Source: Hymenobacter mucosus
Lineage (GTDB): Bacteria > Bacteroidota > Bacteroidia > Cytophagales > Hymenobacteraceae
Direction: 5' to 3'
NCBI RefSeq assembly: GCF_900188255.1
Contig: NZ_FZNS01000003.1
Span: forward strand, 186,001-250,000
DNA length: 64,000 bases
Both the position numbers and the translations under genes were made by a program. Below are positions 1 to 64,000 of this stretch, piece after piece. Position 1 is the first letter of the stretch; every line of letters begins with the position of its first letter. The notes beneath the pieces were generated by a model. The model was given only the letters and a program-made list of their open reading frames with translations, was not told the origin of the DNA and did no database searches.

Positions 1-66
1 CCGGGAGTTTGATGCACTGGAGGCCGCGTGGCGCCGGTTAAAGCGCCGAAATTACCCGTTGGTTCC

Positions 67-97
67 TTGCCCCGCCTTTTGAAAATTTGTATTATTG
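67..97 (+). promoter_or_regulatory. Candidate promoter of gldJ-like gene
   Basis: A TATTATTG box at 90-97 matches the Bacteroidota -7 consensus TAnnTTTG at seven of eight positions. TTGC at 67-70 lies 19 bases upstream where a -33 TTTG is expected. The inferred start would be near 103, about 48 bases before the ATG at 151. This is a sequence match only. Confidence 0.35.
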
Positions 98-150
98 CAC
101 CCGACTTGCCTTGTCTAAAACGTTTTCTCACAGGTAGTTTCTACTTCATC

Positions 151-1401
151 ATGAATTTTTCCAAGTACCTGCGCTTTGCTGTAGTAGGCGCCTGCGCGCT
201 AGCAGCCTGCAAAGGCGGCCCGCCCACAGCCACGAAACCCGGTAAGTACAGCTCGACGACGGGCATTGAGTACAACACTGAGGAAGGGATGAAGGTAGCT
301 GACTACCAAGGCATCCCGGAGGGTCCTGGTCTGGTCTTCATTGAGGGTGGCCGCACAGTGCTGGGCTCTCAGGAAGAGGACGTAACCATGAGCCACGACA
401 ACATTGAGCGGACGGTAACCCTGGCCTCGTTCTACATGGACGAAGCGGAGGTAGCCAACATTCACTGGCTCGAGTATTTGCACTTTGTGCGTAAAGACTC
501 TGCTGAGGAGTTCTATCAGTCGGCCCTGCCCGACACTACAGTGTGGGCCCGCGAGTTGTCATTCAACGACCCCTACGTAGACTACTACCTGCGCTACCCC
601 GGCTTCCGCTACTTCCCCGTTGTAGGCGTGAGCTGGTTGCAAGCAAACGACTATTGCACCTGGCGTACGGCCAAAGTAAACGAGCGCCTAGCCGGTGACG
701 CCGATGATAGTGGTAGCAGCGGTGGCGGTGGTCTGTTCGGCCGCAAGAAAAATAAAGGTGCTGCTGCCGAAGGAACTTCCGAAGATGGCGGTGCAACCAA
801 AATTGCTATTGAGAACGGCAACACCCTGCCGAACTACCGCCTGCCCACGGAGGCAGAATGGGAATACGCTGCTCAGGCACTCGTTGGTACCCAGGAAACT
901 GGCAACGAGAACCAGGAAAACAAGCGCATTTACCCTTGGGATGGTCGTCAGGTGCGTAACCCCTACGGTGGCAAGATGGGCCAGTTCCTCGCTAACTTCA
1001 AGCGCGGCCGCGGTGACTACGCCGGTATTGCTGGCTCACTGAACGACGGTGCTATGATTACGGAGTACATTTACTCCTACCCACCAAACGACTACGGCCT
1101 GTACAACATGGCTGGCAACGTAAATGAATGGGTACAGGACATCTACCGTCCGCTGTCGTTTGAAGATGTAGAAGACCTGAACCCCTTCCGTCGTAACGGC
1201 TTCTTGGACCCCTCCGAGCGCTACGACAAGAAAGGCTACCAGTCCCTCATCGACGACCACGTGCGCGTGTATAAAGGAGGCTCTTGGCGCGACGTAGCTT
1301 ACTGGCTCTCGCCCGGTACGCGCCGCTTCATGGCGGAAGACTCAGCCACGGCTACCATTGGTTTCCGTTGCGCAATGATCAACGCTGGCTCGAACCGATA
1401 G
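151..1401 (+). CDS. gldJ: Gliding motility lipoprotein, GldJ-type (formylglycine-generating-enzyme-like fold)
   Basis: A predicted outer-membrane lipoprotein of 416 aa. The ATG at 151 is followed by a lysine and a hydrophobic stretch ending in a lipobox (LAAC, Cys20); an upstream GTG at 28 would bury this signal, so I chose 151. From about residue 65 to the end it has the SUMF1/FGE-sulfatase fold: FIEGGRTVLGS, MDEAEVANIHWLEYL, YRLPTEAEWEYAA, NMAGNVNEWVQD, and near the end GGSWRD and GFRCAM. The segment PDTTVW followed by YFPVVGVSWLQANDY is what separates GldJ from the related GldK. These proteins have lost sulfatase activation and act in gliding and type IX secretion. A Gly/Ser/Lys-rich insertion sits around residues 185-220. 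GldK is the main alternative, but no gldLMN genes follow. Confidence 0.75.
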   Translation: MNFSKYLRFAVVGACALAACKGGPPTATKPGKYSSTTGIEYNTEEGMKVADYQGIPEGPGLVFIEGGRTVLGSQEEDVTMSHDNIERTVTLASFYMDEAEVANIHWLEYLHFVRKDSAEEFYQSALPDTTVWARELSFNDPYVDYYLRYPGFRYFPVVGVSWLQANDYCTWRTAKVNERLAGDADDSGSSGGGGLFGRKKNKGAAAEGTSEDGGATKIAIENGNTLPNYRLPTEAEWEYAAQALVGTQETGNENQENKRIYPWDGRQVRNPYGGKMGQFLANFKRGRGDYAGIAGSLNDGAMITEYIYSYPPNDYGLYNMAGNVNEWVQDIYRPLSFEDVEDLNPFRRNGFLDPSERYDKKGYQSLIDDHVRVYKGGSWRDVAYWLSPGTRRFMAEDSATATIGFRCAMINAGSNR

Positions 1402-1420
1402 TCTAGTTCGTGTAGAAAAA

Positions 1421-1459
1421 CAAAGAGGCCGTTCTCCTTGAGAGAGCGGCCTCTTTGTT
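1421..1459. terminator. Bidirectional terminator between gldJ and comF
   Basis: The arms AAAGAGGCC and GGCCTCTTT, with partial pairing inside, form a hairpin with a T-rich 3' side (CTCTTTGTTTT) and an A-rich 5' side. It lies between two convergent genes and can serve both. Confidence 0.8.
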
Positions 1460-1517
1460 TTGGCGGCGGTCCTAGCCAAGCCTTGATGGATGGCAGACCT
1501 TGTAGTGAAACGTCTGG

Positions 1518-2225
1518 TTATCTATCGGCAGAGGCAATGGTGGCTATGCTGACCTCAAAGGCCCCAGCTGCTAGCAAGGCGGCGGCGCAGGCTTCCAGGG
1601 TAGCGCCGGTAGTCAAGACATCATCTACTACTAGAACGCGTTTGCCGAGGACGCCGCTTGTATCGGCCACTTCAAAAACAGCCGCTACGTTTTGCCAGCG
1701 CTGAAGTCGGTTTTTGCGCGTCTGAGAGTCCGTATAACTAGTGCGACGGAGTGCAGCTGCGTGCCACGCGCAACCTAAGCTAGTGGCTAACCCTTCGGCA
1801 AAGCTATCTGACTGGTTGTAGCCGCGCTTGGCTAGCTTCCGCGGGTGCAAGGGCACCGGCACAATCAGGTCGAACGCGGAGGCAAACCCAGCTTCGAGAA
1901 GCTCGTGGCCGTACCAGCGGCCTAGCACGCGGCCCACGTCCTGCTGGCCCTGGTATTTCAACTGGTGTAGTAAATGCTGCACACGGCCGTGTCGTAGAAA
2001 CCGCAAGTAGCTAAGCGAATGGCGGACAGGAAGCTTACCCCAGAACCGCTGCGCCAGCGGGTTCTCCGCAATGGGCAGCTTGTGATAATCGGTGTAGGGT
2101 AGTTGCGCGCGGCAGTCGGTGCAGATATGTTCCTCTCCCCGCCCCAGCGACGCTTCGCAACCCAAACACACCCGCGGGAAGATCAAAGAGAAGAAGTCGG
2201 TTAGGACTGCTGGTAGGGGTAGCAT
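1518..2225 (-). CDS. comF: ComF family phosphoribosyltransferase-like protein
   Basis: A protein of 235 aa. Near the N-terminus two Cys pairs (CLGC and CTDC, about residues 17-37) form the zinc ribbon typical of ComF. The C-terminal half is a type I phosphoribosyltransferase fold with the PRPP-binding signature VLVVDDVLTTGAT. In naturally competent bacteria ComF helps handle imported single-stranded DNA; in many others its role is not settled. I start at the ATG at 2225 because the only longer start is a GTG at 2252 adding nine unremarkable residues. It converges on gldJ across a shared terminator. Confidence 0.85.
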   Translation of the reverse strand: MLPLPAVLTDFFSLIFPRVCLGCEASLGRGEEHICTDCRAQLPYTDYHKLPIAENPLAQRFWGKLPVRHSLSYLRFLRHGRVQHLLHQLKYQGQQDVGRVLGRWYGHELLEAGFASAFDLIVPVPLHPRKLAKRGYNQSDSFAEGLATSLGCAWHAAALRRTSYTDSQTRKNRLQRWQNVAAVFEVADTSGVLGKRVLVVDDVLTTGATLEACAAALLAAGAFEVSIATIASADR

Positions 2226-2461
2226 AACGGGACAACTACAGTGGGTAGGCACCCACGAGGTAAAGAAATAGATAACGCTACGGATATGCTTCTGACGGAA
2301 ATAGGTCCTCGCAGTGGGTTGGGTAGAACTTCTCCTTAATTTTAAGGTTTTAACCTGAATCCGCCAAGGCTATCTGCTACCTATACACTAGGGAAAGTTG
2401 CCGGCGGAATAATTGACACTCAGGGTGTCAATTGTTTCTTTTCCAACCAGTTTACCTCTCC

Positions 2462-2842
2462 ATGTCACTCGTAACCGAATTCAACGACTACCGTCAGCGC
2501 ATGAACGAAAAAATCTTGGCGGCTGATAATAAGGTCATCAAGCGTTTCTTCAACCTCGACACCAACACGTACCAGGAAGGCGCCCTGAACGTGAAAACCA
2601 AGGAAATTGTGGGCTTGGCCTGTTCCATGGTGCTGCGCTGCGACGACTGCATTAAATACCATTTGGGTAAGTGCTTCGAGGAAAAGCTGACCGACGAGGA
2701 AGTGTATGAGGTATTTGCCATTGCCAACCTCATCGGAGGTAGCATTGTAATTCCGCATTTCCGCCGGGCCGTAGAGTACTGGGAAGCGCTGAAGGAAGAG
2801 GCGGCTTTGCCAGCACCACCCCACGCGGAACACAGCTCCTAA
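2462..2842 (+). CDS. Carboxymuconolactone decarboxylase / AhpD-like protein
   Basis: A cytoplasmic protein of 126 aa of the alkylhydroperoxidase D-like fold. The family's redox motif C-x-x-C-x-x-x-H is seen as CDDCIKYHL around residue 60, so a peroxidase or thiol redox role is more likely than lactone decarboxylation. The ATG at 2462 is preferred to the upstream non-ATG start, which adds residues that do not look like the family N-terminus. The next gene starts 3 bases after its stop, so the two are probably co-transcribed. Confidence 0.8.
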   Translation: MSLVTEFNDYRQRMNEKILAADNKVIKRFFNLDTNTYQEGALNVKTKEIVGLACSMVLRCDDCIKYHLGKCFEEKLTDEEVYEVFAIANLIGGSIVIPHFRRAVEYWEALKEEAALPAPPHAEHSS

Positions 2843-2845
2843 GGG

Positions 2846-3208
2846 ATGTTGAACCCAGAAGAAACCGAGGCGCAGTTTGAACAGCGCTGGTGGGAGCTAA
2901 TGAACCAGATGCGGGAGCGTTTCGGCAAAAAGCCCGATCTAAATGCCTTGCTTTTGCTTATTGGCGTGCAGGAACTCGGGCAAGGTGCTGGTCCGTTTAC
3001 CAAAGAGCAGAAGCAGGACTTAATGCACATTGCTACCTGCAAGCTGTTCAGCCTTAGTGGCTATTACGAGCTGGAAACGGTGGATGCTGATGGGTGGCCT
3101 CACTACCGCCTGGTGCGCCCCGTGCCCTTCGCCAACCTGAAAGAGCAGGAACGCATGCTCAAATGGCACATGCTGGAATACTTTGACTTAGAAGATGCTG
3201 AAGGGTAA
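2846..3208 (+). CDS. Conserved hypothetical protein
   Basis: A soluble protein of 120 aa with no signal peptide or membrane segment. It has an acidic, Trp-rich N-terminus and a helical middle with a double glycine (GVQELGQGAGPFTKEQKQDLMH). I do not recognise an enzyme motif. It begins at an ATG 3 bases after the AhpD-like gene, so it is likely the second gene of that operon. The smooth composition and tight spacing argue it is real, and similar short proteins are probably shared among Cytophagales. Confidence 0.7.
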   Translation: MLNPEETEAQFEQRWWELMNQMRERFGKKPDLNALLLLIGVQELGQGAGPFTKEQKQDLMHIATCKLFSLSGYYELETVDADGWPHYRLVRPVPFANLKEQERMLKWHMLEYFDLEDAEG

Positions 3209-3259
3209 AGGCTTCAAATACACTTTGGCTTAAGCAGGTAGTTCAACACAAGAAAGCAA

Positions 3260-4030
3260 GTGAAAATAATTTCTTACAACGTGAACGGGCTGCGTTCAGC
3301 CCTCAGCAAAGGCTTGCTAGAGTGGGTGCGCGAAGCGGATCCCGATGTGCTCTGCCTGCAAGAAATAAAGGCCGGGCGCGAACCGCTGGACGTGTCAGGG
3401 TTTGCAGCTCTGGGCTACCATGCCTACTTGCATCCGGCTCAAAAACCGGGGTATAGTGGAGTAGCCACCTTCTCGAAGCAACAACCCTTGGCCGTGGTAG
3501 AAGGCTGTGGACAAAGTATATACGACACGGAAGGCCGTGTACTGCGCCTCGATTTTGCTGATTGCGCGGTGCTGAATGTCTACATGCCCTCGGGCACGAG
3601 CGGACCGGAGCGCCAGGCTTTTAAGGTAGCGTGGCTGCATTTCTTCCGGCGCTACGTGCGCGAGTTGCAAGCTGCCGGTGCCCCGCCTTTGGTTATTGGG
3701 GGTGACTTTAACTGCTGCCAGCGGGAAATTGACTTGCATAACCCTAAGGCCAACCAAAATAGCACCGGCTTTACCCCGGAGGAACGGAAGTGGTTTGCCG
3801 ATTTGCTTCAGGACGGCTTTACGGATAGCTTTCGGCACCACCACGGCGACGCCACGGGCCACTATTCCTGGTGGACCTATCGGGCGGGTGCCCGCGCCCG
3901 CAACGTAGGATGGCGCCTTGACCATTTACTAGTGGATACGGAGCTGGTGCCCCGCGTTCAGGAAGCTCACTTGCTACCCGATATTGTGCACTCTGACCAC
4001 TGCCCCGCTCTGTTGGTATTTAACTCTTGA
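3260..4030 (+). CDS. xth: Exodeoxyribonuclease III / AP endonuclease
   Basis: A 256-aa member of the exonuclease III (EEP) family, which cuts DNA 5' of abasic sites in base-excision repair and removes nucleotides from 3' ends. Diagnostic stretches are ISYNVNGLRSA at the N-terminus, CLQEIKA with the metal-binding Glu near residue 35, GGDFNCC with the catalytic Asp/Asn, RLDHLLVD, and SDHCPALLVF with the terminal Asp-His. The start is a GTG at 3260 giving MKIISYNVNG, the usual family N-terminus. Length is typical. Confidence 0.93.
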   Translation: MKIISYNVNGLRSALSKGLLEWVREADPDVLCLQEIKAGREPLDVSGFAALGYHAYLHPAQKPGYSGVATFSKQQPLAVVEGCGQSIYDTEGRVLRLDFADCAVLNVYMPSGTSGPERQAFKVAWLHFFRRYVRELQAAGAPPLVIGGDFNCCQREIDLHNPKANQNSTGFTPEERKWFADLLQDGFTDSFRHHHGDATGHYSWWTYRAGARARNVGWRLDHLLVDTELVPRVQEAHLLPDIVHSDHCPALLVFNS

Positions 4031-4043
4031 TTGAACCGATATC

Positions 4044-4094
4044 GGGCACGCAACAGGCCCACTGCTACTCGTAGCGGTGGGCCTGTTGCGTGCC
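4044..4094. terminator. Bidirectional terminator after xth
   Basis: An 18-bp arm at 4045-4062 (GGCACGCAACAGGCCCAC) pairs perfectly with 4077-4094. It lies between convergent xth and the FAD oxidoreductase. There is no long T run, so it may act as an intrinsic terminator or as an mRNA 3'-end stabiliser. Confidence 0.7.
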
Positions 4095-4105
4095 TATCTG
4101 CTGGG

Positions 4106-5383
4106 TTACGTTGCACTGCCAATCATTTCGGCTACCTCACGCCCCGTGGCTATGGCAGCGTTCAGGGAAGGATAGGCGGTGTAGTCACCACACCGGTATA
4201 GGTGTTCTTCCACTTTGAGTGCTTGGCGAGCTGGCTGTCCGGCGGAATATACGGGTAGGGCGTGTGAGATAGGATAGGTGCGCAAATGACGCCAGGTAGC
4301 TGCCTCGGGACCAAACCAAACCGTAAGTTCTTGGCGCAAGCGGGCCGTAAGCTCTTCTTCGCTAAGCATATGCTCGCCCTGTGTACTCACTGAAACGAGT
4401 GTTTGACCAGTAGGCGCGTAGTCTGGCGCTACATCGGAGGGGAAGCTGACGTTGTGCGCCAAAACATTGTGGGCCGCATTCAGGCGTAACACCTTGTCGG
4501 CTCGGCCGGGAGAATGGGCGGCGGCAAAGTAGGTGCACGTGGTATGTCGCCAAGCGGGGGCGCTGGCTTCGGAAACGGAGGCGGGTAGCAGCCGGGCCGC
4601 GGCGGCTCCATCAACGGCCACTACTACAGCTGTTGCCTCAATGGTTTCATCGGTCCAGAGCCGAACGGTGGTGCCCTGCACGGAGTCTACGGGCGTATTC
4701 AGGCGCACCGAGCCGGCGGGTAAGCGCTGGGCTAGCTGCTCGGGAATCTGTTGCATTCCCAGGGCTGGAACGGCCGCCTCGCCCTGCACAAATTGCTGAA
4801 AAACAAACTCAAAGAAGTTAGCGGCCGTGCTGAGTTCCCGGTCGAGGTACACTCCTCCGAAGAAGGGCCGGAAAAACAAATCAATGATCTGCTCGCTCCA
4901 GCCATAACTACGCAGGAACTCAAGGGTAGTCTGGCTATTGGTGGAGTTGCGGCTGATGAGCTGGCCGCTGGCATACTTGCTGACGTGTCGCACCAAGCTC
5001 AAAATGCGCAGTTTATCCTCCAAGGTGCCAATGGGCGAGGTAAGCGCCGAAAAAGCTGCCGTTGGCTTCTGTAAGGGATTTTGCAACGTCGTCTGGCGGC
5101 CATCGGGCAAACGAATGACGGCTCCCGAGGCAAAAGCCTTTAATTGCAGCGCCCCGTAGTCGATGAGGTGCTGCACCTCCGGGTACTTGGTTAGCAGAAT
5201 CTGGAACCCCCGGTCGAGGCGGAAGCCATCAGGCGTCACGTCGGTGCGCACCCGGCCGCCTACCGCGTCGGCAGCTTCCAGCACCAGCACGTGGTGGCCA
5301 GCCCGGTGGAGGTAGCAGGCGCAGGCCAAGCCAGCCATGCCGGCGCCAATAATAACGATGGGTTTTTCAGCAGTAGTCGTCAT
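4106..5383 (-). CDS. FAD-dependent amine oxidase / protoporphyrinogen-oxidase-like oxidoreductase
   Basis: A 425-aa flavoprotein. The ATG at 5383 is followed closely by the FAD-binding Rossmann motif IVIIGAGMAGLACACYLHRAG, the ribose-binding Glu in VLEAADAVGGRVRTD, and the RGFQILLTKYPE segment. Near the C-terminus YRCGDYTAYPSLNAAIATGRE is the usual second FAD motif. It belongs to the NAD(P)-binding, phytoene-desaturase-like group; the substrate cannot be told from the sequence. An open frame continues 134 codons upstream to 5785, but that stretch overlaps the next gene antiparallel in frame and lacks family features, so I excluded it. Confidence 0.82.
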   Translation of the reverse strand: MTTTAEKPIVIIGAGMAGLACACYLHRAGHHVLVLEAADAVGGRVRTDVTPDGFRLDRGFQILLTKYPEVQHLIDYGALQLKAFASGAVIRLPDGRQTTLQNPLQKPTAAFSALTSPIGTLEDKLRILSLVRHVSKYASGQLISRNSTNSQTTLEFLRSYGWSEQIIDLFFRPFFGGVYLDRELSTAANFFEFVFQQFVQGEAAVPALGMQQIPEQLAQRLPAGSVRLNTPVDSVQGTTVRLWTDETIEATAVVVAVDGAAAARLLPASVSEASAPAWRHTTCTYFAAAHSPGRADKVLRLNAAHNVLAHNVSFPSDVAPDYAPTGQTLVSVSTQGEHMLSEEELTARLRQELTVWFGPEAATWRHLRTYPISHALPVYSAGQPARQALKVEEHLYRCGDYTAYPSLNAAIATGREVAEMIGSAT

Positions 5384-5427
5384 ATGCTGCCCAAACTGCA
5401 AAACCGCCGCGAAGGTTAGGGGTAGCC

Positions 5428-6105
5428 TTAAAACAGTGGCTTCCGCTTCTTCATAATCTTGCGGGTCTTCATCGTCCAAAATTCGGCTACGCCAGGCCGT
5501 TGCAGGGTGGCGCGCCACACGCCCATGCCCTGTCCCAGTTGGTAACCCGTTGCCTGATCCTGCGGATACCGTTGTTTGATAAGCGCTAGGTCTGCCGGAG
5601 TAATATCTTGGCCTGGTGCCCCGTGGCAGCGCAGGCACAGCGCATCTTGCAGCACTACCACCCGCTGGTAGGTAAAAACCTCCGAGCTGGGGCGGGCTAC
5701 GCGTCGGGTGGTATCGGCGGAGTTTACCTCGGCGGCCGCTAGTGCTGCCCGGTGCGCCGGGTTGCGCGGGCGCGCACTGTACCAAGTTAGCTTTGCTTGC
5801 AGCACCTGGGCCAGAGAATCGGTAGTTGGGAGGGAATCGGGGTTGCAGTAGGGGAGGGCGGCTGCTACGCCACCCGCCGCAAGTTTCTGCGCCAGTACCT
5901 GCCGCAATTCCCGGTCGGCGGTACGGGTAAGCGAGTCGCCCGCCCAGCGAGTTGCCCGGAGCAGGTCGGCGGGCATAATGCGCTTTACCTGCTGGTTTTC
6001 AGCCTCCACGGCCAGTTCCTTGGTATTACTTAAGTGCTCAACCTGATCGGGGCGGCAGGCAGTTGTGGCTAGCAATAGTAAGGTGGCGGGAAGAAGAAGA
6101 CGCAT
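5428..6105 (-). CDS. DUF3365 (Tll0287-like) haem-c lipoprotein
   Basis: A 225-aa exported protein. The first 17 residues are a lipoprotein signal (LLLLATTAC). The body is a DUF3365/Tll0287-like domain, a heme-binding sensor fold related to PAS. The single c-type haem motif CLRCHG sits near residue 157, inside the domain as in this family. A redox or gas-sensing role in the periplasm is inferred from the family. It lies 44 bases upstream of the FAD oxidoreductase on the same strand, so the two may share a transcript. Confidence 0.75.
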   Translation of the reverse strand: MRLLLPATLLLLATTACRPDQVEHLSNTKELAVEAENQQVKRIMPADLLRATRWAGDSLTRTADRELRQVLAQKLAAGGVAAALPYCNPDSLPTTDSLAQVLQAKLTWYSARPRNPAHRAALAAAEVNSADTTRRVARPSSEVFTYQRVVVLQDALCLRCHGAPGQDITPADLALIKQRYPQDQATGYQLGQGMGVWRATLQRPGVAEFWTMKTRKIMKKRKPLF

Positions 6106-6200
6106 GGCAGGTAGCAGAAGGGATAGTGCAAAGGGACAAACTCCGCATCATTCAACCAAACAAGGCCGCAGATGATTTGGGGCATGCACCTCCACTACCA

Positions 6201-6252
6201 GCCAGCCAGAACCCACAGTAGCAACGAGCGCCTAAACTCGGTTCCGGCTGGC
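6201..6252 (-). terminator. Hairpin downstream of thrC
   Basis: Arms 6201-6213 and 6240-6252 match at 12 of 13 positions and fold into a stem with a 26-base loop, starting 15 bases past the thrC stop. No T tract follows, so its use as a terminator for the threonine operon is plausible but not certain. Confidence 0.5.
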
Positions 6253-6267
6253 CGGTAGGGCAGGGTA

Positions 6268-7569
6268 TTATGTGGTTTCTAGCAAGTAGGCCCGCAAGGC
6301 TTCGTAAGTGGGCTCAAGCAAAATGCTGTGTTTCTGCCGGCTCAGCAGCTCGTCCAGGGCCGCTGGTATGGGTACCGTATGGCCCGTAGCCTGCTCCACG
6401 GCGTCCGGGAATTTTACGGGGTGGGCAGTTTCCAAGAAAATGCCGGGCTGCCCAGGCTGCTGACGCAAGTAGTCCTCTAGAGCGAAATAAGCCACGGCGC
6501 CGTGCGGATCGAGGAGGTAGCCGGTTTGATCGTGTACGCGCCGGATGGTGGCGGTAGTGTCCGCGTCTGTCACGGAATAGCCACTGAGCAGCTGCTGAAT
6601 AACGGGGTGCTCATGGCTAAACAGCTCCAGAATACGACTGAAGTTGCTCGGGTCGCCTACGTCCATGGCATTGGAAAGGGTAGCCACGGCCACCTGGGCT
6701 GAGTAACTGCCCGACTTTAAGTAAGCAGGCACGGCGTCGTTGGCATTGCAGGCCGCCACAAAATGTCCTACCGGCAGCCCGGAAGTATACGCCAGCAGCC
6801 CCGCACACAAGTTGCCGAAGTTTCCGCTAGGCACGGCCACCACGGGCGCCGCAGATCCTGCCTGCTGTTGGGCCACGGCGTAGCAGTAGTACACCTGCTG
6901 GGGCAGCCACCGAGCTACGTTGATGGAGTTGGCCGAGGTAAGACGCCGGCGGCTCGTAACAGCTTCGTCGCGGAAGGCTTGCTTCACGAGGCGCTGACAG
7001 TCATCGAAATTGCCGCGCACCTCCAGGGCGATTACGTTCTGGCCCAAGGCCGTGAGTTGCTGTTCTTGCACCGGGCTTACCTTGCCCGAAGGGTAGAGGA
7101 TAACGACTTCTACTCCCGGTACTCCCAGAAAGCCGCTTGCTACGGCCCCGCCGGTATCGCCGGAGGTAGCCACCAGTACTGTTACTGGGCGCGTTTCGTG
7201 GCGGGAGAAGTACCCCAGGCAGCGGCTCATGAAGCGGGCTCCTACGTCCTTGAAAGCCAGTGTGGGGCCATGAAACAGTTCCAGGGCGCTAATTTGCTCT
7301 GTTACGGGCACCAGCGGAAAGGGGAAATCGACGGCTGCGGCGCAAATCTCGCGTAGCACGGCCTCCGGCATAGTATGGCCCACATAGGGTTGCAGCGTGG
7401 TATAGGCGATGTCGGCCGGCGACAAAGAGGCAAGGCTTTCGACGAAGCCGGCCGGAAAGCGCGGAATAGATTCGGGAAAGTATAGGCCCCCATCGGGCGC
7501 TTGCCCGGCCACGGCAGCCGTGCGAAAATCGGCCGGGGCCGACTGGCGGTTGAGACTATAATAGAGCAT
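6268..7569 (-). CDS. thrC: Threonine synthase
   Basis: A PLP enzyme of 433 aa making threonine from O-phosphohomoserine, the last step of the pathway. The N-terminus MLYYSLNRQSAPADFRTAAVAGQAPDGGLYFPE is split here by function: the YYSL start and GLYFPE loop are typical. The PLP lysine lies in HGPTLAFKDVGARFM (near residue 108); VATSGDTGGAVA and VPSGNFGNLCAG bind phosphate and cofactor. Third gene of thrA-thrB-thrC, 72 bases after thrB, so it should be controlled by the thr leader. Confidence 0.95.
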   Translation of the reverse strand: MLYYSLNRQSAPADFRTAAVAGQAPDGGLYFPESIPRFPAGFVESLASLSPADIAYTTLQPYVGHTMPEAVLREICAAAVDFPFPLVPVTEQISALELFHGPTLAFKDVGARFMSRCLGYFSRHETRPVTVLVATSGDTGGAVASGFLGVPGVEVVILYPSGKVSPVQEQQLTALGQNVIALEVRGNFDDCQRLVKQAFRDEAVTSRRRLTSANSINVARWLPQQVYYCYAVAQQQAGSAAPVVAVPSGNFGNLCAGLLAYTSGLPVGHFVAACNANDAVPAYLKSGSYSAQVAVATLSNAMDVGDPSNFSRILELFSHEHPVIQQLLSGYSVTDADTTATIRRVHDQTGYLLDPHGAVAYFALEDYLRQQPGQPGIFLETAHPVKFPDAVEQATGHTVPIPAALDELLSRQKHSILLEPTYEALRAYLLETT

Positions 7570-7641
7570 GAGTAAGCAAGCAAAAGGAGAGGTAAACCAG
7601 CAGAGTAGCCAGAGGAAGGCAGCCCAGAGAAACGACCCGCG

Positions 7642-8598
7642 CTACGCGGACGGAGGGGCTACTAGTGTCACGCCTTGCTGGTTAATTGTGGTTAGGTAGG
7701 TGTGGTGGTCGAGGCCTAGGCGCTCATACACGTCGTGCATTACCGCTTCTACGGCGCGGGCAGTCGCCTCATCTTTGCTGAGCATGAACAGGGAAGGGCC
7801 CGAGCCAGAAATGCCACCGCCCAGGGCCCCCGCGGCTTGACTGCCCTGCTTCACCTCCTGGAAGCCCGGAATAAGAATGCTGCGCACCGGCTCGATGATG
7901 ACGTCTTCAAGGGCGCGCCCAATGAGGTCGTAGTCGTGCTGGAGTAGTCCGGCTACCAGGGCGCCCACATTGCCCCATTGCTGGATAGCCAACTTCAGCG
8001 GCACCTGCTGCTTCAGAATCTGGCGGGCATCGGAGGTCTTTACCTCAATTTGGGGGTGTACTACCGTCACGAACAGGGGCGGCGCCGACAAGGGCACAAT
8101 GTCGGGCCGAGGCGTGGTGGCCCGAATTAGCGTGACGCCGCCGTAAATGCCAGGCGCAATATTATCGGCATGGCGGACGCCAGACGATACTTCCTCGCCG
8201 TACATGGCAAACTCTACCAACTCCGGCTTGCTGAACCGGTTGCCTAATAGTTGGTTAGCCCCTACTACGGCCCCCGCGGCGCTGGCGGCACTACTGCCTA
8301 TACCACTGCCAGGCTTGATGGCCTTGCTGATGCGCACCTCTATGCCCACCGGCTCTGGCACGGCCCGCAGGAAAGCCAGGAGAGCCGCTCCGGCCACGTT
8401 GCGAGCAGGTTCCGTGGGTAGGTTATAGTCGTCTTCATTGATAATGGTGACGCCGGGCTGCTCGGTGAGGCGCAAGTGCATGGTATCATTGGGCTCGTTG
8501 AGGGCAAAGCCCAGCACATCAAACCCGCACACTACATTGGCAACGGTGGCCGGCGCCAGCACGGTAACGGAAGAAGAAAGATTCATAGGAGAAGGCAT
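7642..8598 (-). CDS. thrB: Homoserine kinase
   Basis: A GHMP kinase of 318 aa that phosphorylates homoserine with ATP. The ATP-binding motif is IKPGSGIGSSAASAAGA, and the C-terminal GGGISGSGPSLFML is the third GHMP motif. Possible starts are ATG 8598 (MPSPMNLSSS) and ATG 8586 (MNLSSS); a TTG at 8637 would overlap thrA and is unlikely. I use 8598, which leaves 7 bases after the thrA stop, so the genes are co-transcribed and probably translationally linked. Confidence 0.93.
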   Translation of the reverse strand: MPSPMNLSSSVTVLAPATVANVVCGFDVLGFALNEPNDTMHLRLTEQPGVTIINEDDYNLPTEPARNVAGAALLAFLRAVPEPVGIEVRISKAIKPGSGIGSSAASAAGAVVGANQLLGNRFSKPELVEFAMYGEEVSSGVRHADNIAPGIYGGVTLIRATTPRPDIVPLSAPPLFVTVVHPQIEVKTSDARQILKQQVPLKLAIQQWGNVGALVAGLLQHDYDLIGRALEDVIIEPVRSILIPGFQEVKQGSQAAGALGGGISGSGPSLFMLSKDEATARAVEAVMHDVYERLGLDHHTYLTTINQQGVTLVAPPSA

Positions 8599-8605
8599 AA
8601 GCCGA

Positions 8606-11050
8606 TTACGACTGCACGGCACGAAGAATATCGGCAAACACGCCCGAGGCCGTTACGTCGGCACCGGCGCCGGCGCCTTTGATTACGAGGGGTTGCTCTA
8701 CGTAGCGGTTGGTGTAGAACAGCACCGCATTGTCCTTGCCCTGCAAAGAATACAAATCGTGGCCGGGTGCCAAGGACTGCAAGCCTACCCGGGCCTTATC
8801 GTCGGCGTAGCTGGCCACAAAACGCAGCTTTTGCCCGTTGGCCGCGGCCGCGTCGTAGAGTCCGCGGAAATGGGGCTCGTGCACGGCTAGTTGCTCGTAG
8901 AAAGCAGCTACATCGCCTTCTAAGCAGGAAGCCGGCAGAAAGGAGTCGTTGTGGATGTCACTCATTTCCAGAGTGCGCCCCGATTCCCGAGCTAGAATCA
9001 GAATCTTGCGCGCCACGTCTACCCCCGTAAGGTCGAGGCGCGGATCTGGCTCGGTGTAGCCTTCGTCCTGGGCCTGGCGCACTACCTCGGCAAAGGAGCG
9101 CGTGCCGTCGTAGTTATTGAACACGAAGTTGAGCGTGCCCGACAGGACGGCTTCAATGTGGTGTACCTCGTCGCCACTGCGCAGCAAGTCGTTGAGGGTG
9201 CCAATTACCGGGAGGCCCGCGCCTACGTTGGTTTCAAACAAGAATTGGGTGTTGAAGTCGTGCGCCAAGGCCTTCAGGCGAGCGTACTCAGCGTAGGCAG
9301 ATGAAGCCGCTACCTTATTACAAGCCACTACTGCCACGCTACGGGCTAGTAGGGGCGCATAGCCGGCGGCTACGTCGGCGCTGGCCGTTACGTCCACGAA
9401 CACCGTGTTGCGCAGGTTCAGCGCCAGCAGCTCTGCGGTCAGCTCGGTCAAGTTCATGGGTTGGCCGGCTTCTAGTGCGGGCTTCCAGTTGTGTAGGTCC
9501 AGTCCTTCCTCATCCAGCACAAAGCGGGAACTGTTGGCTAGCCCTACTACTCGTAGGTTGAGGCGTAGCTTCTCACGTAGCCAGGTCTGTTGGCGGGCTA
9601 GTTGGTCGAGGAGCTTGCGGCCCACGTTGCCTACGCCCACTAGCACCATATTTACTTGGCGGGTGGTGGCTTCAAAGAAGGTTTCGTGCAAGACGTTGAT
9701 GGCCTTGCGCACATCCTGCTGCCGGATTACAGTGGAGATATTCTTCTCAGAGGAGCCCTGCGCAATAGCCCGGATGTTGATGCCATTGGTCCCGAGTGCT
9801 CCAAACATACGCCCGCTGATACCGGGGTGGTCCTTCATCTGCTCACCTACCAGGGCCACAATAGCTAGGTCATCTTCCCGGTACAGCGGATCAAGGCGGC
9901 CCGCGCTGATTTCGGGCCCGAATTCTTCGTCGGCGGCTTGCTGGGCACGGGCGGCATCGGCCTTGTTCACAGCCACCGAGATAGAATGCTCCGAGGAGCT
10001 TTGGGTTATTAGAATGACGTTGACCTGCTCGCGGGCCAGGGCGGCAAACAGCCGGCGCGAAAAGCCCGGAATGCCGACCATGCCGCCGCCTTCCAGGCGC
10101 AGCAGCGTAACGGCCCCAATGCTGGATAAGCCACGCACCGTAGCCTGGTGGGCGGGCGGCGCTACTTCTACTAGGGTGCCTTCATCTTCTGGAGCAAAAG
10201 TGTTCTTGATCCAGAGTGGAATGCCCTGGCGCATTACGGGTTGAATAGTAGGTGGGTAGAGTACCTTGGCCCCGAAGTGTGACAGTTCCATGGCCTCCTG
10301 GTAGGAAATGCGCGGAATGGGCCGGGCGTGGCGCACGAGGCGCGGGTCGGCCGTCATCATGCCGCTCACATCGGTCCAGATTTCCAGTTGCTCGGCGCCT
10401 AGGGCACCAGCAAAAATAGCGGCGGTGTAATCGGAGCCGCCGCGGCCCAGGGTGGTCGTGCTACCATCATGGGTGGCCGCTACGAAGCCGGGTGCTACGT
10501 ACAGGGCCGCGTCGGCTCCGCTCACGGCTGCCTGTATCTGCGGGTTGGTGGTTGTGAAGTCAACGGCGGCGTGGCCGTAATGGGCGTCCGTGCGAATCAG
10601 CTGGCGGCTGTCGAGCCACTGGTGAGGCGTGTCTTGGGCCGCTAGTGCCGCCGCTACCACCCGCGACGACAGCAACTCCCCGTAACTTACCAGCCGGTCG
10701 AGGGTGCGGGCCGACAGCTCGCCCAGGGCAAATACGCCGTCGCAGATACTTTCCAGTTCATTGCAGTACGTTTTCACTAAGCTGAGCACCGCACTTTGAC
10801 CCGTGATGGGTAGTAGGCTGCGCACCACATCGAGGTGACGCTGCTCCAGCACTTGCAGGTGTTCTCGGTAGGAGGCATCGGCCGCCGCCGCCCGGCGTCC
10901 GGCATCAATCAGCGCATCGGTAACCCCACTCAGCGCCGAAACGACTACCACGGTGGGAGTTCGTTGGGCGGCAGCGTGGGCCAAGGCCAATACGCGTTTA
11001 ATGTTGTCGGCCGTAGCCACGGATGAACCTCCGAATTTGAGAACCTGCAT
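8606..11050 (-). CDS. thrA: Bifunctional aspartate kinase / homoserine dehydrogenase I
   Basis: A fusion of 814 aa. Residues 1 to about 290 are the aspartokinase (KFGGSSVA near the start, LGRGGSDYTAA), about 300-455 are two ACT regulatory domains (SSEHSISVAV and GSSEKNISTVI sites), and about 465 to the end is homoserine dehydrogenase (Rossmann motif VGVGNVGRKL, then VACNKVA and ETNVGAGLPVI with the later catalytic GTLNFVFNNYDG). It catalyses steps 1 and 3 of threonine synthesis, and the ACT domains normally give feedback inhibition by threonine. First gene of the operon; the leader attenuator lies directly upstream. Confidence 0.96.
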   Translation of the reverse strand: MQVLKFGGSSVATADNIKRVLALAHAAAQRTPTVVVVSALSGVTDALIDAGRRAAAADASYREHLQVLEQRHLDVVRSLLPITGQSAVLSLVKTYCNELESICDGVFALGELSARTLDRLVSYGELLSSRVVAAALAAQDTPHQWLDSRQLIRTDAHYGHAAVDFTTTNPQIQAAVSGADAALYVAPGFVAATHDGSTTTLGRGGSDYTAAIFAGALGAEQLEIWTDVSGMMTADPRLVRHARPIPRISYQEAMELSHFGAKVLYPPTIQPVMRQGIPLWIKNTFAPEDEGTLVEVAPPAHQATVRGLSSIGAVTLLRLEGGGMVGIPGFSRRLFAALAREQVNVILITQSSSEHSISVAVNKADAARAQQAADEEFGPEISAGRLDPLYREDDLAIVALVGEQMKDHPGISGRMFGALGTNGINIRAIAQGSSEKNISTVIRQQDVRKAINVLHETFFEATTRQVNMVLVGVGNVGRKLLDQLARQQTWLREKLRLNLRVVGLANSSRFVLDEEGLDLHNWKPALEAGQPMNLTELTAELLALNLRNTVFVDVTASADVAAGYAPLLARSVAVVACNKVAASSAYAEYARLKALAHDFNTQFLFETNVGAGLPVIGTLNDLLRSGDEVHHIEAVLSGTLNFVFNNYDGTRSFAEVVRQAQDEGYTEPDPRLDLTGVDVARKILILARESGRTLEMSDIHNDSFLPASCLEGDVAAFYEQLAVHEPHFRGLYDAAAANGQKLRFVASYADDKARVGLQSLAPGHDLYSLQGKDNAVLFYTNRYVEQPLVIKGAGAGADVTASGVFADILRAVQS

Positions 11051-11064
11051 AGGAAAAGGACAAG

Positions 11065-11116
11065 AAAAAACCCGCTTCGACCCGGTAGCTCCTGAGGGAG
11101 GTTCCGGCGAGGCGGG
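11065..11116 (-). terminator. Attenuator terminator of the thr operon
   Basis: Read on the minus strand, CCCGCCTCG pairs with CGAAGCGGG (one mismatch). Inside, CCGG pairs with CCGG and CTCC with GGAG, and the stem is followed at once by six T residues, 14 bases before the thrA ATG. It therefore stands between leader peptide and thrA as a conditional Rho-independent terminator. Confidence 0.85.
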
Positions 11117-11167
11117 CGGCGAACAATCAAAAAAGAGAAAGAGAAATCCGCAGCCCGCGTCAGCGGG
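11107..11167 (-). promoter_or_regulatory. Thr attenuator: pause hairpin and antiterminator
   Basis: Minus strand. The leader's last codons and stop form CCCGC-TGAC-GCGGG (plus-strand 11154-11167), a compact pause hairpin. Its 3' side, GCGGGC-T-GCG, can instead pair with CGC-C-GCCCGC just before the terminator (nine pairs, one mismatch), overlapping the 5' arm of the terminator and so acting as an antiterminator. A ribosome stalled on the leader's Thr codons would cover the pause arm and free this pairing. Confidence 0.75.
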
Positions 11168-11255
11168 TTGTTGTCACGGTAATCCCTGTAATAATGACAG
11201 CCACTGGGGCCACCAAGATGCGGGGTACTACAGAAAGGGCTCGGAATGAGGCCAT
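11160..11255 (-). CDS. thrL: Threonine operon leader peptide
   Basis: A 31-codon ORF upstream of thrA, beginning ATG-GCC-TCA at 11255 and ending in TGA at 11160. Its last ten residues read ITGITVTTTR, with codons ATT ACA GGG ATT ACC GTG ACA ACA ACC CGC; together it holds five Thr and four Ile codons, most within 12 codons of the stop. This is the logic of the enterobacterial thrL leader, where low charged tRNA-Thr or tRNA-Ile stalls the ribosome and lets transcription reach thrA. The peptide itself is probably not functional. The assignment rests on codon content, position and the coupled terminator. Confidence 0.82.
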   Translation of the reverse strand: MASFRALSVVPRILVAPVAVIITGITVTTTR

Positions 11256-11274
11256 ACGTGCGAGGATTGCGGCC

Positions 11275-11303
11275 GTAAAGTAGGAATTTTTCTGAAAGAC
11301 CAA
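11275..11303 (-). promoter_or_regulatory. Candidate thr operon promoter
   Basis: On the minus strand, TACTTTAC (plus 11275-11282) matches six of eight bases of TAnnTTTG, with TTGG (plus 11300-11303) 17 bases upstream. It would start transcripts around 11268, about a dozen bases before the leader ATG, as an attenuator needs. The match is weak. Confidence 0.3.
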
Positions 11304-11475
11304 CGTTTACGATATCGTGAATTTACATTTTCTACCTCCTTCCCCGGCTCTACTCTGTCTTCCTGTGGGGGTGAGGCGGAAAGATTAACGCGCTGTCAGG
11401 TGCTTTTTGGGGCCGTTGGGCTAGCCTCGTGGTAAGGTAGCGGTCTGGCCCTCTGCCACAAGTAGTTCCGCGGCC

Positions 11476-11506
11476 TTTCGGGGCGCCTTCCATTTGCGTA
11501 CCTTTG
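11476..11506 (+). promoter_or_regulatory. Promoter of prfA, Bacteroidota type
   Basis: TACCTTTG at 11499-11506 is a perfect TAnnTTTG -7 box. TTTC at 11476-11479 lies 19 bases upstream, a three-of-four match to the -33 TTTG. The expected start is about 25 bases before the prfA ATG. Confidence 0.6.
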
Positions 11507-11534
11507 CACTCCCAATCCCTTTTCTGCAGGCACG

Positions 11535-12605
11535 ATGCTAGATAAACTAGAGGCCATCCAACAGCGCTTCAACGACGTGAGCGAACAACTCACGCATCCA
11601 GACGTCATGAGCGACATGAAGCGCTTCAAGACGCTCAATAAAGAATATAAGGACCTGAATAAGATTGTCGTCGAGTACAAGGCCTACCTGAATGTGCTGG
11701 CTAACATCGACGGCGCCAAGGAAGTTATTTCCACCGAGAAGGACGAAGACTTCCGCCAAATGGCTAAGGATGAGCTAGAAGCGCTCTACCCCGAGCAGGA
11801 ACGCTTGGAAGCCGTTATCAAAGACTTGCTGATTCCTAAGGACCCGAACGATTCCAAGGATATTATCATGGAAATCCGGGCCGGAGCGGGCGGCGACGAG
11901 GCTGCCATCTTTGCCGGCGACTTGCAGCGTATGTACATGCGCTACGCCGAAAAGCACGGATTGCGCATGGATTTGATTGATGCTACGGAAGGTACTTCTG
12001 GTGGCTACAAAGAAATTATCCTCGCCGTGAAGGGCGAAGACGTGTACGGCAAGCTCAAGTTTGAATCGGGGGTGCACCGCGTGCAGCGCGTACCCGCCAC
12101 CGAAACTCAGGGCCGCATTCACACCTCCGTAGCTTCTATTGTGGTAATGCCCGAAGCCGAGGAACTGGACGTGGAAATCGACATGAACGACGTACGTAAG
12201 GACCTGTTTATGTCGTCGGGTCCCGGTGGTCAGTCAGTAAACACAACTTACTCGGCCGTGCGCCTCACCCACATTCCTACTGGTCTGGTGGCTCAATGCC
12301 AGGACCAAAAATCACAGCTCAAGAACTTCGATAAGGCCTTGCAGGTACTTCGCTCGCGCCTCTACGAGATTGAGTTGGCCAAGAAAAACGAAGCCGAAGG
12401 TGCGGCCCGTAAGAGCATGATTGGCGGCGGCGACCGGTCAGACAAAATTCGCACCTACAACTACCCCCAGGGCCGAGTAACGGACCACCGCATAGGCTTC
12501 ACGGTGTATAACCTGAGCAGCGTAATGGACGGTAACATTGATGATTTTGTGGAGCAGCTTCGCCTAGCTGAAAGCGCTGAACGTCTTAAGGAAGGCGTAG
12601 CGTAA
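11535..12605 (+). CDS. prfA: Peptide chain release factor 1
   Basis: RF1 of 356 aa, recognising UAA and UAG and releasing the finished protein. The anticodon-like PAT motif is seen in [14 protein letters not shown] near residue 187, which separates RF1 from RF2 (SPF), and the GGQ loop is in [20 protein letters not shown] near residue 230. Length is normal. It is transcribed divergently from the thr operon, with its own Bacteroidota-type promoter, and no prmC gene follows. Confidence 0.97.
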
Positions 12606-12644
12606 TAACTTGGCTGGCCGCACGTTTGTCTTCCCAGACGCACC

Positions 12645-12746
12645 AGAACGTCATGCCCAGGAACGACGCATCTATTCGCTACGGTAGTAATCAATAGTAT
12701 TACAACGTCAGCACCTGAGATGCACCGTCCCGCGGCATGACGTTCT
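12645..12746. repeat. Long imperfect palindromic element (terminator-like)
   Basis: The outer 29 bases at each end are an imperfect inverted repeat: AGAACGTCATGCC and its complement are exact at the tips, and GCATCT/AGATGC pair further in, with a 44-base centre. The right end runs into TTTTTT (12745-12751), so it may end prfA transcripts. The layout resembles dispersed intergenic palindromes known from other genomes; I found no second copy in this window. Confidence 0.55.
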
Positions 12747-12764
12747 TTTTTAGCTTGCCATTCT

Positions 12765-14276
12765 ATGCGCTTTCTACTCCCGTTGCTGCTTTTCTTTTCC
12801 GCTTTGGCCTTGCTACCAGGGTGCGAACCCAAGGAAGACATCATCACGACGGATAGCAGTGCCAAGCTCGAATTCTCCGCCGATACGGTGAAGTTCGACA
12901 CCGTATTTGTGACGGTGGGCACGGTAACCAAGCGCCTGTGGGTGTACAACCGCAACCCGCGTGCCGTGCGGGTGGAGGAAATCAGCCTGACTGGTCGTCC
13001 AGGGGTAACGTACAACCTCCTTATTAATGGCGATGCTGGCAGTACGGCTAACAACGTAGAAATTAGGGGCAAAGACAGCTTGTTGGTGCTGGTGAGTGCT
13101 ACCGTAGACCCTACGGCCGGCGACGCGAGGCCTTTTATTGTGGAGGACGACTTACGCTTCCGCACCAACGGCAACAACCAGCAGGTGAAAGTGCTGAGCT
13201 ACGGGCAAAATGCCTACTTCCACGCCGCTGAAACGTTGCCCTGCAATGCCGTCTGGACAGCCGACAAGCCCCATGTCATCTACGACTACGCGCGGGTGGG
13301 CCCCAACTGTACCCTGACGATTGAGCCAGGTACTCGTATATACAGCCATTCGGGCGCCTTTCTGGTGGTGCAAGGACGCTTGCTCATCAACCCCACCTAT
13401 GCGCCTACCGGCGAGTTGAAACCCGATGATAAGAACATTGTGCGCTTTCAGGGCGACCGGCTAGAGGAGGTGTACAACGAGGTGCCGAGCCAGTGGGGGG
13501 GTATCGAGTTTGACCAAGGTAGCCGCAACAACGTAGTTCGCTACACTGAAATTAAGAACAGCGCATTTGGCCTGCTGGCCTATAACCCAAACAACACCCA
13601 GCCGCGTCCCAACATATTGGTGGAGAATACGGTGCTGAAAAATATATCCAGCGCCAAACTAGCTTTTGCCAACGGAGGGCTTTCCTTGGAAGGTGCTGGT
13701 ATTCTGGGTATCTCCGCCGATTTTACGGTGCACAATACCTTGCTCACAAACTGCGGCGAATATGCCGTGTGGGCCGTGCAGGGTGGCACCTACCGGTTTG
13801 ACTACTGCACCATTGCAAACTATACCCCGCAGTTTCGGCGGGAGTCGTCCTCGGTGTTACTGGCCTCAACTATCAAAATCAACGGGGTGACGCAGCCAGC
13901 CGTAGCCCCCAGCTTTATCATGCGCAACTCCATTGTGTGGGGTTCTATTGAGGATGAACTAGCCTTTATTGATGGAGAGCAGTACCCTAGCAACATCAAC
14001 ATCAGCCATAGCCTCTTGCGCACCAAGGACTACGCAAAAGGGGGAGCACTAGACCAAAGTAAAAATGGTAACATACTGAACCCGAGTGAGTCGAGCCGCA
14101 GTATCTTCCGAAGCACTCCGTTTCGCTTCCGCGGCAAGGGCTACGATTATCAGCTGGATACTCTCTCGCCCGCTTCTAACCAGGGCGTACCGTTGCCTAC
14201 TACCATCGACCTGCTAAACCGCCGCCGCAACGCGAACAACCCCGACGTAGGTGCGTACGAGCGGGTAAATCCATAA
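12765..14276 (+). CDS. Right-handed beta-helix-like lipoprotein
   Basis: An exported protein of 503 aa. The signal peptide ends in a lipobox (LLPGC, Cys20), so it should be anchored in a membrane. An Ig-like region (residues about 30-140, with VGTVTKRLWVYNRNPRAVRVEEI) is followed by repeated strand-rich turns (FDQGSRNNVVRYTEIKNS, NTVLKNIS, MRNSIVWGSIED, NISHSLLRTKDYA) typical of parallel beta-helix proteins and the choice-of-anchor group, and it ends in NNPDVGAYERVNP. The substrate or ligand is unknown. Confidence 0.65.
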   Translation: MRFLLPLLLFFSALALLPGCEPKEDIITTDSSAKLEFSADTVKFDTVFVTVGTVTKRLWVYNRNPRAVRVEEISLTGRPGVTYNLLINGDAGSTANNVEIRGKDSLLVLVSATVDPTAGDARPFIVEDDLRFRTNGNNQQVKVLSYGQNAYFHAAETLPCNAVWTADKPHVIYDYARVGPNCTLTIEPGTRIYSHSGAFLVVQGRLLINPTYAPTGELKPDDKNIVRFQGDRLEEVYNEVPSQWGGIEFDQGSRNNVVRYTEIKNSAFGLLAYNPNNTQPRPNILVENTVLKNISSAKLAFANGGLSLEGAGILGISADFTVHNTLLTNCGEYAVWAVQGGTYRFDYCTIANYTPQFRRESSSVLLASTIKINGVTQPAVAPSFIMRNSIVWGSIEDELAFIDGEQYPSNINISHSLLRTKDYAKGGALDQSKNGNILNPSESSRSIFRSTPFRFRGKGYDYQLDTLSPASNQGVPLPTTIDLLNRRRNANNPDVGAYERVNP

Positions 14277-14280
14277 CCTT

Positions 14281-14703
14281 ATGCAGTTTATTCAGAAGCG
14301 CCTGCGGTTGCCGGCTGTCGGTCGGGGTTTTCACTTGGTTACCGATTTGCTGGTGGCTGAGCTGCCAGAGCTAGAGAATCTACGGATGGGTACCGCCCAC
14401 TTTTTCATTCAGCATACATCGGCTAGCTTGAGCATCAACGAAAACGCGGACCCCACCGTGCGCCACGATTTTGAGCAGTTCTTCAACCGTACTGTACCTG
14501 AAAACGCGCCCTATTTTCGCCACACGATGGAAGGCCCCGACGACATGCCAGCCCACATCAAAGCCAGCCTGCTGGGGCATGCTGTGAGCATTCCAATCAG
14601 CAACGGAGAGTTGGCTTTGGGCACCTGGCAGGGAATTTACTTGGGCGAGCACCGGAACCATGGTGGCCGGCGCTGGGTGCTTGCCACACTCATGGGGCAG
14701 TAG
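14281..14703 (+). CDS. yjbQ: YjbQ family (UPF0047) protein
   Basis: A 140-aa protein of the YjbQ/UPF0047 family, annotated elsewhere as a secondary thiamine-phosphate synthase, though its true role is unsettled. Family landmarks are FFIQHTSASLSINENADPTVRHDFEQF, which I quote in pieces: HTSASLSINENADP, then HTMEGPDDMPAHIKASLLG, then NGELALGTWQGIYLGEHR. It starts 4 bases after the beta-helix lipoprotein, so probably shares its transcript. Confidence 0.85.
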   Translation: MQFIQKRLRLPAVGRGFHLVTDLLVAELPELENLRMGTAHFFIQHTSASLSINENADPTVRHDFEQFFNRTVPENAPYFRHTMEGPDDMPAHIKASLLGHAVSIPISNGELALGTWQGIYLGEHRNHGGRRWVLATLMGQ

Positions 14704-14810
14704 CACCAGTTGGACGCCCCAGGGCCCCTGCTGGGCGACGAACTACCACAAAGGCAAGCCATTGGCGAAGTAGTTGCGTATAAACGAGCGAAGCTCATTC
14801 GCCTATTGTC

Positions 14811-15398
14811 ATGCTTACTGCCTTGTTGCTTACTTCTGCCACGTCCTTATCAGCTGCGCTACTGTACGCGGCGGCGTTGCTGGGTCCTGATCAGCAAGGC
14901 CCCCGAAATTCTAGCAGGCAGCAGGCCGAAATAAACCCAACCGCTACGGCGCACACGGCCGGTGCACCAAGTCGGTCTGGGGTAACAACGGCCCGGTTGG
15001 TTCGTCTCACCAATGATTCTTTGGCTGGGCAACCCTTTGGAGCCGAGCCAACGGTAGCAGAGCTACTGCTGGATGGAGGCAAAGTAGTAGCCCGTCGGCC
15101 CTGCCGCAATTTGCACGAGGCTGGGCAGGTAGATACAGTGCTTTTGTTGCGCCATCAAGGCAATACTTTTGAGTTTTACCGTGCGGCGGAAAAAGACCTG
15201 TTGCGTGACGCTGCCATTACAAACTTTCAGCCTTCATACGCTCGCCGCCTACGTACGCGCATGGAAGCCGCGCACCGTCCGGCTATGGGTGTTTCTGAGC
15301 AATTACGCATCGGGGATACCGAGCGCACCAATTACGTGTCGGTTCTGTACCAGGGCGGCCGGCTAAGCGCCGTACACGTAGAACCGTACTTGGATTAA
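14811..15398 (+). CDS. Hypothetical exported protein
   Basis: 195 aa. Residues 1-25 form a hydrophobic signal or anchor (MLTALLLTSATSLSAALLYA), then a low-complexity Thr/Ala/Gln stretch to about residue 60, then a folded part with charged strands and ending in SVLYQGGRLSAVHVEPYLD. I do not recognise the family. Coding character is fair: neighbours leave it as the only long frame and a hairpin follows at 15412. Confidence 0.5.
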   Translation: MLTALLLTSATSLSAALLYAAALLGPDQQGPRNSSRQQAEINPTATAHTAGAPSRSGVTTARLVRLTNDSLAGQPFGAEPTVAELLLDGGKVVARRPCRNLHEAGQVDTVLLLRHQGNTFEFYRAAEKDLLRDAAITNFQPSYARRLRTRMEAAHRPAMGVSEQLRIGDTERTNYVSVLYQGGRLSAVHVEPYLD

Positions 15399-15411
15399 GA
15401 TAAGGCGCTGA

Positions 15412-15438
15412 GCTCAACCACTAAGAAATTGGTTGAGC
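15412..15438. terminator. Hairpin between convergent genes
   Basis: GCTCAACCA pairs perfectly with TGGTTGAGC around a 9-base loop, 14 bases after the hypothetical gene's stop. No T tract, so a weak terminator or 3'-end hairpin. Confidence 0.5.
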
Positions 15439-15486
15439 GTAATCACTGAGCTATGCTGCTACCCAGGGAAACCTGAGGTTCTCGAC

Positions 15487-16065
15487 TTACAGCACCCGCG
15501 TCCGTACGGAATAGCGCACGGAGTCAAATAGAACAAGCTTCTGCACACCGGTCACTTCATAGCTCGTTATTTGGCCTTGGGTGCAGGACAAACGGAGCTT
15601 TTTCTCCGAGTAAAACAGGGCATTATCCTGCTTTATAATGGCCGTAAGCTCTTGCACCTGGTTCGTGCCGTTGGCTGCATTAATCGTCAGCGACTCTACG
15701 GTACCCTCCACGCCAGGTTTGCGCGCGTAGCGCTGCACACCCCCAGCGGAATAAGCTGAGGGTGTTATTGTGTATGCATTGCGTAGGGCCGGCTTGTTGA
15801 TGTCGGCCTGGTAAAAGATCTGTAGTTCCTTGCTCCAATCAGTTTGGGCAACGCGCGTGGTTTCTAGCTGCCCGTTGCGCAACTCCACTTGTTTATCTAC
15901 TGCCGGCTTGCGCTGATTAAGCAATGCTACTTGCTGGTTTAGGAAGCCCTTGACATCGAAGTAGCCGGGTTTGCGGTTTGCTGGGTTCAGGCGCACGGTG
16001 GTATCCTCGCCCGGCCCACAAGCCCCGAGTAGCAGCAAGCTAACTAGTAGCCAAGAGCTACGCAT
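15487..16065 (-). CDS. Hypothetical lipoprotein
   Basis: A 192-aa predicted lipoprotein; signal MRSSWLLVSLLLLGAC places the modified cysteine at position 16. The rest is a soluble, strand-rich protein with several Gln-rich stretches and no motif I know. The ATG at 16065 overlaps the end of gpmI by 8 bases, so the two are co-transcribed. Confidence 0.7.
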   Translation of the reverse strand: MRSSWLLVSLLLLGACGPGEDTTVRLNPANRKPGYFDVKGFLNQQVALLNQRKPAVDKQVELRNGQLETTRVAQTDWSKELQIFYQADINKPALRNAYTITPSAYSAGGVQRYARKPGVEGTVESLTINAANGTNQVQELTAIIKQDNALFYSEKKLRLSCTQGQITSYEVTGVQKLVLFDSVRYSVRTRVL

Positions 16066-17605
16066 TCGGTGTGCTTTCGAGACGCAGCAGGCTCTGACCA
16101 CCCATCACCTCTGGTTGGGGTAAGCCCATCAACTGAAGAACGGTAGGCGCAATGTCCCCGAGCTTACCATCGGCCAAGGTGCCACGGTAGTCGTTGTCAG
16201 CCAAGATGCAGGGCACCAAGTTGGTAGTATGGGCCGTGTTGGGCGAGCCGTCAGGGTTGACCATCATGTCCGCATTGCCATGGTCGGCAATGATGATGCA
16301 CGAGTAGTTGCTAGCCAGGGCCGTTTCTACTACATCCTTAGCGCATGCATCTACCGCCTCGGCTGCTTTCACCGCCGCCTCGAACACGCCAGTATGACCT
16401 ACCATGTCGGTGTTGGCAAAGTTAAGCACCACAAAGTCTGCCGACTTGGCTTGTAGTTCCGGTACTAATGCGTCGCGTAGCTCATAGGCACTCATCTCCG
16501 GCTGTAAGTCGTAGGTGGCCACCTTTGGCGAGTTGCGCATGATGCGCTTCTCACCGTCGAACTCCGCCTCGCGGCCTCCTGAGAAGAAGAAGGTAACGTG
16601 CGGATACTTTTCCGTTTCGGCAATCCGAATTTGGGTTTTGCCATTTGCTTCCAGCACGGCACCTAAAGTATTCTCCAGGTTGTCTTTCTCGAAGATTGGC
16701 GTGACGCCCGTAAACGTGGCGTCGTAGTTGGTCATAGTCAGGTAGTGCAGATTGAGCCGGTGCATTTCATAGGCATGAAAGTCCTGCTGGGTCAGCGCCT
16801 GTGTTATCTCCCGGCCGCGGTCGGTGCGGAAGTTGAAGCAAATAACCACGTCACCCTCCTGAATAGTAGCCAGGGGCTGCCCGTCGGCTCCTACCTTAAT
16901 GATAGGCTTCAAGAACTCGTCGGTAACTCCCTCCTTATAGGAGTCGAGCATGCTTTGGATCAGGTTCTGGGAAGGCGTACCCTTACCGTTCACCAGCAGG
17001 TCGTACGCCAGCTTCACCCGCTCCCAGCGGTTGTCGCGGTCCATAGCGTAGTAACGGCCAACTAGCGTAGCAATTTTGCCGCTAGCCCCGCGCTGCAAGT
17101 GTTGCTCCAGGTCGTTTACGTAGTTCACGCCGCCTTTGGGGTCGGTGTCGCGGCCGTCGGTGAAGGCGTGAATAAATACCTTGTGCACCTCCTGGTCGTG
17201 GGCAATGGTGCACAGAGCTTTCAGGTGCTCAATATGAGAGTGCACGCCACCGTCGGAGAGTAGACCCATCAGGTGCACCGGCTTCTGGTTAGCGCGTGCA
17301 TATTCCAGCGCTTTCTGTAGGGCGGGCATAGCTGCCAGCTTACGCTCCCGGATAGATTTGTTGATGCGGACAAGGTCTTGGTATACCACGCGGCCAGCCC
17401 CAATATTCATGTGGCCCACCTCAGAATTACCCATTTGCCCATCGGGCAATCCTACGGCCTCGCCGGAGGCTTGCAACTTGCTATGCGCAAAACGCTGAAA
17501 CAACGAGTCGACATAAGGCGTACGCGCTTGGTCAATGGCCGATACTTCTTTGTTCTGCGCCAGTCCCCAGCCGTCCAGAATTACCAACAATACCTGTTTG
17601 TTCAT
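16058..17605 (-). CDS. gpmI: 2,3-bisphosphoglycerate-independent phosphoglycerate mutase
   Basis: A manganese enzyme of 515 aa interconverting 3- and 2-phosphoglycerate in glycolysis. The N-terminus LLVILDGWG carries the first metal-binding Asp; the phosphorylated Ser is in GQMGNSEVGHMNIGAGR near residue 60; later metal ligands are in FANTDMVGHTG and IIIADHGNADMM. Length and motif order are normal. It ends by overlapping a lipoprotein gene. Confidence 0.96.
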   Translation of the reverse strand: MNKQVLLVILDGWGLAQNKEVSAIDQARTPYVDSLFQRFAHSKLQASGEAVGLPDGQMGNSEVGHMNIGAGRVVYQDLVRINKSIRERKLAAMPALQKALEYARANQKPVHLMGLLSDGGVHSHIEHLKALCTIAHDQEVHKVFIHAFTDGRDTDPKGGVNYVNDLEQHLQRGASGKIATLVGRYYAMDRDNRWERVKLAYDLLVNGKGTPSQNLIQSMLDSYKEGVTDEFLKPIIKVGADGQPLATIQEGDVVICFNFRTDRGREITQALTQQDFHAYEMHRLNLHYLTMTNYDATFTGVTPIFEKDNLENTLGAVLEANGKTQIRIAETEKYPHVTFFFSGGREAEFDGEKRIMRNSPKVATYDLQPEMSAYELRDALVPELQAKSADFVVLNFANTDMVGHTGVFEAAVKAAEAVDACAKDVVETALASNYSCIIIADHGNADMMVNPDGSPNTAHTTNLVPCILADNDYRGTLADGKLGDIAPTVLQLMGLPQPEVMGGQSLLRLESTPNA

Positions 17606-17749
17606 GGTGCAAAGATATACGGGTGCCGCCTAAACGCGCGCATTTTCCCTAACTTAGCCCTGGAGTAGTGGACTTGGCGGGAAAATACTTGTACTACTAT
17701 ATGATTGGCATAGTTTTCGCAAACTGCATGACGAATTCTCTACTCTAGC

Positions 17750-18148
17750 ATGAAACGCACTTTTTTCCTGGTATTCGTCCTGTTCTGGAGTCTCCTGTTG
17801 TCAGTAGGTGTCCAGGCCCAGGGGGAAGCCTTCGCCCCTATTCGCAATGCCATCAGGGGTAGCTCCTCACACGAACTAGCTGAGTACTTCGCTCCTACGG
17901 TAGAGCTCAGCTTCGACGGAGACAAGCAAAGCTATAGCTCTACGCAGGCCGAGTTTGTCATGAAAGACTTCTTCGCTAAGAATAGCCCCGCTTCCTTTGA
18001 TTTTATCCATTACGGGGGAAGCAATGAGGGTACCCCGTATGCAGTAGGTAAGTACGCTGGCAAAAATGGTACTTACCGCATGTTTGTCAAGATGAAATCA
18101 GTTAGTGGTGCTCTTAAGATTGGCACAATCGATTTCTCGAAGGAATAA
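17750..18148 (+). CDS. DUF4783 domain protein
   Basis: A 132-aa exported protein with a signal peptide (cut after VQAQ, about residue 24) and one DUF4783 domain, an NTF2-like fold common in Bacteroidota. FAPIRNAIRGSSSHELAEYF and SFDGDKQSYSSTQAEFVMKDFF are family features. Function unknown. A strong terminator follows. Confidence 0.8.
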   Translation: MKRTFFLVFVLFWSLLLSVGVQAQGEAFAPIRNAIRGSSSHELAEYFAPTVELSFDGDKQSYSSTQAEFVMKDFFAKNSPASFDFIHYGGSNEGTPYAVGKYAGKNGTYRMFVKMKSVSGALKIGTIDFSKE

Positions 18149-18171
18149 ATTCCCTACTCTTCTCTCTCCCG

Positions 18172-18204
18172 ACGCGCCGCAGATCTTTCTGCGGCGCGTT
18201 TTTT
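18172..18204 (+). terminator. Rho-independent terminator
   Basis: CGCGCCGCAGA pairs perfectly with TCTGCGGCGCG around a TCTT loop and is followed by TTTTTT. Confidence 0.92.
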
Positions 18205-18358
18205 ATGTCTATATCCTAGCCTGCATCCCACACGAGGGGTTTTACTTGCCTTAAGGAGGGTAGGCATTCACAAAGACCTAGTAGTGGGCTGGCAGTGTGT
18301 AACTTCCGGTGAGTAGAATGAGGTAAGAGGGTAGGGCCGGGAATCGGGCTGTTTTTGC

Positions 18359-18366
18359 TATTTTTG
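18359..18366 (+). promoter_or_regulatory. -7 box at the nadC start
   Basis: TATTTTTG is a perfect TAnnTTTG box that ends only 4 bases before the nadC GTG. A start 5-7 bases after the box would give an almost leaderless mRNA. No convincing -33 TTTG lies 17-23 bases upstream, so the box may be fortuitous. Confidence 0.4.
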
Positions 18367-18370
18367 CGCC

Positions 18371-19231
18371 GTGCAAACCCCATCTTACCTTACGCCGGAA
18401 GCTCTTTCTACTTTCATCCGCACGGCTCTAGCCGAGGACGTGGGTGATGGCGACCATTCAGCCCAGGCCGCTATACCCGCTGAAGCCCGCAACCGAGCCC
18501 ACCTGCTGGTGAAAGATGCAGGCGTGTTGGCCGGCGTAGAACTAGCTCACCTCATCTTCCGAGAGGTAGACCCGGAACTTCAAGTAGAGCAGCTTCTGGC
18601 TGATGGAGCCCGCGTTCAGTACGGCGACATTGCCTTCACGGTAGAAGGACGCTCTCGCAGCATTCTGACCGCCGAGCGCCTTGTGCTCAACTGTATGCAG
18701 CGCATGAGTGGTATTGCTACGCACACAGCCCACCTCACTACTTTGCTGAGCGGTACCAAGGCCCGGCTGCTGGATACGCGCAAAACCACGCCTAACTTCC
18801 GGCTCTGCGAGAAGTGGGCCGTGCTGATTGGTGGAGGTGTAAATCACCGCTACGGGTTGTTCGACATGATTATTCTGAAGGATAACCACGTCGACTACGC
18901 TGGCGGCATTCGGCAGGCGGTAAAAGCCACGCAGGCCTACTTGGCCAGCACCGGCCGTCAGTTGCCCATTGAAGTAGAAACCCGCACCCTGGCTGAAGTA
19001 CAGGAGGCGCTAGAAGTGGGCGGCATCAGCCGAATCATGCTCGATAATATGGCCCCGCCCATGCTGCGTGAAGCAGTAGCTTTGGTAGCCGGTCGCCTGC
19101 CGCTTGAGGCGAGCGGGGGTATTACGGAAGAAACCATTGCAGACGTTGCGGCAACCGGGGTAGACTTCATTTCGGTGGGGGCGCTTACGCACTCTACCAA
19201 GAGCCTCGACATGAGTTTAAAAGCATACTAA
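18371..19231 (+). CDS. nadC: Nicotinate-nucleotide pyrophosphorylase (carboxylating)
   Basis: A 286-aa enzyme making nicotinate mononucleotide from quinolinate and PRPP in NAD synthesis. Motifs: AEDVGDGDHS near the start, NCMQRMSGIAT, LLDTRKTTPNFR which binds quinolinate and phosphate, GGGVNHR, IILKDNH, and the C-terminal DFISVGALTHS. I keep the GTG at 18371 because its MQTPSYLTPEAL matches the family N-terminus. No nadA or nadB is adjacent. Confidence 0.95.
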   Translation: MQTPSYLTPEALSTFIRTALAEDVGDGDHSAQAAIPAEARNRAHLLVKDAGVLAGVELAHLIFREVDPELQVEQLLADGARVQYGDIAFTVEGRSRSILTAERLVLNCMQRMSGIATHTAHLTTLLSGTKARLLDTRKTTPNFRLCEKWAVLIGGGVNHRYGLFDMIILKDNHVDYAGGIRQAVKATQAYLASTGRQLPIEVETRTLAEVQEALEVGGISRIMLDNMAPPMLREAVALVAGRLPLEASGGITEETIADVAATGVDFISVGALTHSTKSLDMSLKAY

Positions 19232-19346
19232 CTTTTCTAGTGAATTGAATGTAGCCGAAGAGGTAGCACACGTGGTGTAACTACGTGCGGGTAGCTGGCC
19301 TACCGCTGTCATAATCGGCTCGTTCCACGTGTTTTCCATATCACCC

Positions 19347-19973
19347 ATGCAACTTCCCAACCAACGCGGCAACTACCGACAACAAGCGCAGCCGCAGGGA
19401 CCCTCGCCGCTGGCTATTGTCACCAAAAAGCACCAGCTCGATACCGACACGTACACGCGCATTGCCATGGGCCGGGTGTGGCGCAAGGAGTGGTGGTACG
19501 CAGTTATTCCGTTCGTGCTGGGCTTGCTGCCAGTACTTATTTGGCCCTCATGGTGGTGGCTGGCCTCGGCGTTTATTCTGACGCTGCTGTACGTGCTGCT
19601 ACGTTCAGCTCAGATTACTGGAGCCACCCAGATGGAGCAAAGCAAGCCGTTGTTTGAAAAGCTCAACTATGAGTTCGACAATAAGCAAATTGTGCTGCGC
19701 CGCAACGAGCGGGAAGGCATGCGCCTAACCTGGGATATGATTGGTAGCGTGCAGCGTGAAGACGGGAGCTACCTCCTCAACCTGAAAGGCCCCGACGAAC
19801 TGCCCGAAGACATCAAAGGCTGGCGCCGCTGGGCTGCCAAGACGTTCGAAACGCCCATCTTTGTGCAAGTGCCCGACCGGATTTTTAAAGGCGGCAACGA
19901 CCAAAAACTGTTCGAGGCCATGCTGCGCCGCAAGAACTTGCTGCCTGCTTTGCCTACCCAACCCGCCGCGTAA
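19347..19973 (+). CDS. YcxB-like membrane protein
   Basis: A 208-aa protein with two close membrane segments (about residues 48-85, WWYAVIPFVLGLLPVLIW) and a C-terminal soluble half with the YcxB-like pattern (QMEQSKPLFEKLNYEFDNKQIVLRR, then LTWDMIGSVQRED). ATG 19347 is preferred over a GTG at 19329. Function unknown. Confidence 0.6.
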   Translation: MQLPNQRGNYRQQAQPQGPSPLAIVTKKHQLDTDTYTRIAMGRVWRKEWWYAVIPFVLGLLPVLIWPSWWWLASAFILTLLYVLLRSAQITGATQMEQSKPLFEKLNYEFDNKQIVLRRNEREGMRLTWDMIGSVQREDGSYLLNLKGPDELPEDIKGWRRWAAKTFETPIFVQVPDRIFKGGNDQKLFEAMLRRKNLLPALPTQPAA

Positions 19974-20035
19974 GCCAACTTTCGGTCTGCGCTTTTCGTC
20001 ATTCAACTAACTACGTAGCTCATTCTTCTTTTCTC

Positions 20036-20395
20036 ATGACTAAGCAACTCGTGCTTTCTGCCCTAGCTCTGGCCACGCTCGCCCTGAACGCGTGCAGCAC
20101 CGAACCTTCTGACTGGCGCCCTGACAAAAAAGTATCGGTAGATATGGTAGCTCCCGGCTCCCGCTCATCCGACAACTTTGACCAGCACACGGAGCATGAA
20201 GCCGACCAAGCAAAAGGTGGCGCTATTGAGCGTCCCATCAGCTCGGAAGTGACTTTGGATGAGCCTAATGCGAAAGAGAAAATTTCGGCTGATGCGGCTC
20301 GCACGGCTAACTCCGAAGAAGCATCGCGCACCAATCACCCAGCGGCTCCTCAGACCGTGCAAAACGCTGGTACCAAAGGCGAGGATCAGGAGTAG
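20036..20395 (+). CDS. Hypothetical small lipoprotein
   Basis: 119 aa; lipobox LNACS gives the modified Cys at position 19. The mature part is hydrophilic, acidic and low in complexity, probably disordered. It starts 62 bases after the YcxB-like gene, and the HMBD gene begins 3 bases after its stop. Confidence 0.6.
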   Translation: MTKQLVLSALALATLALNACSTEPSDWRPDKKVSVDMVAPGSRSSDNFDQHTEHEADQAKGGAIERPISSEVTLDEPNAKEKISADAARTANSEEASRTNHPAAPQTVQNAGTKGEDQE

Positions 20396-20398
20396 TAT

Positions 20399-20665
20399 AT
20401 GGCCCTAGCATTGTGGAAAACCGCTGCGGTAGTGGTGGGCCTGGCCATAGCTAGCACGCTAACGGGCTGCGAGCAGAAACCCGCCGGCCAAGCAGCTACT
20501 ACCGCTCCCGCTGGTACTACCGAAACTCCGGTGCTGGCTGCCGCGTACAGCTGCCCTATGGGTTGCGAAGGCAGCGCCAGCAGCAAGCCTGGCAAGTGCC
20601 CGGTATGCGGAATGGAGCTGGAAGCCAACCCCGCCGCCAAAGCTGCTCCTTCAGATTCACTTTGA
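20399..20665 (+). CDS. Heavy-metal-binding domain lipoprotein
   Basis: 88 aa. The signal ends LTGC (Cys22). The last half holds a heavy-metal-binding domain of the YHS-like HMBD type: YSCPMGCEG, then GKCPVCGMEL, with four cysteines that can bind metal. These often accompany copper or zinc resistance; here a ZIP transporter lies about 200 bases downstream, across two terminators, so co-transcription is not shown. Confidence 0.75.
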   Translation: MALALWKTAAVVVGLAIASTLTGCEQKPAGQAATTAPAGTTETPVLAAAYSCPMGCEGSASSKPGKCPVCGMELEANPAAKAAPSDSL

Positions 20666-20676
20666 TTTGAGTAGAA

Positions 20677-20717
20677 AGGCGCCTACTTTTGCAGCATTGT
20701 TGCAAAAGTAGGCGCCT
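20677..20717 (+). terminator. Terminator after HMBD gene
   Basis: A perfect 17-bp stem (arms 20677-20693 and 20701-20717) with a 7-base loop, followed by GTTTTG. Confidence 0.8.
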
Positions 20718-20740
20718 GTTTTGTGGCCATACTACTGCGA

Positions 20741-20765
20741 AAGGGCGTGCAAACGCCCTTTTTAC
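20741..20765 (+). terminator. Second terminator before ZIP gene
   Basis: AAGGGCGT pairs with ACGCCCTT around GCAA and runs into TTTTT. Two terminators in 90 bases insulate the ZIP gene from upstream transcription. Confidence 0.8.
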
Positions 20766-20862
20766 TATTTCAGGGTGCTGTATGAGTAGCGCTTAGGAAA
20801 TGCGGCTGGGTTAGTACTAGTCGCCAACTAGGCTGGCTACTCAATTATTGTTTCTCCAACCT

Positions 20863-21594
20863 ATGTGGTTTGCCGTTTTTGCTTTGTTTGGTACCGTGCT
20901 GGGCGCCGGTTGGCTAACCCGCTTTGTGCCGACGGCTCGCACCACGTGGATGAAGCCACTACTGGCTTTTAGTGGCGCTTATCTGTTTACCCTCACCATC
21001 ACGCATCTGCTACCCGAGGCCTTGCAAATGCTGCCGGGGCATCGGGTTGGGTACTTTGTGCTGGCTGGTTTCTTTGGGCAGCTGTTGCTGGAGGTATTTT
21101 CGCAGGGCGTGGAGCATGGGCACGTGCATCACCATACGGAACATGCTGGGCGAGTGCCATTTCTGCTCTTGTTTTCACTAGTGCTACACTCTTTCTTGGA
21201 GGGTAGTATACTGGTGAAAACGCCGGCTGCAGGCGATGTAAGCCAGAACTTCTACGCTATTCTGGCCGGAGTAGCCCTGCATCACATTCCGGCGGCGTTT
21301 GCCCTGATGGCCGCTTTGCTACTACGCCTAGGTACGTTCAGCCGGGCCATGCCCTACCTGTTAGTATTCGCGGCCGCGGGCCCGGCCGGTATCATCATCA
21401 GCAACTACGTAGTGCTGGAAGACTTATTGCAGCACGGGCTGTACGCAGCTTTGCTGGGCTTAGTAGCCGGCAATTTCCTGCATGTATCTACTACCATCTT
21501 GTTCGAAACCAGTCCCGATCATAGCCTGAACGTGCGCAAAGTAGCGGCTACTGTGGCGGGCATGGTGCTGGCTTTGGCCGTAGACTGGATGTAA
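20863..21594 (+). CDS. ZIP family metal transporter
   Basis: A 243-aa inner-membrane protein with about eight hydrophobic segments. The metal-binding helices carry THLLPEAL (TM2), HSFLEGS (TM4) and LHHIPAAFAL (TM5), the ZIP pattern of His/Glu ligands. A His-rich loop (HGHVHHHTEHAG) lies between TM3 and TM4, typical of zinc or iron uptake. ATG 20863 (MWFAVFALF) is used; the TTG upstream adds nothing. Direction of transport is inferred from the family. Confidence 0.8.
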   Translation: MWFAVFALFGTVLGAGWLTRFVPTARTTWMKPLLAFSGAYLFTLTITHLLPEALQMLPGHRVGYFVLAGFFGQLLLEVFSQGVEHGHVHHHTEHAGRVPFLLLFSLVLHSFLEGSILVKTPAAGDVSQNFYAILAGVALHHIPAAFALMAALLLRLGTFSRAMPYLLVFAAAGPAGIIISNYVVLEDLLQHGLYAALLGLVAGNFLHVSTTILFETSPDHSLNVRKVAATVAGMVLALAVDWM

Positions 21595-21613
21595 GCAATG
21601 ATCAGGCTGCTAC

Positions 21614-23077
21614 CTACCAGCCTGGTGCCTGGTAGTAAAGCTTCTTACCCTTCGTAATGCGCCAGTGGGCTAGTAGCTGGGCGTTGCTTTCTGATTGGGA
21701 GGGCTCGGTGAGCTGCTCAAAGGCCATGACGGTGCAGGAGGTGCCAAGCCTAACAACTGGTTCCGATGATTGAGCGAGCTGCTGCAGGGCCAGTCGCTCG
21801 CAGTCGTTGTTATCGGTGGAAGCAATGCGGGGCTGGTCAACCGCCATGTAGATAGCAGCGCATACACCTAGGGCCGCCAGATACCAGCGCAGGGTCTTGC
21901 CGGCAAGGTGATGTACCACATACCAACTGGAACTGCCGTAGCAGTACACCATGCCTAGTATAATGGGCAGTATGGAGTCGCGGCGTAGAATGAGCGGGCG
22001 GTAGTTGCGGTACCCTCCCAAAGGCAGCAGCAGCACATAGACTAGCGCGAACAGCCCCAGCCATTGTATGCCGCGCGTAATTCGCTCCGTGGTGGGCGTG
22101 AACGGCAATAGGCGGCGCAATACGTAGCGGTTGAGCAGAAGCAAGGCTATGAGCAATGGCAGGCCCAGCTTCACGGTAAGCTGTTTGTATACTCCTTTGG
22201 GCAACAGGCGGTACCGCTCGAAGAGAGGCAAGGTGTGCGTATAGCTTTCGGCCTCATAGCGCCCTAAGTATAGCGAGTAGAGGCACAGCACCGCGAAAAA
22301 TCCGAGCAAAAGAACAGGCTTTGCTGGCACGGTACGCAGCCTGCTTACCCAGTAGCTAGCCAACCAGGGCTGCCTGGTAGCACGCCACTGCTGCCCTACC
22401 CAATGCACCCCAATGCCGAGGAATAGCACCGATGCCGCCGCTACCACTATGGGCCCATTGAAGGCCAGCACCACGGCTAGCCCCATAAAGGCTAGCATCG
22501 CAAGCCAGGATAAGCGCAGTGGCTGACCGAAATAAGCGGCCTGGTAGAATGGCAAGAAGAACAGCAGCAGCAACGCCAGCGGAAAAGCGTAGAAGAAAAC
22601 GTAGGATACCGAGTGGTCGATGATGCCCATTTGCATTTGGTACCCGCTGGCTTGAAACAGGGGCGCTACCAAGGCCGCGCCCAACCACAGGCGGTAGCTG
22701 CTTAGCCGGTACGTGCCTCCAATGTAAACTCCTAGCAAGTAAAATAAGAGTGCCTGCACCGCTGTTTTAAACAAAGCGCAGGCCGCGTACACGCTGCTAA
22801 TGGGGTCGGTGACCTGTTGTAGCCACAACGGCACGTGCCGGAAGTACAAGTGCATGGCTAAATGGGCGAAGAAGCGGTTAGGTGCAATGTAAACTTCGTG
22901 CCGGGAGAAGGCCGCCCACCCAAATGGGTCCTGGAGTACTTGGCGACACAGTTCGCTGGGCAGGGCTATAACGGCAAGGTCGCCATCGAGGGGCATCTGG
23001 TAGTACTGAAGGTAGGAATACCCTAGGTCGAGTAGCACTACTGCTACCAGCAGCCAATACGTAACGGTTTTCAGCAT
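21614..23077 (-). CDS. Polytopic membrane protein of unknown function
   Basis: About 487 aa with 10-12 hydrophobic segments and long loops, a pattern seen in membrane glycosyltransferases of the GT-C/PMT type, but I see no clear catalytic D-E or D-D motif in the first loop (LPSELCRQVLQDP lies there). ATG 23077 (MLKTVTYW) makes the first membrane segment N-terminal; ATGs at 23092 and further upstream are alternatives. It converges with the ZIP gene. Confidence 0.55.
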   Translation of the reverse strand: MLKTVTYWLLVAVVLLDLGYSYLQYYQMPLDGDLAVIALPSELCRQVLQDPFGWAAFSRHEVYIAPNRFFAHLAMHLYFRHVPLWLQQVTDPISSVYAACALFKTAVQALLFYLLGVYIGGTYRLSSYRLWLGAALVAPLFQASGYQMQMGIIDHSVSYVFFYAFPLALLLLFFLPFYQAAYFGQPLRLSWLAMLAFMGLAVVLAFNGPIVVAAASVLFLGIGVHWVGQQWRATRQPWLASYWVSRLRTVPAKPVLLLGFFAVLCLYSLYLGRYEAESYTHTLPLFERYRLLPKGVYKQLTVKLGLPLLIALLLLNRYVLRRLLPFTPTTERITRGIQWLGLFALVYVLLLPLGGYRNYRPLILRRDSILPIILGMVYCYGSSSWYVVHHLAGKTLRWYLAALGVCAAIYMAVDQPRIASTDNNDCERLALQQLAQSSEPVVRLGTSCTVMAFEQLTEPSQSESNAQLLAHWRITKGKKLYYQAPGW

Positions 23078-23157
23078 CCCGGCAAGATACATAGCCTCCC
23101 TCCACACATCCGAATGAGGTAGCATACTCCCACTATTGGCGAAATGGCACAACAAAA

Positions 23158-23187
23158 AAGCGCCCCGCTCACATGAGCGGGGCGCTT
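23158..23187. terminator. Hairpin downstream of ompA-like gene
   Basis: AAAGCGCCCCGCTCA pairs with TGAGCGGGGCGCTTT around a single C-A step; AAAAAAG lies on the left side, so reading leftwards it ends in TTTTTT. It ends the OmpA gene and lies in front of the membrane protein. Confidence 0.9.
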
Positions 23188-23215
23188 TGCAGTAGGGGCT
23201 TAGCTTAGAGCCGGA

Positions 23216-24796
23216 TTACCTCCGACGGGGAGCAGCCTTCCGAACCGGAGCTTTCTTAGCGGGCGCCGCCTTGGCTGGGGCCGCAGCAGGAGCCGCCGGA
23301 ATTTCCGGGGCCGGACCGTACTTGGTTTCTGCGGGGTTGGGGTCACCGGGCAGGTACACGTCAAACTCTACGCGGCGGTTGAGGGCACGACCAGCCTCCG
23401 TGGTGTTTGGTGCAATGGGCTTGCTCTCACCGTAGCCATGTGATACAATGCGGTCGGCTGGGATACCCTTGCGCAGCATGTAGGCACGGGCCGAAGCAGC
23501 ACGCTCATCCGACAGGCGCAGGTTGTAATCATCGTTGCCAACATTATCAGCGTGGGCCGAGATACCCAGGAAGTAGTCTGGGTAATCGTTCAGGATTTGT
23601 ACCAGGCCATCGAGGGTCGGGAACGAAATAGGCTTCAGCGTAGCCTTGTTGAACTCGAACTGAATGTACTTGGTAGCTTCCTGGAGGCGCTTCTTCTCCT
23701 CAATCTTCATCTCGGGGCAGCCTTTGTTAGAAGCCGGGCCCGGACGGTTCGGGCAACGGTCTTGGTAGTCAGGTACGCCATCACCGTCGGTATCTACGGG
23801 GCAGCCGCTGGCATCTACCTTCACGCCGCCAGGTGTGTTGGGGCACTTATCGTTCTGGTCAATTACACCATCGTTGTCGGCATCGGGGCAGCCTTGCAGC
23901 TCGGCTTTGCCGGGCGTGTCGGGGCACTTGTCCTCGCTGTCGCGGATGCCGTCACCATCACGATCGGGGCAACCTTCTAGGTTGGCCAGACCTTTCTCGG
24001 TGGGGCACTTATCTTGATAATCTGGAACACCGTCGCCATCGCCATCAAGGGGGCAGCCATTGGCGTCCACGGCTACGCCAGCTGGCGTGCCGGGGCACTT
24101 GTCCTTGCGGTCGGGTACACCATCGTTATCCTCATCCTTTACTTTGCCAAGAGCCACGTTCAGGCCCACGGTGTGCTGCAAGAACTTATCGTCCCACTTG
24201 TTGTCGTCGCGGGTTTGCACTCCATCAATGTTGGCGTTCAGCGGAATGTGCTGGCCAGTTTGCACGAACAAGCTTACGGCGTCGCCGAGGCGGAAGCTTA
24301 AGCCAGCGGCCCCAAACAGATCGAAGTAGCTCTTGTCCTGGTCGGTGTTGTTGGTCTGGTTGTTCCGGAAAATGGTTCCTTCACGGCTCGTATAGGTCCA
24401 GCCGGGAGCGGCCAGCAAGTAGGGGCGAATGAACGACTCTTCTTTCAGCAGCTTGAATTTCAAGCCCAGGTTTACGTTCACTACGTTGGTAGCAAAGTTG
24501 CTGCCGTAGTAGGGGTTGCCAGCCGGGGCCGTCTTCTTGAACTCCACATAATTACCACTCAACTGCAAGTCGAGCCCTTTGGAAAGGTACTGGCTGATGG
24601 TAATGCCAGGGGCGTACTTGTTTTCGCTCCAGTTCCAGTAGTCAGAGCCAAAGTTGCCCTTGTACTGCATGGCACTAACGTTGATACCAATAGCTGTTTT
24701 GCGGTCAGCGGTCTGGGCGTGAGAGGCGAGTGGGGCTAACGCCCAAGCCGACACCCCCAGCGCTAACGCTTTTGATAGGGGAATGCGTGGAAGCAT
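23216..24796 (-). CDS. OmpA family outer-membrane protein with TSP3 repeats
   Basis: 526 aa. Order: signal peptide (cut after SHAQ, residue 28); beta-barrel about 30-215; calcium-binding thrombospondin type 3 repeats about 217-360 (DNDGVPDRKDKCPGTP and five related units); a peptidoglycan-binding OmpA domain about 370-480 (IQFEFNKATL, LSDERAASARAYM, NRRVEFDV); a tail of Ala/Pro/Lys ending RKAAPRRR. It would anchor the outer membrane to peptidoglycan. The basic tail is unusual and may bind wall polymers. The TSP3 coding repeats make the DNA at 23.75-24.11 kb repetitive. Confidence 0.9.
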   Translation of the reverse strand: MLPRIPLSKALALGVSAWALAPLASHAQTADRKTAIGINVSAMQYKGNFGSDYWNWSENKYAPGITISQYLSKGLDLQLSGNYVEFKKTAPAGNPYYGSNFATNVVNVNLGLKFKLLKEESFIRPYLLAAPGWTYTSREGTIFRNNQTNNTDQDKSYFDLFGAAGLSFRLGDAVSLFVQTGQHIPLNANIDGVQTRDDNKWDDKFLQHTVGLNVALGKVKDEDNDGVPDRKDKCPGTPAGVAVDANGCPLDGDGDGVPDYQDKCPTEKGLANLEGCPDRDGDGIRDSEDKCPDTPGKAELQGCPDADNDGVIDQNDKCPNTPGGVKVDASGCPVDTDGDGVPDYQDRCPNRPGPASNKGCPEMKIEEKKRLQEATKYIQFEFNKATLKPISFPTLDGLVQILNDYPDYFLGISAHADNVGNDDYNLRLSDERAASARAYMLRKGIPADRIVSHGYGESKPIAPNTTEAGRALNRRVEFDVYLPGDPNPAETKYGPAPEIPAAPAAAPAKAAPAKKAPVRKAAPRRR

Positions 24797-24980
24797 ATAT
24801 GATGGAAAAAAGGTGGCAGATAGAAGGCCCGGAGGCTGGTATGGGAGGTTATACCTGCTCTGAGGGGAAAAGTTGTACCAAGCAAAGTCAACTTGACTTT
24901 CAGACAGGAGCTAGTCTGGAGTAGCCAGCATTGTTGCGCAAGCTTAACAGTAGTAATTTGCTCTGGTAACGCCCTGTTTG

Positions 24981-25313
24981 TTATTGCAGGTCGGCATCAA
25001 GCAAGGGGGCGGAGCCGCGTAAAAAAAGCTCTAGTTGACGCACGCGGGCGTGCTGCTGGCGCAGCTCCTGCTGCAACTGCACCAAGCGCCGACGCATGTC
25101 CAGTACCACGCCTAGGCTGTCCTTACTCAGGGCCAATTCGTGGTGGAGACGGGCCAAGCGAACCAAATGGTCGGGCTCTTCCTGCAGGGCATTAGGCGTG
25201 TCGGTAGAAGCTTGCAGCAGGCCCATATCCACGAACTCCCGTACGTCGGTTTCGCTGAGACCGTAAGTGGTAGCACACTCCCGAAAAGTGATGGTGATAC
25301 TATGCATTTCCAT
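24981..25313 (-). CDS. cbpM: Chaperone modulator CbpM
   Basis: A 110-aa MerR-like protein: an N-terminal helix-turn-helix-like segment (ITFRECATTYGLSETDVREFVDMGLL) and a long C-terminal helix (LDMRRRLVQLQQELRQQ). CbpM proteins bind and inhibit the J-domain of CbpA. Its place 80 bases after the cbpA-type gene on the same strand supports this. Confidence 0.75.
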   Translation of the reverse strand: MEMHSITITFRECATTYGLSETDVREFVDMGLLQASTDTPNALQEEPDHLVRLARLHHELALSKDSLGVVLDMRRRLVQLQQELRQQHARVRQLELFLRGSAPLLDADLQ

Positions 25314-25393
25314 AGAAGCTAGTCGGTTTTCGTAGCAGATGGGGTTGCTTGGGCCGATGAAACCAGGCAGGTCATTGGAGGCGCTGTAAGCGT

Positions 25394-26329
25394 CTACTCA
25401 CGCAGGGCGGCAAGCTGGCGGAACAATTCCTTTTCCTGGTTGGTGAGTTGCTGGGGCAGTGTCAGGGCCAGCCGCAGGTATAGGTCGCCAAACTGGCCCT
25501 CCTTGCGGTACACGGGAAATCCCTTACCACGCAAGCGCAGCCGAGTGCCGTTCTGCGTTTCCGGCTTGATGTTAATTTTTACCGGCCCGGATAAGGTTTC
25601 CACTACCTGCTCGCCGCCCAGCAGGGCCTTATAGATGCTAATGGGCACATCCAGTGTGAGGTCTTGCCCAGTGCGCGTGTAGCGGGCGTCGGGGGTAATG
25701 CGCAGAGTGATGTAGAGGGAGCCGGCCGGTCCGCCATTGCGGCCCGGCCCGCCTTGGTCGCGCAGCCGAATGGTTTGCCCATCCTCTACCCCCGGATGAA
25801 TGGTTACACGGAGCTTTTTATCGTTGATGGTGAGGGTGCGCGGGCCACCCTGGTAGGCGTCCTCCAAGGTAAGTTCTAATTCCGCCTGGTAGTCTTGGCC
25901 GGGCCGGGGGCGGGCGCCGCCTTGGCCACCGCCCATGCCCCCAAACATGGAGCTGAAAAAGTCCGAAAAATCGGCGCCTCCAAATGGGTCGTCGCCGGTG
26001 CTGCCGCCAAACCCGCCGTAGCCCTGGCCGCCTCCCTGAGCATATTGCGACCAGTCGAAGCCGCCGCCAGTGCCACCGCGGCTAGCGCCGCCAGCTTGCT
26101 GGTAGCGTTGCCAATCGGCACCCAACTGGTCGTACTTCTGGCGCTTCTCGTCGTCGCTCAGTACTTCGTGCGCTTCGTTTACTTCCTTGAACTTGCGCTC
26201 CGCCTCGGGGTCGTTGGGGTTTACGTCGGGGTGATATTGACGAGCCAGCTTCCGAAACTGCTTGCGGATCTGGTCCTTCGTAGCCGATTTGTCGAGCTCC
26301 AGGATTTTGTAGTAGTCTTTGTAGTCCAC
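25394..26329 (-). CDS. cbpA: DnaJ-like co-chaperone CbpA
   Basis: 311 aa. J-domain at residues 1-70 (DYYKILELDKSATKDQIRK, with HPD in QYHPDVNP), a Gly-rich linker with Phe at about 85-145, and two C-terminal peptide-binding domains; no zinc finger, so CbpA rather than DnaJ. The start is a GTG at 26329 (MDYKDYYKIL), which fits the family exactly; the frame extends to 26362 through a hydrophobic stretch that looks non-native. It precedes cbpM. Confidence 0.88.
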   Translation of the reverse strand: MDYKDYYKILELDKSATKDQIRKQFRKLARQYHPDVNPNDPEAERKFKEVNEAHEVLSDDEKRQKYDQLGADWQRYQQAGGASRGGTGGGFDWSQYAQGGGQGYGGFGGSTGDDPFGGADFSDFFSSMFGGMGGGQGGARPRPGQDYQAELELTLEDAYQGGPRTLTINDKKLRVTIHPGVEDGQTIRLRDQGGPGRNGGPAGSLYITLRITPDARYTRTGQDLTLDVPISIYKALLGGEQVVETLSGPVKINIKPETQNGTRLRLRGKGFPVYRKEGQFGDLYLRLALTLPQQLTNQEKELFRQLAALRE

Positions 26330-26567
26330 GCTGTTAAGCAAAAAGCAGAACAATACAGGCACTATTGCCCTAGCCAGCCTGCGCGCCTGGGTGGGGCGAC
26401 CCAGTTCCGGCCAGAGGCAACGCTAGAGTGCCATCTGCTTTTGAAACGAACCACACCTGATTGAGGTTGCTGCCGCATACCGTCGGCATAAGTTTGGCCG
26501 GCTGTTTGTACTTTAGACCACTAGCTGTCCAGCTATACCTCTCTCACATTCCTTAGTACTTGTACGT

Positions 26568-26984
26568 ATGAAACAATCCCCTATCCTGGCCGTGGCGGCG
26601 CTGCTATGCCTTGGCACGCTCAACTCTCAGGCGCAAACCAAATTACCTGCTCGCAAGCCTGTTCAGCCCAAGCAAAAAGTAGTAGTGAAGGGCGCTACCA
26701 TGAAGGATGGCTTCCTGATGCAAGATGGCAAGGTGATGATGACGCGCGACGCGCACACCGAAACCTTAACCACCGAAACTACGCTGGTGAACGGCACCAA
26801 AATCAGCCCCACTGGCACCGTTACCATGACGGATGGCACCAGTGCTACCCTACAAAACGGTGACTACGTATCCTTAACTGGGCGCATGACTACCGCTGCT
26901 TATAAAGCACAGCAAGACAGCCTGATGCAAGTGGCCAAGGACGGTGGCAAAGGCAAGACAAAGATTAAGAAGAAAGGCAAGTAG
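26568..26984 (+). CDS. DUF6799 domain exported protein
   Basis: 138 aa. Signal peptide (cut after SQAQ, about residue 23), then strand-rich internal repeats of the type MKDGFLMQDGKVMMTRD and GTKISPTGTVTMTDGTS, ending in LTGRM, and a Lys-rich C-terminal tail (GKGKTKIKKKGK). The repeat fits DUF6799, frequent in Hymenobacter. Function unknown. Confidence 0.75.
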   Translation: MKQSPILAVAALLCLGTLNSQAQTKLPARKPVQPKQKVVVKGATMKDGFLMQDGKVMMTRDAHTETLTTETTLVNGTKISPTGTVTMTDGTSATLQNGDYVSLTGRMTTAAYKAQQDSLMQVAKDGGKGKTKIKKKGK

Positions 26985-27009
26985 CACCCTCACTTGCACC
27001 CGAGTTATA

Positions 27010-27043
27010 CACAAAAGGCCCGGCTACAGCCGGGCCTTTTGTG
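27010..27043. terminator. Bidirectional terminator
   Basis: ACAAAAGGCCCGGCT pairs perfectly with AGCCGGGCCTTTTGT around a short ACA loop, between the convergent DUF6799 gene and the small gene at 27078. Confidence 0.9.
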
Positions 27044-27077
27044 TAGGGAAGAATTGCGCGCGGGGAAACGCGAAGCG

Positions 27078-27278
27078 CTACCGCCGCTGCGTGTAGTCGT
27101 CGAGAATAAGCGTGACTTCAGCGTCGTCGCGCGCTTCTACCAACTCGTCAATTACAAACTGGACTTCCGCGTCCGTCCAGCCCTGGGCTTCGGCTGCTTT
27201 CACGAAAGCGCCCAGGCGCACAAACCGGTCGGCGGTGGTGGGAGGCGGTGTCCACTGAAGTTTTTTGCGGATACGCAT
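27078..27278 (-). CDS. Small hypothetical protein
   Basis: 66 aa, basic N-terminus (MRIRKKLQW) then an acidic helical part (DAEVQFVIDELVEARDDAEV) ending in QRR. No family recognised. It lies alone between a terminator and rlpA with an ATG start, so probably real. Confidence 0.5.
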   Translation of the reverse strand: MRIRKKLQWTPPPTTADRFVRLGAFVKAAEAQGWTDAEVQFVIDELVEARDDAEVTLILDDYTQRR

Positions 27279-27322
27279 AGGTATGTCGGGAGTAGAAAAG
27301 GAAACGAGACTACACGTGGGGC

Positions 27323-27718
27323 TTAGTGAGGCTTGCGCACCACTTTGAGTTGCACGGGAGCCACTCCCGCGTCGAGGATGCCAATTTTACGGGCGGCACG
27401 CTTAGAAAGGTCAATCACCCGGCCCTTGGCGTGGGGTCCCCGATCAGTAACCGTGACTTTTACGGAGCGGTGGTTGCGCGGATTCGTTACGCGCACTACC
27501 GTACCAAAAGGCAGCGTATTGTGGGCCGCCGTGCGCTTGCTAGGGCGATACACCGAGCCACTGGCTGTTTTCCGACCCTTGAACTTGTCGGCGTAGTACG
27601 ATGCTTTGCCCGATTGGGTAAAGGCCCCACTACCCGACCCCGCGCAGGCTACTAGCACAACGGCGGGTAGGCACAACGCAGCGCGGCGTAGGTGGCAGAA
27701 TACGGAAGGAAGTTGCAT
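27323..27718 (-). CDS. rlpA: RlpA family septal ring lipoprotein
   Basis: 131 aa. Lipobox LVACAG (Cys25). A double-psi beta-barrel follows: SGKASYYADKFKGRKTASG, then LPFGTVVRVTNPRN, then VTVTDRGPHAKGRVIDLS with the conserved Asp used for cleaving bare glycan strands. RlpA proteins are lytic transglycosylases of the septum, and this is the minimal form without a SPOR domain. The GH25 gene lies 12 bases upstream on the same strand, so both may act on cell wall. Confidence 0.88.
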   Translation of the reverse strand: MQLPSVFCHLRRAALCLPAVVLVACAGSGSGAFTQSGKASYYADKFKGRKTASGSVYRPSKRTAAHNTLPFGTVVRVTNPRNHRSVKVTVTDRGPHAKGRVIDLSKRAARKIGILDAGVAPVQLKVVRKPH

Positions 27719-27730
27719 AGGCCAAGAGGC

Positions 27731-28558
27731 TTAGTTGGAGGTCGGAGGCTGAGCGGGGGCCGGAATGCGGAGTGCCAGCAGCCGCTCAAAGTTGCCCTGA
27801 AACACGTTGAAATCTACCGTGCCCCGGATGCCGGGCACGTAGGCTTCGTCTGAGTGCTGCCAAATAATCCACTTCTCGCGCGGAAGGCGGGGCTGGTCTA
27901 CCTCATAGTGCGCCAGCCACAGCGGGTACTTATCGAAGTGGCCGGCGAGGTAGCGGCGGTAGAAGCTGTAGTTGGAGTAGAGAATGGGCCGCACGCCGTA
28001 GTGCCGCTCAACCAGGCGGAGCCAGGTAGCTACTCCCCGCCGCATTTGCGCTACATCGTGAAACTTGGCGTGCTCTACATCCAGCACCGGCGGCAAATCA
28101 CCGGGGCGCAGGGGAACGATATCCGTAAACAGGTTTGCCTGACGCGTGGGGTTGGAGTTTGGCTGAAAGTAATGGTAGGCGCCCCGGTAAATGCCGGCTG
28201 CGCGGGCTCCCTCCCAGTTGCGCTGGAAGCGCGAGTCGCGCAGCGTAACACCCTCCGAGGCCTTGATGAAAGCGAAGCGCACACGGTGCTCGGCTACTTC
28301 GCGCCAGTCGATGCGCCCCTGGTAGGCCGATACGTCAATACCGTGCACCGAGTAGCCTTCCAGCAGGGGCGTTTTTTCGCGGCCCGTGAGGTGGTTAGCG
28401 CGCCAGCCCGCGTAGGCCCGCCGGGCGTAGCGGTTGATTTGCCGACGGTAGTGGCCGTAGAATATGAGCAGGCCTAGCACCAGCAGCAACCCAACAAGCA
28501 GTAGGGCCTGGCGCCGGATAGCGCCGCAACGAACGGTGGAGCGAGGAGGTGTGTTCAT
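27731..28558 (-). CDS. GH25 family lysozyme
   Basis: 275 aa. One N-terminal membrane segment (about residues 17-40) anchors a periplasmic glycoside hydrolase 25 domain: [21 protein letters not shown], then PPVLDVEHA with the catalytic Asp-x-Glu and [24 protein letters not shown]. These enzymes cleave between N-acetylmuramic acid and N-acetylglucosamine. ATG 28558 is used; 28570 and a longer start are possible. It sits next to rlpA. Confidence 0.88.
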
Positions 28559-28678
28559 GAGCGTAGGCATGCCAAAGGTAACGCCCCAATGTATTCTTCT
28601 GGTGCCCATGGAAGCGCATCAATCGGTAAAAACCAGCCTTTTTCCGACCTTTGTACTGTTTTTAGCTCCTGCTTTGCC

Positions 28679-28951
28679 ATGCCTGACTACGCCAACCTAC
28701 CTGATGCTCGCGACGAATCTGGTCACCTTATTCGTGAGCTACACGGCATCACCCTCGCGCAAATTCTGGAGTATCTGGTGGCCCACTACGGCTGGCCCGA
28801 GCTAGATCGTCGCATCCGCATCAACTGCTTTGCCGTGAATCCGAGCATCAAGTCTAGCCTAACGTTTCTGCGGCGCACGCCCTGGGCCCGCGAGAAAGTA
28901 GAGGAACTCTACATTCGTACGCGCACCGCCGAGGTACTTGCCAAAAAGTAA
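28679..28951 (+). CDS. VF530-type DNA-binding protein
   Basis: 90 aa, matching the VF530 (DUF2132) family in [25 protein letters not shown] and [19 protein letters not shown]. Homologues are small predicted DNA-binding proteins with no firm function. ATG 28679 gives the usual N-terminus; a longer frame to 28589 lacks similarity. A near-match -7 box (GACCTTTG, 28647-28654) lies about 25 bases upstream. Confidence 0.8.
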
Positions 28952-28999
28952 GGCTGCCATTCACATTTCATTGTCTTTGCCTCTCTAGCTCCCCATCTC

Positions 29000-29323
29000 A
29001 TGGCCGATGTTTCGCAAAAATCTGGGGGTGGGGCGCTGCTGCTGGGGTTTGGACTATTTGTGCTGTTTGAAACTGGAGCCTACTACTTGCTGCGGTTTGC
29101 CACCTCTGGCTTAGGTATGACCAACCAATTTCAGCCCGAAAACACCATAGTAAGCAATTGGGTAAAAACGGTGGTATTTCTGCTGCTGCACCTCACGCTG
29201 GTAGTAGTAGCCGTGTTGGTGCTCAGTAATCGAATGCCCCGCCGCTACCGCGGGCAGCTAATGGGGTGGTTCTACCTGTCTTTGCTGGCGGGCTTCGTGC
29301 TACTGTGGCCCCTGTTCGATTAG
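29000..29323 (+). CDS. Small membrane protein
   Basis: 107 aa with three membrane segments (about 10-34, 52-74, 84-103) and short charged loops (NRMPRRYRG). No family recognised. It follows the VF530 gene by 48 bases. Confidence 0.6.
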   Translation: MADVSQKSGGGALLLGFGLFVLFETGAYYLLRFATSGLGMTNQFQPENTIVSNWVKTVVFLLLHLTLVVVAVLVLSNRMPRRYRGQLMGWFYLSLLAGFVLLWPLFD

Positions 29324-29350
29324 GCCACATTCAGAAACGTAAGGACATAA

Positions 29351-29375
29351 AAAAGCCACTACCTGGGTAGTGGCT
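29351..29375 (-). terminator. Terminator of hsp20
   Basis: AGCCACTA pairs with TAGTGGCT around six bases; read leftwards it is followed by a T run (plus 29348-29353). Confidence 0.85.
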
Positions 29376-29428
29376 GGTGAGACATGGTGCCGGTCGGTCC
29401 CGGCGTTATGAGCAGCTGAACAGATTGC

Positions 29429-29812
29429 TTAGCGCTGCTTGATGTCAATTTCGCGCTGCTGGGCCTCCGTGTTGCGGAAGGGAATGCGCACATGCAGCTC
29501 GTTATTCTCAAACACTGCGTCGATGCGGTTCTGGTCCAGGTTGGCGGGTAGTGCCAGGGTGCGCGTAAACAGGGGAGCTACTAGCTTATCTTCAGGAGTA
29601 TGGCGGTAGTCGGCATACACCGTCAGGTGGTTGTTGTTGAGCACTACGTGAAAATTCTTGGGGTTTACCGATGGAACGGCTATCCGCACAATCACGCCCT
29701 TCTCGCGCTCGTCTACCCGCATCACTGGCTGAGCAATCCCGCCGCCCAAAGTATTGAGCAGATTGAGTTGCGGAGCGATGTTGTGAATGAAGTCCTTGCT
29801 GATAAGATTCAT
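29429..29812 (-). CDS. Small heat-shock protein, Hsp20 family
   Basis: 127 aa. An alpha-crystallin domain (about 32-127) with VDEREKGVIVRIAVPSVNP and the final FRNTEAQQREIDIK. These ATP-independent chaperones hold unfolding proteins. I start at ATG 29812 (MNLISKDFIH); an upstream extension to 29863 is not family-like. A second Hsp20 lies at 56.4 kb. Confidence 0.82.
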   Translation of the reverse strand: MNLISKDFIHNIAPQLNLLNTLGGGIAQPVMRVDEREKGVIVRIAVPSVNPKNFHVVLNNNHLTVYADYRHTPEDKLVAPLFTRTLALPANLDQNRIDAVFENNELHVRIPFRNTEAQQREIDIKQR

Positions 29813-30031
29813 GAGTTGGTTCCTCTCTATGTGGTGAATGGGGTATTGCAAACCACGTACCACCCTGCCCTATGCGCTTTCAAGACGATATTTCGGTCAA
29901 AATGTCGTTTATACCTGCCGTTATGTTTTTTTTTAAGACATTATGGCCGAATGCGGGCTGCGGTAGTTGTCCTCCGGGCCGACTCTTTGGCGAATGCTGC
30001 GTATACCAAGGGCTGTACCAACGCCAACCTT

Positions 30032-30730
30032 ATGCTGCCCCAACACTTTACAACCGCTCGTACTGCTCGTTATATCAGCCTAGGTGAACCGGGCCCTGCC
30101 GTGCAACACATTTGGTTTTGCCTGCATGGGGAGGGTCAGTTGCTCAGCGACTTCGCCGCCCAGCTAGTCAACCTAGACACGCCGGAGCGCCTACTTATTT
30201 TGCCGGAAGGCTTGTCTCGGTTTGGCTTACCCGCCGACAGTGCCCCCACCGAAACAACCGCCGCTGCATGGTTTTCGCCAGAAACGCTGGAGATAGATAT
30301 GGATGATCTAACGGCCTATCTAGATTCGTTGGCCGCTCAGGTTCTTCCCGCTTGCCCAGCCGGCACCCCGGTAACGGTATTAGGCTACGGCCAAGGTGCC
30401 GCCGCCGCTTGCCGGTGGCTGGCCGCCGGCAACACCCACTACGACAAGCTCTTACTGTACGCTTCCGTATTTCCACCCGAAATAGACCGTCGGGCCACCT
30501 TGGAGGCATTACCTATTCAGCCCGTAGTAGTTCTGACTACCACCACCGACATTTTCACGCCCGAAGTGAGCGGCGAAGGGCTGGTGCACGACTTCCAGGA
30601 AGCTGGACATTCAGCCCAACTGCGCTACGTATCAGGTGACGGGCTGCGGCTAGCTGCACTGGGCGCCAGCGCCGAAATTCCCGCTACGGATGAAGGCACT
30701 CCGCCACCCACTACCCCGCAAGAAAGCTAG
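30032..30730 (+). CDS. Esterase-like alpha/beta-hydrolase with missing catalytic residues
   Basis: 232 aa. Overall pattern of a Bacteroidota carboxylesterase: FCLHGEGQ (oxyanion region), LPEGLSRFGL, WFSPETLEID and a VLGYGQGAAAACRWL elbow. The elbow should read G-x-S-x-G, but the nucleophile Ser is Gly here, and the usual C-terminal GG-H is absent (SGDGLRLAALGA); the Asp may survive in TTTDIFTP. It is therefore more likely a pseudo-enzyme. ATG 30032 is chosen because the frame further left runs through the hsp20 promoter and gene. Confidence 0.6.
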   Translation: MLPQHFTTARTARYISLGEPGPAVQHIWFCLHGEGQLLSDFAAQLVNLDTPERLLILPEGLSRFGLPADSAPTETTAAAWFSPETLEIDMDDLTAYLDSLAAQVLPACPAGTPVTVLGYGQGAAAACRWLAAGNTHYDKLLLYASVFPPEIDRRATLEALPIQPVVVLTTTTDIFTPEVSGEGLVHDFQEAGHSAQLRYVSGDGLRLAALGASAEIPATDEGTPPPTTPQES

Positions 30731-30865
30731 GGCATCCAGTACGGGCGGTTTCTTACTTAGCGCGCCATGTAAAAGAGGGAAAGCAGAAGTAGCAGGAAAC
30801 CAGCTCTGAGTAGCCATGGCAAGCGTAGGCGCGTACAGAGCAACTGAACCTTACCTATCTCTGCT

Positions 30866-31633
30866 ATGCCGCGCTCTACTCCCGACCTCATCAAACTTGC
30901 CACCCGGGCCCCGGGCAACTTGCACAAAGAAGCCACCCTACGGGAGCTTAAGCGCATTAAGCAGGAACTGATTGAGTTGCAAGACCGGCTCTATGCCGAA
31001 AACCGACGTAGCGTGCTCGTGGTGCTTCAGGGCATGGATGCTAGTGGTAAAGACGGACTTATCCGACGGGTGTTCAGCGGCATAAATCCGCAGGGTGTGC
31101 GCGTTCATTCTTTTAAGGAACCCACTAAACTGGAGCTAGCCCACGACTTTTTGTGGCGCGTGCACCAGCAGGTGCCACCCCGTGGAATGCTCCACGTCTT
31201 CAACCGCTCACATTACGAAGACGTGCTGATTACCCGGGTAGCGGGACTCATCCCAGCGGAAGAAGCACATCGGCGGTTTACAGCCATTAATGCCTTCGAG
31301 AAGCTGCTGCAACAAGCCGGCACTACGGTGCTCAAATGCTACCTGCACGTATCGGAGGAGGAGCAGCGCAAGCGCCTGGAAGAACGCGTAACCGATGCGG
31401 CCAAACAGTGGAAATACGAAGCTGGCGACGAAGAAAAAGCCCGGCAGTGGCCCGCGTACCGCACCGTGTACGAAGACGTATTTGAGCACTGTAGCCCCGC
31501 TAGCTGCCCCTGGCATATTGTGCCCGCCGACCAGAACTGGTATAAAGCCTACGAGGTAGCTCGCCTGCTACGCGACGCCCTTGTGGCAATGAACCCCCAA
31601 TACCCTAGCAATAAGACTGAGCGCCCCAAGTAG
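30866..31633 (+). CDS. ppk2: Polyphosphate kinase 2 family protein
   Basis: 255 aa. Walker A motif GMDASGKDG (about residue 56), NRSHYEDVL with the catalytic acidic residue, and the lid RVTDAAKQWKY. These enzymes phosphorylate nucleotides with polyphosphate; the single-domain length suggests a class I or III enzyme. ATG 30866 follows a 135-base gap. Confidence 0.9.
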   Translation: MPRSTPDLIKLATRAPGNLHKEATLRELKRIKQELIELQDRLYAENRRSVLVVLQGMDASGKDGLIRRVFSGINPQGVRVHSFKEPTKLELAHDFLWRVHQQVPPRGMLHVFNRSHYEDVLITRVAGLIPAEEAHRRFTAINAFEKLLQQAGTTVLKCYLHVSEEEQRKRLEERVTDAAKQWKYEAGDEEKARQWPAYRTVYEDVFEHCSPASCPWHIVPADQNWYKAYEVARLLRDALVAMNPQYPSNKTERPK

Positions 31634-31636
31634 CTG

Positions 31637-32188
31637 CTACGCCGGTAGCGCTGGCGTAATGTCGCGCTCATAGTGGATGTACTCCGCATCGGGGGTAGGC
31701 AACAGAGTAAAGCCATTGTGGGTAAGTACGCGCTGGGCCGCTGCGTTATCAGAAGTGGTACGCGCGGTGAGGCGGCGCACCATACCCGTTTGGGCGGCAT
31801 GAGCTACAAGGCCAGCGGTTAGCTCGGTGCCTATGCCCCGCCCGCGCCAATCGTCGGCTACGGAGAAGCCAATTTCGGCGCTGCCGTTTGCATCGGGGGG
31901 GCCGTGGAAGCCGCCGGTAGCTACCAGAGTGTTCTGAGCAGCCTCCGCGCCCGCCTTTAGAATAGCATACCAGCCGTACCAGCCCGCAGCATCGCGCCCG
32001 CCTGCCGTCAGCTGCTCCAAGAAGTAGCGCATGGCTTTCTCGTCATAGTCGCCCGGGGGCCAGTGGGCCGGCATGGTTGCGCCCAGCAAAATGGGGAAGT
32101 AGCGAGGCTTAGTAAGCTCAGCGGTAAGAAGTGCCCGGCTAGCCGCCAGCAGCGTCATACGGGGTGTATAGGCAATTAAAGGAATCAT
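31637..32188 (-). CDS. GNAT family N-acetyltransferase
   Basis: 183 aa. Acetyl-CoA-binding signature in ADDWRGRGIGTELTAGL; C-terminal NAAAQRVLTHNGF is typical. Substrate unknown. The stop is 3 bases from the stop of the PPK2 gene; the genes converge without a clear terminator. Confidence 0.85.
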   Translation of the reverse strand: MIPLIAYTPRMTLLAASRALLTAELTKPRYFPILLGATMPAHWPPGDYDEKAMRYFLEQLTAGGRDAAGWYGWYAILKAGAEAAQNTLVATGGFHGPPDANGSAEIGFSVADDWRGRGIGTELTAGLVAHAAQTGMVRRLTARTTSDNAAAQRVLTHNGFTLLPTPDAEYIHYERDITPALPA

Positions 32189-32408
32189 AGCTCAGCAAGA
32201 AAAAGAAAACCTAGGTGCATACGCAAAGAAGAAACCTAGGGTGAAGGTTGCAAACTGGAGCATTGCCGCGGGGTTTATTCGGGTGGCATAGTGTAGCGTA
32301 CGGCGCTTATCCATAATTTGAGCCCGCAACCAGGGCCGCTGGTTGCGCAGATGTTTGTTGTGTTCCTGCACCTGGCAGCCCTGCTGCCTTCTCCTTCCCA
32401 CCTTTCCC

Positions 32409-32915
32409 ATGAAAACCGATAACGCCTCCAAAGACGCTCTTTTTCAGGAAGTAGCCGCCACCTTGCAGCAGCAGGGCTTCACAGTAGCCACGGTAGATGC
32501 CACGCGCCCCTGGGGCGGGTTTTTCGTTATCCAAGAAGATCAGGCTCAGCAGTTTGCCGACACATATTTCGACGGCATCTCCATTGAGCAGCTTAAAATT
32601 TCCGGTAAGCTGAGCCCCAAAATGCTGCTAGTGGCTCCGCAAGCGCGCCTATCGTGGCAGTACCACCACCGCCGCGCCGAAATTTGGCGCGTGGTGCAGG
32701 GGCCCGTGGGCGTGGCTACCAGCCCCACCGACGAGCAGGGCGAAGTGCTATCATACGCTCCTGGTCAGCTTATCACGTTGCAACAGGGTGAGCGGCACCG
32801 CCTGGTAGGCCTTGACGGCTGGGGAGTAGTAGCCGAAATCTGGCAGCACACCGACGCTACCCAGCCATCCGACGAAAACGATATCGTGCGCGTGCAGGAC
32901 GATTTCGGCCGGTAG
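32409..32915 (+). CDS. Cupin, mannose-6-phosphate isomerase type
   Basis: 168 aa. One cupin barrel resembling the C-terminal domain of type II phosphomannose isomerase: PWGGFFVI, then QYHHRRAEIWRVVQG with two His and one Glu, then GERHRLVG. It is a short, isolated cupin, so its sugar substrate is unclear. ATG 32409 is used. Confidence 0.75.
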   Translation: MKTDNASKDALFQEVAATLQQQGFTVATVDATRPWGGFFVIQEDQAQQFADTYFDGISIEQLKISGKLSPKMLLVAPQARLSWQYHHRRAEIWRVVQGPVGVATSPTDEQGEVLSYAPGQLITLQQGERHRLVGLDGWGVVAEIWQHTDATQPSDENDIVRVQDDFGR

Positions 32916-33036
32916 GGCCCTTGGCTCCTGCCCAACACTCCGCTAGGGGAGCGAGGGTAGGGCTAGTACCACAAAACGGGTAGTAGCCCGGCCTCTTGGC
33001 TGGGCTACTACTTACGTGAGCTTTTGTCATGCTGCT

Positions 33037-33450
33037 ATGTTGCCGGTTACTCCCGACTATTTTACGCTTTCGTACCGCCCGGAGGAGGATGTGCTGGTAG
33101 CCCGCTGGATGCGCCCTGTTTCGCTGGAAGAAATGTGTGAGGGCTACTTGCTCCTGCGCGAAGCTGCTACCACCTGCCGCTGCCGGCAGTGGCTTATTGA
33201 TGCGCGCCGCCGCTACAACACTCACCGCGAAGGAGCCCACTGGATGCTGACCGAGTTCTTGCCTACTCTATACCCGCGGCTGGGCGGCCGTACGCGGTTG
33301 GCCTACGTGCTAGCCCCCGTGCTGATGCGCGATGCGGAGGCCGATGCGGCCTTTCCTCCCGCTAGTTACTTCGACGACAAGCCATTTGCCGGTGCTCAGT
33401 TTACCGATGAGCGAGCCGCTTTGGAATGGCTGCAGCAGGGCCGCGCTTAG
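33037..33450 (+). CDS. Paralogue A of a small unknown family (W-L-x-D-x-R-R-R)
   Basis: 137 aa, soluble, no signal. Landmarks shared with the genes at 48126 and 51217: YRPEEDVLVARW, RQWLIDARRRYN, WMLTEFLPTLYPRLGG, LAYVLAP and a terminal QFTDERAALEWLQ. The DARRR Asp-Arg segment and the W-L pattern are nearly fixed in all three copies. Size and layout suggest a small STAS- or NTF2-like regulator; I do not know the function. ATG 33037 gives a start aligned with the others. Confidence 0.75.
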   Translation: MLPVTPDYFTLSYRPEEDVLVARWMRPVSLEEMCEGYLLLREAATTCRCRQWLIDARRRYNTHREGAHWMLTEFLPTLYPRLGGRTRLAYVLAPVLMRDAEADAAFPPASYFDDKPFAGAQFTDERAALEWLQQGRA

Positions 33451-33504
33451 GCTCACTAGTAACCAGCGGAAGCAATATTCACAGAAAGCTCATGAACTCT
33501 GGCC

Positions 33505-33512
33505 TACCTTTG
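33505..33512 (+). promoter_or_regulatory. -7 box upstream of clc
   Basis: TACCTTTG is a perfect TAnnTTTG match. It lies about 119 bases before the chosen clc ATG. No good -33 box at the right distance. Confidence 0.35.
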
Positions 33513-33630
33513 TGGCGTATAGTATACTGTATACTGCCCTGCCTGCCCATATGAGTTGCAGCTGGTTGCCCGATTAACTACTTCCGACATAGTGCCGGTG
33601 AGCGGGCCGCGGGGCCCATTGTGCCGCCCT

Positions 33631-35526
33631 ATGATTCCTACTTCTGCTGCTACTGGCATTCCGGTGGCCCCTTCCCTCACTCCTACCCTAGAAGCCGCCG
33701 ACATGCGGCCCAGCACCAGCCCCGATAAAAAGCGGCTGCTCTACCTCAGCACCTTGGCAGTACTGGTGGGCATTGTAATCAGCGACGTAGCCAAGCTTTT
33801 GGTAATGCTGATTCACTTCGTCACGAACCTCGCCTTCTTCGGGCAAGTGTCGCTAGAAAACCGGAGCCCCGCCGATAATACCTTGGGGCTGTGGGTTATT
33901 TTAGTTCCGGTAGTGGGTGGACTGATTATTGGGCTGATGGCCTTGTACGGGGCCCGCGGCATCCGGGGGCACGGCATTCCGGAGGCTATGGAACAAGTAC
34001 TCACCAACCAAAGCCGCATCCGACCCATCATTACCGTGCTCAAGCCGCTGTCGGCTGCCATTTCAATTGGTACGGGTGGCCCCTTTGGTACTGAGGGACC
34101 TATTATTGCTACGGGCGGGGCCTTCGCTTCCAACGTGGGGCAGCTGCTGCGCATTACGCATACGGAACGCAAGATTCTGCTGGCTGCCGGCGCTACTGCG
34201 GGTATGACGGCCGTATTCGGTACGCCCTTGGCTGGTATCTTCTTGGCTATTGAGCTGCTGCTCTTTGAGTTTTCGCCCCGTTCTCTTATTCCAGTGGCAC
34301 TAGCTTGTCTCACAGGTTCGGCGGGCCACCATTTGCTGTTTGAAGCCGGTCCTGAGTTTGCCATGCCCGCCGTGGCGTCCCCTAGTAATACGGCCCTGGC
34401 GGCGTATAGCGCCATTGGCCTGGTAGTAGGTCTGTTGGCAGTGGGCATTACGAAAAGCCTGCACTGGCTGGAGGAAGCGTTTGCCCGCCTGCCGCTACCC
34501 TGGGTATTTCACCCTGCCCTGGGTGGTTTGGCAGTTGGGATATGCGGCTACTTCGCTCCGCGTGTGCTGGGCGTAGGCTATGAGAACATCACTTGGTTGC
34601 TGTCGGGCTCCTGGCCGCTGCTGGCAGTGCTCCTGCTGGGCACCTTAAAGCTCGTGGCGTGGTCGTTGTCGCTGGGAAGTGGTACCTCAGGTGGTACGCT
34701 AGCACCCCTGCTGACCGTTGGGGCCGCTGCCGGCGCACTGCTGGGGGGCTTGCTGGTGCAGGTAGTGCCCGAAGCTGGCATTGCCCTGCCGCTGGCAGCC
34801 CTGGTGGGAATGTCGGCCCTGTTCGCCGGGGCCTCCCGGGCACTACTCACCTCGGTCATTTTTGGTATTGAGCTGACGGGGCAGCCATATGCCCTAGTGG
34901 CCTTGCTGGGTGCCTGCACAGCAGCCTACGTGGTATCATACTTCCTCATGAACCACACCATCATGACCGAAAATATGGCCCGTCGTGGGGTGCACACGCC
35001 CTACTCCTACGAGCCCGACGCGCTGGAAAAGCTAACGGTAGCGCAAGTGCTTCGTCCGGGTGGGCTCACCCTCAGCGCCGAAAACACCCTGGCCGAAGTG
35101 CGCGAGTGGCTGGCCCAGCAGGCTGCCAAGGAGGTGCCCACGCACTTTATTGTGGTAGATGCCGAAGGGCAGTTCCAAGGGTTGTTGAGCTTTATGGAAC
35201 TGTACGCCCACCACCCCGACGTGACGGTGCCAGTGCATACGCTCATTCGGCAGCATCCGGCGCCCGTACTGGCCACAGACTCCTTGCGAAAGGCGGTAAG
35301 CTGCATGGCCCGCGCCAATGTAGATGTACTGCCCGTGGTAGAAACTCACAACCCGCTTGTAGTAACGGGCGTGCTATCCTACCACGAAGTGCTGCGGGCT
35401 TACCGCTCCCACCTCAACGACGACGAAGAACGCCGGGCTAGCATTTCTCTCCGCCACCGGAGTATTCGCATTCTGCTACGTGGGCAGCAGCTACTGCACG
35501 TGCAAAAAGCGCGCAGTCGCCAGTAA
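33631..35526 (+). CDS. ClC-type chloride channel/transporter with CBS domains
   Basis: 631 aa. A ClC membrane domain (residues about 45-430; filter-region motifs GHGIPEAME, FGTEGPII with the gating Glu, and GTSGGTLAPLL) and two CBS repeats at the C-terminus (about 490-610) that often bind nucleotides. The second motif reads GTEGP where many family members have GKEGP or GREGP. ATG 33631 is used; an internal ATG at 33703 is a possible alternative. A long perfect hairpin follows. Confidence 0.88.
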   Translation: MIPTSAATGIPVAPSLTPTLEAADMRPSTSPDKKRLLYLSTLAVLVGIVISDVAKLLVMLIHFVTNLAFFGQVSLENRSPADNTLGLWVILVPVVGGLIIGLMALYGARGIRGHGIPEAMEQVLTNQSRIRPIITVLKPLSAAISIGTGGPFGTEGPIIATGGAFASNVGQLLRITHTERKILLAAGATAGMTAVFGTPLAGIFLAIELLLFEFSPRSLIPVALACLTGSAGHHLLFEAGPEFAMPAVASPSNTALAAYSAIGLVVGLLAVGITKSLHWLEEAFARLPLPWVFHPALGGLAVGICGYFAPRVLGVGYENITWLLSGSWPLLAVLLLGTLKLVAWSLSLGSGTSGGTLAPLLTVGAAAGALLGGLLVQVVPEAGIALPLAALVGMSALFAGASRALLTSVIFGIELTGQPYALVALLGACTAAYVVSYFLMNHTIMTENMARRGVHTPYSYEPDALEKLTVAQVLRPGGLTLSAENTLAEVREWLAQQAAKEVPTHFIVVDAEGQFQGLLSFMELYAHHPDVTVPVHTLIRQHPAPVLATDSLRKAVSCMARANVDVLPVVETHNPLVVTGVLSYHEVLRAYRSHLNDDEERRASISLRHRSIRILLRGQQLLHVQKARSRQ

Positions 35527-35534
35527 CCCTAGGG

Positions 35535-35590
35535 CCCCTACACAAGAAAGCCCGGCTATTGCGTAATAGCCGGGCTTTCTTGTGTAGGGG
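35535..35590. terminator. Perfect 26-bp terminator hairpin
   Basis: Arms 35535-35560 and 35565-35590 pair perfectly around GCGT. It lies between clc and the convergent acyl carrier protein gene; the right arm has TTTCTTGTG. Confidence 0.88.
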
Positions 35591-35631
35591 AGCTTTCAGC
35601 GTCAGTGGAAGAGGTGTGTTGGGTGCTTAGA

Positions 35632-35883
35632 TTACACCGAGTAATCGGCCGTAAGGTGGGCGTCTACGCAGTTGAGCACATCCTGCACCGTGCGTAGGCG
35701 CTCTAGCTCGGGGTCAGGAATTTCAATGTGGAAGCGGTATTCCAAGTTGATAGCCAGCTCTACCAAGTCAATGGAATCGAGGCCAATATCTTCCTGCAAG
35801 CGAGTTTTGGGCGTAAAAATCAGGTTGGCGTGGCGCTTGCGGCGTAGCATGCGCTCCACTTGATGACGGACTAGCTGTTCCAT
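35632..35883 (-). CDS. Acyl carrier protein
   Basis: 83 aa. Four-helix ACP with the phosphopantetheine Ser in GLDSIDLVEL (about residue 39) and an acidic helix after it (INLEYRFHIEIPDPELERL). It is alone, with no fatty-acid synthase gene nearby; it lies 51 bases after the membrane-fusion-protein-like gene and probably on its transcript. An ATG 35883 start is used. Confidence 0.82.
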   Translation of the reverse strand: MEQLVRHQVERMLRRKRHANLIFTPKTRLQEDIGLDSIDLVELAINLEYRFHIEIPDPELERLRTVQDVLNCVDAHLTADYSV

Positions 35884-35934
35884 ATGAACTGTAGGGCAGC
35901 GGGAGAGTGAGAAAAACAAAAAAGAGAAACGGGC

Positions 35935-36507
35935 CTACTCAACGCTAGTGAGGAGCAGCGTGGTATCTGCCGCCGTACCAGGCTGGTAGGTAAGCACTGC
36001 GGCGTGGGCCTGTAGGTAGTCGCCGGGGGCTACTGGGCGCGTCGTGATGAGGCCGTCTTCGGGAGCCGTCACGAACACGAAAGTAAGCGCCTGAGGAGCC
36101 TGAGCCAATTGAAGACGAAGCGCCTGAATTTTCTGGTGGGCCGCCGCCACGGCCGCCGCGGAAGCTGCCGGCTGCTGAGCTAGTAGAGCCGCGTGGGCGC
36201 GCTGCTGTTGAGCCAGCAGGCCCTGTAGGCGCTGTTGTTCCAGGGTGTGGAGAGGCTGTGCCAGCTTAGCCAGCATATCGCCTTTGCGTACGCGCTGCCC
36301 GGGAGTTACGTACACTTCCCACACGCGCCCAGCCTGAGCTGCCTCCACGGGGCGGCCGGGTAGTACCACCCGCGGGCCGGGCGGGGTAAGCGAATCGGGA
36401 AGGGTGGCGGCCGAAAGGGTAGGGGTGGCCGGTGCCAGCCAGCATGGTAGGGCACAACTGCCTACCGCTACCAGTAGTACTAGCACCATTCCAAGTAATT
36501 TTTTCAT
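35935..36507 (-). CDS. Membrane fusion protein-like (biotin/lipoyl) exported protein
   Basis: 190 aa. Signal-like N-terminus (residues 1-25, ending CWLAP), then a lipoyl/barrel-sandwich half-motif (PGRPVEAAQAGRVWEVYVTPGQRVRKGDMLAKL), a coiled-coil helical pair rich in Gln and Ala (about 80-130), and a second half-motif (VTAPEDGLITTRPVAPGDYLQ). This is the layout of HlyD-like adaptors, but short and without the beta-barrel domain. No ABC, MFS or RND partner is adjacent. Its promoter overlaps an Rrf2-type operator. Confidence 0.65.
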   Translation of the reverse strand: MKKLLGMVLVLLVAVGSCALPCWLAPATPTLSAATLPDSLTPPGPRVVLPGRPVEAAQAGRVWEVYVTPGQRVRKGDMLAKLAQPLHTLEQQRLQGLLAQQQRAHAALLAQQPAASAAAVAAAHQKIQALRLQLAQAPQALTFVFVTAPEDGLITTRPVAPGDYLQAHAAVLTYQPGTAADTTLLLTSVE

Positions 36508-36610
36508 CACAAGCACAGCAGAAGTTCTCCGTTGGAGGTCAGGCGAGGCCGACGCGGCCAGGGGCACAGCGGAGGAATTAAATAAGGCGAAACGGCCAGA
36601 GAATCAGATA

Positions 36611-36627
36611 GTAACCAATTTGGTTAC
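36611..36627 (-). promoter_or_regulatory. Operator, Rrf2-type palindrome (site 1)
   Basis: GTAACCAATTTGGTTAC is a 17-base palindrome with 8 perfect pairs. It lies between the Rrf2 gene and the fusion-protein gene, about 104 bases before the latter's ATG. Its near-copy is at 37111. Confidence 0.7.
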
Positions 36628-36651
36628 ATTTATTGGGAAATAAAAAGCGGC

Positions 36652-37101
36652 TTAGCCGCTGGCGTGTGGGCACTGCTGAGGTACGCGCTGGGCCAACTCT
36701 TCCATTACTTGATGCACCGACACGGCTGCCAGGGCCGTGCGCATGGCTTCAATGGCGGGCCCGAATAGGCCTTCCAACGTTTGTTGCATCACGCGGCCCA
36801 GGTCACAATGCGAGCTGGGGTTGGTGCTACCCACCAGAAACAAGTCGGGCTCCGATTCTTGCACTGCCCGAAATACATCGAGTAGGGAAATCTCGGTAGC
36901 AGGCCGGGCTAGCAATGTGCCGCCTCCTGCCCCGCGCTGGCTCTGTACCAGGCCCGCTTCGCGCAGGGTGCTCATCAGGCGGCGTACTACCACGGGGTGA
37001 GTGCCGGCACTGCTCGCCAATACCTCCGACGATACTGGCTGCCCCTGGGAATGCCCTAGGTAAGCTAGAATGTGGGTGGCAACGGCAAAACGAGTGTTCA
37101 T
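36652..37101 (-). CDS. Rrf2 family transcriptional regulator
   Basis: 149 aa. N-terminal winged helix (MNTRFAVATHILAYL, then AGTHPVVVRRLMSTLREAGLV with the recognition helix) and GGTLLARPATEISLLDVFRAVQ typical of Rrf2. It has only two cysteines (SSHCDLG and QQCPHASG at the end), not the three spaced ones that hold an Fe-S cluster in IscR, so it likely senses something else. The two palindromes at 36611 and 37111 flank its reading frame. Confidence 0.85.
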   Translation of the reverse strand: MNTRFAVATHILAYLGHSQGQPVSSEVLASSAGTHPVVVRRLMSTLREAGLVQSQRGAGGGTLLARPATEISLLDVFRAVQESEPDLFLVGSTNPSSHCDLGRVMQQTLEGLFGPAIEAMRTALAAVSVHQVMEELAQRVPQQCPHASG

Positions 37102-37110
37102 GCGGGATAG

Positions 37111-37127
37111 GTAACAGAATTGGTTAC
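37111..37127 (-). promoter_or_regulatory. Operator, Rrf2-type palindrome (site 2)
   Basis: GTAACAGAATTGGTTAC is an imperfect copy of site 1 (identical at 14 of 17 bases). It sits directly downstream of the -7 box at 37128-37135, over the start of the Rrf2 mRNA, consistent with autorepression. Confidence 0.7.
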
Positions 37128-37135
37128 AAATGTAC
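37128..37135 (-). promoter_or_regulatory. -7 box of the Rrf2 gene
   Basis: Minus strand TACATTTG, a perfect TAnnTTTG box, immediately followed by the operator. TTGT lies about 22 bases upstream. Confidence 0.6.
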
Positions 37136-37136
37136 G

Positions 37137-37176
37137 CAAAAGAAAAACAGATTGTACACAACCTGTTTTTCTTTTG
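37137..37176 (-). terminator. AT-rich hairpin after pirin
   Basis: CAAAAGAAAAACAG (37137-37150) pairs perfectly with 37163-37176 around a 12-base loop. Reading leftwards the 3' arm is T-rich, so it probably ends the pirin transcript before the Rrf2 promoter. Confidence 0.7.
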
Positions 37177-37238
37177 ACGATAGCCACACGTCCCTAGGCT
37201 AAGTAAGGGGCTTAGTAGGGTGTGTCCAGTAGCTGTTG

Positions 37239-38093
37239 CTATGCTTCCCAGCTACCGAAAGTGCCTGCTTGGTAGTCTTGGTACGCCTGGCGAATTTCCT
37301 GCTCGGTGTTCATCACGAAGGGGCCATACGCCACAATGGGCTCCTGGAAGGGTAGAGCATGGCCCAGCAGCACCACGGCGTCGCTGGGAGCTTCAATGTG
37401 CAGGTCGTTGCCGTCGTAGTTAAACTCCACCAAATGGCGGGCTTCGGTTTCCACCCCATTTACCAGCACGCGGCCTCGAATGGTGTAGAAAAAAATGGTG
37501 TGCTCCTTGGGAATGGAAAGCGCAAGCTTGCCGCCGGCCAGAAAGTCAATGGTAGCCAGCTGAATATCAGCTAGGGGCTGTACGGCCCCAGCCGTACCCG
37601 CCCAGTTGCCCGACACGGCGTGGATGGTAACGCGGCCTTCGTCTTGGGTTACCACGGGAATCTCGGGCTCCTGAAGGCCGGTATAGCGCGGCTCCACCAT
37701 TTTGTCTTTGGCTGGCAGATTTACCCACAGTTGTAAGATTTCCAAGGGGCCACCCGTGCGCTTAAAATCAGGCGACGAAATTTCGGCGTGAATCAGGCCC
37801 CGGCCAGCTGTCATCCACTGAATGCCACCCGGCCCAATAATGCTTTGGTGGCCGCCGGTATCTTGGTGCATAATATCACCATCCAGAATAAACGTGACGG
37901 TTTCGAAGCCCCGGTGCGGGTGCGGACCGAAGGGAAGGCCATTGTTGTGCGGCGGGTATACCTGGGGACCGTGGTGGTTAAGAAACAAAAACGGGTCGAG
38001 GTGCTCGACTGACTGCGTGGGCAAGGCACGGTACGTAACCAGGTCGGCAATGGGGGCGCTCAGGGCGCGGTGCTGCTGCTTGATGGTGCGCAT
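37239..38093 (-). CDS. Pirin family protein
   Basis: 284 aa. Two cupin barrels. Metal ligands are visible in PHPHRGFETVTF (two His about residues 57-59) and IHAEIS (His and Glu about 101-103). Pirins vary: some are quercetin dioxygenases, others redox-regulated transcription cofactors. No clue here which. The genes beyond it on the left are separated by a hairpin. Confidence 0.9.
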   Translation of the reverse strand: MRTIKQQHRALSAPIADLVTYRALPTQSVEHLDPFLFLNHHGPQVYPPHNNGLPFGPHPHRGFETVTFILDGDIMHQDTGGHQSIIGPGGIQWMTAGRGLIHAEISSPDFKRTGGPLEILQLWVNLPAKDKMVEPRYTGLQEPEIPVVTQDEGRVTIHAVSGNWAGTAGAVQPLADIQLATIDFLAGGKLALSIPKEHTIFFYTIRGRVLVNGVETEARHLVEFNYDGNDLHIEAPSDAVVLLGHALPFQEPIVAYGPFVMNTEQEIRQAYQDYQAGTFGSWEA

Positions 38094-38244
38094 ATAGGAG
38101 AGGGGATAAGAGAAAGTAGCTGACTAGTACCTGAAACCGCACGACATGTTTGGGCAGCCGGCAGGTTTTGTACGGCTCGCGCAACTACTTCGCTGTGCGC
38201 GTGACTCTTATGCGTATATCGCGCCACTGTAATCTGTGTGAGTT

Positions 38245-38517
38245 ATGATACGCACGCTCCTTCTCGTTCTGGCCTTATTGGGTAGGGCCGCCGGTACTGT
38301 GCTGGCGCAGGGTGCTACCCCACTGCCCGCGGCCACTACCGCACGGCCTACTACCGCCCCAACCAGTGAGCTGCCGAGCAGGCCCCGCGAACGGCCCAAA
38401 TACCCCAAGCCCACCACGCTGGATACCAACGAGGTAAAGCTTCGGATTGACCCCAGGAGGCCTATTCCGGCGCCCACGCGGCCGGTTCCCAAGCCCCGAG
38501 CTGTATCTCGGCAGTAG
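38245..38517 (+). CDS. Small secreted proline-rich protein
   Basis: 90 aa. Signal peptide (cut about residue 22, VLAQG), then a Pro/Thr/Arg-rich, probably disordered mature part. Similar small Pro-rich secreted proteins appear at 52594 and 58679. No function known. Confidence 0.5.
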   Translation: MIRTLLLVLALLGRAAGTVLAQGATPLPAATTARPTTAPTSELPSRPRERPKYPKPTTLDTNEVKLRIDPRRPIPAPTRPVPKPRAVSRQ

Positions 38518-38586
38518 CGGGCGGCCGAAAACCCTGGCCTACTAAACTAGGTTATTCACTTCTGCATCGAATAATCTTCTTTAGTT

Positions 38587-39663
38587 ATGGCTCAGCTTTT
38601 TACGCCGTTCACCCTGCGCGGCATCACGTTTAAAAATCGCCTGGTTGTGTCGCCGATGTGCCAATACAGCGCCGAGGATGGCTTCACCAACGACTGGCAT
38701 TTCGTGCACCTGGGCTCCCGGGCCGTAGGGGGCGCTAGTCTCATCATTCTGGAAGCCACTGCCGTATCTCCGGAGGGGCGCATCACTCCCGACGACATTG
38801 GCATCTGGAAGGAGGAGCACGTGCCGGGCCTGCGTCGCATTGCCGATTTCCTGAAAGAGCACGCCTGCGTGCCCGGTATTCAGCTGGCTCACGCTGGCCG
38901 CAAAGCCAGCCATGCTAGCCCTTGGAAAGGTGGCGAGGTAGTGCCTGCAACCGAGGGCGGTTGGGAAACCGTAGCGCCCAGTGCAGTACCCTTCACCGAG
39001 GCCGAGCCCGCTCCCCAAGAACTGTCGTTGGCGGGCGTGCAGCAGGTCGTTGACGACTTCCGCACGGCGGCACAACGAACCTTGGACGCTGGCTTTGAGG
39101 TGATAGAGCTGCACGGTGCCCACGGCTACCTCCTGCACGAGTTCCTGTCGCCACTCAGCAACAAGCGCCAAGACCAGTATGGAGGCTCCTTTGAAAACCG
39201 CATTCGGCTGCTGGTGGAAGTAGTGGAGGCTACCCGCACTGTGTGGCCAGAGCACCTTCCCTTGTTCGTGCGCATTTCGGCCACCGACTGGACTGAGGGC
39301 GGCTGGACGGCGGAGGAATCGGTAGCCCTAGCTACTATTCTCAAAGACAAGGGTGTTGACCTGATTGACTGCTCTACTGGTGGCAACGTGCCAGCCGCCC
39401 AAATTCCGGTAGGCCCCAGCTACCAAGTGCCGTTTGCTGAGCAAGTGAAGCGTGAAACGGGCCTCCCCACCGGCGCCGTAGGCCTCATCACTAGTCCCGA
39501 GCAGGCCGAGGAAATTGTGGCTTCTGGCCAAGCCGATTTGGTGCTGCTGGCCCGCGAGTCGCTCCGTAACCCCTATTTCCCGCTGCGCGCTGCGCACAAG
39601 CTGGGCGCCGACGTAGCCTGGCCCGACCAGTATGAGCGCGCTAAGCCCCGCAAACATCATTAA
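38587..39663 (+). CDS. NADH:flavin oxidoreductase, old yellow enzyme family (YqjM-like)
   Basis: 358 aa FMN enzyme. RGITFKNRLVVSPMCQYSAEDG with the Cys that tunes the flavin, QLAHAGRKAS with the substrate His, HGAHGYLLHEFLSPLSNKR, and ILLARESLRNPYFPL near the end (here VLLARESLRNPYFPL). It should reduce alkenes conjugated to carbonyl groups, probably in xenobiotic or stress response. A terminator follows. Confidence 0.92.
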   Translation: MAQLFTPFTLRGITFKNRLVVSPMCQYSAEDGFTNDWHFVHLGSRAVGGASLIILEATAVSPEGRITPDDIGIWKEEHVPGLRRIADFLKEHACVPGIQLAHAGRKASHASPWKGGEVVPATEGGWETVAPSAVPFTEAEPAPQELSLAGVQQVVDDFRTAAQRTLDAGFEVIELHGAHGYLLHEFLSPLSNKRQDQYGGSFENRIRLLVEVVEATRTVWPEHLPLFVRISATDWTEGGWTAEESVALATILKDKGVDLIDCSTGGNVPAAQIPVGPSYQVPFAEQVKRETGLPTGAVGLITSPEQAEEIVASGQADLVLLARESLRNPYFPLRAAHKLGADVAWPDQYERAKPRKHH

Positions 39664-39716
39664 CAGGAAGGACCAAAACCAAGGTCTTGTACCTTAACTT
39701 GGCCTACTACATACCC

Positions 39717-39749
39717 AAGCCGCTTCCCTAATTGGGGAGCGGCTTTTTT
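39717..39749 (+). terminator. Terminator after OYE gene
   Basis: AAGCCGCTTCCC pairs with GGGAGCGGCTT (one base bulged), then TTTTTT. Confidence 0.85.
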
Positions 39750-39840
39750 GTGCGAAACCTGTTCCTGCTGATGCCGTTGGCGCAACCCTTGCGCGCGCGT
39801 GCGCGACCTTGCATCTGGATTTCAGACTGTATTTTCCTGC

Positions 39841-41952
39841 ATGAATCACTTTTCTGCATCGCGCCCGGCTGCCGCGGCTTCCCTACTACTGGCGCTGGCT
39901 GGCTGCGCCACCACCAAACCAACCGTTCCTGCGGCATCTGCGCCAGCGGCTACCCCGGCAACGTCAGCCGTAGCGTCCTCTACCGGCGGGCGCAGCATCA
40001 ATCCGCAGGATGTTGACCGTTCCGTGTCGCCCTGCGAGGACTTCTTTCAGTTCTCGGGTGGCAACTGGTTGAAAAACAACCCGGTGCCGGCTTATGCCTC
40101 TAGCTGGGGCCCGCGCAACCTGCTCGGCGACCGGACCCAGGCCACGCTGAAAAAGATACTAGAAGAAGCCGCAGCTACTACTTCGGCGCCTAAGGGTTCT
40201 AACACCCAGAAAGTAGGCGACTTCTACGCCTCGGGTATGGACTCGGTAGGCCTCGAAAAGGCGGGCCTGAAGTACCTGCAGCCCGAGCTGGCGCGCATTG
40301 CCGCCATCAAAGACCTGAAAACCTTGCAAACCGAGCTGGCTCGTCAGCAGACCCTCGGCACGGGAGCTTTCTTCCGTGCCGGCGTGGGCCCCGACCGCAA
40401 GCAGAGCACGGTGTACGCCGTCAATTTCAGCCAGGGTGGCCTGGGCATGCCCGACCGCGACTACTACCTCAAGGACGATGCCCGCTCAAAAGCCGTGCGC
40501 ACGGCCTATGTAGCCTACATGACCAACACGTTCAAGCTCATGGGCGACTCGGAGGCCACAGCCGCGAAGAAAGCGGCCACCATTGTGCGCCTCGAAACCC
40601 GGTTGGCCCAGGCCAGCAAGAGCCGCGTGGAACTGCGCGACCCCTATGCCAGCTACAACAAGATGACGGTGGCCGAGGCGAATGCCCAGTTCCCGAACAT
40701 CAACCTGCCGGCTTTCCTCGCTCAAAACAAGTTGGGGGCAGCCAAGGAAGTCATCATTGGGCAGCCTACCTTCTTCAAGGAGGTGAGCACCATGCTCAAG
40801 CAGGAGCCCTTGGCCGATGTCAAAACCTATATGGCTTGGCAGCTCGTCAGCTCCGTGCCCTCGGCCCTGCCCAAGGCGTATAGCGACGAGGCTTTCCGGT
40901 TTGCGCAGGTGCAGAGCGGGGCCAAGCAGCAGGCGGTCCGTTGGAAGCGCATGCAGTCGGCTACGGATGCTACTTTGGGCGAGGCCTTTGGGCAGTTGTA
41001 CGTAGACAAGGCTTTCTCACCTGCGGCCAAGCAAAAGGCCCTCGATATGGTAGCCAACATCAAGGCCAGCATGGCCGACCACATCCAAACCAATACTTGG
41101 ATGAGCGACGCTACCAAGCAGGAGGCCCTGAAAAAGCTGAATGCCCTGCGGGTGAAAATCGGCTACCCCGATAAATGGAAGGACTACTCGGCTCTGAACA
41201 TTACCCGCGAGTCGTACCTGAAGAATGTGCTGGCTGCCCGTCAGTGGAGTTACCAGCAGAACGTGAAGAAGTTTGGTGGGCCCATTGACCGTAATGAGTG
41301 GGGCATGACGCCGCCTACCATCAATGCCTATTACAACCCGCCGATGAACGAAATCGTGTTTCCGGCCGGATACCTGCAACCCCCTTTCTTCGACCCCGAG
41401 GCCGACGACGCGGTAAACTACGGCGCCATTGGCGGCGTCATGGGCCACGAAATGACCCACGGCTTCGACGACCAAGGCCGGCAGTACGATTCCCAGGGCA
41501 ACCTACGCGACTGGTGGACCAAGGAAGACGGAGAGCAGTTTACCCAGCGCGCCGCCGTGGTAGGCCGCCAATACGACGCCTTCTCGCCCCTCGACTCGGT
41601 GCACGTGAACGGCAAGCTGACTATGGGCGAAAACCTGGCCGACTTTGCGGGCCTTACCATAGTATATGGTGCCCTGGAAAAACAACTGCAGAAGCAATAC
41701 GGTAATGGTCCGCGCCCCGTCATTGATGGATTTACGCCAGAACAGCGCTTCTTCCTGAGTTGGGCGCAGCTGCGCCGCACCAACATTCGGCCTGAGGCCT
41801 TGCGCCAGCAGATTCTCACCGACCCGCACTCGCCCGGTCAGTACCGTACCATTGGACCGCTCATGAACATGCCCCAATTCTACCAGGCTTTCGGTTGCCA
41901 GCCGGGCCAGAAGATGGTGCGGCCTGATGCGGAGCGCGCCGTTATTTGGTAG
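39841..41952 (+). CDS. M13 family metallopeptidase lipoprotein (copy 1)
   Basis: 703 aa. Lipobox LAGC (Cys21), a Thr/Ala-rich linker, then a full-length M13 (neprilysin/PepO) domain. Zinc site HEMTH in VMGHEMTHGFDDQG (about residue 540) and the third ligand Glu in GENLADFAG. NAYYNPPMNEIVFPAG is the substrate-binding segment. These cut oligopeptides at the cell surface. First of three tandem paralogues; a 19-bp hairpin follows its stop. Confidence 0.93.
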   Translation: MNHFSASRPAAAASLLLALAGCATTKPTVPAASAPAATPATSAVASSTGGRSINPQDVDRSVSPCEDFFQFSGGNWLKNNPVPAYASSWGPRNLLGDRTQATLKKILEEAAATTSAPKGSNTQKVGDFYASGMDSVGLEKAGLKYLQPELARIAAIKDLKTLQTELARQQTLGTGAFFRAGVGPDRKQSTVYAVNFSQGGLGMPDRDYYLKDDARSKAVRTAYVAYMTNTFKLMGDSEATAAKKAATIVRLETRLAQASKSRVELRDPYASYNKMTVAEANAQFPNINLPAFLAQNKLGAAKEVIIGQPTFFKEVSTMLKQEPLADVKTYMAWQLVSSVPSALPKAYSDEAFRFAQVQSGAKQQAVRWKRMQSATDATLGEAFGQLYVDKAFSPAAKQKALDMVANIKASMADHIQTNTWMSDATKQEALKKLNALRVKIGYPDKWKDYSALNITRESYLKNVLAARQWSYQQNVKKFGGPIDRNEWGMTPPTINAYYNPPMNEIVFPAGYLQPPFFDPEADDAVNYGAIGGVMGHEMTHGFDDQGRQYDSQGNLRDWWTKEDGEQFTQRAAVVGRQYDAFSPLDSVHVNGKLTMGENLADFAGLTIVYGALEKQLQKQYGNGPRPVIDGFTPEQRFFLSWAQLRRTNIRPEALRQQILTDPHSPGQYRTIGPLMNMPQFYQAFGCQPGQKMVRPDAERAVIW

Positions 41953-42004
41953 CGGTGCAGGGTGGGTAAATTGAAAGTATATCAGTTTACCCACCCTGCA
42001 CCGC
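41952..42004 (+). terminator. Terminator, 19-bp perfect stem
   Basis: Arms 41952-41970 and 41986-42004 pair perfectly; the left arm begins within the stop codon of copy 1. TTCGTTTTTTG follows. Confidence 0.88.
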
Positions 42005-42075
42005 TTCGTTTTTTGTAAGTGTGCGGTGATATTCCTGTATATTACTTCACTTTTTTCATGCCCTTTACTTTCCAC

Positions 42076-44205
42076 ATGTTCGCAAAGAGCTACTTATTGC
42101 TGACGCTGGGTACTGCTGCCGGCCTAGCCCTAACAGGCTGCGCTTCTAGCACCCCGGCCGCCACGGCCACCTCAACCACCCCCGCTACTGCTACCGCATC
42201 TGCTACCACCGAAACGGCCGCAAAAGGCCCCGTGCTGCCCGGCGTTGGCCTGGACCTGTCGGCGAGGGATATGTCGGTGTCGCCTTGCGAAGACTTCTTC
42301 CAGTACGCCAGCGGCACTTGGGTGAAGAATACCCCCATTCCGGCCGCCGAATCGTCGTGGGGCTCCTGGAATACCCTTATCGACCAGAACAACGCCGTGC
42401 TGCGCCAGATTCTGGAGTCGTCGGCCGCTAACAAGTCGGCCGCGAAAGGCTCGAATGCTCAGAAAGTAGGTGATTTCTACGCCTCGGCTATGGACACCGT
42501 AGCCATTGAGAAGGCCGGCTTGAAGTACCTGCAGCCGGAGTTGGCGCGCATCAATGGCGTGAAAGATCTGAAAGGCCTGCAGACTCAGCTGGTGCGCCAG
42601 CAGATGCTACAGACCCGCTCGGTATTCGGCCTGGGCGTGCGCCAGGATTCCAAGAAAAGCACCGAGTATGCCGTATACATGGGCCAGGGTGGCCTAACGC
42701 TACCCGACCGCGACTACTACCTCAAGGATGACGCCCGCTCCAAGACCATCCGGACGGCGTACACCACCTACCTCACCAACATGTTCAAGATGTTGGGCGA
42801 TAACGAGGCTACCGCTTCTAAGAACGCCGCCACTGTGCTGCGCCTAGAAACCCGGCTCGCCAAAGCCAGCAAAGACCGCGTAGCCCTGCGCGACCGGTAC
42901 GCCAACTACAACAAGATGACGGTGGCCGAGGCGAATGCCCAGTTCCCGAACATCGGCCTGACGGCTATGCTGCCCCAGGTAGGCCTAGGCTCGGTGAAGG
43001 AAGTAATTGTAGGCCAGCCTGAGTTTATGAAGGAAGCCAGCGCGGCCCTCAAGCAGGAGCCCATCGGCGACTGGAAAACCTACATGCGCTTTCACTTAGT
43101 AAACTCCGTAGCCTCGGCTCTGCCCAAGGCCTACGTAGATGAGTCGTTCCGCTTCAACCAGGTGATGAGCGGTGCCAAGCAGCAGCAGCCCCGCTGGAAG
43201 CGCATGCTGCGCTCTACGGATGCTACCCTGGGCGAGGCCTTCGGTCAGATCTACGTAGAAAAAGCCTTCACCCCCGAAACCAAGAAGAAGGCTCTGGAGA
43301 TGGTGGCCAACATCAAGGAAGCAATGGGTGAGCACATTCAGGCTCTGGAGTGGATGAGCCCCGCCACCAAGCAGGAGGCCATGAAGAAGCTCAACGGCTT
43401 CACCGTAAAAATCGGTTACCCCGACAAGTGGAAGGACTACTCGGCCCTGACCATCTCACGTGAGTCGTACTTGAAAAACGTGCTGGCCGCCCGTGAATGG
43501 GAGTTCAAGGACAACGTGAGCAAGTTTGGCAAGCCGATTGACCGCACCGAGTGGGGTATGACCCCGCCCACGGTGAATGCCTACTACAACTCCACGATGA
43601 ATGAAATCGTGTTTCCGGCCGGCATCATGCAGCCTCCGTTCTTCGACCCCAAGGCCGATGACGCCGTGAACTATGGCGGCATGGGCGCGGTAATTGGTCA
43701 TGAAATCACGCACGGCTTTGATGACCAGGGCCGGCAGTCGGATGCGGAGGGCAACCTGCGCGACTGGTGGACCAAGGAAGATGCCGCTGAATTCTCGAAG
43801 CGTACCGACTTGGTAGGCAAGCAGTACTCAGCTTTCTCGCCGCTGGATTCAGTGTACGTGAACGGCAAGCTGACCATGGGCGAAAACCTCGCTGACTTCG
43901 GTGGTACGGCCCTGGCCTACAGCGCCCTGCAGAAGCAGCTTCAGAAACAGTATGGCAGCAGCCCCCGTCCGCAGTACGACGGCCTGACGCCCGAGCAGCG
44001 CTTCTTCCTGGCCTGGGCTCAGGTATGGCGCACCAGCATGCGCCCCGAGGCTCTGCGCCAGCAGGTGCTCACCGACCCGCACTCACCCGCGCAGTACCGC
44101 ACCAACGGCCCACTGATGAACATGCCCGAGTTCTACGAGGCCTTCGGTTGTAAGGAAGATGCCAAGATGGTGCGCGCCCAGAACGTACGCGCCCGCGTGT
44201 GGTAA
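42076..44205 (+). CDS. M13 family metallopeptidase lipoprotein (copy 2)
   Basis: 709 aa. Signal LALTGC (Cys22 from ATG 42076; ATG 42058 is an equally possible start). The zinc motif is HEITH in VIGHEITHGFDDQG, third ligand in GENLADFGG, substrate segment NAYYNSTMNEIVFPAG. Its C-terminus ends MVRAQNVRARVW, like copy 3, while its middle differs most from the other two (for instance RQDSKKSTEYAVYMGQGG). Confidence 0.93.
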   Translation: MFAKSYLLLTLGTAAGLALTGCASSTPAATATSTTPATATASATTETAAKGPVLPGVGLDLSARDMSVSPCEDFFQYASGTWVKNTPIPAAESSWGSWNTLIDQNNAVLRQILESSAANKSAAKGSNAQKVGDFYASAMDTVAIEKAGLKYLQPELARINGVKDLKGLQTQLVRQQMLQTRSVFGLGVRQDSKKSTEYAVYMGQGGLTLPDRDYYLKDDARSKTIRTAYTTYLTNMFKMLGDNEATASKNAATVLRLETRLAKASKDRVALRDRYANYNKMTVAEANAQFPNIGLTAMLPQVGLGSVKEVIVGQPEFMKEASAALKQEPIGDWKTYMRFHLVNSVASALPKAYVDESFRFNQVMSGAKQQQPRWKRMLRSTDATLGEAFGQIYVEKAFTPETKKKALEMVANIKEAMGEHIQALEWMSPATKQEAMKKLNGFTVKIGYPDKWKDYSALTISRESYLKNVLAAREWEFKDNVSKFGKPIDRTEWGMTPPTVNAYYNSTMNEIVFPAGIMQPPFFDPKADDAVNYGGMGAVIGHEITHGFDDQGRQSDAEGNLRDWWTKEDAAEFSKRTDLVGKQYSAFSPLDSVYVNGKLTMGENLADFGGTALAYSALQKQLQKQYGSSPRPQYDGLTPEQRFFLAWAQVWRTSMRPEALRQQVLTDPHSPAQYRTNGPLMNMPEFYEAFGCKEDAKMVRAQNVRARVW

Positions 44206-44226
44206 GCCTTAGATAAGTAAGAAATG

Positions 44227-44264
44227 GAAAAGCGAGTTGCCTCTGGCAGCTCGCTTTTCTTCTT
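44227..44264 (+). terminator. Terminator after M13 copy 2
   Basis: AAAAGCGAG pairs with CTCGCTTTT, with inner TGCC/GGCA, and a T-rich tail (TTTTCTTCTTTT). Confidence 0.8.
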
Positions 44265-44353
44265 TTGCTCTTGAAGTATCCAAAGCTAAAAGCTCGACAT
44301 GACGGGCTTCCCTGGCTTCTTAACTCAGCTCCGTTCTTCCATTCCTTTCCAGT

Positions 44354-46468
44354 ATGAAAAACAGAAACAGACTCACCCTGACTGCCTTGTCGGTAGCTGG
44401 CCTGGCCATAGCGGGCTGCAGCTCCTCGAAGCCCGTAGCTACCACTGCTACTGCCCCTGATGCTACTGTGGCGGCCCCAACTGCTGAAGCACCCGTGGTG
44501 AAAGGAGTAGGCCTGGATGTCGCCAACATCGACCCGGCCGTTTCGCCCTGCGACGACTTTTTCCACTTCGCCAGCGGTACGTGGCTTAAAAACACGCCTA
44601 TTCCGGCCAGTGAGGTGCGGTGGGGCAGCTTCCAGCAACTCGCCGACCGCAACAACGCCGTAAGCCGTCAGATTTTGGAGGAAGCCGCGGCCAACACCTC
44701 GGCGCCCAAGGGCAGCAACATGCAGAAGGTGGGCGACTACTACGCCTCCGCCATGGACTCAGTGGCCATTGAGAAGGCCGGCATCACGCCCCTGAAACCG
44801 GAACTGGCGCGCATTGCGGCGGTGAAGGATTTGAAAGGTCTACAAGCGGTGGTGGCCCGCCAGCAGACGCTGGGCACCGGGGCTTTCTTCCGGGCCTACG
44901 TAGGCCCGGACCGGAAACAGAGCACCATGTATGCCGTGAACATGAGCCAGGGTGGCCTAGGCATGCCCGACCGCGACTACTACCTCAAGGACGATGCGCG
45001 CTCCAAGAGCATCCGCAACGCTTACGTGGCCTACATGACCAACACGTTTAAGCTCATGGGCGACTCGGAGGCCACGGCAGTGAAGAAGGCTGCCGCCGTG
45101 CTGAGCATTGAAACCCGGTTGGCCCAGGCCAGCAAGAGCCGCGTGGAGCTGCGCGACCCGTACGCCAACTACAACAAGATGTCGGTGGCCGAGGCCAACA
45201 AGCAGTTCCCCAACCTGGGGCTGCCTACGCTACTGGCGCAGAATAAGCTGGGCGCGGCTAAAGAGGTGATTGTAGGCCAGCCGGCTTTCTTCAAGGAGGT
45301 AAACACCCTAATGAAGCAGGAACCCTTGGCTAACGTCAAAACCTACCTCGATTGGCAGCTGGTTAGCTCCGTAGCCTCGGCTCTGCCCAAGGCGTACTCC
45401 GACGAAGCCTTCCGCTTTACGCAGGTGCTCACGGGGGCCAAGCAGCAGCAACCCCGCTGGAAGCGCATGCTCGGCGCTACGGATGCAGCTATGGGTCAGG
45501 CCTTCGGGCAGCTCTACGTGGACAAGACCTTCACGCCCGAGACCAAGCAAAAGGCCATGGAAATGGTCAATAACATCAAAGCCAGCATGGCCGAGCACAT
45601 TCAGCAACTCGACTGGATGAGTGACGCTACCAAGCAGGAAGCCCTGAAGAAGCTGGCCGCCTTTAAGGTGAAGATTGGCTACCCGGATAAGTGGAAGGAC
45701 TACTCCGCGCTCAATATCTCGCGCGAGTCCTACCTGAAGAATGTGCTGGCCGCCCGTCAGTGGAGCTACAACGATAACGTAAGCAAGTTCGGTAAGCCCA
45801 TTGACCGCAACGAGTGGCGCTTCACCCCGCCCACGGTAAACGCGTCGTACAACCCGTCGATGAATGACATTACCTTCCCGGCTGGCATTATGCAGCCCCC
45901 GTTCTTCGACCCGAACGCTGATGATGCCGTGAACTACGGCGGCATGGGCGCGGTAATCGGTCATGAAATCACCCACGGCTTCGACGACCAGGGACGCCAG
46001 TCGGATGCGGAGGGCAACCTGCGCGACTGGTGGACCAAGGAGGATGCCGATAAATTTACCCAGCGTGCTGATATGGTGGGTAAACAGTACTCCGCCTTCT
46101 CACCAGTTGACTCCGTGTACGTGAATGGCAAGCTGACCATGGGCGAGAACCTCGCTGACTTTGGTGGCCTGAGTGTGGCCTACAGTGCCCTGCAGAAGCA
46201 GCTCCAGCAGAAGTACGGCAGCGGCCCACGCCCCAAGTACGATGGCTACACGCCCGAGCAGCGCTTCTTCCTGGCCTGGGCCCAAATCTGGCGTACCAAT
46301 GCCCGCCCCGAGTACCTGCGTCAGCAAGTCATGACCGATCCGCACTCTCCGGCTCAGTTCCGGACCAACGGTCCGCTGATGAACATGCCCGAGTTCTATG
46401 AGGCCTTCGGCTGTAAGGAAGATGCCAGGATGGTGCGCGCTCAGAACGTGCGTGCCCGCGTGTGGTAA
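44354..46468 (+). CDS. M13 family metallopeptidase lipoprotein (copy 3)
   Basis: 704 aa. Signal with lipobox IAGC (Cys22). Zinc motif HEITH and GENLADFGG are intact. The substrate segment is NASYNPSMNDITFPAG, where copies 1 and 2 have NAYYN...NEIVFPAG, so a bulky aromatic is replaced by Ser; this could alter specificity. Its N-terminal half resembles copy 1 and its C-terminal half copy 2. Confidence 0.93.
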   Translation: MKNRNRLTLTALSVAGLAIAGCSSSKPVATTATAPDATVAAPTAEAPVVKGVGLDVANIDPAVSPCDDFFHFASGTWLKNTPIPASEVRWGSFQQLADRNNAVSRQILEEAAANTSAPKGSNMQKVGDYYASAMDSVAIEKAGITPLKPELARIAAVKDLKGLQAVVARQQTLGTGAFFRAYVGPDRKQSTMYAVNMSQGGLGMPDRDYYLKDDARSKSIRNAYVAYMTNTFKLMGDSEATAVKKAAAVLSIETRLAQASKSRVELRDPYANYNKMSVAEANKQFPNLGLPTLLAQNKLGAAKEVIVGQPAFFKEVNTLMKQEPLANVKTYLDWQLVSSVASALPKAYSDEAFRFTQVLTGAKQQQPRWKRMLGATDAAMGQAFGQLYVDKTFTPETKQKAMEMVNNIKASMAEHIQQLDWMSDATKQEALKKLAAFKVKIGYPDKWKDYSALNISRESYLKNVLAARQWSYNDNVSKFGKPIDRNEWRFTPPTVNASYNPSMNDITFPAGIMQPPFFDPNADDAVNYGGMGAVIGHEITHGFDDQGRQSDAEGNLRDWWTKEDADKFTQRADMVGKQYSAFSPVDSVYVNGKLTMGENLADFGGLSVAYSALQKQLQQKYGSGPRPKYDGYTPEQRFFLAWAQIWRTNARPEYLRQQVMTDPHSPAQFRTNGPLMNMPEFYEAFGCKEDARMVRAQNVRARVW

Positions 46469-46550
46469 GCTGAACTGTGCTGACCGCAGAATCCTTGATG
46501 GATGGTTCTAAACAGGAGTTCTTGACTTAAGAGGCCTAACTCCAGCTTGT

Positions 46551-46603
46551 CTTGCTCACTAATGGTGTGCTCTGCCTGTGGCAGGCCGCTGTTAGTGGGC
46601 AAG
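46551..46603. other. Hairpin in the 261-base gap after M13 copy 3
   Basis: CTTGCTCACTAA (46551-46562) pairs with TTAGTGGGCAAG at 11 of 12 positions, with GCCTG/CAGGC nested inside. The gap 46469-46729 holds no ORF worth calling. A terminator for either flanking gene is possible. Confidence 0.4.
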
Positions 46604-46729
46604 CCTTGTTTAAGGGCCTACTATCCCTGACGCTAGCTACTGGAGACTCTATTGTAACAAGCAGAGAGTGTGCTATCTGTGCTGGGTTAGCAAGACGAAA
46701 CTTGGCTCCGTTAAGAAATTAGGCCAGTG

Positions 46730-47113
46730 TTAATCATGTGGCTGTTCATCGGCCGTGGGGTCGTGGCCTCTCTTTTGGCCTACTATTATTTCGTGGTGCA
46801 AGTAACCCCACTCGCTCATGGCGCGCACCACACTCAGCAGGGTTTGGCTGTGCGGCGTGCTTTCATATTCCACTGTCACCGGGCGAGTATTGCAGACGGT
46901 GCGCTTCACGAGCTGGTGCTGCTCCATTTCCTGCAATTCCTTGGAGAGAACACGCGGTGAAATGCCAATTTCGCGGCTCAGCTCCTTGAACCGGTACTTA
47001 CGCTCAAGCAACACGGCCAGGATAACAAGTTTCCATTTGCCGCTGATCACGTCGAGAGTATCGCGGACGGCTTGGTGTTGGCTTTTGCCAGCGGGACCAG
47101 GGCAAACGAGCAT
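46730..47113 (-). CDS. HxlR family transcriptional regulator
   Basis: 127 aa. A winged helix typical of HxlR (VISGKWKLVILAVLLERKYRFKELSREIGISPRVLSKEL), preceded by one Cys (LVCPGP). The C-terminus is His- and Asp-rich. It is divergent from the NAD(P)-binding gene at 47301; two direct repeats lie right before its ATG. Confidence 0.88.
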   Translation of the reverse strand: MLVCPGPAGKSQHQAVRDTLDVISGKWKLVILAVLLERKYRFKELSREIGISPRVLSKELQEMEQHQLVKRTVCNTRPVTVEYESTPHSQTLLSVVRAMSEWGYLHHEIIVGQKRGHDPTADEQPHD

Positions 47114-47116
47114 GGT

Positions 47117-47152
47117 GGTATCCTTTTAGTAACCGGTATCCTGTTGGTAATA
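47117..47152 (-). promoter_or_regulatory. Tandem repeat operator for HxlR regulator
   Basis: GGTATCCTTTTAGTAACC is followed at once by GGTATCCTGTTGGTAATA; 13 of 18 bases agree. It lies between the divergent HxlR and NmrA-type genes, so could control both. Confidence 0.55.
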
Positions 47153-47300
47153 CATACCAAAGCTACCCCAACTGCCCGATAAGTTTGCCCTCGCATTTAC
47201 CCCGAGGCCTACCCAAGCAGCGGCCGATGCTGGCAGTTAGCTGAGTAGTGTAGTTCACCTCAGCTACCGGGATTTCTTTATACAGTACTATACGCTCCCC

Positions 47301-47957
47301 ATGAAACGCATTCTCGTCTACGGCGCTACTGGCCGTACGGGTGGCCTGGTCGTGGCCTATGCCTTACAACAAGGCTATGCAGTCACGGCCCTCGTGCGCA
47401 ACCCTGCTAAGATTTCGCTTGCCTCCCCACACCTAACGGTTGTGCGCGGGCAGCCCACCAACTTGGCCGATATACGCCGGGCCATGCAGGGCTGCGACTT
47501 CGTCATCAGTACGCTTAGTGCGCTAAGTGAAGCCGAGTCGTTTTCGTTGAAAAAGATCACACCGCCCCACACGCTGGAAACGTCGATGGGCTATACAATA
47601 CAGGCTATGCGGGAGTTAGGACTCCAGCGTATCGTAACGCTGTCTTCCATTGGGGTGGGCGATTCGTGGCCGTATGCCCCGTGGTATATGCGCCTGATGA
47701 TTAGACTAACCAATTTTACGCTTGTGTTTGCTGACCACGACCGACAGGAAACCTTGCTGCGGCAGTCTGGCTTGGAGTGGGTTATTGCTCGCCCGGTGGC
47801 CCTGAACAACCGAGAGCAGATCGGGCAGCTTATTGTGCGTTACCAACAAACCCCGTCACCCTTCGCTATCAGCCGGCAGCAACTAGCCAGGTTTATGGTA
47901 GAATGTTTACAAGGCGACGACTTCCTGCACAAGGCGCCTTTGCTGGCGGAGAAGTAA
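47301..47957 (+). CDS. NAD(P)-binding NmrA-like oxidoreductase
   Basis: 218 aa. Rossmann motif VYGATGRTGGLVVAYAL at the N-terminus, then DFVISTLSAL and a short atypical SDR core. No catalytic Y-x-x-x-K is obvious (IVTLSSIGVGD is in its place), so it may be a redox-sensing or isomerase-like member. HxlR control, as in the quinone/aldehyde-responsive YodB group, is inferred from divergence. Confidence 0.75.
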   Translation: MKRILVYGATGRTGGLVVAYALQQGYAVTALVRNPAKISLASPHLTVVRGQPTNLADIRRAMQGCDFVISTLSALSEAESFSLKKITPPHTLETSMGYTIQAMRELGLQRIVTLSSIGVGDSWPYAPWYMRLMIRLTNFTLVFADHDRQETLLRQSGLEWVIARPVALNNREQIGQLIVRYQQTPSPFAISRQQLARFMVECLQGDDFLHKAPLLAEK

Positions 47958-48026
47958 GCGAGAGAAGGGGGTAGACGACAGTCTAATTTCTCCGTTTCCG
48001 GATCATCGTATCAGTACCAGAAATAC

Positions 48027-48078
48027 TAGGCCTGTAACGCTGCCGTTTGGTCGGCGTAACAGGCCTAATGTTGTTTTT
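48027..48078 (+). terminator. Terminator after NmrA-like gene
   Basis: TAGGCCTGTAACGC (48027-48040) pairs with GCGTAACAGGCCTA (one mismatch), followed by ATGTTGTTTTT. Confidence 0.75.
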
Positions 48079-48125
48079 CCCTATACTAGGGAGTTGCCTA
48101 ATGACACCTGACTTATCTTCGTTCT

Positions 48126-48551
48126 ATGTCAGAGAATATTGTAAATGACTTCTTGCACCTGCTGCACCGGCCCGACCTGAGTATTCTGACGGCCCGGTGG
48201 CTGCGGACTACCTCGTCGCCGGAGCTGCGCACGGGCTACCACCGGCTGCTGGAATTTGCCTCGGGCTGTACCACCTGCCTGTGGCTGATTGATTCGCGCC
48301 GCCGGGAGCACTTGGAGAATAGTGACGTACACTGGCTGGTGCGGGACTTCTATCCCATGCTTCGGACTCGGCTAGGCCAGCATGTGTACCTAGCTTACCT
48401 CATCTCGCCGGCCCAGCTGGAAGACACCACTGACGACGAAACCCTGCCTGCCCTGCCCTACACCCACGGCGACTATTGCTCCATCAACCAATTTACCGAT
48501 GAGGGTGATGCGGTGCAGTGGCTTACCAAGCACTTGCACCTGCCAGTATAG
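48126..48551 (+). CDS. Paralogue B of the W-L-x-D-x-R-R-R family
   Basis: 141 aa, clearly homologous to the proteins at 33037 and 51217: LHRPDLSILTARW, CLWLIDSRRREHL, WLVRDFYPMLRTRLGQ, LAYLISP and QFTDEGDAVQWL. The central variable loop (residues about 100-120, DTTDDETLPALPY) is longer here. The gene is alone between two terminators and precedes the BlaI-type regulator. Confidence 0.75.
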   Translation: MSENIVNDFLHLLHRPDLSILTARWLRTTSSPELRTGYHRLLEFASGCTTCLWLIDSRRREHLENSDVHWLVRDFYPMLRTRLGQHVYLAYLISPAQLEDTTDDETLPALPYTHGDYCSINQFTDEGDAVQWLTKHLHLPV

Positions 48552-48576
48552 GCTACCCTGCTTTCACTACTGCCAT

Positions 48577-48612
48577 AAAAAGGTGGCCTACCTCCCCCGT
48601 AGGCTACCTTTT
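48577..48612 (+). terminator. Terminator after paralogue B
   Basis: AAAAGGTGGCCTAC pairs with GTAGGCTACCTTTT (13 of 14), followed by TTTTGC. Confidence 0.85.
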
Positions 48613-48653
48613 TTGCTTTGTAGAAAAATAAAGTTGACGCTTCGGTATCATGA

Positions 48654-48689
48654 TTACGAAATGTTCGTAGTATTACGAAATAATCGTAA
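48654..48689 (+). promoter_or_regulatory. Two tandem BlaI/MecI-type operators
   Basis: TTACGAAATGTTCGTAG at 48654-48670 and TTACGAAATAATCGTAA at 48673-48689; each is a dyad with arms TTACGA / TCGTAA, centres 19 bases apart. They lie 8-44 bases before the BlaI ATG, so the regulator should repress its own operon. Confidence 0.8.
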
Positions 48690-48697
48690 TAACTGAC

Positions 48698-49063
48698 ATG
48701 GAACGACTTACTCAACCCGAAGAAGAAGCCATGCGCGCCTTTTGGCAGCTGAAGGGTGGCTTTATCAAGGAGGTGCTGGAGCTGCTGCCCGAGCCTCGGC
48801 CGCCCTACACCACGCTGGCTTCCACCGTCCGGAACCTGGAGCGCAAAGGCTATCTGCAGGGCGAGAAGCTGGGCAACACCTTTCGGTTCACGCCCCTCAT
48901 TGCCGCCGAGGAGTACCGCAAGCGCTTCATGAGCACCTTCGTGGGCGACTACTTCCGCAACTCCTACAAAGAGCTTGTTTCATTCTTCGCGAAAGACCAG
49001 AAGATCAGTGCCGAAGAACTGAAGGACATTGTGCGCATGATTGAGAAAGGGCAGGAAGAATGA
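48698..49063 (+). CDS. BlaI/MecI/CopY family transcriptional repressor
   Basis: 121 aa. Winged helix with LTQPEEEAMRAFWQLKGGF and YTTLASTVRNLERKGYLQ, then a C-terminal helical dimerisation part (ISAEELKDIVRMIEKG). Such repressors are cleaved when a partner M56 sensor is activated. The stop overlaps the start of that partner by 4 bases (ATGA). Confidence 0.93.
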   Translation: MERLTQPEEEAMRAFWQLKGGFIKEVLELLPEPRPPYTTLASTVRNLERKGYLQGEKLGNTFRFTPLIAAEEYRKRFMSTFVGDYFRNSYKELVSFFAKDQKISAEELKDIVRMIEKGQEE

Positions 49064-50466
49064 CTATGCCCGATCTGCTGCCCTACCTGCTGAAGGTAAA
49101 TGGGGCCCTACTGCTGTTTTGTGCGGTGTACTATCTGGGCCTGCGCCGCCTTACCTTCTTCGGCCTGAACCGGGCATTTCTGCTCTTTGCGCTGGTGTTT
49201 GCGCCAGCTTACCCATTCATTGACCTGAGCAGTTGGTTTGCCCGACAGAACCCGCTGCCGGCCCAACTGCTGTTGCTGGCTCCCAATTGGCAAGCCTTGC
49301 CCACGGCCGTTCCGGCTACCATCAATTGGCTGGTAGTGACCTACTGGGTCGGGGTAGGTGGCCTAGGGGTACGGCTAGTGTTGCAGCTGCTCTCGCTGTA
49401 TAGGCTGCACCGCATTTCCCAACCTGCGGAGTTTGAGGGGCAGCGGTTTCGGGCGGTGCCGGAGCCGATAGCACCTTTCGCCTTTTGGCAGACGGTATAC
49501 CTTAATCCCGCCCAGCACCCGCCCCAAGAGCTGCCCGCCATTCTGTGCCACGAGCAAGTGCACGTGCGGGAGTGGCACACCGTGGATGTCCTGCTGGCCC
49601 AGCTCAGCCTGCTCTTCTACTGGTTCAACCCCGGCGTGTGGCTTTTGCGCCAAGCTCTGCACGAAAACCTGGAGTTCAACACCGATTACCGGGTGCTGCA
49701 ATCGGGCCTGCTCGACAACAAAACTTATCAGTACCAGCTATTGCACCAAAGCGTGCAGGGGCAGGCCAATTCTATCGTCAGTCATTTCAATTTCCATCTT
49801 CTCAAAACCCGTATTGCCATGATGAATAAGCCCCGCACGGCCCGCACCCAAGCTGCCCGGTACCTGCTTCTGTTGCCCCTGGCCGCCAGCCTCACCCTTT
49901 GGAGCTGCGAGAAGAAAGCCTACCTCCCGGAGCCGGCTACCTCCGTTCAGAAGCAAGCAGCCACTTCGACTGAAAATGCACTGTATTTCGTGGATGGAGT
50001 GCCGAGCTCTGAGCAAGCCATGCATCAGCTAGAGCCAAGTGCTATAGCCAGCGTAAATGTGATTAAGGGGCGCAAGTTCATGCCTGGCTTCAATGAGGAG
50101 GCCTTTAAGCAAGATTTTGGCTCTATTGAGGGAAAAGGAGTTATGCTGATTATTACTAAAGCTGGGCAGGATTCGGAAGCGTTGAAAGCGTTCAACGAGA
50201 AGTACAACATCGTCTACAAAGCCGCGTCGCCCGAAGATCAGGCCATTACGATGCGCATCAAAGAAAGCACCGAAGGTGAAAAGGACATCTCCTTGTCAGA
50301 CTTTAAAGGCCGGCTGGTATTCGTCAACGGGCAGGAAGCTGATGGCCAAGCCACTACGCTAAAAGGAGGCTCTATCAAGAGCGTGTATGTGCTGGATGCG
50401 GAAAAAGCCACCGCAAAATACGGGGATAAGGGTAAGAAAGGCGCCATTCTCATCACCACTAAATAA
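49060..50466 (+). CDS. M56 family BlaR1-type sensor with TonB-plug-like tail
   Basis: 468 aa. Membrane segments at about 7-45 and 90-110, then the M56 zinc motif HEQVH in ILCHEQVHVREWHTVD, ALHENLEFNTDY, and a final membrane segment about residue 275. From residue 300 the outside part is not a penicillin-binding domain; instead it has two copies of a TonB-plug-like motif (FVDGVPSSEQAMHQL and FVNGQEADGQATTL, each followed by a strand and a final G-KG-x-x-L-I-I/T-T-K). The tail is joined to the sensor directly. This plug-tailed M56 group occurs in Bacteroidota. Confidence 0.85.
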   Translation: MTMPDLLPYLLKVNGALLLFCAVYYLGLRRLTFFGLNRAFLLFALVFAPAYPFIDLSSWFARQNPLPAQLLLLAPNWQALPTAVPATINWLVVTYWVGVGGLGVRLVLQLLSLYRLHRISQPAEFEGQRFRAVPEPIAPFAFWQTVYLNPAQHPPQELPAILCHEQVHVREWHTVDVLLAQLSLLFYWFNPGVWLLRQALHENLEFNTDYRVLQSGLLDNKTYQYQLLHQSVQGQANSIVSHFNFHLLKTRIAMMNKPRTARTQAARYLLLLPLAASLTLWSCEKKAYLPEPATSVQKQAATSTENALYFVDGVPSSEQAMHQLEPSAIASVNVIKGRKFMPGFNEEAFKQDFGSIEGKGVMLIITKAGQDSEALKAFNEKYNIVYKAASPEDQAITMRIKESTEGEKDISLSDFKGRLVFVNGQEADGQATTLKGGSIKSVYVLDAEKATAKYGDKGKKGAILITTK

Positions 50467-50519
50467 GGCTATCCGGCGCTTGTCTTAAGGCAGACGGCGG
50501 CAGGTAGTGAAGCAAATAA

Positions 50520-50555
50520 AAAAGAGCCGGTTCCTGACCTGGAACCGGCTCTTTG
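50520..50555. terminator. Terminator after the sensor gene
   Basis: AAAGAGCCGGTTCC pairs with GGAACCGGCTCTTT around TGACCT; A-rich on the left, TTTGTGTT on the right, so it may act in both directions. Confidence 0.88.
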
Positions 50556-50582
50556 TGTTAAGCGCTGCGGCATGTTACGGGC

Positions 50583-50942
50583 TTACTCTTTATCCTTCAA
50601 TGGGTCGTGGCCCCAGTTCATAAGAGAGTACCGCCACCGGGAATGCTCTACGGCATCTTCCTTGTGCGGTCCCTGGGCTTTGTGGCGGCTGATATAGGAA
50701 TGCACTTTGTGCATATGCGCCTCGTCGTCAGGGGTAAGGTCGGCTTGTTTGGTGCGCAGAATCTTGATGATGTGCTTGCCCGATTGGTGACCAATAGACT
50801 CCTTGGCGCCCTCGTCTTTCTGGCCCACAGATTTTGATTCTTCCGTATCCAGCCACTTTTCTAGCTCGGCAGCCGTCATGTTGACTTCCTCCTTGAACTG
50901 AATGTACAGGTCGTTATTGGGGGCATTGGTGGTAGCAGACAT
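50583..50942 (-). CDS. DUF3140 domain protein
   Basis: 119 aa. Predicted soluble; LYIQFKEEVNMTAAELEKWLDTEES and the SVGQKDEG... segment fit DUF3140. The C-terminus is basic and ends WRYSLMNWGHDPLKDKE. Small DUF3140 proteins have no established function. An 18-base perfect palindrome lies 17 bases before the ATG. Confidence 0.75.
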   Translation of the reverse strand: MSATTNAPNNDLYIQFKEEVNMTAAELEKWLDTEESKSVGQKDEGAKESIGHQSGKHIIKILRTKQADLTPDDEAHMHKVHSYISRHKAQGPHKEDAVEHSRWRYSLMNWGHDPLKDKE

Positions 50943-50959
50943 ACTAGCAGAGAATAGCA

Positions 50960-50977
50960 AGTGGCACCGGTGCCACT
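50960..50977. promoter_or_regulatory. 18-base perfect palindrome before the DUF3140 gene
   Basis: AGTGGCACCGGTGCCACT reads the same on both strands. As RNA it could form only a 7-bp hairpin with a CCGG loop, so an operator is equally likely. No copy found elsewhere in the window. Confidence 0.4.
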
Positions 50978-51216
50978 CTACTACGGCAAACGCGACTGTC
51001 GGGCTCCGGGTTGTGACTTCGGATTATACCAATCAAAGTAAGTTACAGCCAATCGGTTGCGCATTCAACCCAATTTGCTCTACTACCGCTAACTGGGCAA
51101 TTAGGGGAGTTTAGCGGTAATACATATCGGTTTAACGACAAATAGGGAGCTTACGCCCGGAGGGTGCCGGTAGTGCGGAACTAGTGGCCGTATGTTGCAG
51201 CAGAATTCTTGCCGCT

Positions 51217-51657
51217 ATGCTACCAAACTTCCTCTCCGATACTACTCCGCTCCATACCACCTACCGCCCCGATCTTCACGTTCTCGTTAGCCGCTGGAAC
51301 TACCAGCCCGATGCTAGCCAACTTCCGCCGGCATACGAGTTTCTTACTCAGGATGCCCTCGCGCACGACTGCCGGTTCTGGCTGCAAGATATTCGGCGGC
51401 GCACGCTCAATGAGCCGGAGGTAGTACAGTGGATGTTGGAGTCATACTTTCCTAGCATAGCTACCCACTTGGGTGGCCGCCTAATGGTAGCATACCTAGC
51501 TAATCCATCCTTGCTGCAAACTATTCAAGGCTCCTCCTATCCTTCTGATAGCAGCTACTCCACCGAGGCCTTTGACGTTCAGTTTTTTACTGATGAGGCA
51601 GCCGCTATGCAGTGGCTGCAGGAGAGTACCGGATTGAGTCTCACGGCACGCCACTAG
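51217..51657 (+). CDS. Paralogue C of the W-L-x-D-x-R-R-R family
   Basis: 146 aa. Family landmarks: YRPDLHVLVSRW, CRFWLQDIRRRTL, WMLESYFPSIATHLGG, VAYLANP and QFFTDEAAAMQWLQE. The Ser/Tyr-rich loop (about residues 108-122) is specific to this copy. ATG 51217 matches the start of the other copies. It abuts the stop of the HAD gene tail to tail with no gap, so transcription from both sides must end elsewhere. Confidence 0.75.
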   Translation: MLPNFLSDTTPLHTTYRPDLHVLVSRWNYQPDASQLPPAYEFLTQDALAHDCRFWLQDIRRRTLNEPEVVQWMLESYFPSIATHLGGRLMVAYLANPSLLQTIQGSSYPSDSSYSTEAFDVQFFTDEAAAMQWLQESTGLSLTARH

Positions 51658-52293
51658 TTACAGGAGCTGCTGCAGGTCGGAAAACTGCTGGAGCCGTAGT
51701 TCCGCTTCTGCCGGTGCTAGGGTGCCAAAGCCGTAGGCCGCAAAAATGAACGGTACGCCACTTTTCTGGCTGGCTTCTAGGTCGCCGCGGGTGTCGCCTA
51801 CGTAGGCGGGCGCCTGCAACTGATATTGGGCCACAATTTCGCGGATGTTGTCGGCCTTGGGCAGCATTTTGGTGCCAAAGCACTGGTGCCCCTCAAAGTA
51901 GTGCCCCAAGCCGCTGTGCTCAAAAAAGGCCTCCACGTAGCCTACCTGACAATTGCTGACGATAAAGAGGCGGTAGCGGCTTTGTAGGTAGCGCAGGGTG
52001 GCTTCTACTTCGGGGTAGAGGGTACCACCGTACTGCTGGGCGTGAGCTAGCTCCTCGCGGGCACACAGGGCACTGAACTCCTCGCGCTGTTCGGCGGGCA
52101 GCGTGGGGAAAAGCCGGTGGTACACGGCCTGAAAAGGCTGCCCCGTCACGGCCTGCACATCGGCCAGGGTAATGTCGTTGTGAATATAATCGACGCTGTT
52201 TTTAGCTTTCTGAAAAGCCTTAGTTACAGATTCAGTAGCATTCCAAAGGGTGCCATCTAAGTCAAAGATGATGCTGTCAAAATGAAGCGGCAT
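51658..52293 (-). CDS. HAD family hydrolase (phosphoglycolate-phosphatase-like)
   Basis: 211 aa. HAD motif I FDLDGTLWN, motif II in LFIVSNCQ, motif III/IV in PKADNIREI and YVGDTRGDLEASQKSG. Likely a small-molecule phosphatase; substrate unknown. No terminator is seen at its end, where it meets paralogue C. Confidence 0.85.
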   Translation of the reverse strand: MPLHFDSIIFDLDGTLWNATESVTKAFQKAKNSVDYIHNDITLADVQAVTGQPFQAVYHRLFPTLPAEQREEFSALCAREELAHAQQYGGTLYPEVEATLRYLQSRYRLFIVSNCQVGYVEAFFEHSGLGHYFEGHQCFGTKMLPKADNIREIVAQYQLQAPAYVGDTRGDLEASQKSGVPFIFAAYGFGTLAPAEAELRLQQFSDLQQLL

Positions 52294-52593
52294 AGGGTTG
52301 GTACTAGGTTAGCGGTACAACAATTCCCTTGATAACCTGCCTTTCTTGGCAATGTTGGCTGGAATTGATTTTTCGGCGCGCAACTAGTCACGCCATTTTA
52401 TGAAATGCAAGGTTGTTTTTATTGGATTAGTTATAAAAATTATTCGCCTATTGCTTCTCTGTAATTTATTTTTTAGAAGTGTACTATTTGCACATTATAA
52501 CCTATAAATTAGCGAGTAAGGGTGGATGGGTAGGATGAAATGTTCATGCTATTATCTACACGAAAGATCGTTTCACTATTATCAATCTTTCTT
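52294..52593 (+). other. AT-rich intergenic region
   Basis: 300 bases; much more A+T-rich than the surroundings, notably 52390-52530. I see no ORF, hairpin or RNA gene I can support; it probably holds the promoter of the small secreted protein (TACTATTTGCAC near 52484 is a weak -7-like string) and of the HAD gene on the other strand. Confidence 0.5.
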
Positions 52594-52872
52594 ATGTCCA
52601 AAACACTACTCATCCTGTTCTGCTTCTTGCTATTCTTAGCAGAGGTGCCCACCGCCGTGGCCGAATCAGGCAGCACGTCCGCTCCGGCCGAAACCGCCCT
52701 GAATTTCCGCGTTCCTCGTCCTAACTTTAAGAAGTACCGCGGCAACAGCCGCCATAAGCCTCACAAGCTAGGCCCCCTGAAGCGCTGGCGCCTGCGGCGC
52801 AAAGCGGCTAGCAAGCGCAGAAACCGCACTACCCCCTCCATTAAGGTAGGTACCCCAGTGCGGACCAAATAG
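52594..52872 (+). CDS. Small secreted, strongly basic protein
   Basis: 92 aa. Signal peptide about 24 residues (MSKTLLILFCFLLFLAEVPT, cut near AVAES). The mature part of about 68 residues has some 21 Arg/Lys against two Glu, in runs such as KRWRLRRKAASKRRNR. A cationic exported peptide could bind polyanions such as DNA or wall polymers, or act on membranes; no family known. A frame to 52540 adds nothing family-like. A hairpin follows. Confidence 0.55.
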   Translation: MSKTLLILFCFLLFLAEVPTAVAESGSTSAPAETALNFRVPRPNFKKYRGNSRHKPHKLGPLKRWRLRRKAASKRRNRTTPSIKVGTPVRTK

Positions 52873-52892
52873 GTCACTAAATACGCATGTGC

Positions 52893-52939
52893 TACGCACC
52901 GCCGTCTTTTCCGCCAGGGAAGGACGGCGGTTGTGCGTA
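52893..52939 (+). terminator. Hairpin after the basic protein
   Basis: TACGCACCGCCGTC (52893-52906) and GACGGCGGTTGTGCGTA pair with a three-base bulge (52923-52939). No T tract. The rest of the gap to 53162 shows nothing. Confidence 0.55.
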
Positions 52940-53162
52940 ATGGGTAGAGCTGGCGCCGTGCCTGGCCTAATGCATTGGCTGAAGCGTTTGCGCTAGTAGC
53001 CCAAGCCTCAGTGGCACGAACTGAGATACGCTACCTTGCGCAACTTACCAGAAAGCATCGCATCGGAGCGGCGACCAGGAAGCTACCAAATACCGTACGT
53101 AGCGGTTGTGTGCTGCGTAGCCTGGTCTCATAGCCAGGACTGCATCTGCTCCTGCTCGTTTC

Positions 53163-54827
53163 ATGCCCTCTTCTGTGTCCGCGTCTGCACCTACTCCGCC
53201 ATCCCCAGCTACCCTCTGGACACCGCTAACCTATTCCGTATTTCGGGCCATCTGGATTGCCTCCGTGGTATCCAACATCGGCACCTGGATGCAGAATGTA
53301 GCGGGCGTATGGTTGGTGACGACCCTCACCACGTCGGCCTTGCTGGTGGCCCTCATGCAAACGGCTACCAGTCTGCCCGCCTTCATGCTCAGCTTGCCCG
53401 CTGGTGCCATGGGCGACCTTGTGGACCGGCGTAAGTTGCTGCTGTGCACCCAGGGCTTTATGGGGGTGGTAGCGTTTGTGCTGGGTATTCTCACGCTGCT
53501 GGGTCAGGTATCGGCGCTGGGCGTGCTGGGCTTCACATTTTTACTGGGCATTGGCGCGGCCCTGAATGCGCCCATCTGGCAAACCGTAACTACTGAGCTG
53601 GTTCCGCGCCCGGTGCTGGGCTTTGCCATCACCCTTAATGGAGTCAGCAACAACATTGCCCGGGCCCTGGGGCCGGCCATTGGGGGCATCATCATTGCGC
53701 ACTACTCGCCGGGCTACGTGTTTCTGCTAAATGGCATCTCCTTCGTGGGTACCTTGCTGGTAGTATACCGATGGAAGCGCAACGCGGAAACAAGTAGTGG
53801 CCCTACCGAGAACTTCATGGGAGCCCTGCGCACCGGAATTCGGTACGTACAGTACTCGCCAGCTATTTATGCGGTGCTGTTTCGCACGTTCGGCTTTGCG
53901 TTTGGGGCCAGTGCCATGTGGGCATTGCTGTCGGTAGTTACGGCGCGGCGCTTGCACTTGCAGTCAGGCTCCTACGGGGTGCTGCTGTCGTGGCTGGGCG
54001 CGGGCGCCATTACGGGAGCTTTCTTGATGGGACGGGCAGGGCACCGGCTCAATTTCAACCAGCGGGTGCTGCTCGGGTCCTGTGTGTTTGTGGGTACCAA
54101 TGTGGGTTTAGCTCTGGCCCCCAACGAATACTGGCTCTTTCCGGTGATGTTTCTGTCGGGTATTGCTTGGCTGATGACGATGACGAGCTTCAGTACCACC
54201 GTGCAGCTGCACGTACCCAAGTGGGTACAGGCCCGCGTGGTCAGCATCTACATGCTTGTGTTTCAGGCGGGGCTTTCCATTGGCAGTATTGTATGGGGTG
54301 AATTGGCCGACCGTCTGGGCTTGCAACAGGCCCTACTAGGTGCCGCCAGCTGGATGGCTGTCAGCCTGGCGCTAGCCATTCCCTTCCCCATGCGCTCCGC
54401 CGAAGGTCTCGACTTGACCCCCGCCGAAAACTGGCCAGCTCCTACCATTGAGGGCGACGTAGACCCCGACCACGGACCCGTAATGGTCACCATAGAATAT
54501 CAGGTTCCCTTAGCTGATCAGCCAGCATTCCGGCAGGCCATAGCCCGTCTTAGCCGTTTGCGGTTGCGCGATGGGGCCCTGAACGCGGGCGTTTTTGCCG
54601 ATTTAGCCAGCCCAACTTCCATCACGGAATTCTTCTACGTAGCTACCTGGGGAGAGCATGAACGCCAGCACCACCGCTTCACTCGCGAAGACCTCTTGGT
54701 GGAAGCAGAGGTGCAGCGGTTTCATACTGGCCCCGAGCCGCCCCAAGTCCGACATTTTCTATCCTTCCCCAAAACAACTAACGTGGAGCTGCCTACCCCA
54801 GTGGAAAGCCTGGAAGGGCCTCGTTAA
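53163..54827 (+). CDS. MFS exporter (MFS_3 / EntS-like) with extra C-terminal domain
   Basis: 554 aa. Twelve membrane segments (about 20-410; LPAGAMGDLVDRRKLLL is the typical cytoplasmic loop 2-3 motif), then a soluble C-terminal domain (about 430-530) with the pattern ITIEYQVPLADQPAFRQAI (here VTIEYQV), a fold like antibiotic-biosynthesis monooxygenases, as in MFS_3 proteins. Substrate unknown. ATG 53163. Confidence 0.85.
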   Translation: MPSSVSASAPTPPSPATLWTPLTYSVFRAIWIASVVSNIGTWMQNVAGVWLVTTLTTSALLVALMQTATSLPAFMLSLPAGAMGDLVDRRKLLLCTQGFMGVVAFVLGILTLLGQVSALGVLGFTFLLGIGAALNAPIWQTVTTELVPRPVLGFAITLNGVSNNIARALGPAIGGIIIAHYSPGYVFLLNGISFVGTLLVVYRWKRNAETSSGPTENFMGALRTGIRYVQYSPAIYAVLFRTFGFAFGASAMWALLSVVTARRLHLQSGSYGVLLSWLGAGAITGAFLMGRAGHRLNFNQRVLLGSCVFVGTNVGLALAPNEYWLFPVMFLSGIAWLMTMTSFSTTVQLHVPKWVQARVVSIYMLVFQAGLSIGSIVWGELADRLGLQQALLGAASWMAVSLALAIPFPMRSAEGLDLTPAENWPAPTIEGDVDPDHGPVMVTIEYQVPLADQPAFRQAIARLSRLRLRDGALNAGVFADLASPTSITEFFYVATWGEHERQHHRFTREDLLVEAEVQRFHTGPEPPQVRHFLSFPKTTNVELPTPVESLEGPR

Positions 54828-54872
54828 TACGCGCCGCTACCTTACTCACGTTTCCAACGAACGCACCACAAA

Positions 54873-54908
54873 AAAGCCCCTCCCTGCCAGTGGCAGAAGA
54901 GGGGCTTT
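54873..54908. terminator. Terminator between MFS and TPM genes
   Basis: AAAGCCCCTC pairs with GAGGGGCTTT around a partly paired CTGCCAGTGGCAG centre; A-rich left flank. Serves both converging genes. Confidence 0.85.
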
Positions 54909-54926
54909 CCCGTGACTGTGGGCTAC

Positions 54927-56261
54927 CTACCAGGAGCCGCTGTTGCTGTTGTCGTCGTCGAAGCCACCCCCGCCCGTGTCGTCGGAGGAGGTGTCGTCGT
55001 AGGAACCGCTGTCGTCCGACGAGAAGTAGTCGGGCGAAGAGTCGTTTACATCCTCCGAGAAGTAGTCGGGGCCGGCATTGGTAGAGGCGGCACCAGAATC
55101 ACCCAAGAACGGAAACCCTCCGGCGGCAGCCCCACCCGCAGCGGCGGTTCCCGCATCCAGGTTTTGGTTCTGGTTCGGGTCTGATTGGGGGTTGAGGTGG
55201 CTGTAGTTTTCGTTGTTGTCACTGTGCCCATTGGCCATACGGTTGCCCAGGTAGGCGCCCGCAGCAGCGGCGGCCCCGGTCATCAGCATGCCGCCCATTC
55301 CGCTACCCGTACCGCCCGAGCGATTGGGAAGGAAGTCGGGGGCTGGTTGGCCGCCGTAGCCGCCCTGGTTACCATAATTCCCCGTTGGGCGATTAGGCTG
55401 ATTGGGCTGGTAAGGTGGGGTAGGTTGGTTTGGGCGGTTGGGTAGAAAATCGGGAGTAGTACCAGTGGGTCCCGGAGTCTGCGTGCGCCGGCGAAATAGC
55501 TTAGAAACCAGCCATATGCCGCCCCCAATCACGAGGGCCCCCAGCACCAGCGTACCAATACCAAACCCCGAAGATGCCGGCTCGGTAACCGGAGTAGGAG
55601 TAGCTACGGGCTCGGGCGTATCTACGCGCGGCGGCAACTCATCCGACAACCCGCTGCTGGGCGCACCGGCACCTATGCCAGAAGAAGTTGCAGCTCCGTC
55701 GGTGCCAGCAGTAGCTCCGTTGGTAGCGGCTGCGGCCTTGTCTTTATTCGGGTTCGATTCTGGGTGAGCCGCCAGCATCAGCGCATTCAGCCCCGAGCGC
55801 ACGCCGGCAAAGTAGCGGCCTTGCTTGAAGCTCGGCGTCATTTGTTGGTTGATTACCCGGCTCGTTAGCTCGGGTGTAATCTGGTTGCGCAGCCCCGAGC
55901 CAGCCTGAATAGTCACTTTGCGCTCCTGGGCTCCTATCAGCACTACTACCCCGTTGTTTTTGTCGCGCTGCCCAATGCCCCAGCTTTCGCCCAGGGCCCG
56001 GCCGTAGTCGGCTACGTCGCGGCCCCCTAGGCTTGGCACCGTCACCAGCACAATTTGGGTACCGGTATTGTCGGCATAGCGGCGAAGGCCACTTTCCAGC
56101 GTTTTCGCATCGGCCTCGTTCAAGAGTTTGCCCTCATCAGTGACGAAGCGGAAGGGGGAAGGGCGGGCGGGTAAGCCCTCGGTACTTTGGGCCGCAGACC
56201 GCGGGAGGCCGCCCAGCCCAGTTGCTACCAAGAGCAACAGAAAGATTAAGAAACGATTCAT
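54927..56261 (-). CDS. TPM domain membrane protein (YgcG-like)
   Basis: 444 aa. Signal peptide about 24 residues, TPM domain about 35-175 (VTDEGKLLNEADAKTLESGLR, then SWGIGQRDKNNGVVVLI, then TIQAGSGLRNQITPE), a Ser/Thr/Pro linker, a membrane segment about 245 (LVLGALVIGGGIWLVS), a long Pro/Asn/Gly-rich part (about 265-370) and an acidic Asp/Ser tail. TPM proteins help with protein repair in related lineages, but the role here is unknown. Length exceeds that of simple family members because of the low-complexity tail. Confidence 0.82.
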   Translation of the reverse strand: MNRFLIFLLLLVATGLGGLPRSAAQSTEGLPARPSPFRFVTDEGKLLNEADAKTLESGLRRYADNTGTQIVLVTVPSLGGRDVADYGRALGESWGIGQRDKNNGVVVLIGAQERKVTIQAGSGLRNQITPELTSRVINQQMTPSFKQGRYFAGVRSGLNALMLAAHPESNPNKDKAAAATNGATAGTDGAATSSGIGAGAPSSGLSDELPPRVDTPEPVATPTPVTEPASSGFGIGTLVLGALVIGGGIWLVSKLFRRRTQTPGPTGTTPDFLPNRPNQPTPPYQPNQPNRPTGNYGNQGGYGGQPAPDFLPNRSGGTGSGMGGMLMTGAAAAAGAYLGNRMANGHSDNNENYSHLNPQSDPNQNQNLDAGTAAAGGAAAGGFPFLGDSGAASTNAGPDYFSEDVNDSSPDYFSSDDSGSYDDTSSDDTGGGGFDDDNSNSGSW

Positions 56262-56364
56262 GGCGTGGAAGGAAGTGAGATGAGAGATGAAAGCAGGTTT
56301 TTGCCTTCTACGCGTATTGGCCTGGGGAGGCTGTAGTAGAGCTTTGGGCGGCTAACAAACAGAA

Positions 56365-56397
56365 GCGCCGCCTCCCCGTTGCGGGAAAGGCGGCGCC
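56365..56397 (-). terminator. Hairpin after hsp20-2
   Basis: GCGCCGCCT (56365-56373) pairs with AGGCGGCGC around an unpaired loop. No T tract on either side. Confidence 0.55.
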
Positions 56398-56420
56398 AAG
56401 GTCAAGGAGTCAGGGAATTG

Positions 56421-57032
56421 CTAAGAACCCACACCCGAGCTTTGCGGACGGTTCTTCATTTCCTCCATCGGGTCATTCGCGCTATTGTGGTCTGAGTCCG
56501 ACTCGCCTTGGCTCCCAGCGGATTGCACGGCTACGTCCGTTGCCTGCTGTCCTGCGCGGCCTGCTAGCTGCCCCGCACCACCCGACTGCTGCCCGCCGCG
56601 CACCTCAATCTGGTGGCGCATGGTTTTCTTTTCGTCTTTGGGTACGCTCACGTGCAGAATGCCATCCTCAAAAGCTGCCTCAATGCGGGTAGCATCCACA
56701 GTGTCGGGAAGCTGAAAGGACCGGTGAAACGAGCCGAAGGTGCTTTCTACTACGTGGTAGCGCCGCTCGTTCTGCTCGTTGCGGAAGTGCCGCTCGCCGG
56801 CAATGGTGAGGCGGCCTTGGTGGAAGTCTACTTTGATGTCTTCGCGCTTCATGCCTGGTAGGGCTGCTTCAATCTCGTAGCTTTTCTCTGTTTCGTAGGC
56901 ATCTACCTGGGGCGAGAAACTATTCACGCGCCCACGCGCCGCCATCGAGTCGGAGAAAAACCGGTCGAGCATGCTGCTAAAGCTGGCAGAAGCAGAGTCG
57001 GAAAACGCGTCCTGGTACTTTTGAATAGCCAT
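56421..57032 (-). CDS. Small heat-shock protein, Hsp20 family (long C-terminal tail)
   Basis: 203 aa. Alpha-crystallin domain about 40-140 (SYEIEAALPGMKREDIKV, GRLTIAGER, FEDGILHVSVPKDE). A C-terminal extension of about 60 residues (Gly/Gln/Ser-rich, then acidic) is longer than usual. The I-x-I motif may be absent. ATG 57032 (MAIQKYQDAF). Confidence 0.82.
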   Translation of the reverse strand: MAIQKYQDAFSDSASASFSSMLDRFFSDSMAARGRVNSFSPQVDAYETEKSYEIEAALPGMKREDIKVDFHQGRLTIAGERHFRNEQNERRYHVVESTFGSFHRSFQLPDTVDATRIEAAFEDGILHVSVPKDEKKTMRHQIEVRGGQQSGGAGQLAGRAGQQATDVAVQSAGSQGESDSDHNSANDPMEEMKNRPQSSGVGS

Positions 57033-57144
57033 GGTTGTGAACGGTTGGGGTGGCACAAACAAACACAGATGCTCTTCATACGCCCACCAAAAAAGCTGGG
57101 TTGCGTGTAATAATGGGGCTTTCTGTTGGTTTTGCCGGGTCGGC

Positions 57145-57846
57145 TTACTCAGTCTGGCGCAGTAGCTGTTTCACTAGGTCGGGCAGGGTTTTGCCGGTGT
57201 AGGTGGGCGGTGCGGCCAGGGGGTAGAGGGTTTGGCCTGGGCGCGCAATAAAACCAGTTTGCAAGCCCGCGTGGGCGGCACCTGCCACGTCCCAGCCGTG
57301 GGCTGCCACCAGCAAGGCAGCGGCGGCCGGAAGGCCAATGGTTTGGAGAGCAGCCTGGTAGGTTTCTGGGTGTGGCTTGTACTTGCTCACGGTTTCAATG
57401 CTTAGCCCTTGCTGGAAGTAGCGGATGATGCGGGCGTGGCGTAGCTGCTGGTCAAGCACGGGCTTGGGCGAGTTGGTGAAGGCCACCAGCCGGAAGCCCG
57501 CGTCCACTAGCATTTCCAACCCGTGGGGCACATCCTTATGGGGTGCCAGTTGGGTCATCAGGTCTAGAATCTCACTTTTCTTGGTAGGCTTCAGAGGTTT
57601 CTCTTCCAGCATGGCCGCGGCCATATCCAGAGCAGCGTCGCCAATGGTGCCGAAGGGATGGTAGGAGTCCGTTACGGTATCCACCAGGGAGTACTGAAGC
57701 AGGAGGCCGAACCACTGCTTAAAGGCGAACTTGTTGCCGAATGCTTTATTGACGGCCAGCTTTAACTTGCTCATGTCGAGCAGCGTCTCGTTGACATCAA
57801 ATAGAATGACTTGGGGGCGGGAAGAGGGTAGAGAAGAAAGCGGCAT
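57145..57846 (-). CDS. HAD hydrolase, haloacid dehalogenase type II
   Basis: 233 aa. Motif I FDVNETLLDM (Asp nucleophile), motif II in LVAFTNSPK, motif III in KYKPHPETYQAAL, and VAAHGWDVAGAAHAGLQTGFI at the end, the hallmarks of (S)-2-haloacid dehalogenase-like proteins. Dehalogenase activity is inferred only. ATG 57846. Confidence 0.85.
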   Translation of the reverse strand: MPLSSLPSSRPQVILFDVNETLLDMSKLKLAVNKAFGNKFAFKQWFGLLLQYSLVDTVTDSYHPFGTIGDAALDMAAAMLEEKPLKPTKKSEILDLMTQLAPHKDVPHGLEMLVDAGFRLVAFTNSPKPVLDQQLRHARIIRYFQQGLSIETVSKYKPHPETYQAALQTIGLPAAAALLVAAHGWDVAGAAHAGLQTGFIARPGQTLYPLAAPPTYTGKTLPDLVKQLLRQTE

Positions 57847-58029
57847 ATGGAGTAAGTCAGGAGGAAAACTAGTATTGGCATACGCAAGGCTGCCCATCTA
57901 GTGACGCCTCAGGCTCAACCCGCACGCCTGCGCTTGCAGAATAAACTAGTGGGAGGAAGAGTTTTCTGGGTTGTGTCAAGCATTATCCGCTGGGTAACTG
58001 TATCTTGTAGCCGCATTTTTTCATTTCGT

Positions 58030-58431
58030 ATGAACGACCCACTACCTATTCTTTCTGCGTATTTCGACTTGATTCAGTCGTTCAATCTCAACCCGGAGGC
58101 CTACGCTGCGGTACTGCACCCCGAGGTGGAGCAGGTAGAGTACCCCAACTTGATTTACAAGACCGTTCAGCGGCGCAACTTTAACGACATTCTCGATAAC
58201 ATACGCGTGGGCCGCGAGCTACTGCGCGACCCGAACTTTGCAGTGGAGCGTACCGCTCTGGGTGCCGATGGTAGCGTAACGGTAGAGGGCCTGTGGCAGG
58301 CGACCGTCATCAGCGACATTGGCCCCCTGCTGCGTGGGCAGCGGTTATCAGCTCATCTCTGCCTTATTTTCGAGTTCAAGGACGGCAAGATTTACCGGCA
58401 GCGTCGCTACCCATGCTTCGAGCTAGTATAA
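58030..58431 (+). CDS. NTF2-like / SnoaL-like protein
   Basis: 133 aa. SnoaL-like fold: ILSAYFDLIQSFNLNPEAYAAVLHPEVEQVEYP and a C-terminal LIFEFKDGKIYRQRRYPCFE. Such proteins are often steroid-isomerase-like or stress-related; ligand not known. ATG 58030 is preferred over an upstream GTG. Confidence 0.7.
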   Translation: MNDPLPILSAYFDLIQSFNLNPEAYAAVLHPEVEQVEYPNLIYKTVQRRNFNDILDNIRVGRELLRDPNFAVERTALGADGSVTVEGLWQATVISDIGPLLRGQRLSAHLCLIFEFKDGKIYRQRRYPCFELV

Positions 58432-58462
58432 GCTAGCTCAGGAGTAGTAGCACTACCTCCGC

Positions 58463-58520
58463 AGAACGCCCCCACGCTTGAGGCTACTTTTGCAGAAGTA
58501 GCTCAGCGCGGGGGCGTTTT
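58463..58520 (+). terminator. Double hairpin terminator after SnoaL-like gene
   Basis: GAACGCCCCCACGC pairs with GCGCGGGGGCGTTTT (outer) and GCTACTT with AAGTAGC (inner). Ends in TTTT. Confidence 0.75.
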
Positions 58521-58678
58521 GCGTAAAAGAAACAGGGCATTGCGGTTGAACTCGGGCCGGGCGGTTGTCGTACCATACTCTGTGCGCTGTGCGGCCTGGT
58601 TGGGCGGTTTGTTTGCCTCTTGAGGGGCACAGCGTAGCATCTACTTTTCCTTCTTACCGCGGCGCTGCCGCCCGCCCT

Positions 58679-59020
58679 ATGTACCGCCTCTGCTCCCTAA
58701 GTGTACTATTAATTGGCCTGGTAGCCGGCGCCGCCCAGGCTCAGAACCGCCAGCCTGTGCAGCCCACCCGCCGCAACCCTACGGAGCGCATCAGCCCCAT
58801 GCCCGGCGTAACGCTGCCTGCCGGCGTGAGCCAACGCAACGCCGAGCCCGTGGCCGTTCCTACCCAGGTGCAGCCCAACGGCACGCTACCCTTGCCTTCC
58901 ATACCCAGCGGCAATGTCACGGCCGGCCCCATTGACTCGGTGCAGGTGCAGCAGCCCTCGAATAGTCGCCCTGCTACTCCTACCCGCACGCGTGCGCGCA
59001 CCCGTACTACTCGCCCCTAG
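58679..59020 (+). CDS. Small secreted Pro/Thr-rich protein
   Basis: 113 aa. Signal peptide cut near AAQAQ (about residue 22), then a Pro/Thr/Arg-rich part (RTRARTRTTRP at the end). Similar in kind to the gene at 38245. Function unknown. Confidence 0.5.
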   Translation: MYRLCSLSVLLIGLVAGAAQAQNRQPVQPTRRNPTERISPMPGVTLPAGVSQRNAEPVAVPTQVQPNGTLPLPSIPSGNVTAGPIDSVQVQQPSNSRPATPTRTRARTRTTRP

Positions 59021-59040
59021 CATACGGGCGCTACCAATTG

Positions 59041-59117
59041 CACGCCCACACGCCACTGCCCCGGTTGAATCAGCTGCTTATCCGCTGACTCAACCGGGGC
59101 AGTAGCGTGTGGGCGTG
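59041..59117. terminator. Very long hairpin, 34-base arms
   Basis: Arms 59041-59074 and 59084-59117 match at 32 of 34 positions around TGCTTATCC. No T tract. It lies 20 bases after the secreted protein's stop and borders a fragmentary region. Confidence 0.7.
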
Positions 59118-59165
59118 TGGCCTGCTAGTGACGAAGTACGTCTCGTTTCGGTTCACGCTGTCCAC

Positions 59166-59324
59166 ATTCGTGGGCTAGCTGCCTGCCACGAGCCGGGTAG
59201 CTACGGAATCCGGGGCGACGGTGCTAGGTAACCAAGATCGGCTCACCGACATTGAGCGCGTCAACCCCAACTTCTACTACGTGCTCAACTCCGGCGCTGG
59301 CACCATCCGCAAAATCAAGTACTA
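59166..59324 (+). pseudogene. C-terminal fragment of a lost gene
   Basis: An open frame without a start reads ...TVLGNQDRLTDIERV, then NPNFYYVLNSGAGTIRKIKY and a TAG at 59322-59324. It has the look of a real protein end, but a TAG cuts the frame just upstream at about 59166, and no start is found. I read it as a decayed gene remnant; the parent is not recognised. Confidence 0.4.
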
Positions 59325-59339
59325 GCTTCAGGTAGGTGC

Positions 59340-59406
59340 GCAGCAAGCAGGTAGTAGACTCGCCTTCTACCGTACTGAGCAAGGCAGCAATGGCCCGCTT
59401 GGCCAC
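59340..59406 (-). pseudogene. Possible C-terminal fragment of a LacI-type regulator
   Basis: The minus-strand frame AKRAIAALLSTVEGESTTCL resembles the C-terminal helix of LacI-family regulators (A...A..LL..IEG). It is short and lacks a partner. With the fragment at 59166-59324 it makes the gap 59118-59407 look like gene debris. Weak. Confidence 0.25.
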
Positions 59407-59407
59407 C

Positions 59408-60007
59408 CTACTCGACGGACTTTAGCGGAATGTTGGTGAAGGTACCGGTGATAGTGATGTCGCACTTCCGTTTGGGAAAGGTGCTGTATTGCACCACTGG
59501 GTCGTTGGAGCCTTCCAGGGTAGTTGTATAAGTGCCGCTCAGGAGGTGGCGCTTGGCATCATAGCTAGTGATGGTGAGGTTGCCTGTGAGGTGCTGCATA
59601 TTGCTGAAATACAGAATAGTGCCGCCACCTAGGCTTTCGGGTAGGTCGTAGTAATAGGTTACGTCCGCGTCGCGGGTCCGGTCCCGTAGCGTTTTGAGCG
59701 TGTAGGTTCCGGTCAGGGAAGTAGGTAGTTTGGCGCGGTCTAGGACAAAGCCAACCCCCTCGGTAGTAGTAGCGGGGTGTACCCCAATGGCTAGCTGCTG
59801 GGCATCTTGGTTGGCGTATGCTTCCAACTGTTGAGCTTGAAACGTAGTGTCCCGGTGCTGCCCGTTGTCGTGGTACACGATGGATCGGCTATAGGTCATG
59901 GCGGGTTCAGGCGTAGGCTCGGGTGTTTCTTCCCGATCATCCTTATCACAGCCCGCCGTAAAGGCCAGCGTAAAACCTAGTAGCAAAAGAGTAAGGGTGT
60001 GTTTCAT
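59408..60007 (-). CDS. Hypothetical lipoprotein (parent of the 63.1-kb pseudogene)
   Basis: 199 aa. Signal with lipobox TAGC (Cys20), a Glu/Pro spacer (REETPEPTPEP), then a strand-rich body with three Thr-rich stretches (TSLTGTYTLKTL, LTGNLTITSYD, LLSGTYTTTLEG), ending FTNIPLKSVE. No family name known. It is the only intact copy here; a truncated copy lies 3.1 kb to the right. Confidence 0.7.
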   Translation of the reverse strand: MKHTLTLLLLGFTLAFTAGCDKDDREETPEPTPEPAMTYSRSIVYHDNGQHRDTTFQAQQLEAYANQDAQQLAIGVHPATTTEGVGFVLDRAKLPTSLTGTYTLKTLRDRTRDADVTYYYDLPESLGGGTILYFSNMQHLTGNLTITSYDAKRHLLSGTYTTTLEGSNDPVVQYSTFPKRKCDITITGTFTNIPLKSVE

Positions 60008-60134
60008 AGCAGATGGAAAAGAGTAAAATCACTATATAGAAAATTGTGCCAAGCTGCGCGAGCAGCAATAATCCTTAAAACTAGCTGCTGAGGCGCCCGC
60101 CTGCCAGTGAGTTTCTTCATGGCAGAGGCTAGCG

Positions 60135-60187
60135 TCTCCGCCCACAACAGGCTTCCATAGGCTGTGGCAACCTGTTGTGGGCGGAGA
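60135..60187 (-). terminator. Terminator after the acyl-CoA synthetase gene
   Basis: Arms 60135-60151 and 60171-60187 pair perfectly (17 bp) around an 19-base loop. It lies 81 bases after the synthetase stop. No T tract. Nothing else found in the gap 60008-60267. Confidence 0.7.
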
Positions 60188-60267
60188 ACGGTGAGCTAGG
60201 TTGCTGTGGTAGGCGAGCGGCTACCTAATGCTGCTTTCTAGTTCAGCTCCATTTCGCGGCTTCTAGT

Positions 60268-62205
60268 TTATCCTTGTCGGCGTATGTCGTAAGGCACGGC
60301 CAGGCCAAGCAGCGCCTCGGCAATATGGGCATCGGAGGCCGTGCCCGCCACGGTAAGCTCGGCCACCAGGCCCCGCTGCCGGTCGTCGCGAACGGTTAGG
60401 TCGTGGAGGGTTAGGTTATCGACGGTGGCTAGCTGACGAGAGTATACGCGCGTGATTTCCTGCTTCACTAGGCTGGGCTTCAGGATTTTGCCAATGGCGG
60501 TGAGGGGTAGCTCGGCGGCAGTATATACCTGCTTGGGCCAGGCCGCCCGCTCCGGAATGCGCGCTTCCGCAAACGCCCGCAGCTCGGCTTCCGATACCTG
60601 CTGCCCAGGCACCAGGGTCACGTAGGCCACTGGCAGCTCGCCGGCGTGGGCATCGGGGCTGCCAATGGCCGCTGCCAGGGCCACAGCCGGGTGGGCCGAC
60701 AGTGCATCCTCGATCAGCTTGGGGTCGATGTTGTGCCCACCCCGGATGATGAGCTCCTTTTTGCGGCCGGTGATGTAGAAGCCGCCTTGGGCATCCTGCC
60801 GGCCCAGGTCGCCGGTGTTATAGAAGGGACCCTGGCCGTCGCCGGTATCCACCCAAATGCCTTTGTTGTGCTCGGGCTGGAGATACCCCCCAAAGATGTT
60901 GCTGCCCCGCACCACCAGCACCCCGCTTTCCTCGGTTTCGGCGTCGCGCAGGTACTGGCCGGTTTGCTCATCCAGCACTACCACCCGCACCTCCTGGTAG
61001 GGTACGCGCAGGCCAATGCTACCCGGCATAGGCTCGCCCGCCAGCGGCCCCACAATACTGATGCAGCTACCTTCGGTGAAACCATAGCCTTCCACGAGAC
61101 GCAGCTTAGTTCGTTGCTCAAAGGCACGTAGCAGCTCCACTGGCAGCGGCGCCGCGCCGCAAATGGCGTAGCGCAGGGAGCTTAAATCCTGGCTCGCAAC
61201 GGGTAAGTCGAGTAGGCGGCTGAAGATGGTAGGCACCCCGCTAAACAGGGAAATGCGGTAATGCGCCACCAGTTGCCAGAAGTTATCCAAGATACCTGGC
61301 CCGCGGTAGCCGGCCGGGCTGCCCAGCACTACCGTGTGGCCCAGCAGCCACGGCACGCTGCCCGTTACTACCACCCCGTTTACGTGAAACAGCGGCAGCC
61401 CACAGAAGAAAACCAGGCGCTCGGGCTCGGCTTCTCCACCCAGCAATTGGGCCGAGGCGAAGCTGACGCTGGTAAGGTTGTGGTGGGTAAGGGGGGCAAT
61501 TTTGGGCGTGCCCGTAGTGCCGCCCGTGTGGAAGTAGCAGGCCGTATCGGTGGAGGCAACGCGGCGGCCCGACACCAGCCGGTTGGTAGGCTGGCGGCGG
61601 CTGGCCTGGGCAAAGTCTACTACCTGAATGCCGGGCAGTGCTGGGCGAGACTGCGTCAGGCGTAGCGCCCCCACCGCCAGGCGTTGTGCCAGTGGCAGGT
61701 AGGGCAACATATCCACCGTTACGATTGTGCGCAGGGTGGGCACCAGAGCCGCCACGGCTTCCGCTTTTTGCCAGATGTCGGTTTTAGGAAAGGCCCGGAG
61801 CGTGACCAACACTTTCGTGCCGGCCGCGTTGAGAATATCGGCAATCTGGGCTGGCTCCAGCAGCGGGTTGATGGGGTTCACGATACCCGCAGCCTGCCCG
61901 CCCCAAAGAGTAAAGTGAGTTTCTGGCAGGTTGGGCAGCAGGTAGGATACTACATCGGTGGGCCCTACGCCTAGTTCATGAAGCAGGTTGGCTGTTTGGT
62001 AGCAGCGCTGCACGAGCTGGACGTAGGTGAAATCAACTGATTCGGTAGGCCGCTCTCCGCTGAACACAAAGCGCAAGGCCAGCGCCTTCGGATTGCGGGC
62101 CGCCCCGCGTTCTAGCAATTCCAGGGTGTGGGCGGGCACTGGCTGGGCAGACAGGGGCTTTTGTTCCAGCGTGAGAATATCGGCAAGGTTGCGGTAACCG
62201 GGCAT
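60268..62205 (-). CDS. Acyl-CoA synthetase / AMP-dependent ligase
   Basis: 645 aa. AMP-binding (ANL) enzyme. P-loop YFHTGGTTGTPKIAPLTH, A5 VEGYGFTEGS, A7 YNTGDLGRQDAQGGFYITGRKKELI, A8 IIRGGHNIDPKLIEDAL, A10 Lys in LTAIGKILKPSL. Substrate likely a fatty acid or aryl acid. Length is longer than the short-chain type because of a C-terminal extension after A10 of about 60 residues. Followed by a terminator; no partner gene next to it. Confidence 0.92.
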   Translation of the reverse strand: MPGYRNLADILTLEQKPLSAQPVPAHTLELLERGAARNPKALALRFVFSGERPTESVDFTYVQLVQRCYQTANLLHELGVGPTDVVSYLLPNLPETHFTLWGGQAAGIVNPINPLLEPAQIADILNAAGTKVLVTLRAFPKTDIWQKAEAVAALVPTLRTIVTVDMLPYLPLAQRLAVGALRLTQSRPALPGIQVVDFAQASRRQPTNRLVSGRRVASTDTACYFHTGGTTGTPKIAPLTHHNLTSVSFASAQLLGGEAEPERLVFFCGLPLFHVNGVVVTGSVPWLLGHTVVLGSPAGYRGPGILDNFWQLVAHYRISLFSGVPTIFSRLLDLPVASQDLSSLRYAICGAAPLPVELLRAFEQRTKLRLVEGYGFTEGSCISIVGPLAGEPMPGSIGLRVPYQEVRVVVLDEQTGQYLRDAETEESGVLVVRGSNIFGGYLQPEHNKGIWVDTGDGQGPFYNTGDLGRQDAQGGFYITGRKKELIIRGGHNIDPKLIEDALSAHPAVALAAAIGSPDAHAGELPVAYVTLVPGQQVSEAELRAFAEARIPERAAWPKQVYTAAELPLTAIGKILKPSLVKQEITRVYSRQLATVDNLTLHDLTVRDDRQRGLVAELTVAGTASDAHIAEALLGLAVPYDIRRQG

Positions 62206-62307
62206 AGGAGAGGGGAGAGAAAGCCACGGATGGCTTCAGGAGACAGTAAAGGTCCTCTAAAGGTAGGTAGCTAGCAACAACGCAGATATAGTTACGCAGC
62301 TACACCT

Positions 62308-62886
62308 CTAGCTGGGTGGGGTTGGTTTCATAGACCGCGCCGCAACGGGAGCCAACCGCAGCCGCAGGTACTGTTGCAGCCAGACGGGGTACAGGTTATA
62401 CCCAATGTTGAGTACTGTTAGTACCCCCGCCCAAGCCCACTGGTTCTGCACTGCGGCATACCCGCTGACAAACCAAAAGAACAGCAGCGCAGCTATGTGA
62501 AACCGCTCCATATGGTAGCTGTTGGCCACTAACGCCGCTACCGACCGGCGGGTTTTCAGCCGGCGGTAGCGCGGATAGCGCCGTCGGACCAGCGCATGCA
62601 CCAGTGCCCCGTCCTGCGCCAGCCAGTTGACAACCGGCACCCCCAACCGCCGATACATGGCTGGCACCCTACTCAACTGCCAGTATCGAAACCAACTCCG
62701 AGGCACTGCATACGCCAGCAAACTCAGCCCCAGCAGGCCTACCAGCCACGGCCGCGCCATGTGCTGGTAGCAAAACACTACCAGCGGCCCCAAACTCAAC
62801 CCCGACCATACCACCGACGGCACAGCGTTGTAGAACGCCAGCACCGCCAACGATGGCACAGCAGATTCCTTTGGGGTAGGCAGCAT
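62308..62886 (-). CDS. Membrane protein, possibly CrtO-like acyltransferase
   Basis: 192 aa, with about four membrane segments. The C-terminal NIGYNLYPVWLQQYLRLRL and SYHMERFHIAALLFF recall glycosyl-diaponeurosporenoate acyltransferase (CrtO-type) proteins, which end with a similar N-x-x-P-x-x-x-Q-R-Y. The gene is alone; carotenoid involvement is a guess. ATG 62886. Confidence 0.45.
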   Translation of the reverse strand: MLPTPKESAVPSLAVLAFYNAVPSVVWSGLSLGPLVVFCYQHMARPWLVGLLGLSLLAYAVPRSWFRYWQLSRVPAMYRRLGVPVVNWLAQDGALVHALVRRRYPRYRRLKTRRSVAALVANSYHMERFHIAALLFFWFVSGYAAVQNQWAWAGVLTVLNIGYNLYPVWLQQYLRLRLAPVAARSMKPTPPS

Positions 62887-63105
62887 AATAGCCTAATATA
62901 ATGGCTGCTAGCCAAGCCTCAATCGTCCTCGAACTTGCTCAACCGGCTGTAAACCGGTCGCTAAACGGCCTTCAAACTCTTCCTTTCCGTAATCTAAAAT
63001 GTTATTTGGAAAGCGCGGCAGGTAGTACACCCCGGTACCGCTAGTAGGCTCCATGCCCACGGATGAGTTTGGGGTGTTTCAGTGACAAACCCCTCCGATT
63101 GCGGG
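62887..63105. other. Gap without a recognisable gene
   Basis: 219 bases before the lipoprotein pseudogene. No ORF or clear hairpin seen. Confidence 0.5.
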
Positions 63106-63268
63106 ACCTGAAACGTGGTATCCCGGTGCGGGCCGTGGTCTTGGTATACAATAGATCAGCTATAGGCAACGGCAGGCTCGGGCGTCTGCTCCCGATCATC
63201 TTTATCACAGCCAGCGGTAAGGACCAGCGTCAGACCCAGCAATAGCGAGGGGGTAGCTTGTATTTCAT
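63106..63268 (-). pseudogene. Truncated, frameshifted copy of the 59.4-kb lipoprotein gene
   Basis: The minus strand matches the first about 165 bases of the gene at 59408-60007. The start ATG at 63268 is out of frame with the matching LLLGLTLVLTAGCDKDDRE segment because of an indel, and a TGA follows YSLA-like AYS where the parent has CGA. The match ends about DTTFQ. The 5' upstream region is also copied (63269-63314 versus 60008-60053). Confidence 0.75.
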
Positions 63269-63314
63269 AAGGAATAGAGAAGTGTAAAAACACTATATAT
63301 AAAACCGTGTCAAG

Positions 63315-63618
63315 TAGGATAGGTCGTGAACTGGTAGTAGATGTTGCGCTTGCTTGTGCAAAAGTTATGTAGGAAGGAGGGACTAGAGAGCAAAATGCAA
63401 CTATGCCCGTTCTTCAGTAGCTTCTGGGAAGCCCGGGGTAATGTGGGGGTACATCCTGACAATGCATTAGCAACAGAGACGAAATAAAAAACACGATTTC
63501 AACATTCCATCATCTCTCAATCAGCGTTAGCGTATCTGCATTACAACAGCGTTAAGGGCTTTCTCAAAATTTACAATCGTAAAAATTTGCTCTGAATCCA
63601 GGTTTCAGAGTTACTTTA
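63315..63618. other. Gap without a recognisable gene
   Basis: About 300 bases, more A+T-rich on the right (63480-63610). I see no ORF, repeat or RNA gene I can support. Confidence 0.5.
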
Positions 63619-63621
63619 AAA

Positions 63622-63657
63622 AAGAAGGAGCCAGAACACATAGGCTCTGGCTCCTTC
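63622..63657 (-). terminator. Terminator after the 62-aa ORF
   Basis: AAGGAGCCAGA pairs with TCTGGCTCCTT; read leftwards it is followed by CTTTTTT and TTTAAAG, a good intrinsic terminator for the minus-strand ORF to its right. Confidence 0.8.
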
Positions 63658-63676
63658 AAGCTGGTAAGATAACTAT

Positions 63677-63865
63677 CTACAGAAACCAGCTGTTTAGTGT
63701 GGTAAGAAGCAAGTGAGTGTAGGGTTTCAAAAGGTAACCCCAATCATCAAATGCTTTTTCCAGTTCTCTTATAACTCCTAATCCGAGAAGAAGATTGGAG
63801 CATAAGTCACGAAAGGAAATTTTCTTACCAAACTTCGGACTGTTACTTGGCTTTCCAGGGCGCAT
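63677..63865 (-). CDS. Small hypothetical ORF
   Basis: 62 aa: MRPGKPSNSPKFGKKISFRD, then a helical LLLGLGVIRELEKAFDDWG. A terminator follows at 63622, which favours a transcribed gene. No homologue recognised. Its composition is more A+T-rich than the neighbours. Confidence 0.35.
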   Translation of the reverse strand: MRPGKPSNSPKFGKKISFRDLCSNLLLGLGVIRELEKAFDDWGYLLKPYTHLLLTTLNSWFL

Positions 63866-63914
63866 AAAGTACAGATGGAGGTTTGGAAATAGGGGCGTCT
63901 TGCTCCTCCCAAAA

Positions 63915-63949
63915 GAAGAGGTTACCGTTGGCGCGGTGCCTCTTTTTTG
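63915..63949. terminator. Terminator at the right edge
   Basis: AGAGGTTACCG pairs with CGGTGCCTCT (one bulge), with TTTTTT following on the plus strand and A-rich sequence before it. Confidence 0.7.
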
Positions 63950-64000
63950 TTTAGTCGCATCTCAGTCATAGGACGCCGCTGGAGCTATGACTCTCGAATG

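Follow-up and report, generated by a model that had tools for sequence, protein, structure and literature searches.

A probable threonine-sensing attenuator before thrABC in a Bacteroidota genus, and threonine leaders before thrA in other families of the phylum

Is the short open reading frame (ORF) that precedes thrA in Hymenobacter mucosus part of a transcription attenuator, and if so, which amino acid would it sense and how far does the arrangement extend among relatives? We addressed these questions starting from a 64,000-nucleotide stretch of the genome (the window). The well-known enterobacterial thr attenuator places a Thr-rich leader, a pause hairpin, an antiterminator and an intrinsic terminator before the first gene. 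A first-pass annotation of the window had proposed a complete threonine/isoleucine attenuator of this kind. The features we assign to the locus, all on the minus strand, are as follows.

11275..11282 (-), promoter -7-like box TACTTTAC, 27 nt before the leader ATG
11255..11160 (-), leader peptide ORF, MASFRALSVVPRILVAPVAVIITGITVTTTR, 31 codons plus the TGA stop
11166..11195 (-), control codons Ile Ile Thr Gly Ile Thr Val Thr Thr Thr
11163..11167 (-), segment 1 (CCCGC), 5' arm of the pause hairpin 1:2
11147..11158 (-), segment 2 (GCGGGCTGCGGA), 3' arm of 1:2 and 5' arm of the antiterminator 2:3
11112..11123 (-), segment 3 (TTCGCCGCCCGC), 3' arm of the antiterminator, its end common to the 5' arm of the terminator
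11070..11117 (-), terminator hairpin 3:4, -25.4 kcal/mol
11065..11070 (-), run of six T, with thrA 14 bases further on
8606..11050 (-), thrA, bifunctional aspartate kinase/homoserine dehydrogenase I, the regulated gene (NCBIfam NF006959, 1012.8 bits)
7642..8604 (-), thrB, homoserine kinase (NCBIfam NF002288 and TIGR00191), start codon provisional
6268..7569 (-), thrC, threonine synthase (NCBIfam TIGR00260, 283.5 bits)

The 31-codon ORF with its five Thr and four Ile codons was found where the annotation had placed it, and the peptide ends in Ile-Ile-Thr-Gly-Ile-Thr-Val-Thr-Thr-Thr-Arg. A 47-aa ORF started by TTG was set aside as the leader, the 31-codon ATG start having the length common to relatives. 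As had been described, the leader stop falls in a CCCGC/GCGGG hairpin: CCCGC (11167-11163) pairs with GCGGG (11158-11154), and the TGA (11162-11160) sits inside the loop. The antiterminator had been given as nine pairs and one mismatch; the pairing and the mismatch stand, and the count is slightly better, at 11 pairs (one of them G-U) around the one mismatch. The terminator (hairpin 11117-11070, T run 11070-11065) overlaps 2:3 and precedes thrA as had been proposed, and the antiterminator 2:3 and the terminator 3:4 are mutually exclusive, with 1:2 as the pause hairpin. The thrA ATG is at 11050, 109 nt from the leader stop, and the NCBIfam matches confirm the identities that had been given to the downstream genes thrA, thrB and thrC, whose product would be the amino acid that is sensed. 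The gene for release factor 1 (prfA) lies upstream of the leader in the opposite direction. Besides that of thrA, the window's genome encodes another homoserine dehydrogenase domain (L002, G000:C33:36089-36625), in a 445-aa open frame.

Bacteroidota promoters use TAnnTTTG. The shorter motif TAnnTT, which was picked after the sequences had been inspected, stands 25-31 nt upstream of the start codon in 44 of 44 leaders of the window's genus for which a start can be assigned (L067, which has none, was left out), as compared to 310 of 1590 random control windows.

Leader, antiterminator and terminator are kept, with compensatory changes, in 45 of the 72 loci fetched from the genus, which bears out the three-state design that the annotation had read from a single sequence. 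These 72 loci are a non-random set (the 30 best-scoring, then others chosen by hand from 102 genomes with a ThrA match), and a less biased count comes from a covariance model that was trained on the 45 loci and run on 120 genus genomes. According to this model, 47 of the 120 genomes have a strong match, including the 45 of the training set and two from outside it (G014 and G060), and the element is missing from 73. All 47 strong matches are directly before thrA on the same strand (positions compared by eye); apart from these the model matches only once, at a further position in G021 (E 0.0088). We note that 18 of the 120 genomes (G001, G003, G004 and 15 others) have no ThrA match at E 1e-100.

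Conserved Thr codons were what the annotation had proposed to look for among relatives, and they are present in all 45 genus leaders (4 to 9 each), in which the codons nearest the stop are mostly Thr. Codon -2 is ACC (Thr) in all 40 distinct sequences, a position that is also part of the hairpin. Leader length is 27-32 codons in 43 of the 45 (exceptions L033 and L067), and the mean entropy is highest at third codon positions (1.37 bits vs 0.85 and 0.98). Judged by its codons, threonine is the conserved signal of the genus element, because Thr is found in 45/45 leaders and Ile is missing from 8/45; for the same eight leaders we rejected isoleucine as an equal, conserved signal, and Ile sensing is no conserved part of the element. 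The threonine half of the name given by the annotation is thereby retained and the isoleucine half is not.

Compensatory base changes, which the annotation had proposed to look for in all three hairpins, are present in both the 1:2 and the 2:3 helices; they were counted in 34 distinct sets of helix segments from the genus loci, and the counts are inflated by the relatedness of the sequences. Among the five pairs of 1:2, 156 of 170 cells are paired, and the pair beside the loop is C-G in 20 rows, G-C in 7 and mispaired in 7. The antiterminator core (GGGCYGC/GCRGCCC) is nearly invariant in the 34 rows, with a mismatch at its middle position in 14, the window among them. Near-invariance says little alone because the segment must pair with two partners, and the covariation support therefore comes from the flanking pairs: at four of them both sides are altered in 3, 4, 5 and 6 rows, and column shuffles did as well in 0, 0, 1 and 4 of 2000 trials. 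Three further flanking pairs of 2:3 are no better than column shuffles (248, 317 and 231 of 2000).

Median energies in the genus are -8.0 (1:2), -19.7 (2:3) and -30.9 kcal/mol (3:4). At 42 of 45 loci the stop-codon hairpin can be made out clearly; in L074, L076 and L077 a different local fold is better. When segment 1 is withheld, the minimum-energy fold retains the 2:3 core in 41 of 45 loci and the other four go towards 3:4 (the anchors of L064 and L072 were set by hand in the comparison of energies and folds). The T-rich tail past the terminator stem has at least five T in 8 bases in 45/45 and an unbroken run of at least four T in 41/45. In a separate survey of terminators over the loci, the finder took a wrong or overlong hairpin in L012, L014, L017, L069 and L072. 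For the 160-nt leader of the window, the fold z is -2.70 (3 of 200 shuffles as good). Its static minimum-energy fold as a whole is 2:3 plus 1:4, not 1:2 plus 3:4, a calculation that disregards RNA folding during synthesis. Four loci (L026, L031, L032 and L062) carry added sequence between terminator and thrA, which puts the leader stop 175-206 nt from thrA, and in L026 inverted repeats can be seen in it by eye.

To what extent do such leaders occur elsewhere in the phylum? We searched 300 nt upstream of thrA at 159 loci for a short ORF with at least six Thr/Ile in 10 codons. Such an ORF was found at 78 of 159 loci in the sense direction, vs 2 of 159 in antisense and 36 of 3180 dinucleotide shuffles. 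The annotation had presented the element as a Cytophagales version, but it is no isolated case: Thr/Ile leaders precede thrA in 8 of the 23 sampled families (f15 counted on 1/5 loci), and confinement to Cytophagales is rejected. The leader criterion picks out 5/5 loci in f5, 11/15 in f7 (which includes Flavobacterium), 1/1 in f6, 7/10 in f22 (which includes Balneolaceae; both names come from leader peptides matched to named records), 3/3 in f2 and 4/4 in f4. Within the window's family it picks out 5/5 loci in g5, 5/8 in g3, 1/1 in g6, 0/6 in g4 and 35/72 in the window's own genus, vs 45/72 by the genus leader criterion. No Thr/Ile leader was found at the 24 loci from the other 15 families sampled. 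The R1 model matches other families weakly (at best E 8.2e-5, in L055); the 40 sources gave 20 matches up to E 5, one of them in the leaderless L034 (E 0.56). These matches are no proof of common descent, because Thr codons alone may cause them. From the full-anatomy Thr attenuator of the window's genus and the Thr and His leaders in many families of the phylum we argue that attenuation by leader peptide is widespread in Bacteroidota and under-annotated.

The leaders come with three architectures. Type I, that of the window's genus, has stop hairpin, antiterminator and terminator. Type II, at 16 loci (g3, g5, g6, f4 and one of f5), has a leader and a terminator of -16.0 to -28.6 kcal/mol; in 5 of the 16 (L109, L110, L119, L132 and L138) the leader pairs with a terminator arm better than it does in at least 95% of shuffles, and an overlapping antiterminator is likely in some of these loci. 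Type III (f5, f6, f7 and f22) has a hairpin over the last codons of the leader, in most cases an ACATAT box about 10 nt past the hairpin, and no clear intrinsic terminator. The Flavobacterium and Balneolaceae Thr leaders are L035-L061 and, as pattern loci, L162-L241.

These pattern loci come from scanning a named genome collection for a DNA pattern made of the stop hairpin and ACATAT, which gave at least 119 stretches. Of the 80 pattern loci listed, 72 are followed by a ThrA-like N-terminus; among the remaining 8 is L232, which ends in a Thr-run leader and whose thrA may have been missed. Five of the 72 listed loci are labelled Balneolaceae, Gracilimonas or Rhodothermia. A terminator hairpin of -8 kcal/mol or lower (stem-loops of 12-49 nt) before five T was found in 0 of the 72, and a hairpin between -8 and -4 kcal/mol before five T in 2. 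A separate terminator search gave no candidate in 12 of 23 Type III loci (with L050 and L059 anchored on the wrong ORF). Long stems were seen in L037 (-14.8), L044 (-18.0) and L048 (-15.2), two of which extend back into or before the leader end, and L043 has a 9-pair stem (-6.9) before TTTTTT that overlaps the 3' arm of the stop hairpin; some Type III loci may have a weak terminator. At some Type III loci the frame continues through the hairpin (ending in PLG or PWG) and the hairpin is retained, which suggests that it is kept as RNA. The consensus fold of the Flavobacterium type (65 distinct sequences) contains the stop hairpin only, itself fixed by the search pattern, and the fold of 25 Type III loci gives three pairs of the stop hairpin.

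We read the element of the window's genus, with a probability of about 0.9, as a ribosome-mediated transcription attenuator of the classical kind, with charged threonyl-tRNA as its signal and thrABC under its control; the three-state logic is applied as in the account given in passages of PMC1183508. Ribosome stalling, read-through and the identity of the amino acid sensed are what we infer from the arrangement. Transcription would start about 15 nt before the leader ATG, judging from the conserved box. With Thr-tRNA scarce, the ribosome would stall in the Thr run and cover segment 1, leaving segment 2 free to pair with segment 3, and transcription would continue into thrA. Without translation 1:2 would form, and termination would be expected in that case as well. 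A variant compatible with this, in which lack of either threonine or isoleucine blocks termination, is given somewhat less than an even chance. The four Ile codons of the window's leader, the at least one Ile codon in 37 of 45 genus leaders and the frequency of Ile in the leaders of other families are in its favor, but the eight genus leaders without Ile all have Thr, and the stop-proximal codons are mostly Thr.

Other explanations depart further from a threonine attenuator. The hairpins might regulate thrA with the peptide being no sensor, as in a constitutive terminator or one sensed differently, for example by a protein or small molecule binding the RNA. We consider this very unlikely: the strong conservation of the 2:3 core sequence would fit it, but Thr codons recur in every genus leader while synonymous third positions vary, the leader length is kept with the stop codon in the 1:2 loop, and other families have Thr leaders with other hairpins before thrA. 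That the leader acts mainly via translation (re-initiation or coupling to thrA) would agree with the Flavobacterium and Balneolaceae leaders and their lack of a clear intrinsic terminator; for the window and its 44 genus relatives it is highly improbable, given their terminator folds of -22.2 to -41.3 kcal/mol with a T-rich tail and the distance from leader stop to thrA in the window. A chance ORF with chance hairpins has a probability close to negligible, in view of the antisense and shuffle controls, the conservation at 45 genus loci and the covariation, although the window's terminator taken alone has a z of only -1.53 (11 of 200 shuffles as good) and a generic terminator scan of 5900-12700 did not include it among the 8 terminators found (6.5 expected by shuffling). 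The scan probably missed it on account of the bulged stem.

If the element is a threonine attenuator, was it inherited or gained anew? A quick ThrA tree was built (97 rows, midpoint root, some open forks; L314 and L315, where no ThrA was recognised, left out), in which L047 and L049 are labelled leader despite having 4 and 5 T/I in 10 codons, below the cut. The leader label needs 6 changes on this tree (4 of them forced by well-supported branches), as compared to 21.5 on average after shuffling. Here f5 and f6 join the window's genus in one group, with f7 and f22 adjacent and leaders in nearly all of them, and other genera of the window's family cluster with f2 and f4. The annotation had named relatives lacking the ORF as evidence that would speak against it, and part of the genus is of this kind: 27 of the 72 fetched loci are without a leader (L034, L073, L075 and L078-L101). 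Because the tree gathers those that it contains into two clades (3 and 16 rows), the absence reads as loss, not as disproof of the attenuator. We read the leader as inherited and lost at least once within the window's genus; an independent gain is a conceivable alternative. In the leaderless loci inspected (13), thrA mostly comes soon after the divergent prfA start.

Bacteroidia have Thr leaders before thrA, and so do genomes that carry the labels Balneolaceae and Rhodothermia. One tentative and, taken as a whole, rather unlikely reading is that Thr-leader control of thrA is an old trait of the phylum whose RNA part has been repeatedly rebuilt. Flavobacterium and Balneolaceae would then work without a terminator, by the last-codon hairpin and a conserved ACATATMATCC box, with a programmed pause, Rho-dependent termination or translational coupling as candidate modes, and the window's genus would have added a terminator to an older hairpin. 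Neighbouring clades of which some have the attenuator and others lack it, and leader-bearing relatives that show no clear terminator, amount to natural experiments.

How does the element relate to what has been described before? With the enterobacterial thr attenuator (RF00506, TIGR02077) it has in common a Thr-rich peptide before thrABC, a pause hairpin, an antiterminator, an intrinsic terminator and the inferred logic; it differs in the sequences of hairpins and peptide, and its Ile codons are dispensable in the genus. An element already known to Rfam was rejected, as no family, RF00506 Thr_leader included, matches the window at the gathering score. Sub-threshold RF00506 matches (33-37 bits, cut-off 55) were found in L118, L137 and L139 only, out of 15 scanned loci that took in other groups and not the window's genus. 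The peptide of the window has no Pfam or NCBIfam match up to E 10, TIGR02077 included, in searches whose filters remove the majority of very weak matches. Four peptides were tried against TIGR02077, and only that of L139 comes near (E 0.075; 12.9 bits, cut-off 22.95). The Flavobacterium and Balneolaceae Thr leaders resemble the window in having a Thr/Ile leader whose stop or last codons lie within a C-rich/G-rich hairpin before thrA, and differ in having the ACATAT box instead of a clear intrinsic terminator.

Bacteroidetes/Chlorobi are reportedly named in the abstract of a 2004 paper by Vitreschak and others, with attenuators predicted there, so that to predict such attenuators for the phylum is nothing new. 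In passages of two surveys, leader-peptide attenuators are held to be known only from Proteobacteria and Actinobacteria (PMC2965389), and a gamma-proteobacterial origin with few transfers is suggested for them (PMC3766115). A transcriptome study of Flavobacterium psychrophilum, which is of the same phylum as the window, describes strong indications of attenuation by leader peptides ahead of amino acid operons and names elements upstream of hisG and pheA that have no Rfam hit; its section on 5' cis-regulatory RNAs does not name thrA (PMC9723704). Leader-like ORFs or leader genes in the phylum are mentioned in PMC7366714 and PMC4833913, and the word threonine is absent from both main texts as consulted. 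In the part of the open-licence PubMed Central literature covered, we recognised no paper describing this Thr element. We regard the Thr attenuator of the window's genus as a well-supported new example of a known mechanism, not as a new mechanism.

His leaders were found upstream of hisG. A His-rich short ORF is present at 26 of 30 loci from the phylum (the best 30 of 70 matching genomes), vs 1 of 30 in antisense, and in 18 of these 26 a T run within 110 nt is preceded by a hairpin of -8 kcal/mol or lower. No such hairpin was found within 110 nt of six Balneolaceae-like (f22) His leaders (L336, L338, L352, L354, L357 and L359). The ilvD gene of the window's genome has no branched-chain leader by the test used. 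The window's genome has MLYAALVLSPLCQLAAPRSGAPAGLRVLHHHHRGHHSSF before hisG, with no terminator of -8 kcal/mol or lower within 110 nt (best -3.4). Like the thrA leader, this leader is a peptide with an amino-acid run before a biosynthetic gene, but the amino acid and the hairpins are different. This His leader (L331, G000:C27 near 229000) contains HHHHRGHH, and its stop lies inside a TTCCTC/GAGGAA hairpin with CATCATATTGACC after it, an arrangement that somewhat resembles the Type III Thr leaders.
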